Part shown: positions 1-36,898 of the stretch, piece after piece
How the letters are laid out: every line of letters begins with the position of its first letter
Position numbering within the stretch: the stretch's first letter is position 1
NCBI GenBank assembly: GCA_014728175.1
Contig: WJMA01000032.1
Location: 1-36,898, forward strand
Reading direction: 5' to 3'
Origin: Candidatus Fermentibacterota bacterium
GTDB taxonomy: Bacteria; Fermentibacterota; Fermentibacteria; Fermentibacterales; JCC-6
Length of the DNA: 36,898 nt
Notes under the pieces: generated by a model
Seen by the model: the letters and a program-made list of their open reading frames with translations, nothing else
Database searches by the model: none
Told to the model about the DNA's origin: nothing
Made by a program: the position numbers and the translations under genes

Positions 1-783
1 ACGGTAAGAATAGACCTGAAGGGCGTCCCTGGAGAAGGTGTAGAGGCCAAGGACGTAGCGCTGGCCCTGCTGGACAGGTTCGGCAGCAACACGCTGTTGG
101 GCAAGGCAGTAGAAGTTTACGGGCCCTGGGTGCAGAAGGCCACCCTGGAGGAATGCATCACCCTTTCCAGCATGGCCACCGAGATGGGAGCGATAATACT
201 CCTGGTGCCTCCCAACGGAAACGTGCTGGAGTACTGCGGGATGGCCCGCGAGGAAGCGGTGTACGCCGACCCCGACGCCGCTTACCGGTCGAGGTACAGC
301 GTGGACATCGACGGTCTGCAGCCTCTGGTGGCGGCCCCGTTCAGCCCGTCCAACGTCAGTAGCATCTCGGAGCTGGCGGAGGTCGGTGTGGATACGGTGT
401 TCGTCGGTTCCTGTACCAACGGGACCTACGCCGATCTCAGGCTGGCCGCGGAGCTGCTCAGGGGAAGGAGGATCGCCCAGGGGGTCACCCTCAAGGTCGT
501 TCCCGCCACCAGGAAGGTCTGGTCGAGGTTGCTGGAGGAAGGGCTGATCGCGGACATATTCCGGGCCGGAGGGATAGTGAGCAACGCCGGATGCGGCGGA
601 TGCGCGTCCGGCCAGATAGGCATGACCGGCGCCGGCGAGGTTCAGGTCAGCACGTCCAACCGGAATTTCAAGGGTAAGCAGGGAATGGGTAAGACCTATC
701 TGGCAGGGGTGGGAACGGCCGTGGCCTCCGCCCTGGTCGGGAGGATAAGCTCCGTTCACGATCTGAAGGAGGTGGCCGAATGA
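1..783 (+). CDS. leuC: 3-isopropylmalate dehydratase / homoaconitase large subunit, 5'-truncated by the window edge
   Basis: The frame is open from base 1, so this is the C-terminal 260 residues of a longer protein; the TTG at 97 is internal and not a start. It belongs to the aconitase superfamily large subunits, which hold a [4Fe-4S] cluster and isomerise 2-isopropylmalate (leucine pathway) or homocitrate. Two cluster-ligand regions are visible: FVGSCTNG, and NAGCGGCASG with its paired cysteines. The downstream STSNRNFKGKQG stretch is typical of the family. The small subunit follows at once with an ATGA overlap (780-783), so the two chains are probably co-translated. The short, split-subunit architecture fits the LeuC/HacA-like branch rather than one-chain aconitase. 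Substrate choice between isopropylmalate, homoaconitate and methylmalate cannot be settled from this fragment; about 160 N-terminal residues are missing compared with family members of about 420. Confidence 0.88.
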   Translation, partial: TVRIDLKGVPGEGVEAKDVALALLDRFGSNTLLGKAVEVYGPWVQKATLEECITLSSMATEMGAIILLVPPNGNVLEYCGMAREEAVYADPDAAYRSRYSVDIDGLQPLVAAPFSPSNVSSISELAEVGVDTVFVGSCTNGTYADLRLAAELLRGRRIAQGVTLKVVPATRKVWSRLLEEGLIADIFRAGGIVSNAGCGGCASGQIGMTGAGEVQVSTSNRNFKGKQGMGKTYLAGVGTAVASALVGRISSVHDLKEVAE

Positions 784-1301
784 TTCGGGAGACGCTGCTT
801 TCGGGACGGTTGTGGGTGCTGCAGTCCGACGGCCGGCTTCTGGACGACATCGATACGGACATGATCTACCACAACGAGCATCTGGCGGTGACCGAGGTGT
901 CGGAGATGGGAAAGCATGCCCTGGGCAACCTGGAGGGCTACCGGGATTTCGCAGAAAAGGTGGAGCGCGGAGATATGGTTCTGGCCGGAAAGAATTTCGG
1001 CGCGGGAAGCTCCAGGCAGCACGCGGTGGACTGCTTCATCTCGCTGGGGGTGCAGGCGGTTCTGGCCAGGTCTTTCGGGGCGATATACAAGAGAAACGCC
1101 ATAAACAGCGGCTTTCCGGTGATGGAGGTCCCCGAAGCGACCGCTGACACCTTCGAGCATCTCAACGAGGTGGAAGTGGATCTGAAACGGGGCCTGGTGA
1201 GCTGTGGCGACACCACGCTCGGGGGCGTTCCCCTCAGTGAGGTGGCAATGGACATATACCGCGCGGGGGGGTTGTTCGAGTACGCCGAGCGTATGTCCTG
1301 A
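780..1301 (+). CDS. leuD: 3-isopropylmalate dehydratase / homoaconitase small subunit
   Basis: A 173-residue small (swivel) subunit of the two-subunit isopropylmalate dehydratase type, which supplies substrate-binding residues to the iron-sulfur large subunit just upstream. The family hallmarks are in order: DDIDTDMIYHNEHL near residue 25, LAGKNFGAGSSRQHA near residue 70 (the GSSR substrate loop), and ARSFGAIYKRNAINSG near residue 100. Length matches archaeal-type LeuD/HacB (about 165), not the roughly 200-residue proteobacterial form. The start is fixed by the ATGA overlap with the large subunit. The stop codon abuts the stop of the convergent gene at 1302 with no bases between them, so no separate terminator fits in the junction. 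The substrate is inferred only; the pair could act in leucine, lysine or a related 2-oxoacid elongation pathway. Confidence 0.87.
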   Translation: MIRETLLSGRLWVLQSDGRLLDDIDTDMIYHNEHLAVTEVSEMGKHALGNLEGYRDFAEKVERGDMVLAGKNFGAGSSRQHAVDCFISLGVQAVLARSFGAIYKRNAINSGFPVMEVPEATADTFEHLNEVEVDLKRGLVSCGDTTLGGVPLSEVAMDIYRAGGLFEYAERMS

Positions 1302-1997
1302 TCAGTCCAGCATTGCCTGGGACGCCGTGTTCAGGGAGGAGAAACCCATCCTTACCACCAACATATCTCCGGGCTCTTCACCCCTGCAGATGCCCAGCAT
1401 CAGCATAGGGTCGCCATCCTCTCCGGGAAGCATCATGAAGCTTTGGGGATCCAGCGAGTAGCCCTTCGACCACAGCCAGTCTGAGACCCTGGAGGGATCC
1501 GGGCAGCCCAGGCTCTCCCCCAGCCTGTGGTAGAAAAGGCTGTCCATCTGCACCACGTCCTCCAGCTCCAGGGTCGTTCCATCGTAAAGCCAGGTTCTCA
1601 GAGCCTCGAACCGGGTGGTATCTCCCCCGGCGCGGCTGGAGGTGACCACTTCCAGCAACCCGCAGAGGTAGCTCCCGGTGGCCGAGACGATGGACACCTC
1701 CCTGGCCTCGTAGAGATAGTTGCGCCCGGATCGACGTGCCGCCGCGACCATCTTGGAGGGAGGGTCGGATATCCACACGATAGTGTCCCTCCGCCTGCCC
1801 AGCATGGATACGATTCTGGACGTGCGGTAGTCCAGGTACAGCGAAGCCTCCCTGACCAGAGTGTCCGTCGGCTCCACCAGAAGGATCCGGCCGTCGTCCA
1901 GCTGCAGGCTGTCGGTAAGGTCCCATCCGGGATCGGGGAGCAGAGCGAGAGGTAGCAGGACCGACGCCACCCACAATGCCCCGGTAGCCATAACCAT
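1302..1997 (-). CDS. Secreted or membrane-anchored protein of unknown function
   Basis: I do not recognise this 231-residue protein. It begins with a hydrophobic signal-peptide-like segment (MVMATGALWVASVLLPLALL), followed by a hydrophilic body rich in acidic residues and serine with no catalytic motif that I can name. Two starts are possible, ATG at 1997 or ATG at 1991; the GGGGTAGG upstream is better spaced for the second. A much longer reading of this frame running back to 2279 is antisense-free but overlaps radC, and its extra N-terminus looks like out-of-frame coding, so I reject it. It is the third gene of a minus-strand run after the MscS-type channel and radC, 11 bases downstream of radC, and is likely co-transcribed. 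Export to the periplasm or outer surface is inferred from the N-terminus. Confidence 0.65.
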   Translation of the reverse strand: MVMATGALWVASVLLPLALLPDPGWDLTDSLQLDDGRILLVEPTDTLVREASLYLDYRTSRIVSMLGRRRDTIVWISDPPSKMVAAARRSGRNYLYEAREVSIVSATGSYLCGLLEVVTSSRAGGDTTRFEALRTWLYDGTTLELEDVVQMDSLFYHRLGESLGCPDPSRVSDWLWSKGYSLDPQSFMMLPGEDGDPMLMLGICRGEEPGDMLVVRMGFSSLNTASQAMLD

Positions 1998-2008
1998 CCT
2001 ACCCCGCC

Positions 2009-2686
2009 CTATACGGGCATGAGGCCCTCTTCGCTCAGGCTGAGGGATCCCTCCTCGGTTACGATCAGATGGTCGAGAACCTGGAAGTCGAGGCTTTTGC
2101 CCAGAGCGGCCAGCTTCCTGGTCAGCTCGAGGTCCTTGCCGCTGGGCGCCAGCCGCCCTCCGGGGTGGTTGTGTACCAGGATGACGGCCGTCGCTCCGGT
2201 GGAGACCACCTTCTCCACCAGGTTCCGGGGGGACACCGAGGCCTGGTTGACGGTTCCGAAGTCCACCACGCTTTCGCACAGGAGTCTGTTGCTGCTGTCC
2301 AGCATCAGCGCCACCAGCCTCTCTCGCCTCTGCGAGCCCATGCTGTGGCGGAGGTACTCCCTGACCGTGTCCGGGCTTTGAAGCACCTTTAGATTCTCCG
2401 AGGGTCTCATGGAGCGGGCCGCCATGTGTCTTACCATGCTCAGCAGAACCGCGGCCGCCGGGCCCACTCCCTTCTGTCCCTGGAGCATTTCCGGCGACTG
2501 CTTTAAAACCTGGCCCAGTGAGCCGAACCGTTCTATAAGATTAACAGCCAAGGGTTTGGTATCTTTCCTGGGTATGACGAAACTCATAAGCAGCTCCAGC
2601 GCCTCCCGGTCGGAGAAGCCCTCCAGCCCGGCTCGCACGTATCTCTCCCTCAGTCTCTTCCTGTGCCCCGAAGAGGTGGAGGTCAT
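2009..2686 (-). CDS. radC: RadC family JAB/MPN-domain protein
   Basis: A 225-residue RadC-type protein. The N-terminal part (SGHRKRLRERYVRAG, then SDREALELLMSF) and a helix-hairpin-helix-like GQKGVGPAAA segment near residue 85 precede the JAB1/MPN metalloprotease-fold domain. The metal-site signature is visible as VHNHPGG followed by SGKD (H-x-H-P, then S-x-x-D) near residues 175-190. RadC was named for a DNA-repair phenotype, but its biochemical role is still unclear, so only the family is assigned. The start is placed at the ATG that overlaps the stop of the upstream channel gene (ATGA, 2683-2686); this gives the usual RadC length. Longer readings to 2788 would overlap the channel gene and add a non-homologous leader. 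Confidence 0.92.
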   Translation of the reverse strand: MTSTSSGHRKRLRERYVRAGLEGFSDREALELLMSFVIPRKDTKPLAVNLIERFGSLGQVLKQSPEMLQGQKGVGPAAAVLLSMVRHMAARSMRPSENLKVLQSPDTVREYLRHSMGSQRRERLVALMLDSSNRLLCESVVDFGTVNQASVSPRNLVEKVVSTGATAVILVHNHPGGRLAPSGKDLELTRKLAALGKSLDFQVLDHLIVTEEGSLSLSEEGLMPV

Positions 2687-3738
2687 TTTTCCATGTACAC
2701 GCTGGTGGAGGGAAAGGCGAAGCTCAGTCCCAGAGACTCCACTATTCGCATGATGTCCAGGTTGATCTCCTGCACCATGTTCAGCCATTCGTTGTAATCC
2801 ACGGTCTTGAGGAAGAACTTGAGCTCGATGTCCAGCGAGGATGCGGAGAATGTGGTGAAGTTGACCACCATCCAGGAGTCGTCTACGTTCTCGTTCTGCC
2901 TCAGCATCTCCCCGAGCTTGGCCAGGAGCTGTTCCATCTTCTTGGGAGTAGTGTCGTAGGTAACCCCAATGGTTACGTCGGAACGCCTCATGTCCCGTAG
3001 AGACCAGTTGTCTATAACCGAGGATACCAGCTGCTTGTTGGGAATGGTGATCAGGGTTTTGCCCAGGGTGCGGATCCGGGTGGATCGGACCCCTATTTCC
3101 TCCACCGTTCCCAACACGTCGCCCACCTTCACGAAGTCGCCGACCATCATGGGACGATCCATGAACAGGGTGACGGAGGCGAAGACTCCCGAGAGGGTGT
3201 CTTGCGCGGCCAGGGCCACCGCTATCCCGCCTATCCCCAGACCGGCGACGATGCCGGTGACCGGGTAACCGAGTATCTGCATGTAGAAGATGATCGCCAG
3301 GACCGCTACCAGGATCTTGGCCATCTTCCCCAGCACCGGAAGAAGCTGGTCGTCCAGCTGGGACTCGGTCTTGTCGGTCAGATAGCTCAGGGTCTCAGCG
3401 GCGGCGTCTATCACCTTGAACAGGAGCCAGGACACCCCGATCGTGGCCAGGAGTATAAGGACGTCGTTGGCTACGTTGGTGGCCCGGGCGGACAGATGGA
3501 GGACGGCTACCGCCGTCAGGGCAGCGACGACAAGAATCAGGAAACCTATCGGTCTGGAGACGTCTCTGAGAAGCACGGAGATAAACCCGGTCCTTCGGCC
3601 GGGCTTTCCCCGGAGCAGCCTTCGAACAAGCGTGCCTACCAGGTAACCCAGGAATAGAAGAAGGGCCGCGGCGATCCCTCTTCCGACCGGAAAACCATCC
3701 AGTGAAAAATCCAACAGCGCGTTCGGGTCCAGGACCAT
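2683..3738 (-). CDS. MscS family small-conductance mechanosensitive channel
   Basis: A 351-residue integral membrane protein. Hydrophobic segments lie near residues 17-37, 60-82, 92-108 and 135-155. They are followed by the MscS pore helix (VAGLGIGGIAVALAAQDTL, glycine/alanine-packed) near residue 165 and the cytosolic beta domain (MDRPMMVGDFVKVGDVLGTV, then GVRSTRIRTL and TIPNKQLVSSVIDNWS). MscS channels open under membrane tension to release solutes after osmotic downshock. Length and five predicted segments place it among the medium-size YnaI/YbdG-like relatives rather than minimal MscS. The start ATG has GGAGG about 8 bases upstream. It heads a minus-strand operon with radC (ATGA overlap) and the unknown gene at 1302-1997. 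Confidence 0.92.
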   Translation of the reverse strand: MVLDPNALLDFSLDGFPVGRGIAAALLLFLGYLVGTLVRRLLRGKPGRRTGFISVLLRDVSRPIGFLILVVAALTAVAVLHLSARATNVANDVLILLATIGVSWLLFKVIDAAAETLSYLTDKTESQLDDQLLPVLGKMAKILVAVLAIIFYMQILGYPVTGIVAGLGIGGIAVALAAQDTLSGVFASVTLFMDRPMMVGDFVKVGDVLGTVEEIGVRSTRIRTLGKTLITIPNKQLVSSVIDNWSLRDMRRSDVTIGVTYDTTPKKMEQLLAKLGEMLRQNENVDDSWMVVNFTTFSASSLDIELKFFLKTVDYNEWLNMVQEINLDIMRIVESLGLSFAFPSTSVYMEK

Positions 3739-3880
3739 GAGCGAACCTCCATGGAGTGGGCATTGTCAGGCCAGCACCATTAACAGGTTTTCCAAAGAAG
3801 TCAACCAAGAACAGCTCATCGTTGACGAGGGGTAGGATTGCGTTTCATTCATTAAGTCCCTGGAACGGAGACGATGCACG
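3739..3880. promoter_or_regulatory. Divergent intergenic region with two TTGAC hexamers
   Basis: This 142-base gap separates the divergent mscS-like and signal peptidase genes and must carry start signals for both. On the minus strand TTGACT (3799-3804) is followed after 16 bases by TAATGG. On the plus strand TTGACG lies at 3822-3827, but the downstream -10 position is poor. The -35-like hexamers are therefore convincing and the -10 boxes are not. No terminator or other structure was seen. Confidence 0.25.
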
Positions 3881-4615
3881 ATGAAAGCCTACCGGATCAA
3901 GGAATGGGTTCTTCAGATAGGCCTGGCTCTTATCATATTCTTCGGGTTCCTTCGTCCCTACGTGGTCGAGGCCTTTCGAATCCCCACTTCCAGCATGGAG
4001 CGCACCCTGCTGGTGGGAGACCATCTGCTGGTCCTCAAGGTGGAGGAGGGCCAGTTCATTCCCTGGACCGACAAGCTCCAACCACTTCTCCACGGTTTCA
4101 GGGGCGATTCCCTGGGTTTGCTCATGCCGGCGGCGAACTCCATAAAGATCGGAGACATCTACGTGTTCAGGTTTCCCCTGGACAACGACAGAGATTTTAT
4201 AAAGAGAGTGGTGGCCCTGGCCGAAGACACGATTTTCGTTAGAAGGGACACCCTTTTCGTGAACGGTAAGCCCCTGGAGGGACTGCGGACGGCTCACCAG
4301 GATCAGCTGCATCCGAATATAATCGACCACGCCTGGCCGGAATGCCTACCCAGGCTCAGGGGAAGAGTGGCCGGGCTGAACTATGCCGAGCTGGCCCGGG
4401 ATTGCGTTGTCCTGGAATCCGGGCAGGTCGGCTACGTGGTGCCGGAGCATCACATCTTCATGATGGGCGACAACAGGGACCATTCCAACGACAGCCGGAT
4501 ATTCGGCCCGTTGAACACCGACCTGGTCAAGGGAAAGGCCCTGTTGATCTACTGGTCGTGGGACCCGGGCAGCGGATTCCCCAAGTTCGACAGAGTTGCC
4601 AGGCTGGTGAGATAG
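3881..4615 (+). CDS. lepB: Signal peptidase I (S26A)
   Basis: A 244-residue type I signal peptidase, which removes signal peptides from exported proteins on the outer face of the inner membrane. One N-terminal membrane segment (residues about 10-27) is followed by box B, RIPTSSMERTL, with the catalytic serine at about residue 38. The general-base lysine is in DFIKRVVAL at about residue 108, and box E is GDNRDHSNDSR near residue 196. The Ser/Lys dyad is that of the bacterial enzyme, in contrast with the second S26-type protein at 26941-27345, which has histidine. Some 50 residues of non-conserved sequence lie between the catalytic serine and lysine boxes, a modest enlargement. The start at 3881 has GGAG about ten bases upstream. 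An unknown gene follows after 24 bases. Confidence 0.93.
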   Translation: MKAYRIKEWVLQIGLALIIFFGFLRPYVVEAFRIPTSSMERTLLVGDHLLVLKVEEGQFIPWTDKLQPLLHGFRGDSLGLLMPAANSIKIGDIYVFRFPLDNDRDFIKRVVALAEDTIFVRRDTLFVNGKPLEGLRTAHQDQLHPNIIDHAWPECLPRLRGRVAGLNYAELARDCVVLESGQVGYVVPEHHIFMMGDNRDHSNDSRIFGPLNTDLVKGKALLIYWSWDPGSGFPKFDRVARLVR

Positions 4616-4639
4616 TTGCCCGTAGCGGCGTTTTAGGGG

Positions 4640-5584
4640 GTGACGGAGATCAGGCTTCCCTTCAAGAGAACCTTCCTGGAAGGTGTTCCGCTCAGGTTCG
4701 TCAACCTGACCGAGCTGTCCAGAGGGACGCTCGACAGCAGGGACCTGGCGGAGGACGGATACTGGAAGGTAGCGTCGGAAGAGCCCGTGGCTTACCTCAT
4801 GCTGCGTGACGGCCGCCCCTACAGGATCATCGGTCACGAGTCCCCCGACCTGGGAAGCTTCGTAAGGTTTCTCACCAAGGACAGCAGGGAGCTGTGCCTT
4901 ACCTTCAGGTTCGTGGATAAGGGTTGCCTGCCCTGTCTTCTGCGGATCTGGACCGAGGAGCCGGTCCTCAGAGACCTCAAGCAGTCGGCCAACGATACGA
5001 TGGAGCTGCTGCGCTCGCTCAAGAAGTCGAAGGAATCGGGCCTGCTGCAGCTGAGATGGGAGGAGAACCTGGGGCTGGTGCCCGTTTCCTCCGGAAAGAT
5101 ATCCAAGGGTTTCCTTCCCGGCAGAACCGTCCAGGGCAGAGATTTGCTTAACTTCCTGAGCAAGGAGCTTCCCGCGGAGGCGACGGGCGACTTCTATCCG
5201 GGCAAGATTACCGCCCTTTCTCCGGTGGGTGTGGCCGAGGTGTCGTTGCTGGTAAGCTCGTTCAACAATTGGCTGGAAGCTTTACGCCCGACCTGGCCGG
5301 AGTGCGACGACATAACCCAGGAGCTTTTCCGGAAGCTCTGTGATCAGGAAAAATGCATGCAAGCCTTCAAGTTCTACATGGAGGACGGGCTGTTTCTGAA
5401 GAAGCCGCTGGAGCAGACGGACACGCTTCCCGGCGTCCTGACCACTCTGATAAAGGGCATTGCCGAGCACCATGCCTCCGAGGAGACGTGCATCAAGGTC
5501 TTCGGGTCGGCCAACAGAGAGAACAAGATGGCTCTGGCCTCGGCCGGACTTAACGAAATAGTAGGCAAGCCCAAGGCGATGTAG
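4640..5584 (+). CDS. Conserved-looking soluble protein of unknown function
   Basis: A 314-residue protein that I cannot place in a family. It starts with GTG at 4640, preceded by TAGGGG, 24 bases after the signal peptidase stop, so co-transcription is likely. No signal peptide or membrane segment is visible. The first half contains repeated short hydrophobic/charged segments (YWKVASEEPVAYLMLRDGRPYRIIG, then LCLTFRFVDKGCLPCLLRIW, here split for reading). The middle has a lysine/serine-rich linker around residues 125-140, and the C-terminal third is predominantly helical in composition. The CLPC pair near residues 94-97 (TTRCLPCLL context) could bind metal or form a disulphide, but this is speculation. 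The gene is convergent with ktrA, with one base between the two stop codons. Confidence 0.6.
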   Translation: MTEIRLPFKRTFLEGVPLRFVNLTELSRGTLDSRDLAEDGYWKVASEEPVAYLMLRDGRPYRIIGHESPDLGSFVRFLTKDSRELCLTFRFVDKGCLPCLLRIWTEEPVLRDLKQSANDTMELLRSLKKSKESGLLQLRWEENLGLVPVSSGKISKGFLPGRTVQGRDLLNFLSKELPAEATGDFYPGKITALSPVGVAEVSLLVSSFNNWLEALRPTWPECDDITQELFRKLCDQEKCMQAFKFYMEDGLFLKKPLEQTDTLPGVLTTLIKGIAEHHASEETCIKVFGSANRENKMALASAGLNEIVGKPKAM

Positions 5585-5585
5585 C

Positions 5586-6272
5586 TTATTCTCTCTCCGC
5601 CAAATACCTCTCTATGTCCGCCTGGGTTCCCAATACGAACAGATGGTCGCTGGCCTGTATCTCGTCGTCGGGCAGGGGCACTCTGTACACCCTCCTGCCC
5701 TCCGCGGTAAGCCTGCCTATGTAGGCCACGTTGAGCCCCCAGGCCCGGCGAAACTCCAGATCCCGGAGGGTCTTGTTGTACTCCGCCGAGGAGGGGCGGA
5801 TGTGGGCGAAGTCTATGCCTCCCACCAGAGGAACGTAGGACTCTACGCCCCGGAAGGTTATGGAGCGGGCCTCCCGCTCGCCCTGGGTGCGCTCCGGGGT
5901 GTAGACCCTGTCCGCCCCGGAGGCCTTCAGTATACGTGCCTCCCTCTCCGTCGTGGCCCGGCTGTTGACCGGAAGGCCCATGTCCTTGAGGATCCGGGTT
6001 ACCATCACGTTGGCCCCGAAGTCCTCCCCTATCGCCACCACGACCAGGTCCATGTCCGCGACCCCGTGGGCCTCCAGAAGCTTCTCGTCGGTGCAGTTGA
6101 AAGCCACCGCGTGGGAGACCTTGTCACTTATCTCCTGGACGATCCTGTCGTCCATGTCCACGGCCAGGACCTCGGCTCCCTGCTTGGCGAGCTCGGTGGC
6201 CAGGCTGAAGCCGAACGACCCCAGGCCTATGACCGCGAACTTCTGGGGCTTCTTCTTCGAAGAGTTGCTCAA
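5586..6272 (-). CDS. ktrA: Potassium uptake regulatory subunit, TrkA/KtrA family
   Basis: A 228-residue cytosolic RCK protein that gates a Ktr/Trk potassium transporter in response to nucleotide binding. The Rossmann RCK_N half has the dinucleotide loop VIGLGSFGFSLA (residues about 14-25), the acidic end of beta-2 in VLAVDMDD, and ATTEREARILKASGADRV near residue 105. The C-terminal RCK_C half covers roughly residues 140-225 (SLVGGIDFAHI region to DHLFVLGTQADIERYL). The length matches KtrA (about 220), not the doubled TrkA (about 460). It lies 7 bases downstream of the ktrB-like gene in the same direction, which is the usual two-gene arrangement. Potassium versus sodium coupling cannot be read from this subunit. 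Confidence 0.93.
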   Translation of the reverse strand: MSNSSKKKPQKFAVIGLGSFGFSLATELAKQGAEVLAVDMDDRIVQEISDKVSHAVAFNCTDEKLLEAHGVADMDLVVVAIGEDFGANVMVTRILKDMGLPVNSRATTEREARILKASGADRVYTPERTQGEREARSITFRGVESYVPLVGGIDFAHIRPSSAEYNKTLRDLEFRRAWGLNVAYIGRLTAEGRRVYRVPLPDDEIQASDHLFVLGTQADIERYLAERE

Positions 6273-6279
6273 GGTAAAG

Positions 6280-8010
6280 TCATCCTATCGTGATTCTGGC
6301 CTCTGGGTATCTGTACTTAAGCTTCTGCCACCTGCCGGTGGCGGTGGCTATGGTGGCGGGGCCTATACGCCCCAGGAACATGGTGAAGATGATGATCAGT
6401 CGGCCCAGATGAGTCAATTCCGGGGTAACCCCGGTGGACAGGCCCACCGTTCCGAACGCGCTCATGGTCTCGAATATGAAATCCAACGGTCCGCGCTGTC
6501 CCGACGCCAGCGAGGCCCGCTCGGTGTACAGGATAAGCACGGAGGAAAAGGCGAACAGCAGGACGCCCAGCACTATGACCACGGCGGCCCGCTGGAAGTC
6601 GTAGGAGGGTATCCGCCTGCTCCACAGCTCGGGCTGCGGGCGGTGCCGGAGCAGGGAGCGGAACCCGACGAACATGAGGCCCACCGTGCTGGTCTTAACT
6701 CCTCCTCCCGTTCCTCCCGGTGAGGCTCCCACGAACATAAGGATTACGAACAGCCACTTGACCGCACCGGACAGGGAGGCGGTGGGTACGGTGTTGAACC
6801 CGGCGGTCCTGGGCGTAACCGCCTCCAGGAAAGCGTTGGATACTTTCTGGGTGAAGGTCATGCCCGCCAGAGTGTTGTTCCATTCGAGGACCAGGAAGAC
6901 CACCAGCGCCAGGCCTATGAGAACGGCGGTGAGTATGATTACGAATCTGGCCTGAAGAGGAAGCCTTTCGGACCGACCGGTCTTGATCCTTCCCACCAGC
7001 CTGGCCGCGGTGACCGTGAGGACCACGAAACCCAGACCGCCTAGAACTATCAGCGAGCCTACGATGAAGCAGGTGGCCGGTGAGGTCTGGTAGAACTCCA
7101 GGTTGGTCGTGTTTAAGCTGAAACCGGCGTTGCAGAACGAGGAGACGCTGTGGAATATGGAGTGCCAAAGCACCTTTACGAAGGTCCAGGTGGGCCGCAG
7201 GGTGCGCCATATGGTAACCAGGATGAAGGCTCCTATGGCCTCTATGGTAAGGGTCCAGCCGATAATGGAGGCCAGAACCTTCCTCAGGTCGCTTACGAAC
7301 TCGCTGTCCACGACCCTGGTGAAGGAGACGTTTTCCCTCAAACCCACCCTGTGGCCCAGGAACAGGGCGAAGAAGGCCACGAAGGTCATCAGGCCCAGGC
7401 CACCGATCTGGATCATGGTGAGGATGATCACCTGGCCGAAGGTGGTGAAAGCGCCGCCGGTATCCAGAACTATGAGCCCGGTTACGCAGGTGGCGGACGT
7501 GGAGGTGAAGAAGGCGTCGAGAAACCCTATCGGGGAGGTGGTGGCCCCCGGCATCGACAAAAGAATGGTGCCGATGATAATGACGATTCCCAGGGTCACC
7601 GCCAGTATCGCCGGAGGGGGGAAGGTGTTGATCACCCATGAGCCCAGATGGGAGAGGAAGAGGCGAAAGCCGATCAGGGAAAGGTACCCCACCGATACGG
7701 AGAACACCAGACTACCCAGGCTGGAGACGGGTATCGTTCCCAGGGCGGCCAGCAGGAGCAGAAGCGCGGTGAGCAGCGCGAACACACCCGTGAAGAACGT
7801 GGTCCAGCGGTCCATGGACAGCACCTCCAAGAAAGAGGCGTCCTTGGAGGGAAGCATTAGCAGGACCGCGTAGGCGAACCCTATCACCACCAGCGCCACG
7901 TCCAGCGCGGGCCAGGGAAGCTCGAAGCCAAACCTGACAGCCAGAAGGGCCAGCAGCGCTACGGCCGCCTTGAACGTCGTTATGGGCATTTTCCGTACGT
8001 GGCTTCGCAT
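6280..8010 (-). CDS. ktrB: Potassium transporter membrane subunit, TrkH/KtrB family
   Basis: A 576-residue polytopic membrane protein of the SKT superfamily. Four pore-loop repeats, each with a filter glycine, can be seen: TSATCVTGLIVLDTG, SSFCNAGFSLN, TPRTAGFNTV and SAFGTVGLSTG. Together they make a potassium-selective pore gated by the KtrA-like subunit downstream. The protein is longer than B. subtilis KtrB (about 445) because of roughly 130 extra N-terminal residues holding three or four additional hydrophobic segments, reminiscent of TrkH-like or KtrB proteins with added N-terminal helices. The ATG at 8010 is preferred over one at 8043: GGAAGG precedes it at a fair distance, and the proposed promoter lies over the longer start, which would leave that start outside the transcript. 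Confidence 0.92.
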   Translation of the reverse strand: MRSHVRKMPITTFKAAVALLALLAVRFGFELPWPALDVALVVIGFAYAVLLMLPSKDASFLEVLSMDRWTTFFTGVFALLTALLLLLAALGTIPVSSLGSLVFSVSVGYLSLIGFRLFLSHLGSWVINTFPPPAILAVTLGIVIIIGTILLSMPGATTSPIGFLDAFFTSTSATCVTGLIVLDTGGAFTTFGQVIILTMIQIGGLGLMTFVAFFALFLGHRVGLRENVSFTRVVDSEFVSDLRKVLASIIGWTLTIEAIGAFILVTIWRTLRPTWTFVKVLWHSIFHSVSSFCNAGFSLNTTNLEFYQTSPATCFIVGSLIVLGGLGFVVLTVTAARLVGRIKTGRSERLPLQARFVIILTAVLIGLALVVFLVLEWNNTLAGMTFTQKVSNAFLEAVTPRTAGFNTVPTASLSGAVKWLFVILMFVGASPGGTGGGVKTSTVGLMFVGFRSLLRHRPQPELWSRRIPSYDFQRAAVVIVLGVLLFAFSSVLILYTERASLASGQRGPLDFIFETMSAFGTVGLSTGVTPELTHLGRLIIIFTMFLGRIGPATIATATGRWQKLKYRYPEARITIG

Positions 8011-8041
8011 ACCACCATACCTTCCGAACCAGATTTGGAGC

Positions 8042-8069
8042 ATATTAACATGCAGGTTCTGAAGGTCAA
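8042..8069 (-). promoter_or_regulatory. Sigma-70-like promoter for the ktrB-ktrA operon
   Basis: On the minus strand TTGACC (8064-8069) is followed after 16 bases by TAATAT (8042-8047). The predicted transcript would begin near 8035 and leave a leader of about 25 bases before the ATG at 8010, which supports that start. A similar TTGACC/TAATAT pair occurs at 30189-30218, so the two may reflect the local housekeeping consensus. Confidence 0.5.
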
Positions 8070-8095
8070 GACGTGTCGATTCGAAGGATGGTAGA

Positions 8096-9361
8096 ATGGA
8101 TCCAGAGAAGTACGAAAAGTTCCTGAAGCTGCGCCCCCTGAACGTAAGGCTGGCCTTTCCGGGCAGCAGGTGCGCCCTGGTGAGCGGAAGAGACGTATGC
8201 GCTCAGGCGATGGAGCGGAACGCCATAGTCATGGCGGCCAATGTAAGGAACCCTCTGAGCGCCCTGGGCGTCTTGAAAGCTGCCAGGAAGTGCGACTCGT
8301 TCGTTCTGCTGGAGCTGGCCAAGTCGGAGAACGGCTATACGGGCGTTCATTTCAGCAATCTTCCCCAGACCGCTCTCATGTACTCCAGCATGCTCGGTGA
8401 CGGGGTGGTCTACGCCCTTCATATGGACCATTACGCGGTAAAGTCGGCCGAGGATAGAGACGAGGCGATAAGCACCATTCCCTGGGCCATCTCCAGGGGC
8501 TGGACCTCGGTCGCCATAGATGCATCCCACAATCCCGATTATGAGAACCTCACCTACACCAGAGACATAGCCATGTACATACCCTCCTACGTAGGGCTGG
8601 AGACCGAGGTGGGGGAGATAAAAGGCGCGGGGGTTCTGACCACCATGGAGGAGGCGGAGTACTACGTGGGGGGGCTCAACAGCTGGGGGATATTCCCCGA
8701 TTACCTGGCCATTTCCAACGGCTCCAAGCACGGCACCTACGACACCAGTAGGGGTGAGGTGGAGGGTATCGACCTCGACCGTACCGGGGAGATAGCCGGC
8801 GAGATATCAAAGTACGGATGTGTCATAGCCCAGCATGGGATAAGCGGAACTCCGCTGGACAAAGTGGGGATGTTCAAGGACTTCGGTATCCGCAAGGGCA
8901 ACGTCGGCACCCTCTGGCAGAATCTGGTCTTCGGACTGGAGGTGGACCCGGACAGCGGCAACGCGGTCATCGAGAACGGCTCCTACGTGAAAAGGCCCGA
9001 CAAGGGCGTTCCGGTGGAGCTGTGGGAGGACATCGTGGCCTGGGCCGACTCCAAGGGCTACGGGCGGGCCTCGGGAGACTACAAGAGGGCCAACATCCAG
9101 TTCCATCATCGCATAATGGCCCTTCCGGATGAGTACAGGAACAGAATAGTCGACGAGACCGAGAGCTGGGCCCTCAGGTTCTTCGAGGCCTTCAACTCCA
9201 CGGGCTCCGGGTCCGCGGTGGTGGACATGATCGTGGAGAGGGCGGACTGGAATTCCACACCGGAGATGCGGATAATTGCCAGCAGGGGCCGCTACACGGC
9301 CGACGCGGCTCCCGATGCGGACGATCCCTCCCACTCGACCGAGGAGGATCACTCCGACTGA
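8096..9361 (+). CDS. Class II (zinc-dependent) fructose-bisphosphate aldolase family protein
   Basis: A 421-residue TIM-barrel aldolase of the class II FBA/TBP family, which cleaves or forms ketose bisphosphates using zinc-activated dihydroxyacetone phosphate. The zinc-site elements are in the expected order: ALHMDHYAV (H, D, H) near residue 108, ISNGSKHGTYD near residue 207, and AQHGISGTPLD near residue 245. The latter two correspond to the VHG and HGGSG motifs of FbaA. The protein is longer than E. coli FbaA (359) and much longer than the 285-residue type; the extra length is mainly a C-terminal helical extension ending in a Glu/Asp/His-rich tail. It is divergent from ktrB and precedes pyrC by 17 bases. 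Fructose-1,6-bisphosphate is the likely substrate but tagatose-type sugars are possible. The start has AAGGA eight bases upstream. Confidence 0.87.
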   Translation: MDPEKYEKFLKLRPLNVRLAFPGSRCALVSGRDVCAQAMERNAIVMAANVRNPLSALGVLKAARKCDSFVLLELAKSENGYTGVHFSNLPQTALMYSSMLGDGVVYALHMDHYAVKSAEDRDEAISTIPWAISRGWTSVAIDASHNPDYENLTYTRDIAMYIPSYVGLETEVGEIKGAGVLTTMEEAEYYVGGLNSWGIFPDYLAISNGSKHGTYDTSRGEVEGIDLDRTGEIAGEISKYGCVIAQHGISGTPLDKVGMFKDFGIRKGNVGTLWQNLVFGLEVDPDSGNAVIENGSYVKRPDKGVPVELWEDIVAWADSKGYGRASGDYKRANIQFHHRIMALPDEYRNRIVDETESWALRFFEAFNSTGSGSAVVDMIVERADWNSTPEMRIIASRGRYTADAAPDADDPSHSTEEDHSD

Positions 9362-9378
9362 TCACTCAGGGGGAATCC

Positions 9379-10674
9379 TTGCGCAGCACTCTGTTAAGAC
9401 GGGCCAGGGTCCTGGATCCAGCAGCGGGTTCCGACACCACCGCCGACGTACTGATCGAGGACGGTAGGATATCCCGGATATCTTCAGCCGGGGCTCTTCC
9501 CGCGGGTGCCGAGGAGATCGACGCCCGTGGCAAATGGATCTTTCCCGGTCTGGTGGACATCCACGTACATCTCAGACAGCCCGGGGGAGACGAGGCCGAG
9601 ACCCTGGAGTCGGGTCTGGCCGCGGCGGTTGCCGGAGGGGTGACCACCGTGGCCACCATGCCCAACACCGACCCTCCCCTGGACGTCCCGGCACTGGTAT
9701 CCAAGCTGATCGATCGATCCGAGGGCCTGGAGTTGTGCCGGGTGATTCCCGTGGGCTGCGTCTCCAAGGCCAGACGAGGCGAGGAGCCGGTAGACTTCGA
9801 GGCCCTATACGAGGCCGGGGCGAGAGCCTTTTCCGATGATGGAAGCCCCGTATCTAACAGCAGGTTGCTGAGAGAGGCCCTGGTCAGGACCGCCGGACTA
9901 GGCGCCCCGGTGATCGAGCATCCGGAGATGCCCACGATGTCCGAGGGATGCGTGAACGAGGGTCCGGTCAGCCGCGAGCTGGGCGTGGCCGGATTGCCCG
10001 ACAGCTCGGAGACAGCCGACGTCGCCCGCTGTCTGGAGCTGGCGGAGGGAACCGGGGGACACCTACACCTCACCCATCTCTCGGTTCCCCGCAGCGTAGA
10101 GCTGGTGGAAGCCGCCCGGAGAAGGGGGGGAGGATTTCGGGTATCGTGCGACGTTACTCCCCACCATTTGGGCCTGGACGAGACCGCGGTCCTGCGTCTG
10201 GGTTCCATGGCCAAGATGAAACCTCCTCTAAGGTCTCTCGAGGCCAGGAAGGGCCTGGCCGCTTCGGTAGGGAAAGGCATGGTGGACTGCGTGGCCAGCG
10301 ACCACGCTCCCCACCCCGATTCCTTGAAGAAGGTTCCTCTTCCGGAGGCGGCCTTCGGGGTAACCGGCCTGGAGACCCTCCTGCCGGTAACCCTGTCTGT
10401 GCTGTGCGGCGAGGTGGGCCTGACGGAGCTGAAGGTTTTGCGTCTTCTTACCGTGGCCCCGGCGGAGATCCTGGGGATCGACCGCCCCTCCCTGGCTCCG
10501 GGAGGGAGGGCGGACCTGGTTCTGTTCGACCCCGAGAGGGAGTTCGTACCCCGGTCCGAGGGGTTCCTCTCTTCCTCGGCGAACAACGCTTTCGTGGGAT
10601 CCGAGCTGCGAGGCAGGGTGGAGGCGGTATGGAGGGGAAGGTTGCTGTATAGAGATGGCTCGTTGCAGATCTAG
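9379..10674 (+). CDS. pyrC: Dihydroorotase
   Basis: A 431-residue class I dihydroorotase that closes carbamoyl-aspartate to dihydroorotate, step three of UMP synthesis. The amidohydrolase metal-site motifs are present: DIHVHLRQPG (residues about 60-69), FSDDGSPVSN near residue 150, CDVTPHHLG near residue 257 and ASDHAPHPD near residue 311. Length and motif set match the roughly 430-residue Bacillus/Thermus-type enzyme. The start codon is TTG at 9379, preceded by AGGGGGAA at good spacing, and no better start exists in frame. The 3' end overlaps the next gene, a TPR lipoprotein, by 20 bases, so the pyrimidine and envelope genes share one transcript. Other pyr genes follow at 12312, 13091 and 14395. 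Confidence 0.94.
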   Translation: MRSTLLRRARVLDPAAGSDTTADVLIEDGRISRISSAGALPAGAEEIDARGKWIFPGLVDIHVHLRQPGGDEAETLESGLAAAVAGGVTTVATMPNTDPPLDVPALVSKLIDRSEGLELCRVIPVGCVSKARRGEEPVDFEALYEAGARAFSDDGSPVSNSRLLREALVRTAGLGAPVIEHPEMPTMSEGCVNEGPVSRELGVAGLPDSSETADVARCLELAEGTGGHLHLTHLSVPRSVELVEAARRRGGGFRVSCDVTPHHLGLDETAVLRLGSMAKMKPPLRSLEARKGLAASVGKGMVDCVASDHAPHPDSLKKVPLPEAAFGVTGLETLLPVTLSVLCGEVGLTELKVLRLLTVAPAEILGIDRPSLAPGGRADLVLFDPEREFVPRSEGFLSSSANNAFVGSELRGRVEAVWRGRLLYRDGSLQI

Positions 10675-12322
10675 GCACCGGTATCTTCTTTTCCCGGTCC
10701 TGGCGGCTCTTCTGGCAGCCTCCTGCGCCTACTTCAACACCTTCTACAATGCCAGGGAGAGCTACGAGGAGGCGGCGGAGCTGGCCAGGCTCCATCCCGA
10801 CCGTCCAAGCGAGAGCGAGGCCGAGCTTCTTCGCAGCGCCATACACGGCTGCGGCAAGGTCCTCCGCTACCACCCTGAGAGTGGATGGGCCGACGATGCG
10901 CAGCTTCTAATGGGAGACGCCCTTTACCTGTTGGGCAAGAGAACTCTCCGGGGAAGCGGCACCTCCAGCTTCCAGGAGGCCATGAGGTCCTATTCCTCGG
11001 CCATAGTGATGACCGATGATCGGGAGATTAGGGACAGGGCCAACCTGGGTCTGGGAAGAGCGGCGATGAGCCTGGACAGACACGGTGATGCGGTGGCCTC
11101 CCTTCAGGCGGTGTCCGACCGGGACCGCAGAACGTATACCGTGGCCAGGGTGCTCATGCTACAGGCACTGATAGAAGCGGGGAGCTCCGACCGGGCCCTC
11201 CAGGCGCTGGACACCCTCGCCGTGCCCGAGAGCGACAGCCTGAGAGGCGAGATACTCCTGATGACGGGCAAAGCCCTGACGGACCTGGGCCGTCCGGACA
11301 GCGCCGCCGTTCTCTGCCTGGAGGCCGGGGGCCTCTTCGAGCGGGGCGGGGGATACTACGAAGCCATGACCCAGGCCGCCGAGGCTTACATAGAGGCCGG
11401 AGAGCCGGAATCTGCAGCCGAGGTCCTGGAGGAGCTCCTTCAGGGACACCGCTCCAGCCTGGAGATGGCCAGGATCTCCCTGCTCAGGGGAAAGGCCAGG
11501 ACTGCGGCGGGCGATACCACGGCGGCCCTCTCGGCCTACCTGGATGCCACCGAGTCGGATCCCTCCAAAGAGGTGGGCGCGGAGGCTCTCTACCTGAGGT
11601 CCCGCCTTCTGGAGGCGCGTGGTAGGCTGGAGGACGCCCTGGCCGACCTGACCGAGCTCAGCCAGAGACCCGGTTCCTACCTGTGGATACGACTTTCGAC
11701 CAATAGGATGAGGGATCTGAAGCTGCTCATAGATTACCGTGACCAGCTGGGCTCGGCGGAGGCGGCGGAGAGGGAGGAGATCCGGCTGAGGATCGCCGAG
11801 AAACGCCAGGACCTGTACAGTGAGACGGACAGCACCGCCATAGGCATCCTCACCGAGCTCAGCCGGGGGGACGACCGCAGGGCTAAGGCCTACTCGCTGG
11901 TGGCGCTGGCTCAGTTGCCGGACGTTGACCCCGACTCTTCCCGGGAGTTGATGATGCGGGCGCTGCAGCTTGCTCGGAGGAGCGATCTGGCCACCGCCAT
12001 CGAGGACAGCCTGGGGCTCGAGCGCGGCCCCGATTATCAAAACCGGCCCTCGATGACTCTGGAGAGGGCATGGGACCTGATCGAGGAAGAGAGCTACGAG
12101 GAGGCCTGGCGTATCGTGGATGAATTGCTATCCTCTGAGTGGAGCTACGACGCCCGGCCGGAACTTCTGTGGGCGGCATACGTGGCCGCGGAGGCGGCTA
12201 GAAAGGACGACAGCTTGGTGGAGGGATACCTGGAGGAGCTGGTCGAGGATTACCCCCTGACCGAGGAGGGTCGGGCGGCCGCCGACAGGTTGATGACCGG
12301 AGAGGAAGGGAATGGAGAGTAA
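10655..12322 (+). CDS. TPR-repeat outer-membrane-type lipoprotein (BamD/gliding-lipoprotein-like)
   Basis: A 555-residue predicted lipoprotein. The signal peptide ends in a lipobox, ALLAASC, with the lipidated cysteine at residue 24. The mature protein starts CAYFNTFYNARESYEEA. A YFNT(Y/F)YNA opening is something I associate with tetratricopeptide lipoproteins of Bacteroidetes and relatives. The rest is a long series of degenerate TPR-like helical pairs with repeated A-L-x-x-L-G and A-x-x-x-Y patterns through about residue 540. A scaffold role in outer-membrane assembly or envelope organisation is inferred from this fold and from BamD-type relatives, not from a specific motif. It sits between pyrC and pyrK, overlapping both (20 and 11 bases), which makes it part of the pyrimidine operon by position only. 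Confidence 0.8.
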   Translation: MARCRSRHRYLLFPVLAALLAASCAYFNTFYNARESYEEAAELARLHPDRPSESEAELLRSAIHGCGKVLRYHPESGWADDAQLLMGDALYLLGKRTLRGSGTSSFQEAMRSYSSAIVMTDDREIRDRANLGLGRAAMSLDRHGDAVASLQAVSDRDRRTYTVARVLMLQALIEAGSSDRALQALDTLAVPESDSLRGEILLMTGKALTDLGRPDSAAVLCLEAGGLFERGGGYYEAMTQAAEAYIEAGEPESAAEVLEELLQGHRSSLEMARISLLRGKARTAAGDTTAALSAYLDATESDPSKEVGAEALYLRSRLLEARGRLEDALADLTELSQRPGSYLWIRLSTNRMRDLKLLIDYRDQLGSAEAAEREEIRLRIAEKRQDLYSETDSTAIGILTELSRGDDRRAKAYSLVALAQLPDVDPDSSRELMMRALQLARRSDLATAIEDSLGLERGPDYQNRPSMTLERAWDLIEEESYEEAWRIVDELLSSEWSYDARPELLWAAYVAAEAARKDDSLVEGYLEELVEDYPLTEEGRAAADRLMTGEEGNGE

Positions 12323-13100
12323 CTCGGGGGACCCCGGCCCACTGGAGACCATGGCCACCCTGAATACGGTCGAGGAGGTTGCCAGAGGGGTTTTCAGGCA
12401 TAGGTACGTGGCCCCGGCCATTGCAGACGGTGCGGAACCGGGCCAATTCGTGCAGATCGAGGTAAGCCACCTGGCCTTCCCCGTAACCCGAAGGCCCTTC
12501 ACTGTGAGCCGGGTGATGGAGGAGGAAGGGGCCTTCGAGATAGTGTTCGAGGTGGTGGGTAGGGGCACGGCCATTCTGGCATCCAGCATTCCCGGCCGCA
12601 GCCTCTCGGTTATGGGTCCGCTTGGACGGGGATACCGGACCGCGGAAGGAAGCTGGGCCCTTATCGGGGGAGGTATGGGAGCGGCCGGATTCCCCTTCCT
12701 GTCCGAGAGGGTGGACGTCCGGCTGGCGATTCTGGGCGCCAGGAGCACCGAACAGCTTCTGCCCTGCGAGGCTGGAGAGCTCCTGATTGCAACCGAGGAC
12801 GGCAGCAGGGGAAGGTGCGGCCTGGTTACCGATTTGGTTTTCGAAGCGTGTTTGGATCGCTACGACCACCTAGCGCTGTGCGGCCCCCTTCCCATGATGC
12901 ACGCGGTGGTAGAGTTCCTGACGGAGGATGTATTGGAGAGAACGCAGGTCAGCGCCGAGAGCAGAATGGCTTGTGGCTGGGGGGTATGCGAGGGCTGCGT
13001 GATTCCGTGCGTGGACGGCTACAGGAAGTGCTGCACCGACGGCCCGGTGTTTCCCGCGTCGGACATCGACTGGGCGGGTTGGATGGAGCTATGCGGCTGA
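12312..13100 (+). CDS. pyrK: Dihydroorotate dehydrogenase electron-transfer subunit
   Basis: A 262-residue iron-sulfur flavoprotein that passes electrons from PyrD to NAD. The N-terminal FAD domain carries RRPFTVSR (residues about 58-65) and the nucleotide domain has a glycine loop (LIGGGMGAAG near residue 117) and LCGPLPMM near residue 193. The C-terminal [2Fe-2S] motif is clear: four cysteines in RMACGWGVCEGCVIPC and then YRKCC near residues 219-241. Its partner gene pyrD starts inside its 3' end (10-base overlap), as expected for the class 1B enzyme. The first ATG at 12312 follows GGAAGGGA closely; an alternative at 12351 with GGAG is possible and would still retain all motifs. Confidence 0.93.
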   Translation: MESNSGDPGPLETMATLNTVEEVARGVFRHRYVAPAIADGAEPGQFVQIEVSHLAFPVTRRPFTVSRVMEEEGAFEIVFEVVGRGTAILASSIPGRSLSVMGPLGRGYRTAEGSWALIGGGMGAAGFPFLSERVDVRLAILGARSTEQLLPCEAGELLIATEDGSRGRCGLVTDLVFEACLDRYDHLALCGPLPMMHAVVEFLTEDVLERTQVSAESRMACGWGVCEGCVIPCVDGYRKCCTDGPVFPASDIDWAGWMELCG

Positions 13101-13975
13101 GGGAGCCCACGGCAGCGGATCTGAGACCGGAGCTTCTGGGAACGGCTTTCCGCTCTCCCATCCTTCTGGCCTCCGGGACCGCCGGCTTCGGGCTGGAGCT
13201 CCTACGAATGGACCACCTGGACGGGGTGGGCGGGCTGGTGAGCAAGGCCACCACCCTGAAGCCCAGGGAAGGAAATCCCCCTCCCCGGATCGCCGAGACC
13301 AGGTTCGGTCTTCTAAACGCCATAGGCCTGGCCAATCCGGGGGTGGACTCGGTCCTGAGCGACATCCTTCCCCGTCTGAGCGGCCTGCCTTGCCCCCTCT
13401 TGGTGAACGTGGCCGGATCCACGGAGCAGGAGTACGGGCTGGTTGTGGAAAGGCTGGAAGAATCGGATCTGCCGCTGGGTTACGAGATCAACGTCTCCTG
13501 CCCCAACGTTGCGGAAGGGGGGATGCTGTTCGGGGCGGACCCGGCGGCCGTGGAAAGGATATCCCGACGGGTGGCAGATCGGACCCGAAAGCCGTTTTCG
13601 GTCAAGCTCACTCCCAACGAGGGGAGCATCGTGGAGTCGGCCGCGGCGGCCGAGGAGGGAGGCGCCGATGCGGTTACGGTGTGCAACACCTTCCTGGGCA
13701 TGAGCATCGATTGGAGAGAGGCCAAGCCCCAGCTCTCGAACCTGACCGGTGGATACACCTCGCCCACCCTGCTACCCCTGGTGGTGGCCAGGGTGTACTC
13801 CGTGTCGGGGTCCGTGCAGATACCGGTAATCGCATCGGGAGGTGTGGGTAGGGCGGAGGACGTGTTGGAGCTGTTGTCGGCCGGTGCCCGGTTGGTGGAG
13901 GTGGGCACGTTGCTTCTCCGAAGCCCGGATGACGTCTGTAGACTTACGAAGGAGATGGAAGGCCTTCTGGAGTGA
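13091..13975 (+). CDS. pyrD: Dihydroorotate dehydrogenase, class 1B catalytic subunit
   Basis: A 294-residue FMN-binding TIM barrel that oxidises dihydroorotate to orotate. Expected motifs are present: ILLASGTAGFG near residue 22, GLVSKATTLKPREGN near residue 45, LNAIGLANPGVD near residue 73 and the catalytic-base region EINVSCPNVAEGG near residue 135, with cysteine as the base, as in class 1 enzymes. IASGGVGRAED closes the FMN phosphate site. The adjacent PyrK subunit confirms the NAD-linked class 1B type. I placed the start at the ATG overlapping pyrK; the frame is open back to 12815, but that part duplicates pyrK sequence out of frame. The stop overlaps the next gene as GTGA. Confidence 0.95.
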   Translation: MRLREPTAADLRPELLGTAFRSPILLASGTAGFGLELLRMDHLDGVGGLVSKATTLKPREGNPPPRIAETRFGLLNAIGLANPGVDSVLSDILPRLSGLPCPLLVNVAGSTEQEYGLVVERLEESDLPLGYEINVSCPNVAEGGMLFGADPAAVERISRRVADRTRKPFSVKLTPNEGSIVESAAAAEEGGADAVTVCNTFLGMSIDWREAKPQLSNLTGGYTSPTLLPLVVARVYSVSGSVQIPVIASGGVGRAEDVLELLSAGARLVEVGTLLLRSPDDVCRLTKEMEGLLE

Positions 13976-14373
13976 GAAGAGCCCTCCTATTCGCGCCGAT
14001 GGTCATGGCCTGCGGGTGCCTGAGCTCCCTACCCGTTTACAAGGGACCGGGCACATCGGTAACCTCGCCGGTCGGTCTTCGGCAGAGAGGGGTAGCCTCC
14101 TACTACGGCGAGGCTTTTCACGGCAGGAAGACCGCCAACGGCGAGGTGTTCGACATGCACGCTCTTACCTGTGCCCATCGAACCCTTCCCTTCGGCACCA
14201 TGGTGGAGGTGACCAACCTGGATAACGGCAACCGGGTTACGGTCAGGGTCAACGACAGAGGGCCCTACGTAAGCGGCAGGATCATCGACCTGACGGTCAA
14301 GGCGGCCAGAGAGTTGGGGATGATCGACTCCGGGATTGCCAAGGTTATGCTCACCATAAGGGGCCGACGGTAG
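13972..14373 (+). CDS. rlpA: RlpA-like double-psi beta-barrel lipoprotein
   Basis: A 133-residue protein consisting of a short hydrophobic signal with cysteines at residues 14 and 16 (a weak lipobox, VMAC) and a single RlpA-type double-psi beta-barrel domain. Family hallmarks are GVASYYGEAFHGRKTANGE near residue 39, AHRTLPFGTMVEVTN near residue 67, and VRVNDRGPYVSGRIIDL near residue 91, which includes the conserved Asp-Arg-Gly. RlpA proteins of Pseudomonas cleave denuded glycan strands during cell separation; many homologues are untested. There is no SPOR domain, so septal targeting by that route is not expected. GTG is the start, forming a GTGA overlap with pyrD; an internal ATG at 13999 would remove most of the signal. 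Confidence 0.85.
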   Translation: MRRALLFAPMVMACGCLSSLPVYKGPGTSVTSPVGLRQRGVASYYGEAFHGRKTANGEVFDMHALTCAHRTLPFGTMVEVTNLDNGNRVTVRVNDRGPYVSGRIIDLTVKAARELGMIDSGIAKVMLTIRGRR

Positions 14374-14394
14374 ACCCGTGAAAGGTTGGTTCGC

Positions 14395-15099
14395 ATGAGG
14401 GATTTATACGTCGCGCTTACCAGCAAATGCGGTTCGTCGCCGGAGGAGATGGTCCGACCCTACGCCGGCCTGCCGGTGGGAATGAAGGTGGGCATGGAGC
14501 TGTTTCTCCGGGATGGGGTGTCCATCGTGGAGGCGTGCGGGTCGGCAGGATTTCCCCTGTTTCTGGATCTGAAGTTCCACGACATTCCGTACACGGTGGC
14601 CGGGGCCATCGAAGCCTCGGTTGACATGGGCGTGGAGATGGTAAACCTCCACGCCGCCGGAGGTATGGAGATGATGCGACGGGCCGCCGAGGCCGCGGCC
14701 GGTCGGGTGACGGTTCTGGCGGTTACCGTTCTGACCAGCCTGGACCGGCAGGACCTCAGACTTCTGAATACCTCCCTCTCTCCCGCCGACCTGGTCCTGC
14801 GATTTGCCAAGGCGGCGGCCGAAGCCGGTCTGGACGGAGTGGTCTGCTCTCCTCTGGAGTTGAAGGCCGTGAGAGAAGAGATGGGAGGCGATTTCGCGGC
14901 GGTTACCCCCGGTATAAGGCCCGCATCCTCGGATAGGCAGGACCAGAGAAGGGTTGCCACCCCCGCCGAAGCCGTATCTGCGGGCGCCTCGGCTCTGGTA
15001 GTGGGCCGCCCCGTCACCGAAGCCTCCGATCCCCGATCGGCGGCGACCACCATCCTGGAGGAGATCGAAGATGCCCGCGGTCGCTTTCCGGGCCACTAG
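14395..15099 (+). CDS. pyrF: Orotidine 5'-phosphate decarboxylase
   Basis: A 234-residue OMP decarboxylase, the last step to UMP. The catalytic Lys-Asp-Lys-Asp set is intact: GMKVGMELF (residues about 27-35) and LDLKFHDIP (about 58-66). The phosphate-binding end VTPGIRPASSDRQDQ and VVGRPVTEASDP are also present. An unusual point is the beta-1 strand LYVALTSKC: most family members end this strand with aspartate (VALD), a residue that contacts the ribose, but here it is threonine at residue 9. I place the start at ATG 14395, with AAAGG about ten bases upstream, not at the TTG at 14386. The gene follows the RlpA-like gene by 21 bases in the pyr/envelope run. Confidence 0.9.
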   Translation: MRDLYVALTSKCGSSPEEMVRPYAGLPVGMKVGMELFLRDGVSIVEACGSAGFPLFLDLKFHDIPYTVAGAIEASVDMGVEMVNLHAAGGMEMMRRAAEAAAGRVTVLAVTVLTSLDRQDLRLLNTSLSPADLVLRFAKAAAEAGLDGVVCSPLELKAVREEMGGDFAAVTPGIRPASSDRQDQRRVATPAEAVSAGASALVVGRPVTEASDPRSAATTILEEIEDARGRFPGH

Positions 15100-15141
15100 G
15101 CGCTCCCCGGCCATTATTCCCGATTCGGTCCGTTAGGCGCC

Positions 15142-17136
15142 ATGGGACCCGCCCGAGGTACGCTCGAAAATCCCGTTCGAATCCTGGTCATCTCAATCCT
15201 GGCCGCCCTTCTGCCTCTGCTTTTGATGCTGGGCGCCCGCACCGCGATCAGATGGAGGATAGAGAGCCGGATCGGAAGGGTGGACGATCGGGCTTCGGTG
15301 GGGAGCGTGTATCCGGCGCCCGGGGCGATTCTGCTTCGGGACGTGGAGCTTCCCGGGAAAGGCGTTCACCTTTCCAGGGCATGGGTCTTCTACACGATAG
15401 ACGGGCTGGGTGTGACCGCGGACAGCGTGCTGGTCGGTGGTGGCAGTTTCGTTACGTCCATGGGTGGCGATGGCGCCGACGGTGAGAGCTCCCCCGGCGG
15501 GCTCGGTATCCCTCCCACCAGATTCACCGCGGTAAGGCTTTACGGGGAGGGTGGAGCCGGTGGTAGTTCCATGACGGTGAACGGAAGGTTGTCCGGGCTG
15601 GACCCCGGCGATTCGTTGACCTGTCTGGGCCGCAACGAGGGAGGAATGGTTTCGGTAAGGCTATGGCGCGGATTCCACGACGACAGCCTGCAGGCCCGGT
15701 TCTACGACTGGGGCTCGGTGCCGCTGGGCATGGTTCCCCTTCCCAGGTACCTGCGAGGTGGCAGGTACTCCGGCGTCCTGCGGGGAAGCCTCCGGGGAAC
15801 CGGGAACGGTCTACTGTCTGGCGTAATGACCTCTCTGGACGGCCAGCGGGTACGGATTCCCATGACCGTGGTCCTGGAGGAAGGAGCGGTAAGAGCCTTC
15901 CTGACGGTCGAGCTGAGTATGCTGGAGGAGTGGCTGGAGCGACGGTGTCGTTCGATATCGGACTCCGTCTTCGTCGAGCTGGCGGCTACCGGAAGGATGG
16001 AGCTGGGGCTCTCGGCGGGAGGGGACGTGGTCTTCGAGTTGGACGGTGGCCTTCGGGAGGCGTCGGTCTACAGTCCCGCGCTTTCCAGAGATACGGTGAG
16101 TTTCAACGTCCACGCCAGATGCCGGGGGGTGGCCAATCCCGAGGACGAGTCCTTCCGAGTGGGAGAGGGCTATCTGACCATGGGAACCGCGACCGCACGA
16201 TTCGATATAGACGGGAGTTACGGAGACAGAAGGAGGATGCGGATCAGGATCTGGTCGGACTCCCTTGCGGGGGAAGACCTATCCTCGTCCGTGCCCGAAG
16301 GCCTGCTGGGAAGATTGAGGAATCTCTCCCTGGGCGGTTGGATGCGCTTCGACGTTACCCTGGCGTTGGACTGGGACTTCCCGGACAGCTGCGATTTTCA
16401 GGCCATGGTGGATGCCGACAGGCTGTACGTGAGGAGCAGCCCCATAGGCTTCGGGGAGCTGGCCGGAACCGGAGCCAGATGCCGGTTGACGGACAGCTGG
16501 AGAAACTCCCGGGTGATAGGCCTGGATACCCTCTCCAATCCCTCGTTCCTGGCCTACGACTCCCTTCCCCCCGCCTTCGAGCCCCTCCTTCTGTGCGCGG
16601 AGGACGCTACCTTCCACCGCCATGAGGGATTTTGCAAGTACCACATCAGGAACTCCATAAGGGAGGATATGGCCACCGGCTCCTTCCGCAGGGGCGGGTC
16701 GACCATATCCATGCAGCTGGTAAAGAACCTCTTCCTGGACAGAGAGAAACTCCTCGGCAGAAAGGTTCAGGAGGTCTTCCTTACCTGGAGGCTGGAGCAC
16801 TACGTTTCCAAGGAGCGGATAATCGAATTGTACGCCAACGTGGTTGAGCTCGGACCGAACGTCTTCGGCCTGAGGGAGGCTGCTCGCTACTACTTCGACT
16901 TGCCCCCGTCGCGGCTCAGCACCCTGCAGACCTCGTTCCTGGTATCCATTCTTCCCGGGCCGAGCATCTACCACAGGTTCTACACCGCCGGTCGGGTACC
17001 GGAGTACTGGAGGCGCTACATGGACCGGCTCATAGAAATCTGCGGTCGCAAGGAGTGGCTGCCCGAGGATTCGGTGGAGCAAGCCCTGCGGGACACTCTC
17101 ATATTCAGCTATCCAAGCGGGTCGATACTCCGTTGA
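15142..17136 (+). CDS. Monofunctional GT51 peptidoglycan transglycosylase with a large N-terminal domain
   Basis: A 664-residue protein with an N-terminal membrane anchor (residues about 13-32), roughly 440 residues of beta-rich sequence, and a GT51 glycosyltransferase domain from about residue 475 to 645. The catalytic domain shows LCAEDATFHRHEGF (motif I, catalytic Glu), GGSTISMQLVKNLFL (motif II), the RKVQEVFLTWRLE segment with the second Glu, and KERIIELYANVVELGPN (motif IV). No transpeptidase motifs follow, so it polymerises lipid II glycan without cross-linking. The N-terminal domain has alternating strand-like segments and resembles no domain that I can name with confidence; AsmA-like folds are a possibility. 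Ordinary MtgA is about 240 residues, so the fusion is striking. It ends at 17136, where a new promoter begins. Confidence 0.85.
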   Translation: MGPARGTLENPVRILVISILAALLPLLLMLGARTAIRWRIESRIGRVDDRASVGSVYPAPGAILLRDVELPGKGVHLSRAWVFYTIDGLGVTADSVLVGGGSFVTSMGGDGADGESSPGGLGIPPTRFTAVRLYGEGGAGGSSMTVNGRLSGLDPGDSLTCLGRNEGGMVSVRLWRGFHDDSLQARFYDWGSVPLGMVPLPRYLRGGRYSGVLRGSLRGTGNGLLSGVMTSLDGQRVRIPMTVVLEEGAVRAFLTVELSMLEEWLERRCRSISDSVFVELAATGRMELGLSAGGDVVFELDGGLREASVYSPALSRDTVSFNVHARCRGVANPEDESFRVGEGYLTMGTATARFDIDGSYGDRRRMRIRIWSDSLAGEDLSSSVPEGLLGRLRNLSLGGWMRFDVTLALDWDFPDSCDFQAMVDADRLYVRSSPIGFGELAGTGARCRLTDSWRNSRVIGLDTLSNPSFLAYDSLPPAFEPLLLCAEDATFHRHEGFCKYHIRNSIREDMATGSFRRGGSTISMQLVKNLFLDREKLLGRKVQEVFLTWRLEHYVSKERIIELYANVVELGPNVFGLREAARYYFDLPPSRLSTLQTSFLVSILPGPSIYHRFYTAGRVPEYWRRYMDRLIEICGRKEWLPEDSVEQALRDTLIFSYPSGSILR

Positions 17137-17161
17137 CACCAAGATGGGTGTAGTGTATACG
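17133..17161 (+). promoter_or_regulatory. Sigma-70-like promoter overlapping the upstream stop codon
   Basis: A perfect TTGACA (17133-17138) is followed after exactly 17 bases by TATACG (17156-17161). The -35 box contains the TGA stop of the transglycosylase gene. Transcription would start near 17168 and give a leader of about 85 bases to the ATG at 17255. This is the best promoter in the window by hexamer match. Confidence 0.55.
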
Positions 17162-17180
17162 CAACGCTGACAGGGGGCAG

Positions 17181-17197
17181 GACGGTCCGGCACCGTC
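17181..17197 (+). other. Small hairpin in the leader of the repeat-protein gene
   Basis: GACGGT and ACCGTC form a perfect 6-base-pair stem around a 5-base loop (CCGGC), just downstream of the predicted transcription start. No T-run follows, so it is not an intrinsic terminator. It may stabilise the 5' end of the transcript or be a protein-binding palindrome; chance is also possible in GC-rich DNA. Confidence 0.3.
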
Positions 17198-17254
17198 GGC
17201 TTTCCGCCTATCGTTTCCGGATCAATCGAGTTTTCGTTCTTCGAAAGGACTGGC

Positions 17255-18256
17255 ATGGAGGGAGACAGCGCCTACGAGGTAAGGCACAAGGGCAAGGTCT
17301 ACAGGGCCTTGAATATCGATGTGCTGGTGCGGTGGGCCAAGGAGAGAAGGATAAGCTCGGAGGATCTCTACAGGAAGACCGGCGCAGAGGAGTGGCACCC
17401 GATTACCGAGAGTAAGAAACTTTCCGACATCCTCGACCCGGAGAACTGGTGGACCCTGAGAATGGACGGGCAAAGCTATCCGGCCCCGGACTTCGAGACT
17501 CTTCTCAAATGGGCCCGGGAGGGCAGGATAAGTACGAAGGCGGAAATAGAGGGTCCTCAGACCCCTCCCGGCGGAGTACTCGCCAGCGGCCTGCCTCGGC
17601 TGGCGCCTTACCTGAAGAAGCCTATGGAAGGCGGCGACGAGGGCCAGCCGCCCCGACTGTGGATAGACGGCAAGGAGTACCGCCCGGGCGACGTAGACAC
17701 GGCCAGGGAGTGGATAGTGGAGTCCAGGGTTCCCCCGGAGGCCAAGATATCCCTCAACGGGGGCGACTGGGAGCCGGTAGGCGAGTGCGGCCTCTTCGAG
17801 CCCGAGCTCTGGCCGGAGGGAGCCTGGGGAGAAGTGAAGGAGACCGAGGAAGAGCCAGTCCCGGCGGAGGAGCCGCCGTCCGAAGCCGCGGAGGGCGAGA
17901 AGCCCGAGGTGTCCCAGCCGGCTCCGGAAGAATCCGGGGAACCACTGGCCGAGCTCGGGGACGAGCAGCTACCCGCCGAGGCGGAAGGGGAACCCTACGT
18001 GGTTACCACCCTTCAGGGGGAGTTCCTCATCCGCAGGCCGGGCGAGATACGTAAGCTGCTTCGCAAGAAGAAGGCCCACAACTTCGATCAGGTCCGTCAC
18101 CCGAGCCTCCCTTCCGGAGCCTGCTCCGTGGAGGAGTTCATGAGCATGACCGGAGTAAGCAGACGTCGGGGAGGGCTATGGATCTGGCTGGCGGCCGTAA
18201 TTCTACTGGCGGTGGCTATCTTCCTGGTTTGGGATCCTTTGGCCCTGGTTCACTGA
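17255..18256 (+). CDS. Tail-anchored protein with repeated GYF_2/DUF4339-like modules
   Basis: A 333-residue protein of unknown function with a clear modular design. Three related modules can be aligned by eye: YEVRHKGKVYRALNIDVLVRWAKERRI near residue 7, WWTLRMDGQSYPAPDFETLLKWAREGRI near residue 65 and RLWIDGKEYRPGDVDTAREWIVESRV near residue 133, all given in shortened comparison. A fourth, more distant copy (YVVTTLQGEFLIRRPGEIRKLL) follows a Glu/Pro-rich linker at residues about 190-245. The C-terminus is one hydrophobic helix (LWIWLAAVILLAVAIFLVW) ending eight residues from the stop, so the protein is probably tail-anchored with its modules in the cytosol. The module pattern of a short strand pair and then W-x-x-E/G-R-I resembles GYF_2-type peptide-binding domains. 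AAAGGA precedes the ATG; the strong promoter at 17133 serves it. Confidence 0.7.
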   Translation: MEGDSAYEVRHKGKVYRALNIDVLVRWAKERRISSEDLYRKTGAEEWHPITESKKLSDILDPENWWTLRMDGQSYPAPDFETLLKWAREGRISTKAEIEGPQTPPGGVLASGLPRLAPYLKKPMEGGDEGQPPRLWIDGKEYRPGDVDTAREWIVESRVPPEAKISLNGGDWEPVGECGLFEPELWPEGAWGEVKETEEEPVPAEEPPSEAAEGEKPEVSQPAPEESGEPLAELGDEQLPAEAEGEPYVVTTLQGEFLIRRPGEIRKLLRKKKAHNFDQVRHPSLPSGACSVEEFMSMTGVSRRRGGLWIWLAAVILLAVAIFLVWDPLALVH

Positions 18257-18265
18257 GCCCCACCG

Positions 18266-19552
18266 ATGCTCCCGTCTGAGCTCATAGCTCGAAAGCGCGA
18301 CGGCGGGGAGATCCCGGAGGCCGACCTTTACGAATTCGTCTCGGGCGTAGGGAAGGGCGAGATCCCGGACTACCAGACGGCTTCCTGGCTCATGGCATGC
18401 TATCTGAAAGGTTTGTCCCGCTCCGAGACGGTTTCCCTGACCAGAGCCATGCGCGACAGCGGAAGAATACTCACCTGGCCCGACTCCTGCTCTCGTATCG
18501 TTGACAAGCACAGCACCGGGGGAGTGGGAGACAAGGTATCCCTCATCCTGGCTCCCCTCGCTGCATCCATGGGGCTGTTCGTTCCCATGATCAGTGGTCG
18601 CAGCCTGGGACATACCGGAGGTACTCTGGACAAGCTGGAGTCCATTCCGGGCATGAGGGTGGACCTCGGCCTTCGAACCTTTCAAACGCTGGTGAGGGAG
18701 GTAGGGGTGGCCATGGTGGGCCAGACCGAAGAGCTTGCGCCGGCCGACCGCAAGCTGTACTCGCTGAGAGACGCCACCTCCACGGTTACCTCGATCCCCC
18801 TGATAGTGGCCAGCATACTGAGCAAGAAGCTTGCGGAGGGAACCGACGCCCTGGTATTCGACGTCAAGGTGGGTAGCGGAGCCTTCATGAGAACCCTGTC
18901 CCGGGCCAGGGAGTTGGCACGGAGCCTGGTCGAGGTCTCGGTGGAGGCCGGAAAGAGCGCCCGCGCGGTGCTGTCGCGGATGGAGGTTCCCCTGGGCAGA
19001 GCGGTGGGAAACGCCCTGGAGGTCTCCGAGAGCCTGGAGGCACTGAAAGGCTCGGGACCGACCGAGGTCGGAGAGCTGTCCGTGGTCCTTGCCGGACACA
19101 TGTCCGACCTCTGCGGAGCCGATCCCTCCCTGGAGGACGCCATCAGGCACGCGGAGCAGAAGCTCTCCGACGGAAGCGCCCTGAAAGTATTCCGGACCAT
19201 GGTGCGGAGACAGGGAGGCAACCTGGAGGAATTCGAGCGACTGCCTTCGGCGAAGGTAATCGCCGAGCTCAGGAGCGACCGGACCGGCACCTTCTCGGGC
19301 ATAGATGCCCGGGTGGTGGGTGAGACCGTCCGGGAGCTGGGCGGCGGAAGGTTCAGGATAGACGAGGAGGTCGATCCTTTGGTAGGTTGGGAGAGACTAG
19401 CGGACAGAGGAACCGAGCTTGGTCCGAAACACGTTATAGGCAAGGTGCACGCTTCGGACGAAGACGACGCCCAAAGGGCGCTGGAAAGAATATCCTCGGG
19501 CATTCGGTGGAATGGCCCGCTGTACACGGATGTTGTTATAGAGGTGATATGA
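18266..19552 (+). CDS. Pyrimidine-nucleoside / thymidine phosphorylase
   Basis: A 428-residue member of the anthranilate-phosphoribosyltransferase-like nucleoside phosphorylases, which release ribose- or deoxyribose-1-phosphate from pyrimidine nucleosides. Hallmarks are DKHSTGGVGDKVSL (residues about 75-88, the phosphate-binding loop), the family signature SGRSLGHTGGTLDKLESIPG near residue 112 and the uracil/thymine-site KLYSLRDATSTV near residue 165. Length matches Pdp/DeoA (430-440). With pyrC, pyrKD and pyrF nearby, it adds a salvage function to the pyrimidine region, though it is on the promoter of the repeat-protein gene 9 bases upstream. Thymidine-specific and broad-specificity types cannot be told apart reliably by eye. 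The stop overlaps the next start as ATGA. Confidence 0.92.
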   Translation: MLPSELIARKRDGGEIPEADLYEFVSGVGKGEIPDYQTASWLMACYLKGLSRSETVSLTRAMRDSGRILTWPDSCSRIVDKHSTGGVGDKVSLILAPLAASMGLFVPMISGRSLGHTGGTLDKLESIPGMRVDLGLRTFQTLVREVGVAMVGQTEELAPADRKLYSLRDATSTVTSIPLIVASILSKKLAEGTDALVFDVKVGSGAFMRTLSRARELARSLVEVSVEAGKSARAVLSRMEVPLGRAVGNALEVSESLEALKGSGPTEVGELSVVLAGHMSDLCGADPSLEDAIRHAEQKLSDGSALKVFRTMVRRQGGNLEEFERLPSAKVIAELRSDRTGTFSGIDARVVGETVRELGGGRFRIDEEVDPLVGWERLADRGTELGPKHVIGKVHASDEDDAQRALERISSGIRWNGPLYTDVVIEVI

Positions 19553-21261
19553 AGACGTTTCCTAGGTTGAACCTCACAGAGTTGCCCGAACGGCTAAAGG
19601 AAGCCGGCATACTGACCGAAGACGGCCTGATGCGCCTGGAGAGGTTGCAGGAGACCTCCGAGGAACCGCTGCTGAGCCTGTTGGTCAACAAGGGTATGGT
19701 GGACGAGGAAAAGCTGTACAGGTTCATCGCGGAGATATCCGGCCTGAAATACAAGGTATTGGACCCCCTCGAGCTGGACTACGAGGTGGTGACGGAGTCA
19801 CTTCCGGGAGCCTACGCCAAGAACCACAGACTGATTGCCTTTGGAGCCACCGACGACGTGCTGCAAATAGCCACCTCCAACCTGGTGAACCTCCGGCCGC
19901 TGGAGGACCTGGTCCATCTGCTGGACAAGGAGATAGACCTGCACGTCAGTAGGCCCAGCGAGGTCAACAGGGTAATAAGGCAGTTCTACGGCCTGCACAG
20001 CTCCCTGGTGGCGGCGGCCAAGGAGATGGGAGCCTCGCCGGACGACGTGGATCTGGGTAACCTGGAGCGTTACGTCTCCAGCGAGACGGCCGATACCCTG
20101 GAACCTACCGACAGGCCGATAGTAAACGCCGTCAACCATCTACTGCAGTACGCCTTTGAGGAGAGGGCCAGCGACATCCACATAGAGCCCCACAGAGAGG
20201 GGATCGTCGTTCGGCTCCGCATAGATGGCGTGTTGCATACCATCTACACCATTCCCAAGAATCTGCACCTGCCTATATTGTCAAGGCTTAAAATGGTGGC
20301 CGGAATGAACATAGCTGAGAAGAGGAGGCCGCAGGACGGCCGGATAGGCACCCACTTCGACGGCAAGCCCGTGGAGATAAGGCTGTCGACCGTGCCCATG
20401 GCCTTCGGGGAGAAGGCGGTCCTGAGGATCCTGGACCCGGCTATACTGATGCAGGACCTGTCTACGCTGGGATTGGAGGAGGACCAGCTGGTTCGGTACC
20501 GGAGCATGATCAGCGAGCCTTACGGCCTTATTCTGGTGACCGGACCCACCGGAAGCGGTAAGACTACCACCCTGTACTCCACGCTGACCGCCATAGCCAC
20601 TCCCGAGCAGAACATCACCACCATAGAGGATCCCATCGAGTTCGTAACCGACGAGTTCAACCAGATCGGGGTGCAGCCGGCCGTCGGCGTAAACTTCGTC
20701 TCGGCTCTCAGGCACGTGCTGAGGCAGGATCCGGACGTAGTCATGGTGGGCGAGATACGTGACGAGGAAACTGCCCGAAGCGCCATCCGATCGGCCCTTA
20801 CCGGTCACCTGGTTCTTTCCACCCTGCACACCAACGACACCGCGACCGCCGCCGTGAGGCTGATAGACATGGGCATCGAGCCCTACCTGCTCTGTAGCAC
20901 GCTGGTCGGGGTGGTTGCTCAGAGGCTGGTCCGGAAAGTCTGCCCGGAATGCGGGGAGAGCTACGTTCCGTCCGAGTCGGTGAAGAAGTCTCTCGGTGTG
21001 GCCGACGACGATTCGGTTCGGTTGCGCAGGGGCAAGGGATGCAGGCTCTGCCGGGGCACCGGATACAAGGGGAGAACGGCCGTGTTCGAGATTATGAGAA
21101 AAACACAACGTATAGAGAAGAACCTACTGCACGAAGCTTCGGTGGACGAGGTCCGTGCGACCTCTCAGGAGGAAGGCATGAAGACGCTCAGGGAGAGCGC
21201 CAGAAGGAAGGTGGTGGACGGGGTGACGACCACCGAGGAGATGCTGAGGGTAACCGTATGA
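19549..21261 (+). CDS. pilB: Type IV pilus / type II secretion assembly ATPase (PilB/GspE family)
   Basis: A 570-residue secretion ATPase. An N-terminal MshEN-like region covers residues about 10-150, followed by the core ATPase with SDIHIEPH near residue 205, Walker A GPTGSGKTTT near 331, Asp box and Walker B VMVGEIRDEETARSA near 400, and His box STLHTNDTATA near 424. The C-terminal zinc motif is two CxxC pairs (CPEC near residue 465, CRLC near 501), as in PilB and GspE but not PilT. It powers pilin polymerisation at the inner membrane. The start is at the ATGA overlap with the phosphorylase gene; the frame is open upstream to 19387 but lies over that gene. No pilin, PilC, PilM-Q or secretin gene is in the window. 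Confidence 0.9.
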   Translation: MKTFPRLNLTELPERLKEAGILTEDGLMRLERLQETSEEPLLSLLVNKGMVDEEKLYRFIAEISGLKYKVLDPLELDYEVVTESLPGAYAKNHRLIAFGATDDVLQIATSNLVNLRPLEDLVHLLDKEIDLHVSRPSEVNRVIRQFYGLHSSLVAAAKEMGASPDDVDLGNLERYVSSETADTLEPTDRPIVNAVNHLLQYAFEERASDIHIEPHREGIVVRLRIDGVLHTIYTIPKNLHLPILSRLKMVAGMNIAEKRRPQDGRIGTHFDGKPVEIRLSTVPMAFGEKAVLRILDPAILMQDLSTLGLEEDQLVRYRSMISEPYGLILVTGPTGSGKTTTLYSTLTAIATPEQNITTIEDPIEFVTDEFNQIGVQPAVGVNFVSALRHVLRQDPDVVMVGEIRDEETARSAIRSALTGHLVLSTLHTNDTATAAVRLIDMGIEPYLLCSTLVGVVAQRLVRKVCPECGESYVPSESVKKSLGVADDDSVRLRRGKGCRLCRGTGYKGRTAVFEIMRKTQRIEKNLLHEASVDEVRATSQEEGMKTLRESARRKVVDGVTTTEEMLRVTV

Positions 21262-22628
21262 GGATCGTCGCGGCCATCCTGGCGGCACTGGCGGTTTCGG
21301 TGCTGCTCGGATGCGGCGAGGAGCCGCAGCCGCAGCCCCATCCAGATCATACGACTCCGGATACGGTCATAGCTGAGCCCATGTCCCCGCTCCAGGTAGC
21401 TTTGGAGTTCTCCGAGCGTCTTCTGATGAACGATCCCTCCTGCATGGACCTGCTGTCTCCGGGGTTCCGAAGGCAGATATGCTCCAAGGACTCCACCCCT
21501 CGGCAGATATTCGGCCGGTGGCGGGGATTCGACGCCGACGGCAGGCTCACCGAGATCCGGGAGGACAGCGCGGGAAGATCCAGGACCTCCTACTACTGCT
21601 TCGTGTCTCGCATGGAGAGGCCGGCTATAGTCAGGATCGATTTCCTGCTGCTGGAGGGCGGCTGGTCGATAGACGGGCTGGTGGAGGAGCTCCCGCAGCA
21701 GATAGTCGATTCCCTCACCGTGGACAGGCTGGCGGGCGTCATCCTCCAGAATCCCGCGGTCAGGCGCGAGCTGAGGATGGCCAGGGTTCTGATGGACGAC
21801 TGCAGGGTGGACTCCGTACTCCATTACGCTTCCTGGAACGCGGCCGCCCTGGAGGACGACAGCTTCTCCGCCTACGTAAGCGAGCTGACCCCCGAGAGCT
21901 ACGGCAGGCTCGCACGCTCCAACATCCGCCGGGCCGGCAAGTACCAGATCATCCAGGAGAGGGCCACCTACAATCTAAGCAACGTTCCCGCGCGTCTTAA
22001 CAGCTTCGTAGCCTCCTGGCGCGAGATGGCCTACCTGAGCAAGGCGGTGCTCCGGGCCAGGCACGAGGCCATGCAGGATCTGCGGCAGACGGGTGAGTGG
22101 ATCGAGCCGGAGGCGGAAGAGGAGCTGGGAAGATTGTCCGTCCAGAGGGACTACTTCATGTCCGTAAGCAACCTGGTGGAGAGCAGGGATACCCTGTCCC
22201 GGGTGTATCCCGTCATCCTGACGGTGGGGACCGAAGAGCCCCTGCAGCACGTAGCGGTGGAGCTGGATCCCCACGTGCTGGAGCAGAGGAGCGAGACGGA
22301 CGTCGGCGTTCCCGTCTGGAGGGCGCTGGGCGTGGAGATGAACGGAGACCGGGATCCCGAGCGGGTGGTATACTGGAGCGGAGACCTCTACCTGTTCGAA
22401 GGCAGGCCCAACGGTTACAGACTGATGTGGCGGACTTACGAAGGCTACAACAGCGATTATCACGCCGAGTTTTCCTCCGAGCCCGGAGACGCTCCGGGCT
22501 TCCGTAAAATCGCCCTGGTGGGCAACGACAACCGCTTCGAATACACCCTGTCCTATCGGGACGGAACCCCGGTCTTCAGCCGGGTGCAGCTCGGATCCGA
22601 GGAGGACTCGACCCAAACGGTCGAGTAG
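21258..22628 (+). CDS. Lipoprotein of unknown function
   Basis: A 456-residue predicted lipoprotein: MRIVAAILAALAVSVLLGC, with the lipobox cysteine at residue 19, then a Pro/Gln/His-rich linker (residues 20-45). The remainder is soluble and mixed alpha/beta in look. A helical central part (residues about 160-300) is followed by a region with aromatic-rich strand-like pieces (VYWSGDLYLFEGRPNGYRLMW and YEGYNSDYHAEFSSEPG, cited in part). I recognise no family or active site. It overlaps the PilB-type gene by ATGA and stands 52 bases before the penicillin-binding protein gene. A role in envelope assembly is a guess from the neighbours. The frame is open upstream to 20949 inside the ATPase gene; that reading is rejected in favour of the lipoprotein signal. 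Confidence 0.7.
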   Translation: MRIVAAILAALAVSVLLGCGEEPQPQPHPDHTTPDTVIAEPMSPLQVALEFSERLLMNDPSCMDLLSPGFRRQICSKDSTPRQIFGRWRGFDADGRLTEIREDSAGRSRTSYYCFVSRMERPAIVRIDFLLLEGGWSIDGLVEELPQQIVDSLTVDRLAGVILQNPAVRRELRMARVLMDDCRVDSVLHYASWNAAALEDDSFSAYVSELTPESYGRLARSNIRRAGKYQIIQERATYNLSNVPARLNSFVASWREMAYLSKAVLRARHEAMQDLRQTGEWIEPEAEEELGRLSVQRDYFMSVSNLVESRDTLSRVYPVILTVGTEEPLQHVAVELDPHVLEQRSETDVGVPVWRALGVEMNGDRDPERVVYWSGDLYLFEGRPNGYRLMWRTYEGYNSDYHAEFSSEPGDAPGFRKIALVGNDNRFEYTLSYRDGTPVFSRVQLGSEEDSTQTVE

Positions 22629-22680
22629 CGCGGCTCTTGGGTGCGAGAAGCTTCTTCCAGGCGCCTGATTCGATCAACCA

Positions 22681-24948
22681 ATGAAAGGTATCTCCTTGCC
22701 CGGAAAGAGCCTGAGGTTCCCCAGACTGGCCCTGAAATCGATCCTGTACTGGATCGCCGTAGCGCTGGTCTGCAGCGTATTCTTCGGGGGCGGCTTCCTG
22801 TGGAGGGTCTACAACGACAGCAGCAGGGCGTTCGCCCGGGCCAGGGGAAGCCTGCTGGTCGCCGGGCTCAGGGGGCACGAACTGGTGGCCGCCACCAGGA
22901 TATACGACAAGAACGGCGAGGTTCTGGCCTCCGCCTTCGTGGAGAACAGGCGGCCCATCACCCTGGAAGAGATGTCGCCATGGGTGACCAGGGGGATCAT
23001 CGCCACCGAGGACAAGACGTTCTACGAGCACAGCGGAATAAGCCTGAGGGGCATACTCCGGGCGGCCTGGGTGGATCTTACCACCGGGGCGGTCCACGGA
23101 GGAAGCACCATCACCCAGCAACTGGCCAGGCGGCTGTTCCTGGTTCCCGAACAGACCATTCAGCGGAAGATACAGGAAGCCTTCATAGCCATGGAGATCG
23201 AGAGGCAGTTCAGCAAGGACCAGATTCTGGAGATGTACCTCAACCAGATCTGCTTCGGTGCCGGGGCCTACGGCATAGAATCGGCGGCCAGGACCTTCTT
23301 CGGTGGGACCAACGCCCGGGAACTTTCCCTGACCCAGGCCGCCATGCTGGTCGGTCTTCCCCGGAATCCCAGTGGCTTCAACCCTGAGAACAATTCCCGG
23401 CGATGCCTTAACCGCAGGAACGTGGTGATATCCATGATGGAGGAGGAAGGCCTTATAGGCGGCCGTCAGTCCGAGCAGGCCCGGGCCGCTCCCCTCAACT
23501 ACGAGATGCACAGGCCCGAGCTTACGCAGGGTTGGGACTACTTCACCGAACACGTCAGGAAGTACCTGGTCTCCAGGTACGGATGGTCCGCCGTGTACGA
23601 GCAGGGACTGGAGGTTTACACCACCCTGGACCCGGAGATACAGAGGATGGCCGAGGCGGCTCTGGACAGCGTGCTCAGGGCCAAGGAGCCCAACTGGGAC
23701 CCCGAGACCGGTGAGTTCGAGGAGAACCCCGAGAAGCTTCGTAACGAGAGTTCTTACGATCGCTGGCAGGCGGTTGAGGATACCACGGACGGTTCGCCCG
23801 ATTACGTACAGGGGGCCCTGGTGGCCGTGGAGCCTTCCACGGGATACGTAAGGGCCATGGTCGGGGGCAGGGACTTCCGGGACAGCGAGTTCAACCGGGC
23901 GGTCCAGTCCAGAAGGCAGCCGGGAAGCGCTTTCAAACCTTTCGTTTACGCCGAGGCCATGGAGCAGGGCTGGTCCCCGGGAAGCGTGATCCTGGACCAA
24001 CCGGTGGTGGTGGAGCTGGACCCGGGCGAGTGGAGGCCGCGCAACTACGACCGCCGCTTCCACGGCATGTGCACGCTCAGGGACGCCCTGGCCAGGTCCT
24101 ACAACGTTTCCGCGGTGAAGCTGGGAGCCGCCGTGGGCATAGAATCGGTAGCCGCCCGGGCCCGGGCCATGGGAATAGCGTCCCGCATGCCCATAGTGAA
24201 CTCCCTCCCCCTGGGCAGCTGCATGGTGAACCCCCTGGAGATGGCCCAGGCCTACATTCCCTTCGCCACCGGAGGAATGGCCAGAGACGTAACCTCCATA
24301 CTCAGGGTAGAGGACCGCTACGGCAACGTTCTGGAGAGCAACGAGGAGCCCGATCCGGGCCGGAGGGTCCTGTCCCGAACCGCTGCCTACTTTATGAACA
24401 GCATGCTGCAGAGCGTGCTCCGGGGGGGGACCGGAGTAAGCGCCAGATGGTACGGAGGCATCGGGGTGCCCTACGCCGGAAGGGAGGCCGCCGGCAAGAC
24501 CGGGACCACGAGCGACTATGCGGACGCCTGGTTCGTGGGATTCACTCCCGATCTGGTGGCCAGCGTCTGGGTGGGATACGACAACCACATAGTCAGGCTC
24601 CGTCTTCAAAGGGAATGGAACTCGGGCCAGTCGGGATCCAGCATCGCACTGCCCATATGGAACAGCTTCATGAGGAAAGTCTTCGCCGACGCCGACCCGG
24701 AGGAGGCACCCGCTTTCCCCGGCCCGGAGCCCGGGGCCCTGGAGAGAGCGACCATTTGCAGGATAACCGGGCAGCTGGCCGTAGCCGCCTGCGAGGGTTA
24801 CGCCGTGGAGGAGCTGTTCTGGGAGGGCTCGGCCCCGGAGGATTACTGCATGCTCCACGCTGGTGAGTCCCCCCTGGACGCGGACACCACCATTCCCGAT
24901 TTCACGGAGTTCGATCGCAACCACATCTACTCGAACGGGGACGGATGA
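22681..24948 (+). CDS. Bifunctional class A penicillin-binding protein (PBP1A-like)
   Basis: A 755-residue peptidoglycan synthase with an N-terminal membrane anchor (about residues 22-40), a GT51 domain and a penicillin-binding transpeptidase domain. GT51 motifs are IATEDKTFYEHSGI near residue 110 and GGSTITQQLARRLFL near 140, plus the KDQILEMYLNQICFG region. The transpeptidase shows SAFK near residue 416 (nucleophile serine), SYN near 473 and KTGT near 606. It polymerises and cross-links lipid II in the periplasm. A short tail after the transpeptidase has three or four cysteines. The ATG at 22681 lacks a ribosome-binding site; TTG at 22696, preceded by GAAAGG, is a possible true start and loses only five residues. 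It is the second GT51 enzyme in the window, after the one at 15142. Confidence 0.93.
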   Translation: MKGISLPGKSLRFPRLALKSILYWIAVALVCSVFFGGGFLWRVYNDSSRAFARARGSLLVAGLRGHELVAATRIYDKNGEVLASAFVENRRPITLEEMSPWVTRGIIATEDKTFYEHSGISLRGILRAAWVDLTTGAVHGGSTITQQLARRLFLVPEQTIQRKIQEAFIAMEIERQFSKDQILEMYLNQICFGAGAYGIESAARTFFGGTNARELSLTQAAMLVGLPRNPSGFNPENNSRRCLNRRNVVISMMEEEGLIGGRQSEQARAAPLNYEMHRPELTQGWDYFTEHVRKYLVSRYGWSAVYEQGLEVYTTLDPEIQRMAEAALDSVLRAKEPNWDPETGEFEENPEKLRNESSYDRWQAVEDTTDGSPDYVQGALVAVEPSTGYVRAMVGGRDFRDSEFNRAVQSRRQPGSAFKPFVYAEAMEQGWSPGSVILDQPVVVELDPGEWRPRNYDRRFHGMCTLRDALARSYNVSAVKLGAAVGIESVAARARAMGIASRMPIVNSLPLGSCMVNPLEMAQAYIPFATGGMARDVTSILRVEDRYGNVLESNEEPDPGRRVLSRTAAYFMNSMLQSVLRGGTGVSARWYGGIGVPYAGREAAGKTGTTSDYADAWFVGFTPDLVASVWVGYDNHIVRLRLQREWNSGQSGSSIALPIWNSFMRKVFADADPEEAPAFPGPEPGALERATICRITGQLAVAACEGYAVEELFWEGSAPEDYCMLHAGESPLDADTTIPDFTEFDRNHIYSNGDG

Positions 24949-25733
24949 CGATGTGGTACAAGCTGGGCGTAATCGTAGTATTGCTCGCGATTTTCATGTA
25001 CCTGTCCCACCGCCTGTTCAAATCCATGCCGTGGAAGAGGTTTCAGCTCAGAAGGGCCTCGATAATGGCGGCCAACGGCAGCATCGACAAGATGCTGCGC
25101 TTCCTGGAGCGCAACCGAGACCGTTCCAGCGTATCCGACCCCCTGACCAACGCCCTGGTCTACTTCCTCATCCGGGCCAAGAGCTTCGACCGGGCGGAGA
25201 AGATAGTGAACGAGGCCATGACGCGGGGCGACGACAGCGGAAGGGCCCTGGCCCAGCTGGGATACATCGCCGGGGGCCGGGAGGACCCGGAGACCGCCGA
25301 GGACTACTACCGCCGGGCCATAGACAAGGACGAGTCCCTCAAATCCACCATTAACGTCAATCTGGCCGCCCTTCTGATAGATGAGGAAGAAAGGCTGGAC
25401 GAGGCCGAGCATCTGCTGGAGGAGGCTCTGGAGATGAGGGAGGGTATCAGCCGCAGCGGGGTGCACGTAAACCTGGCTATCCTGCACATGAAGCGCGACC
25501 AGCCCAGGAAAGCACTGGTCCAGGCCCAGACCGCGTACGAGTTAATGCCCAGCGCCGACGCCACCAAGAGGAGTCGTGCGCACGCCCTTGCCCTGGCCTC
25601 CAGGGCTTACGTGAACCTGGGGGAGAAGGAGGAGTCCAGGAAGATGGCCACCAAGGCCATTAAGCTTCTAAAAGGGGCCCCTGCCGACGACAACCTCGTC
25701 AAGGAGCTGAAGCATCTCGCCGAAGGAGCCTAG
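24945..25733 (+). CDS. Membrane-anchored TPR protein
   Basis: A 262-residue protein with one N-terminal membrane helix (residues about 6-23, YKLGVIVVLLAIFMYLSHRL) and then a cytosolic or periplasmic run of TPR-like repeats. Repeat consensus positions are visible at AEKIVNEAM, AEDYYRRAID, VNLAALLI, AEHLLEEALEM and VNLAILHMKRDQPRKAL. The start overlaps the PBP stop as ATGA; a second ATG two codons on is equally usable. Directly following a class A PBP, it might act as a partner or regulator of cell-wall synthesis, by analogy with LpoA-type TPR proteins that activate PBP1A, but it lacks a lipobox, so this is only an idea. The C-terminus is charged (KELKHLAEGA). Confidence 0.75.
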   Translation: MTMWYKLGVIVVLLAIFMYLSHRLFKSMPWKRFQLRRASIMAANGSIDKMLRFLERNRDRSSVSDPLTNALVYFLIRAKSFDRAEKIVNEAMTRGDDSGRALAQLGYIAGGREDPETAEDYYRRAIDKDESLKSTINVNLAALLIDEEERLDEAEHLLEEALEMREGISRSGVHVNLAILHMKRDQPRKALVQAQTAYELMPSADATKRSRAHALALASRAYVNLGEKEESRKMATKAIKLLKGAPADDNLVKELKHLAEGA

Positions 25734-25791
25734 AGACCCCACCGGGTCGGACCGGATAGGTCGCGGAGCCCGCAGGGCCGTCTGGTCGGTA

Positions 25792-26685
25792 GTGGGTGCC
25801 ATCCTGCTCTACTCCGGCATGGTACTGTACTCAGACGCATCCAACGTAGCGAAAAGTGTCTCCGGCATAGACCTCGCATGGATCCCGGCGATACTCGCCC
25901 TGCCCCTGTTCAACTATTTCCTGCGGTTCCTCAAGTGGCAGTACTTCCTGAGCCGGATGGGAGTATCCATACCCGTCCGCACCAGCCTGTGGGCCTTCCT
26001 GGCCGGCTTCTCCATGACAGTTTCCCCGGGCAAGTTCGGAGAGCTCCTGAAGTGCTACCTTCTCAAGGAACGGAGGAGCATACCGGTCTCCGTCACTTCG
26101 CCCGTGGTGGTGGCGGAAAGGATCACCGACCTGCTTAGCATGATAGTCATAGCGGTGGTCGCCGCCCTGGTCCTGGGAGGAACGACCGGTTTGCTGGCCG
26201 CCCTGGCCGGGGCTCTCTTCGCGGGGCTTGTCATGTCCGCGGTTCTGTGCACCGGCTTCTTCGAATGGCTGACCGGACTGTTATGCAGGCTGTCCTTCTT
26301 CGGCAAAAGGAAGGATGGCATCTGCGCCTTCCGGGAGAACTGCGCCCGTCTTCTGGACCTCCGCAGCCTGGCCGTATCGGTTCCTCTGGGTATTCTTTCC
26401 TGGGGCGTGGAGGCCATGGTCCTGTGCGCGGTAGCAGCGGCCCTGGGCTACTCCCTCTCGGCCTGGCTGGCCCTGCTGGCCCACTCGGCGGGAACCATTG
26501 TCGGAGCGGTATCCATGATACCCGGCGGTCTGGGCCTGACGGAGATAACCATAGACGGGATAATCTCCGAGGCGCTTCCCGTATCCGCGGCTACCGCCAC
26601 CACTCTGTTGATGAGATTCGCGACCCTGTGGTTCGCCGTCCTGCTGGGCCTGGCGGCCCTGGGCCTGCGAAGAAGGAAGACCTAG
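25792..26685 (+). CDS. Flippase-like polytopic membrane protein (LPG synthase TM / UPF0104 family)
   Basis: A 297-residue protein with seven or eight hydrophobic segments and the family hallmarks of the lysylphosphatidylglycerol-synthase membrane domain group (also AglD/YbhN-like). These are FNYFLRFLKWQYFLSRMG near residue 42, SPGKFGELLKCYLLKE near residue 80, VVAERITDLLSM near residue 106 and MIPGGLGLTEITIDG near residue 243. Members move or modify lipid-linked molecules; without the C-terminal transferase domain of MprF, a flippase-like role is more likely than lysyl transfer. The start is uncertain: GTG at 25792 has no clear ribosome-binding site, and the frame is open upstream to the preceding gene without another standard start. 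It ends four bases from the convergent RiPP operon stop at 26690. Confidence 0.75.
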   Translation: MGAILLYSGMVLYSDASNVAKSVSGIDLAWIPAILALPLFNYFLRFLKWQYFLSRMGVSIPVRTSLWAFLAGFSMTVSPGKFGELLKCYLLKERRSIPVSVTSPVVVAERITDLLSMIVIAVVAALVLGGTTGLLAALAGALFAGLVMSAVLCTGFFEWLTGLLCRLSFFGKRKDGICAFRENCARLLDLRSLAVSVPLGILSWGVEAMVLCAVAAALGYSLSAWLALLAHSAGTIVGAVSMIPGGLGLTEITIDGIISEALPVSAATATTLLMRFATLWFAVLLGLAALGLRRRKT

Positions 26686-26689
26686 CCGG

Positions 26690-26890
26690 CTACAGCCCCG
26701 TGCTCAGCTGCTCGGGAGTGAGGAGGCTTGCTTCCTTGTTTAGATGAGCACATACCGGATCTGTACATGGAGTACTTGGTTGGCTACCAGTTGGGTCGCA
26801 GCTTGCTGACCATCCTGACTTAGCTGCCTGTTCAAGCGAAAGCAAGACAGGTTTGCTATACTTCTCCGAAAAACGCTTTGGCTTTTCCAT
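26690..26890 (-). CDS. Candidate RiPP precursor peptide
   Basis: A 66-residue peptide gene, the last in the radical SAM operon, 50 bases after the S26-type peptidase gene. Its first half, MEKPKRFSEKYSKPVLLSLE, resembles the leader of several radical-SAM-modified peptides, where a Y-x-K-P-x-L-x-x-L element is common. The second half holds a potential core: GWSASCDPTGSQPSTPC, then TDPVCAHLNK, with cysteines at residues 31, 42 and 47 and a Ser/Thr/Pro-rich composition. There is no signal peptide or membrane segment. I chose ATG 26890, which has AGG upstream; a five-residue longer form from 26905 is possible. The tail (LLTPEQLSTGL) uses GC-richer codons and might be eroded or recruited from flanking DNA. 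Function is inferred from position and the leader pattern; the gene could still be a chance reading frame. Confidence 0.6.
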   Translation of the reverse strand: MEKPKRFSEKYSKPVLLSLEQAAKSGWSASCDPTGSQPSTPCTDPVCAHLNKEASLLTPEQLSTGL

Positions 26891-26940
26891 ATAACCTACT
26901 TTCATTCAATTGGCAGTAAGAATATATGTCTCAAAGATGA
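26891..26940. other. Gap between the peptidase and peptide genes
   Basis: This 50-base stretch holds no gene apart from the alternative longer start of the peptide (ATG at 26905). It is AT-rich, without a hairpin, so continuous transcription from the peptidase gene is expected. AGTAGG, seven to twelve bases before the ATG at 26890, serves as a weak ribosome-binding site. Confidence 0.4.
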
Positions 26941-27345
26941 CTATTGCAAGAATCTACGAGCAAGTTTTAAATGAATATTCATCAGTTTAGTAGGCACAAG
27001 CATTGCCAGGGGAAAATGCCTATTCATGGGTCGTCGCCATTTTCTTCTTCTTAAAACGGCAAAAACCTTCAGCGTTTTCGACTGTATTGCAGATGGTTTA
27101 TCCAAACCAGATCTGTCACCAGAGGTTTGCATAAAACGCCGGCCGTCAAGCAGGTTTATTATGCGTACAAATCTATGGACCACCGGTGAACCTTTTGATG
27201 TAATTCGTACGATGATATCGCCTTGCCGTATCTCTTTCGTTGCTACGTATTCGGCTTTTAGAACGTCACCAGGTAAGAGTGCCGGCCACATAGAACGGCC
27301 TTTTACGAAACCGTAAAGATTCTTACTCACTTTTTGCGATCTCAT
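26941..27345 (-). CDS. S24/S26-type serine peptidase with a Ser/His site, no clear membrane anchor
   Basis: A 134-residue protein of the signal-peptidase clan. The serine box is GRSMWPALLPGD, with the nucleophile at residue 18. The second catalytic box is SPVVHRFVRI, with histidine at residue 57 where bacterial SPase I has lysine, as in the archaeal/ER (S26B) type. The third box is TSGDRSGLDKP (residues 75-84). There is no N-terminal membrane helix before the serine and only a weakly hydrophobic C-terminus, so it may be soluble. S26-like peptidases of this short type are found beside PqqD and HprK-related genes in peptide-modification clusters, which makes leader removal a reasonable guess. 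It overlaps the kinase-like gene by 23 bases and is followed by the peptide gene. Its AT-rich codons match its operon neighbours, not the flanks. Confidence 0.75.
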   Translation of the reverse strand: MRSQKVSKNLYGFVKGRSMWPALLPGDVLKAEYVATKEIRQGDIIVRITSKGSPVVHRFVRIINLLDGRRFMQTSGDRSGLDKPSAIQSKTLKVFAVLRRRKWRRPMNRHFPLAMLVPTKLMNIHLKLARRFLQ

Positions 27346-27823
27346 ATAGCAATGGGGATACTTTTGTTCTGGTGTTTAGACCCATTATGAAGCACGTGAC
27401 AACATCGAGGATTGTTCTCACACCCTCACGTAAGGTTCCTCTCTCTTCGGGAGGTAAGGCACCGTACGCCATGATAAGCTTGTCTCGGATTATCCTGAAG
27501 CAAGCATATTTGGGATGTGCCCTAATTATGTAGGGATCAATGCTCTTTTCCAGCAAAACAAGAGCGGTTAGCTTACATCTGCGGTCTGGATCGATTGGAA
27601 GCAGCCTTGTGGTACCATCTGTACCAATGCAAATAGTTAGGAAGTCTTCGGCAAGAACTTCCAGGCCTTCCGCATACATCTTTGCAGCTAGAGTGCTTTT
27701 GCCACCACCCGAGAGGGCAGGGAAGATGAAACCAACATCTCCAAGTTTAACTGCGGCACAATGTAGTATAGCTCCCCTAGAGAGAACGGCTCTGGTTCTG
27801 GCCCTTAGATGGGACTTATCCAT
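27323..27823 (-). CDS. Short HPr-kinase-related ATPase (HprK-like)
   Basis: A 166-residue P-loop protein. The sequence LHCAAVKLGDVGFIFPALSG leads into the P-loop GGGKSTLA (residues about 39-46), and AEGLEVLAEDFLTI follows at residues 51-64. Their order and spacing parallel HPr kinase/phosphorylase, whose P-loop is followed by a basic/acidic LVADD segment. The full HprK is about 310 residues; this protein keeps only the core. HprK-related kinases in lasso-peptide and radical-SAM peptide clusters phosphorylate or are suspected to act on the precursor, so peptide phosphorylation is possible here but unproved. The start overlaps the end of the second radical SAM gene by 8 bases, and the stop lies inside the peptidase gene. 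No HPr or PTS gene is in the window. Confidence 0.78.
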   Translation of the reverse strand: MDKSHLRARTRAVLSRGAILHCAAVKLGDVGFIFPALSGGGKSTLAAKMYAEGLEVLAEDFLTICIGTDGTTRLLPIDPDRRCKLTALVLLEKSIDPYIIRAHPKYACFRIIRDKLIMAYGALPPEERGTLREGVRTILDVVTCFIMGLNTRTKVSPLLYEIAKSE

Positions 27824-28865
27824 CTATCATCCTGGTTTCTGGGAAGAGTCCTCGCTGGTATGCTTCCGTGCATATTCTGTTTGATCCATTTAGACGGTTG
27901 TTAGCAACGTAATTACTTGCTAGACAGTAACCCTTGCATATTCCATTAAGTATGCACTTTGAGCATATTCCCTTTAGTTCTGTCGGTACAAGCGATCTTA
28001 AACGCCGAAGAAATCCTGACTGCTTCCACAGTTCGGAAAGAGAATTCTGATCCAAGTTACCTATTATCATCGCTTCGTTCGTATTTCCTGCACCACATAG
28101 GGCTAATCTACCTCCAGGAATAAGGCCAACAATGTTGAGCACGGGACAAGGGGTGTAGCTTTTCAGCCGAGCGAGAGAAAGGAATGCTGGCGGGATACTT
28201 ACTCTGACCTCAGGACCAAAACGGCTATGAATTTCCCGAACGAAACTTAATCGCTTTTCTAGATCCGGAATCTTGCGATCTAATAGCAAACCTCTACCCA
28301 TTGGAGTCACTGGATTTATTTTCAGGTAGTTCGCTCCTCTGTTGAAGACAAATTTGGCCAAATCTGAAATTGCCTTCGTGTTCAGGCTAATTGCTGTAGA
28401 GACAACTCCATAAGATATGCCAGCCGATTCAAGCGTTTTGCAAAAGCGAACTGCTTTTCTCCATGACCCGGGCGAACGACGAAATTCATCGTGTTGATTG
28501 GGATCTGAAGAATCTATACTTACCGAAATGCTTCTGGGCTTTGCCAGGTTAATTGCCCGTTCGAAAATTTCCGTACCCGCCGTACCGTTAGTTTCGATAT
28601 CAACTAGCAATCCCCGGCGTATGGCTGCGCCGAATAGTTCCGGGAACTTGGGATGAAGTAGCGGCTCACCTCCGGTGAACTTCACCGTCTTTAGCCCTTG
28701 CTCACATGCTTCTTCCAGGATGCTATCGAATCGGTTAGGGTTGATATCCATCTGATCAGATTCATGTTCCGACATTGTGGATTGAGCATCAATCCAGCAG
28801 TGAGGACAAGCAAGATTGCACCTAATCGTGGTAGTCACAAAGAGGTGCCTTAAAGGTGGAATCAA
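27816..28865 (-). CDS. Radical SAM/SPASM peptide-modifying enzyme 2
   Basis: A 349-residue radical SAM enzyme. The SAM-cluster motif is CNLACPHC (cysteines 16, 20 and 23), followed by FTGGEPLLHP near residue 64 and ETNGTAG near residue 91. The C-terminal SPASM/twitch region has CPVLNIVGLIPGGRLALCGAG starting near residue 240 and CSKCILNGICKGYC near residue 300, with a further cysteine near residue 333, enough for auxiliary iron-sulfur clusters. Such enzymes install thioether, carbon-carbon or epimerised residues in peptides, or mature small cofactors. It is translated after the first radical SAM gene by an ATGA overlap. The AT-rich coding differs from the flanking genes. Its reaction cannot be predicted; the neighbouring PqqD-like protein and short peptide favour a RiPP substrate. 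Confidence 0.88.
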   Translation of the reverse strand: MIPPLRHLFVTTTIRCNLACPHCWIDAQSTMSEHESDQMDINPNRFDSILEEACEQGLKTVKFTGGEPLLHPKFPELFGAAIRRGLLVDIETNGTAGTEIFERAINLAKPRSISVSIDSSDPNQHDEFRRSPGSWRKAVRFCKTLESAGISYGVVSTAISLNTKAISDLAKFVFNRGANYLKINPVTPMGRGLLLDRKIPDLEKRLSFVREIHSRFGPEVRVSIPPAFLSLARLKSYTPCPVLNIVGLIPGGRLALCGAGNTNEAMIIGNLDQNSLSELWKQSGFLRRLRSLVPTELKGICSKCILNGICKGYCLASNYVANNRLNGSNRICTEAYQRGLFPETRMIDG

Positions 28866-29902
28866 AGTCTATCAGCCCCATACAAGGCTAAGCATGAGAG
28901 GGGATCGTGGTCGTACATGCTGTTTTCATCGAGGGTGTATACTGGACAACCACCGCTGCAGTAAGGCTTATATTGGCAATCTCTGCAGTCATCTCTTTCG
29001 TCTATTGGTTTATTTATCAATCTAACTAAATTTTTTGAAACTTCATTATTAAGAATTTGTTCCAGTCCACTTTCTAAAAGGTTTCCTAATAAGATACTCG
29101 GAAGATGATCGCAGGGCCGTACTGATCCGTCAGGGAATACGGTGATTTTCAAAGTACATATGCCGCACCCGAAGGAGGGTTGGCCTTTTTTGGGGATTAT
29201 AGAGCCTTCTAGATAAGACCTAAGATGCTTTTCGGCACTCAAGATTGTTCCAGATACTGTGCCGGGATACCTTTCATCTATTCCGTATAGTATTTTTCCT
29301 GCCCATCTAATTTGCTTAAGAGACGGCTCTAATTCAGGTGGTATATCGGGCCCGGAGAGCATCATGTGATTGAATTTTATTTCTGCATCGAAAGCTCTAG
29401 CCAATTCAGCAGTTTCAGCAATTGTCCGCACATTTCTTGAATGCACTGTACAATAAAAACATAATGGAAATCCTTCAGAGTGTAGCCTCTCTATATTTTC
29501 CAGTGTGCGCTTGAAAACCCCTTTACCTCTAAGCCAATCTACGGTTTTTGAATCTGGTCCATCCAGAGCCACCATTATGGCGTCCAGTCTTTTCCTGTGG
29601 GCTTTGAGTGAGTCGATTATCCCGTCATCGAGTACGGTTCCATTGGTGTTGATCTCTACCCTGAACGGGCGGCTGCATACCTCGTTCATTAATTCCGGGA
29701 AATCCTTTCTAAACAATGGTTCTCCGCCAGTTAGGGCCAGTTTTAAAAGTTTCTCTTTAGCTAGCTTGTCGAAAATTTTGCACCAGTCCTTCAACGGGAG
29801 ATCTGGCCCAAGTGAGCCATGGCTTTTCACGGTGCAGTGCCTGCAATGGATGTTACATTTACCTGTGATGAGTATGTTAGCTACCCGAGGCGATATGAAC
29901 AT
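28862..29902 (-). CDS. Radical SAM/SPASM peptide-modifying enzyme 1
   Basis: A 346-residue radical SAM enzyme, distinct from its tandem neighbour. Cysteines of the SAM-binding cluster are in CNIHCRHC (residues 16, 20 and 23). LTGGEPLFRKDFPEL and INTNGTVLDD follow, typical of the radical SAM barrel. The SPASM part has FGCGICTLKITVFPDGSVRPC near residue 240 (shown in part), then CRDCQYKPYCSGGC near residue 305 and a last cysteine in DPLSC, so two auxiliary clusters are likely. The ATG directly follows the TAA of the PqqD-like gene (TAAATG), indicating tight coupling. Two different SPASM enzymes in one operon suggest two sequential modifications of one peptide, or one modification and one regulatory or cofactor role. 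The gene lies wholly in the AT-rich island. Confidence 0.88.
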   Translation of the reverse strand: MFISPRVANILITGKCNIHCRHCTVKSHGSLGPDLPLKDWCKIFDKLAKEKLLKLALTGGEPLFRKDFPELMNEVCSRPFRVEINTNGTVLDDGIIDSLKAHRKRLDAIMVALDGPDSKTVDWLRGKGVFKRTLENIERLHSEGFPLCFYCTVHSRNVRTIAETAELARAFDAEIKFNHMMLSGPDIPPELEPSLKQIRWAGKILYGIDERYPGTVSGTILSAEKHLRSYLEGSIIPKKGQPSFGCGICTLKITVFPDGSVRPCDHLPSILLGNLLESGLEQILNNEVSKNLVRLINKPIDERDDCRDCQYKPYCSGGCPVYTLDENSMYDHDPLSCLALYGADRL

Positions 29903-30169
29903 TTAGGAATCCTTGGTATCCAACATATTAGCTTCTTCCAGCTCTTTCAGGAACTCGTCCAGGTCCGCCTCGACCGAGTCCTGATCCGGATACCTCTCCC
30001 GCAGCTCCTGCAGTATCTCTTTCCTGGTCTTTCCCTGGTCTATCAGGTGGCAGATTCCCCAGGCCACTTTTTCCACCAACTTGAGCTCTCCCGTGTCCAC
30101 ATTGAACAGTATTCCTCCCTCTGGCTCTTCTCGGAACACAACGTTGTGCGGAAAAGAAAGTTTCTCCAT
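29903..30169 (-). CDS. PqqD-like peptide chaperone (RiPP recognition element)
   Basis: An 88-residue protein matching the PqqD family in size and pattern: VVFREEPEGGILFNVDTGEL (start of the winged-helix strands), then LVEKVAWGICHLIDQGKTRKEIL and a final helix with FLKELEEANML. PqqD-type proteins bind precursor leaders and present them to radical SAM enzymes. The ATG at 30169 is preceded by AAGGGAGAGA at good spacing; a longer reading to 30577 runs antisense over the divergent gene and is rejected. It heads the operon, with the radical SAM gene starting at the base after its stop. Its codons are GC-rich like the chromosome, unlike the following five genes, so the composition break falls close to its 3' end. 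Confidence 0.85.
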   Translation of the reverse strand: MEKLSFPHNVVFREEPEGGILFNVDTGELKLVEKVAWGICHLIDQGKTRKEILQELRERYPDQDSVEADLDEFLKELEEANMLDTKDS

Positions 30170-30188
30170 TCTCTCTCCCTTCGGAACA

Positions 30189-30218
30189 TTGACCTCACCG
30201 AGAGGTAGGGTGTAATAT
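30189..30218 (+). promoter_or_regulatory. Promoter of the small secreted protein gene
   Basis: TTGACC (30189-30194) and TAATAT (30213-30218) are separated by 18 bases. The start would be near 30225, leaving a very short leader that still contains the ribosome-binding site GGGAGG (30227-30232). The hexamers are the same as those proposed for ktrB at 8042-8069. Confidence 0.45.
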
Positions 30219-30243
30219 ACCGACCTGGGAGGTGACCAGTGAA
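30214..30243 (-). promoter_or_regulatory. Promoter of the PqqD/radical SAM operon, sharing its -10 with the divergent gene
   Basis: On the minus strand TTCACT (30238-30243) is followed after 18 bases by TATATT (30214-30219), a five-of-six match to TATAAT. Transcription from it would start about 38 bases before the PqqD-like ATG. The box is the reverse complement of the plus-strand -10 TAATAT, since TAATATA reads as a -10 on both strands. Confidence 0.4.
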
Positions 30244-30619
30244 GAACGCAATTGTGGTTCTTGTCGTGGTCTGCGCCGTAGCGGCGGCAAGCGGGCTTAA
30301 CCCCGACAACTTCAGCCTGGTGGAGCCGGGGTACGACTGGCTTAAACCAAGCTTCTCCAGCCGAATAGGATTCTCCTACGTGACCAGCGGAGGAAAATCT
30401 TGGGCTACGGGAGACTACGTGGGAACCCTCAGCTTCGATCTTCATCCCAACCTCACCGCAGATCTGGACTTGGGTTACCGGAGGTTTTTCGATTTCCAGG
30501 GGGGGGACCTCAACGCCGTGCTGGGGGGCCTGGACCTCGACTGGAGACCCACGGACGACCTGAAGGTGCATCTCCATTACGCCGGAAGCTTCCCCATGGA
30601 AGACATGGAAGGTCTGTAG
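30239..30619 (+). CDS. Small exported beta-rich protein
   Basis: A 126-residue protein that begins with a signal peptide (MKNAIVVLVVVCAVAAASG; cleavage probably near residue 19). The mature part has alternating polar and hydrophobic residues with aromatic ends, for example YVGTLSFDLHPNLTADLDLGYRR and LDLDWRPTDDLKVHLHYAG (given in part), as in outer-membrane beta strands. At roughly 100 residues it would form only five or six strands, so it is either a small barrel subunit, part of a multimer, or a shortened version of a longer barrel. GTG at 30239 has GGGAGG seven bases upstream. It is divergent from the RiPP-like operon over a shared promoter, which could link its expression to that cluster. 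The TAG stop is followed in the same frame by the next gene without a clear start codon. Confidence 0.65.
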   Translation: MKNAIVVLVVVCAVAAASGLNPDNFSLVEPGYDWLKPSFSSRIGFSYVTSGGKSWATGDYVGTLSFDLHPNLTADLDLGYRRFFDFQGGDLNAVLGGLDLDWRPTDDLKVHLHYAGSFPMEDMEGL

Positions 30620-30697
30620 ACGTTAAATAGCTGCCTGCTGCTCTTCGCCGCCCTGCATCTGGTATCTCCAGGGGACAGCCTGCTTAGGCGGGGTTAC

Positions 30698-31561
30698 GTG
30701 GAGCGATCCGTAGACCTGCTCACCGCGGAGGCTCGCGATAGGTCGTGGGACTACTGGCCGCGCTACCGCCTTGCCTGGGCTCTGAACAGGCTGGAACTGC
30801 CCGACAGCGCCCTGGGTTACGCCCGGTCCGCCCTGCGGCTGTCTCCCCAGAACCAGTGGTGCCTCGGTGAGGTGATGAGAGCGCTCTACCATCTGCAGCG
30901 CTACGACGATGTTCTGGCCTGCAGCAGCCTCATCAGGGGCGGCGGCGTGTGCAGGTACTACCTGGCCCGGGTGGAGGAGATCACCGGTACCTCCCGGGGG
31001 CGTTCCCTGGGCTACCTCTCCGAGACCGTCCGGTTGGGTCCCGATTCCGCCGCCGCGGATGCATCCAGCTGGCTGGCCGTGCTGTTGGCCGGAAAACTGG
31101 AGAGCGACAGCCTGGTCGGGCTTCTGCGGCTGGCCGTGGATCTTCAACCTGATGTGGAGTTCTACAGGTGCAGATTGGCCGAGGAGCTGGCCCGCGCCGG
31201 TAGGGTCGACGAGGCTGTGATGCCCCTTCTGCCATTGAGAATCGATAATTGCAAGAGTACGGGCTACTGGCAGGCCTGGGCCGCCATCGCCGAGGCTCAG
31301 GAGGATCGGGAAAGGCAACTATGGGCCCTTCAGAGAGCCTGGGAGTCCCGCCGGGTTCCCTCCACCGCCAGGAACCTCGGGTGGGGCTTGTACGTAGTAG
31401 CAAGGGAGAGGGTCCGGGAAGGGGAGCTGGAAGAAGCGAGGGGCTTGCTCTTGCGCTGCTCGGCGATGTCGGACAGCTCCGAGGTCTTCGTGAGAAAGGC
31501 CGACTCCCTGCTGGAGCTTTTCGATGAGTACGAAAAAGCTGTTACTGCTGCTGGCGGTTAG
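30698..31561 (+). CDS. TPR-like protein, true start uncertain
   Basis: A protein of at least 287 residues with tetratricopeptide-like helical repeats (YRLAWALNRLELPDSALGYA, SALRLSP, then LAEELARAGRVDEAV and WALQRAWESRR). The first standard start is GTG at 30698, with GGCGGGG upstream. However, the same frame is open back to the TAG at 30617-30619, and the intervening codons read LNSCLLLFAALHLVSPGDS, a convincing signal peptide core with no ATG, GTG or TTG before it. The protein may therefore begin at a non-standard codon (ACG at 30620 or a CTG), carry a sequencing error, or be read through from the preceding gene. I see no catalytic motif. The 3' end overlaps a small membrane peptide gene by 38 bases. 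Confidence 0.65.
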   Translation: MERSVDLLTAEARDRSWDYWPRYRLAWALNRLELPDSALGYARSALRLSPQNQWCLGEVMRALYHLQRYDDVLACSSLIRGGGVCRYYLARVEEITGTSRGRSLGYLSETVRLGPDSAAADASSWLAVLLAGKLESDSLVGLLRLAVDLQPDVEFYRCRLAEELARAGRVDEAVMPLLPLRIDNCKSTGYWQAWAAIAEAQEDRERQLWALQRAWESRRVPSTARNLGWGLYVVARERVREGELEEARGLLLRCSAMSDSSEVFVRKADSLLELFDEYEKAVTAAGG

Positions 31562-31673
31562 CATTCTTCTGCTTACCGCGCTGGGTCTGCTGGGGTTGCG
31601 GCCTCCCTGGCCCGGTGCGGGCGACCCGGGTAAGCTCAGGCAACCGGATTACGCCTCGCCGGCCGTGCGATAG
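31524..31673 (+). CDS. Small 49-residue membrane or secreted peptide
   Basis: ATG at 31524, preceded by GGAG at seven bases, opens a 49-codon frame overlapping the TPR gene end. The product is MSTKKLLLLLAVSILLLTAL, a positively charged start with a leucine-rich hydrophobic core, followed by a Pro/Gly-rich hydrophilic tail of about 25 residues ending ASPAVR. It looks like a signal peptide or single-pass anchor with a short exposed tail. The good ribosome-binding site and N-terminal charge pattern support real translation; the lack of any recognised family and the short length speak for caution. Confidence 0.45.
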   Translation: MSTKKLLLLLAVSILLLTALGLLGLRPPWPGAGDPGKLRQPDYASPAVR

Positions 31674-31687
31674 GGGCCCGGGCAGGG

Positions 31688-31715
31688 TTTACCGGTAGCA
31701 GGTCTTGATTATCAT
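31688..31715 (+). promoter_or_regulatory. Candidate promoter upstream of secA
   Basis: TTTACC (31688-31693) and TATCAT (31710-31715; five of six positions match TATAAT) are 16 bases apart in the 107-base gap between the small peptide gene and secA. The predicted start near 31722 leaves a leader of about 60 bases. The rest of the gap shows only a weak GC-rich inverted repeat around 31725-31745 and the ribosome-binding site of secA. Confidence 0.4.
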
Positions 31716-31780
31716 AGTAGCCCTCGGCTCTCCGGCCGGGCCGTGATGGTGGATACCGCATCAGAAAGGGAAGGGATGCC

Positions 31781-34700
31781 TTGCTTTCCAAGCTGGTAAA
31801 CGTTCTTATCGGCGACAAGCAGAAGAAGAACATAAAGGCACTCCAGCCTTACGTCGTCGAGATAAACGAGCACATGGCGGACCTGGCGGAGCTCTCGGAG
31901 GAGGAGCTCTGCGCCCTGACCGACACCTTCCGCCGCAGGCTGATTCGGGGCGAGACCCTGGACGAGCTGATGTGCGAAGCCTTCGCCGTGGTGAAGGAAG
32001 CCTGCCGCCGGCTTCTGGGAACCAGCTGGAAGATCACCGGCCACGATTCCGAATGGAACATGGTCCCCTTCGACGTTCAGCTGATGGGAGCTGTGGTGCT
32101 CTACCAGGGCAGGATAGCGGAGATGGCCACCGGCGAGGGCAAAACGCTGGTCGCGGTTATGCCGCTGTACTTAAATGCGTTGGAGCCCAGCGAGGAATGG
32201 TTGAATAAGGCCCGGGAGCGATGGGGCGAGGATGTGGACAGCTACGAGTTCCAGCCCATCGACGGGGTGCCGGTGGGCAAGGGTGCCCACCTGGTTACGG
32301 TCAACGACTACCTGGCCCGGAGGGACGCCCAGTGGATGGGCCCGGTCTTCGAGTACCTGGGCCTTACCGTGGGGGGCATCCAGGGAGGCATGACCCCCGA
32401 GGAGCGCAAGCAGCAGTACAACTGCGACGTTACCTACGGAACGAACAACGAGTTCGGTTTCGATTACCTCAGAGACAACATGACCAGTCGCCTGGAGCAT
32501 CAGGTTCACAGGGGGTACAACTACGCGATAATCGACGAGGTGGACAGCGTCCTCATAGACGAGGCGAGAACGCCCCTCATCATAAGCGGGCCCGTGCCCC
32601 GCTCCAGGCACCGCTACAAGGAGTACCGCGACGACGTACGACGGCTGGTGGGAAAACAGACCGTTCTCATAAACAACCTGGTGTCCAAGGCCGACCAGCT
32701 TTGGGACAGCGGTGATCATCACGCCGCGGCCACCATGTATCTGAAGGCCAAGCGAGGCGCGCCGAAGCACAAGAAGCTGGCCAAGGCCCTGCGGGACCCG
32801 GACAGGCTGCAGGCCGTGCAGAGGGTGGAGGCCGAGCGGTTGCGGGACAAGAACCTGCACGAGCTGGACGAGGATCTTCTGTTCTCCATCGACGAGCGGG
32901 AGAAGTCGGTCGCCCTCTCCGACCAAGGGAGGGAGGTTCTCTCCCCCTCCGACCCCGACTTCTTCCTGTTGCGGGACATAGGCGATGTCATGGCCGAGAT
33001 AGAGGCCAAGGAAGTGGGGGAGGAGGAGAAGCACCGCCTGAGGCAGAAGGCCTACGAGAAGCATTCGCGCAAGGCCGAGGCCCTGCACAACATAGACCAG
33101 CTCCTCAAGGCATTCCAGCTGTTCGAGAAGGACGTGGAGTACGTGGTCAAAGACGGCAGGGTGATGATAGTCGACCAGTTCACCGGGCGGCTGATGCCCG
33201 GCCGTAGGTTCAGCGACGGTCTGCACGAGGCCCTGGAAGCCAAGGAGGGCGTGGAGATACGGTCTGAGACCCAGACCCTGGCCACCATAACCATCCAGAA
33301 CTACTTCCGGATGTACGACAAGCTGGCGGGCATGACCGGAACCGCGGTTACCGAGGAAGCGGAGTTCGAGAGCATCTACGACCTGGACGTGGTGGTTGTT
33401 CCCACCAACGTGCCCGTGGTACGGACCGATCACGACGACCGGGTGTACAAGACCAAGCGGGAGAAGTACAACGCCATAATCGATGAGATCTCCAGGCTGC
33501 ATTCCAGAGGGCAACCCATACTTGTGGGAACCGTGTCCGTAGACGTTTCGGAGATACTCTCCAGGATGCTCAAGGCCCGGAAGATTCCTCACAGCGTTCT
33601 CAACGCCAAGCATCACGAGAGGGAGGCGGAGATCGTAGCCCGGGCCGGGCAGCCGGGAGCGGTTACCATAGCCACCAATATGGCCGGTAGGGGCACGGAC
33701 ATTAGGCTGTCCCAGGAGGTCAAGAAGTTCGTTGAAAACGGCGAGACGGTCCCGGGAGGGCTTTTCGTAATAGGTACCGAGCGACACGAGGCCCGCAGGA
33801 TAGACCGCCAGCTGCGGGGAAGAGGCGGTCGCCAGGGCGACCCCGGCGCCAGCCGCTTCCACCTCTCCCTGGAGGACGACCTGTTCCGGCTTTTCGCCTC
33901 GGAAAAGATGATCGATTTCCTTAAAAAGAGCGGCGGCACCGAAGGTGAGACCATCGAGCATCCCATGCTCACCAAGGCCATAGAGAGGGCGCAGAAGAGG
34001 GTCGAGGAGTACAACTTCGGCATAAGAAAGAACCTGCTGGAGTACGACGACGTAGCCAACCGTCAGCGGGAGGTCATATACGAGCGCCGCCGGCAGTCGC
34101 TGACCGGAGAAGGCCTTCGGGAAGAGGTCCGGGAGATGATCCAGGCGATGGCGGAGCACGTTCTGAACCCGGTGATTCCCGACGATACCGAACCGGAGGA
34201 ATGGAACCTGGAGAGAGCGGGGCTGATACTGGGCGACCTGTCCGGAAGGCCACCCTACGATCTTTCCGGGCTGGGCGAGGGTACCCACGAGCCCGAGCTG
34301 GCCAGGCAGGAAGCCGCCGGTATGGTGCTGGACTACTACGACCAGAAGGTGGAACAGCTGGGTGAGGAGCTGATGTCGGAGCTGGAAAAATGGGCGGTCC
34401 TCAGCTCCATTGATACCGGCTGGCGCGAGCACCTTTACTCGATCGACCATCTTAAATCCGGAATCGGCCTGAGGGCGTACGGCCAAAGAGACCCCCTGGT
34501 CGAGTTCAAGAAGGAGGCTTTCGCCCTCTTCGAGAACCTGCTGGACGACATAGACAAGCTCGCCGTAAGGAAGGTGCTTTCGCTATGGCCCAAGCGGGAG
34601 GGCCTACCCCAGAAAGAGGCCGCCCCCAAGGGCAAGGCCTACCAGCCCGGAGTGAGATCGCTCTCCGAGGTTGGTCAGAAGGCCGGCGGGGGAGGCGGTC

Positions 34701-34819
34701 AGCGAAGGGCACCCGCAAAGAAGCAGAAGACGGTAACGCGCAAGACCCCCAAAGTGGGCAGGAACGATCCCTGCCCCTGCGGAAGCGGCAGGAAGTACAA
34801 GAAGTGCTGTGGACGGTAA
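31781..34819 (+). CDS. secA: Preprotein translocase ATPase SecA
   Basis: A 1012-residue SecA, the motor of the Sec export channel. Motifs in order: MATGEGKTLVAV (Walker A, residues about 115-126), VTVNDYLARRDAQWMG, DEVDSVLIDEARTPLIISG (DEAD-type Walker B) near residue 253, IATNMAGRGTDIRL near 632 and GRGGRQGDPGASRFHLSLED near 685. The C-terminal zinc motif is DPCPCGSGRKYKKCC at residues about 995-1010, which binds SecB or ribosomes in other species. There are two insertions relative to E. coli SecA (901): about 30 residues between LNAL and GKGAH, and about 100 extra residues in the preprotein cross-linking domain (region 275-400), a feature I associate with Bacteroidetes-type SecA. TTG at 31781 is the start, with AAGGGAAGGG upstream; ATG at 31774 is out of frame. 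Confidence 0.96.
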   Translation: MLSKLVNVLIGDKQKKNIKALQPYVVEINEHMADLAELSEEELCALTDTFRRRLIRGETLDELMCEAFAVVKEACRRLLGTSWKITGHDSEWNMVPFDVQLMGAVVLYQGRIAEMATGEGKTLVAVMPLYLNALEPSEEWLNKARERWGEDVDSYEFQPIDGVPVGKGAHLVTVNDYLARRDAQWMGPVFEYLGLTVGGIQGGMTPEERKQQYNCDVTYGTNNEFGFDYLRDNMTSRLEHQVHRGYNYAIIDEVDSVLIDEARTPLIISGPVPRSRHRYKEYRDDVRRLVGKQTVLINNLVSKADQLWDSGDHHAAATMYLKAKRGAPKHKKLAKALRDPDRLQAVQRVEAERLRDKNLHELDEDLLFSIDEREKSVALSDQGREVLSPSDPDFFLLRDIGDVMAEIEAKEVGEEEKHRLRQKAYEKHSRKAEALHNIDQLLKAFQLFEKDVEYVVKDGRVMIVDQFTGRLMPGRRFSDGLHEALEAKEGVEIRSETQTLATITIQNYFRMYDKLAGMTGTAVTEEAEFESIYDLDVVVVPTNVPVVRTDHDDRVYKTKREKYNAIIDEISRLHSRGQPILVGTVSVDVSEILSRMLKARKIPHSVLNAKHHEREAEIVARAGQPGAVTIATNMAGRGTDIRLSQEVKKFVENGETVPGGLFVIGTERHEARRIDRQLRGRGGRQGDPGASRFHLSLEDDLFRLFASEKMIDFLKKSGGTEGETIEHPMLTKAIERAQKRVEEYNFGIRKNLLEYDDVANRQREVIYERRRQSLTGEGLREEVREMIQAMAEHVLNPVIPDDTEPEEWNLERAGLILGDLSGRPPYDLSGLGEGTHEPELARQEAAGMVLDYYDQKVEQLGEELMSELEKWAVLSSIDTGWREHLYSIDHLKSGIGLRAYGQRDPLVEFKKEAFALFENLLDDIDKLAVRKVLSLWPKREGLPQKEAAPKGKAYQPGVRSLSEVGQKAGGGGGQRRAPAKKQKTVTRKTPKVGRNDPCPCGSGRKYKKCCGR

Positions 34820-34839
34820 CCAAAGGAAAGGAGCAAGAC

Positions 34840-35106
34840 ATGGCTGAGAGAGGTGGAAGCGAGTTCTGGGCGTTCCTGGCGGGAACCCTGCTGGGCGGAA
34901 TAGTGGCGATGCTTTACGCCCCCGCGAAGGGCGTGGAGACCCGAGAGAGAATCCGCACCACGGCTGACGACATCAGGGATAGAGGAGAAGACATCGTCGT
35001 CCGGACCCGGGATGAGGCTGAGAAGCTCATAGAAATCGGCAAGAACAAGCTGGATGAGCTCAAGAAGCATGCCGAAACCACCAAGGAGGAGGAAGAGGCA
35101 GAGTAA
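34840..35106 (+). CDS. YtxH-like small membrane protein
   Basis: An 88-residue protein with the YtxH pattern: a glycine-rich hydrophobic segment (FLAGTLLGGIVAMLYAPAKG, residues about 10-29) followed at once by a charged helix (TRERIRTTADDIRDRG and onward to a Lys/Glu-rich coiled-coil-like end). YtxH-family proteins are common in many bacteria, sometimes stress-induced, with unclear function. The ATG at 34840 has GGAG seven bases before it; the frame is open back into secA, but that reading is out of frame with it. It is 20 bases after secA and probably shares its transcript, ending at the terminator right behind it. Confidence 0.82.
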   Translation: MAERGGSEFWAFLAGTLLGGIVAMLYAPAKGVETRERIRTTADDIRDRGEDIVVRTRDEAEKLIEIGKNKLDELKKHAETTKEEEEAE

Positions 35107-35125
35107 AGACCCTCTCGGGGTTTTT
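35105..35125 (+). terminator. Intrinsic terminator after the secA-ytxH pair
   Basis: AAAGACCC (35105-35112) pairs with GGGTTTTT (35118-35125), with one G-T pair, around the loop TCTCG; the stem's T side is the terminal T-run. The hairpin starts inside the TAA stop codon. It is the clearest intrinsic terminator seen in the window. A short stem makes moderate efficiency likely, and the next gene starts only six bases later. Confidence 0.6.
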
Positions 35126-35130
35126 CAGAG

Positions 35131-35976
35131 ATGAGAGCGGTTGTTTGGGGCGACGGAGCGGTCGGTATGGGCCTCTCCGTCGCCCTTACGGATACCTGCG
35201 ACGTAGTCCTGGTCGGGCCTGCCGGTAGCGGAAGGGGAACCTGGAACATTCGCGCCGGAGGTTTCATGGAGGCCGAGGCCGCGGTGAGTCATACCGAGTG
35301 CGGCGGCCGACCGGAAGGCGACTTTGCGCTTGTAGCTCTTAAGGCCTACGACGTATCCTCTGCCGCGGATGCCGTTTCCCGCTGCTGCGACCGAATCGTA
35401 TGCTTTACCAACGGAATGGGGCTGGAGAAGGAGTTCGGAGCCGGTTTATGGGCGAGGGTGGAGCCCGCGGTCCTATCCCTGGGCTTCCTCGTCGACGATC
35501 GCCGAGAAGTGACCGTGTCACCTGGCGAGGTAATCGTCTCCGAGGGTGGAGAGGCCGCCCGGTTGTTCCGGGACATCCGGCTGCCGGTCCGAGAGGTCGA
35601 CAATATCGAGACGTACCGCTGGGCCAAGTGGCTGGTCAACAGTGCGATCAATCCCCTGGGCGCGCTTACCGGCCTTCGCAACAACGAGTTGAGGGATGCG
35701 GAACTATCCGGGGTCGTCGATGGCATGGTCTCGGAGCTGAAGGCGATAATACCTGATGATCTCAGGCCCGACGCGACGGACATAGCCGGGAGCATGCTCG
35801 ATATGCTCCTGTCGGAGTCGGACAACAGATGCAGCATGCTGCAGGACCTGCAGGCCGGTAAGAGAACGGAGATAGATTATCTGACCGGGCTGGCCGCCGA
35901 TAGCCCGGAAAAGGCCCCGCTGGCTGCCACCGTGACCGCCCTGGTGAGAGCTAGAGAGAGACGATCCTCCTCGTAG
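35131..35976 (+). CDS. panE: Ketopantoate reductase family protein (2-dehydropantoate 2-reductase)
   Basis: A 281-residue NADPH-dependent reductase of the ApbA/PanE family, which makes pantoate for coenzyme A. The N-terminal nucleotide loop is VVWGDGAVGMGL (GxGxxG, residues about 4-15). ALVALKAYDV near residue 70 and FTNGMGLEKEFG near residue 91 correspond to the cofactor and substrate loops. The catalytic lysine lies in YRWAKWLVNSAINPLGALTG near residue 167, and CSMLQDLQAGKRTEIDYL near residue 233 carries the conserved Glu. The pathway fit is inferred; some family members reduce other 2-oxo acids. It starts six bases after the terminator, so it probably depends on read-through or on a promoter inside ytxH. 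Its last 26 bases overlap the 3' end of the opposite-strand gene. Confidence 0.87.
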   Translation: MRAVVWGDGAVGMGLSVALTDTCDVVLVGPAGSGRGTWNIRAGGFMEAEAAVSHTECGGRPEGDFALVALKAYDVSSAADAVSRCCDRIVCFTNGMGLEKEFGAGLWARVEPAVLSLGFLVDDRREVTVSPGEVIVSEGGEAARLFRDIRLPVREVDNIETYRWAKWLVNSAINPLGALTGLRNNELRDAELSGVVDGMVSELKAIIPDDLRPDATDIAGSMLDMLLSESDNRCSMLQDLQAGKRTEIDYLTGLAADSPEKAPLAATVTALVRARERRSSS

Positions 35977-36898
35977 AGATGCCCGCCTCGGTTCTGAGCG
36001 TTACCGCATACACTCCGGCCGGAAGGCCGGGATCGACCTGCAAGGTCTGGCCCGATGTAGTCCCCGAGAAAACCTCTTCCACCAGCCTGCCGTCCGTGGA
36101 GTAGATCTGGACCTCGGCCCGCTGAGGGCTTGCCAGCTCGAAGCGTATGGATAAAGCGCCGGTGCAGGGATTGGGACCGACCTCGAAGCTGGTTGCGATG
36201 GGCAGAGAGCTACCCTCGGCCACCCCGACGAAAGACTCGCAGTCTATCCAGAGGTCCCTGGGCTGGTTCCCGGCGGTGGGGACCATGTACAGCATTCCCA
36301 CGTCCGAAGGCAGGTACCTTATCACCGACGGACCGCCCAGGAAGGGAGCCCGATCGGTTACGGCAATCGCGGTTTGCAGCAAAAGCTCGCTCATGGAGGG
36401 GGCCGAGGCCACCAGTATTTCGTCGTTGGACGTATCTCCGAAGCAGATGGCGGCATCCGATGCGCCGTTCTTCGCGTCCAGGAACGGGTAGATCCCATCG
36501 CCGTAATCGTTCGTGGTCCAGGAGGAGGCGTAATCGGTTGATATGGCCAGTACTACGTTGCCGGTGGCGTCGTGGTAAGTAACGCCTACGTTCTCCGAAC
36601 CCGCGGTCTCCGCGGCCACTACGGGAGACGCGTCGGACCCGGCGGGACCAACAATAGACGAGGTCCACGTGGAGGGATCGGTAAATGTCAGGACCTTGAC
36701 GTTGTCCGTAACCATGTCCCTGTAGGCGGCGTACATCCTTCCACCGGTGCCGGCTTCCGCCGAGAGACCGCAAACGTTGCTCTCAATGGTCGAAAAGGAG
36801 CCCCAGGTAGCGCAGCTGTCCGAGCTGATCGCCAGGTAAAGCTGTCCCCCGGCGTCGGCTGTGAACAGCCAGAAATCTCCGGTCTGCAGATTCTGGAT
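35951..36898 (-). CDS. Extracellular BNR/Asp-box-like protein with a type-IX-secretion-like C-terminal domain, N-terminus outside the window
   Basis: The frame is open from the window edge to the stop at 35951, so these are the last 315 residues of a larger protein; the internal ATG at 36736 is not its start. Asp-box-like pieces SSDSCATWGSF and STDYASSWTTND suggest a beta-propeller of the sialidase/BNR type, often used for extracellular binding. The last about 75 residues have the form of a T9SS type A sorting domain: FEVGPNPCTGALSIRFEL, then AEVQIYSTDGRLVEEVF, then LPAGVYAVTLRTEAG and a basic/hydrophobic end ISTRRIVSL. In Bacteroidetes this domain directs export across the outer membrane by PorU-type machinery and is cleaved. 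No T9SS core gene is in the window, so use of that route is inference. Confidence 0.8.
   Translation of the reverse strand: MQNLQTGDFWLFTADAGGQLYLAISSDSCATWGSFSTIESNVCGLSAEAGTGGRMYAAYRDMVTDNVKVLTFTDPSTWTSSIVGPAGSDASPVVAAETAGSENVGVTYHDATGNVVLAISTDYASSWTTNDYGDGIYPFLDAKNGASDAAICFGDTSNDEILVASAPSMSELLLQTAIAVTDRAPFLGGPSVIRYLPSDVGMLYMVPTAGNQPRDLWIDCESFVGVAEGSSLPIATSFEVGPNPCTGALSIRFELASPQRAEVQIYSTDGRLVEEVFSGTTSGQTLQVDPGLPAGVYAVTLRTEAGISTRRIVSL

Follow-up and report, generated by a model that had tools for sequence, protein, structure and literature searches.

A compact SynChlorMet-like cassette of Fermentibacterota predicted to make a radical SAM-modified peptide

What does an operon make that joins a PqqD-like protein, two radical SAM enzymes, an HprK-like kinase, a peptidase and a small peptide? 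We examined such an operon in a Candidatus Fermentibacterota genome, at positions 26690-30169 of the window, by which we mean the whole 36,898-nt stretch of DNA that was analysed. From the gene identities, conservation, co-occurrence and motif enrichment that we observe, we infer, with a probability of roughly 0.7, that this operon makes a RiPP through leader-binding, radical SAM, kinase and leader-cleavage steps, each biochemical step being a prediction.

Six genes of the cassette

The genes lie on the minus strand in the order D-E-F-K-S-A, and all six reading frames are open. Starts and stops overlap or abut at D/E, E/F, F/K and K/S, and S and A lie 50 bases apart; the original prediction had described a six-gene minus-strand operon with overlaps and short gaps, and all six of its gene calls are confirmed. 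Gene D (29903-30169) encodes an 88-aa discrete PqqD-like RiPP recognition element (RRE), putatively leader-binding, which matches Pfam PqqD (PF05402, 40.7 bits, E=3e-10) and is 50-67% identical to D of related cassettes.

Gene E (28862-29902) encodes a 346-aa, ScmE-like radical SAM/SPASM enzyme and gene F (27816-28865, with a TTG start) a 349-aa, ScmF-like one. Both match Pfam PF04055 (E=2e-25 and 1e-20, respectively) and SPASM PF13186. Their CxxxCxxC motifs (29834-29857 in E, 28797-28820 in F) and SPASM cysteines are intact, and every radical SAM and SPASM cysteine is kept in an alignment of F. The top NCBIfam matches are TIGR04250 (ScmE) for E, at 160.6 bits, and TIGR04251 (ScmF) for F, at 223.1 bits, each against a cut-off of 400. 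Comparison of the E profile with PDB gave the sactionine synthase SkfB as best match (E=1e-30), with PqqE, 5wgg and anSME likewise near neighbours. Since PqqE and anSME are near too, enzyme similarity alone does not fix the reaction of E or F. A PQQ or mycofactocin cofactor pathway was rejected, the PqqE and mycofactocin models scoring far under cut-off, as was GeoRSP, whose scores are weaker than those of the Scm models. In a tree of F, the Fermentibacterota branch forms a separate clade of 19 (support 100/99). One relative (L059) has a cassette that lacks E; the two radical SAM steps first predicted are therefore plausible but not obligatory.

Gene K (27323-27823) encodes a short, 166-aa HprK-like kinase with the P-loop SGGGKST at 27692-27712. 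It matches no Pfam model and only weakly HprK_rel_A (E=9e-7) and HprK_rel_B of NCBIfam, while its profile matches HprK/P structures. AlphaFold gave confident models; that of K (pLDDT 94.9) has the HprK/PEPCK fold, and its structure matches at E<=0.001 are PEPCK and HprK/P only. K is a reduced relative of ScmC, with no match of its own to the ScmC model TIGR04249, to which a homologue (L068) scores 23.8 bits (cut-off 125).

Gene S (26941-27345) encodes a 134-aa archaeal/SEC11-type Ser/His/Asp peptidase. Its match to TIGR02228 (sigpep_I_arch, E=8e-9) is under cut-off, and its nearest relatives are the human SEC11 signal peptidases (E=1e-10). Ser18 (27292-27294), His57 (27175-27177) and Asp77 (27115-27117) are invariant in the alignment, and Asp82 (27100-27102) is nearly so. 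A role as housekeeping signal peptidase was rejected on account of its size of 134 aa and its genetic tie to K; seven loci have the two fused, some with K first and some with S first. S is a probable leader peptidase.

Gene A (26690-26890) encodes the 66-aa precursor peptide MEKPKRFSEKYSKPVLLSLEQAAKSGWSASCDPTGSQPSTPCTDPVCAHLNKEASLLTPEQLSTGL, whose start at 26890 agrees better with homologues than a 71-aa start at 26905. Neither NCBIfam nor Pfam has a model that matches it. Of the 42 genomes of the class, 23 have a recognisable homologue, and F7, Y11, P14, L16, G26, W27, A29, C31 and C42 are invariant in 17 aligned sequences, which together rule out a chance open reading frame. The leader motif YSKPVL (YxxPxL, 26843-26860), whose Y, P and L belong to this invariant set, is by analogy of the type bound by discrete RREs; the function of YxxP-type motifs has been demonstrated for the leaders of linear polyphosphorylated peptides (LPP) and lasso peptides (PMC13381572, PMC10368454). 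We propose that the G-W-x-A block (26804-26815), invariant in the 17 homologues, marks the leader/core junction, with cleavage predicted near it. The block occupies residues 16-19 counted from the Tyr of the leader motif, and the LPP consensus is cleaved after residue 16 (PMC13381572).

A recurring gene set and a CxxG core

The order D-E-F-K-S(-A) is repeated in many Fermentibacterota genomes. Within the class, 21 of 42 genomes have both the short K and peptide A, 3 have just one of the two (1 and 2) and 18 have neither (Fisher p=1.3e-8). We also surveyed 50 well-covered loci from many phyla, chosen by F alone, and found D near F in 47, E in 49, K in 48 and S, which is missing from some loci, in 40; a CxxG-repeat peptide was present in 43. 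The count for D used a cleaner PqqD profile, as a first iterated profile drifted into radical SAM C-termini. The family spans many bacteria and some archaea, including uncultured bacteria and methanogens, and nearly all of its peptides have repeats of Cys-x-x-Gly. Radical SAM, PqqD, HprK, S26 and KPxL-peptide genes thus occur together in many genomes, the recurrence that the original prediction had proposed to look for, and this supports the RiPP-type operon originally predicted. An ABC exporter is adjacent in 15 of 21 wider loci and NTP_transf_5 in 9 of 21, both of which also occur in LPP and phospho-lasso clusters. Ten genes scanned beside the studied operon include no transporter or nucleotidyltransferase, and the sole NTP_transf_5 of the source genome is on another contig (C23).

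In 67 peptides selected blind to Gly, 249 of 311 cysteines (80%) have Gly at +3, compared with 57.8 +/- 6.8 after shuffling (maximum 80 in 1000 shuffles). In the wider family, CxxG or CxxxG accounts for 275 of the 287 cysteines of the core. Position +6 after Cys is enriched in Ala or Pro, and the repeats take the form of tandem CxxG-x-x-[A/P] spaced about 10-11 residues apart. No other constraint on the core comes close in strength to the Cys to Gly(+3) spacing, which argues, together with the direct precedent for i,i+3 Cys-Gly bonds in streptosactin, for thioethers between these residues. Alternatively, A is the substrate of E and F in some other reaction, such as beta/gamma thioethers, C-C or C-N bonds to Ala, Ser or Trp27, epimerisation or oxidation, with cysteines that serve another end, for instance disulfides or metal binding. 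The many reactions catalysed by SPASM enzymes, the nearness of PqqE, 5wgg and anSME to E, the Ala/Pro enrichment and the invariance of Trp27 in the Fermentibacterota branch are all consistent with such chemistry, which we regard as a serious contender at somewhat under even odds.

The core of the studied A is degenerate. Cys42 and Cys47 have no Gly, and a single Cys has one nearby, in the core motif CDPTG (26786-26800), a CxPxG alternative to CxxG that fits the recurring CxPTG form. The leader and the GL tail of A are specific to Fermentibacterota. The GC content of the cassette is 45%, against 62% in both flanks, whereas the cassettes of relatives roughly match their own flanks. The degenerate core and the low-GC cassette therefore suggest lateral acquisition, which on this compositional evidence is probable. 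As a laterally acquired cassette, the studied copy might also be in decay or no longer work, its precursor having degenerated and its kinase having changed: F sits on a long tree branch, two of three core cysteines are without Gly, position 59 of K is Glu where homologues have Asp, and reading frames are broken in two relatives (L089 and L090). However, the six open frames, the intact Fe-S cysteines and peptidase catalytic residues, the invariant leader residues kept by A and the confident AlphaFold models make decay improbable in our estimate.

Relation to known systems

The original prediction had called the pathway undescribed, which proved partly right. A SynChlorMet cassette is already predicted in NCBIfam (TIGR04248-TIGR04252: ScmD, ScmC, ScmE, ScmF and ScmA), apparently as an uncharacterised RiPP system, and the combination of RRE, HprK, signal peptidase and YxxP leader is that of LPP, described in 2026. 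At the same time, the open-access literature yielded no description of SynChlorMet and no combination of CXXG, radical SAM and precursor peptide; a search for HPr kinase with radical SAM returned HPr kinase in lasso clusters and no description of the present combination.

SynChlorMet loci share with the studied operon a PqqD-like gene, two SPASM enzymes (best matched by ScmE and ScmF), an HprK-like kinase and a small Cys peptide. In the deltaproteobacterium NaphS2, where all five Scm models score above cut-off, an S26-type peptidase adjoins ScmC, a further likeness. In contrast, the studied E and F score as given above and D reaches 20.5 bits against TIGR04248 (cut-off 100), and the K domain has 166 aa rather than about 300. 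The ScmA model TIGR04252 does not match A, and it matches 9 of 42 family precursors at E<=0.01. Judged by sequence, the studied cassette is SynChlorMet-like in gene content and below the NCBIfam SynChlorMet cut-offs.

LPP were described from Bacillota, where experiments demonstrated binding by the RRE, phosphorylation of a Ser by the HprK kinase and leader removal by a signal peptidase with help from the RRE; phosphorylation comes before efficient cleavage (PMC13381572, 2026). The discrete RRE, the HprK-like kinase, the archaeal-type Ser/His/Asp signal peptidase and the YxxP leader motif are common to both systems, and wider relatives of the studied cassette carry NTP_transf_5 and an ABC exporter. 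These likenesses, and the order of steps in LPP, would fit an LPP-like route to a linear phosphopeptide that is modified mainly by phosphorylation, with radical SAM chemistry as an added step. However, the LPP core set has neither radical SAM enzymes nor a CxxG core, yet the two radical SAM enzymes rank with the most conserved parts of the present cassettes, E being present in 49 of 50 loci; of the consensus YxxPxVLxHQxIxFETxxS, A has the YxxPxL part only and lacks HQxIxFETxxS; and the NTP transferase and MsbA-like exporter were not found among the ten genes scanned. We consider this reading unlikely.

For the thioethers that we favour, the closest precedent is the sactipeptide streptosactin (GggA/GggB), in which a SPASM enzyme makes unnested i,i+3 thioethers, Cys31-Gly34 and Cys25-Ser28 (PMC8172795). 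The studied operon likewise encodes SPASM radical SAM enzymes with all Fe-S cysteines, and its wider family has the same i,i+3 spacing. The streptosactin cluster, by contrast, is described as having a single radical SAM enzyme alongside a protease, and neither a kinase nor a tandem CxxG array; in the studied family the thioethers are predicted from the spacing of the motif and the similarity of the enzymes. Phosphorylated lasso peptides (paeninodin, pseudomycoidin) share a PqqD-like B1/RRE, a [Y/W]xxP leader and an HprK homologue, some with a nucleotidyltransferase. A lasso peptide cluster was rejected, as the macrolactam synthetase (C) and the B2 cysteine protease were not found in the operon or ten neighbouring genes.

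Proposed pathway and significance

We propose that D, by binding its YxxPxL leader, hands A to the enzymes, and that F, joined by E in most members, would modify the Cys/Gly core by radical SAM chemistry. The likeliest product in the wider family would have, in each repeat, one S-C-alpha thioether joining Cys(i) to Gly(i+3), while CxPxG forms such as CDPTG would carry an i+4 thioether instead. K may move a phosphate onto Ser/Thr of the peptide; the C-terminal Ser of paeninodin receives its phosphate from an HprK homologue. S would remove the leader near the GWxA block, with D probably presenting the site. The genes for export, and for any sugar-phosphate decoration, would have to lie outside the window.

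Within the SynChlorMet-type family, the cassette represents a compact branch from Fermentibacterota. More broadly, and at chances that we rate slightly below one half, SynChlorMet-like cassettes might form a widespread, unreported RiPP class in bacteria and archaea, in which an LPP-type chassis, often with nucleotidyltransferase and ABC exporter, is combined with two radical SAM enzymes that act on tandem CxxG-x-x-[A/P] to give phosphorylated strings of small thioether rings, the studied cassette being a compact, laterally mobile version. The analysis links SynChlorMet, known from databases only, with the LPP machinery of 2026 and the large family of CxxG-repeat peptides, three subjects apparently unlinked in the open-access literature. 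The compact form, with its short kinase and short peptidase, and the relative with one radical SAM enzyme offer practical minimal systems for reconstitution. If true, the proposal would predict, in clear and testable form, which substrate a large set of orphan radical SAM enzymes acts on, what role each enzyme plays and which bond is made.

Gene identities and genomic setting of the cassette

Six genes on the minus strand at 26690-30169 run in the order D, E, F, K, S, A; each start overlaps or abuts the preceding stop, but 50 bases separate S from A. D matches Pfam PqqD, E and F each match Pfam Radical_SAM and SPASM, the short kinase K and the peptidase S resemble NCBIfam HprK_rel_A/B and archaeal signal peptidase I, respectively, both below cut-off, and the 66-residue peptide A has no NCBIfam match. 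Alignment shows that CxxxCxxC and every SPASM cysteine are intact in E and F. Gene order and domain matches bear out the original prediction of a single operon with a PqqD-like protein, two radical SAM/SPASM enzymes, an HprK-like kinase, an S26-like peptidase and a small peptide.

The AlphaFold model of K (pLDDT 94.9) predicts an HprK/PEPCK fold, and every one of its 19 PDB matches with E≤0.001 is a PEPCK or an HprK/P structure. Residues invariant in aligned homologues include His21, P-loop Lys42, Asp60, Glu92 and Arg110; position 59 is Asp in nearly all homologues and Glu in the window copy. Human SEC11 is nearest to S (E=1e-10). Ser18, His57 and Asp77 are invariant in aligned S homologues and Asp82 nearly so, and the Ser-to-His distance of 39 residues equals that between S29 and H68, the catalytic residues of LppS, the leader peptidase of linear polyphosphorylated peptides (LPP) (PMC13381572). 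By structure S matches only weakly (SEC11 and the lambda-repressor C-terminal fold, best E=0.005), so sequence and the catalytic residues carry its assignment. K and S form a single protein in seven loci (L120, L133, L144, L156, L160, L165, L172), in S-K order in four and K-S order in three, strongly suggesting that kinase and peptidase are linked.

The flanks (22681-26685 and 30239-34819) have ordinary gene content: a PBP1A-type transglycosylase/transpeptidase, a TPR protein and an LPG_synthase_TM protein in one, and two proteins without assignment plus SecA in the other. GC content is 44.8% in the cassette and 62% in each flank, whereas relatives' cassettes roughly equal their own flanks, so the window copy looks laterally acquired; its F forms a long branch in the tree. 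The chromosomal site, adjoining the LPG_synthase_TM gene and lying near SecA, is nonetheless shared with relatives, which is most simply read as a conserved locus whose cassette was laterally replaced. The genome G000 has a rich set of 37 radical SAM matches in 2.6 Mb.

Recurrence within the class and across phyla

Named relatives assign the host to Candidatus Fermentibacterota (Hyd24-12). In the Fermentibacterota class, 28 of 42 genomes carry an F homologue at E≤1e-40, 22 a short K and 23 peptide A. K and A occur together in 21 genomes and are both missing from 18 (Fisher p=1.3e-8); among the exceptions, the peptide of G011 and G033 lies close to the end of its contig, and in G024 a short contig opens with D. 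In G004, a precursor gene kept at the SecA-side locus (L205, contig C85, 5950-6414) is coupled in trans to a cassette on contig C41 (L073). One locus (L059, 5162-8080) reads D-F-K-S-A-A, with two precursor genes and no E; since no E gene was found elsewhere in its 66%-complete genome (G031), F may be the core enzyme. In L096 (G015), D is likewise followed directly by F without E. E or F is broken into several frames in L089 and L090, which are therefore decaying cassettes or assembly errors.

We collected 108 non-redundant loci by F similarity alone, 50 of them with sufficient flank. Near F in these 50 lie D (47), E (49), K (48), S (40) and a CxxG-repeat peptide (43), which shows D, K, S and a cysteine peptide recurring with the E-F pair in other genomes. 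Hosts include Desulfobacterota-type lineages, Omnitrophota, Chloroflexota, Acidobacteriota, Aminicenantes, WOR-3, Margulisbacteria-type lineages, Planctomycetota and methanogenic archaea. ABC exporters adjoin 15 of 21 wider loci examined, and NTP_transf_5 nucleotidyltransferases 9. In a Syntrophaceae cluster (L149), three kinase genes alternate 3' of F with three long CxxG peptides of 14-15 cysteines each. The NaphS2 locus (L121) passes the cut-offs of the ScmA, C, D, E and F models, which identifies the wider family as the predicted SynChlorMet cassette and its relatives.

Precursor peptides

Among 67 candidate peptides, for which the sole selection criteria were an aromatic-xxP leader motif and two or more cysteines, Gly stands at +3 after 249 of 311 cysteines (80%), a conservative figure because a few candidates are chance ORFs; 1000 shuffles gave a mean of 57.8 (sd 6.8, maximum 80). 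Ala or Pro stands at +6 after 52% of the 311. Cysteines outside CxxG mostly lie in CxxxG, often CxPTG, the form of the window's CDPTG. In 42 representative peptides, of which the existing ScmA model matches only nine, the aromatic residue precedes the first Cys by a median of 20 residues and Cys-Cys distances are mostly 10-11. Aligned peptides of the Fermentibacterota branch share the leader F-P-x-x-Y-x-K-P-x-L, have an invariant GWxAxC junction and usually end in a C-terminal GL. Two of three core cysteines in the window peptide have no following Gly, so the product made here may differ or have a simpler structure.

Predicted chemistry and relation to described systems

Discrete RREs bind a YxxPxL motif in lasso leaders (PMC10368454) and LPP leaders (PMC13381572). 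In LPP maturation an HprK-like kinase phosphorylates a core Ser, and the signal-peptidase-like LppS, which requires the RRE and cleaves unphosphorylated peptide poorly, removes the leader (PMC13381572). By analogy, D would be the leader-binding RRE, K the kinase for core Ser and S the leader-removing peptidase, and the kinase-peptidase fusions agree with an LPP-like coupling of phosphorylation and cleavage. For E and F, our leading guess is one Cys-Gly thioether per CxxG, at slightly below even odds, because the sactionine synthase SkfB is the solved structure nearest the E profile (followed by 5wgg, anSME and PqqE) and streptosactin offers an i,i+3 precedent in its Cys31-Gly34 and Cys25-Ser28 thioethers (PMC8172795).

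The cluster had been proposed to be undescribed, which holds in part: the cassette resembles SynChlorMet in gene content but misses its curated cut-offs, and resembles LPP in likely peptide handling but lacks several defining LPP features. The window cassette is a known kind of system in changed form, and chemistry and function are predictions for the whole family.
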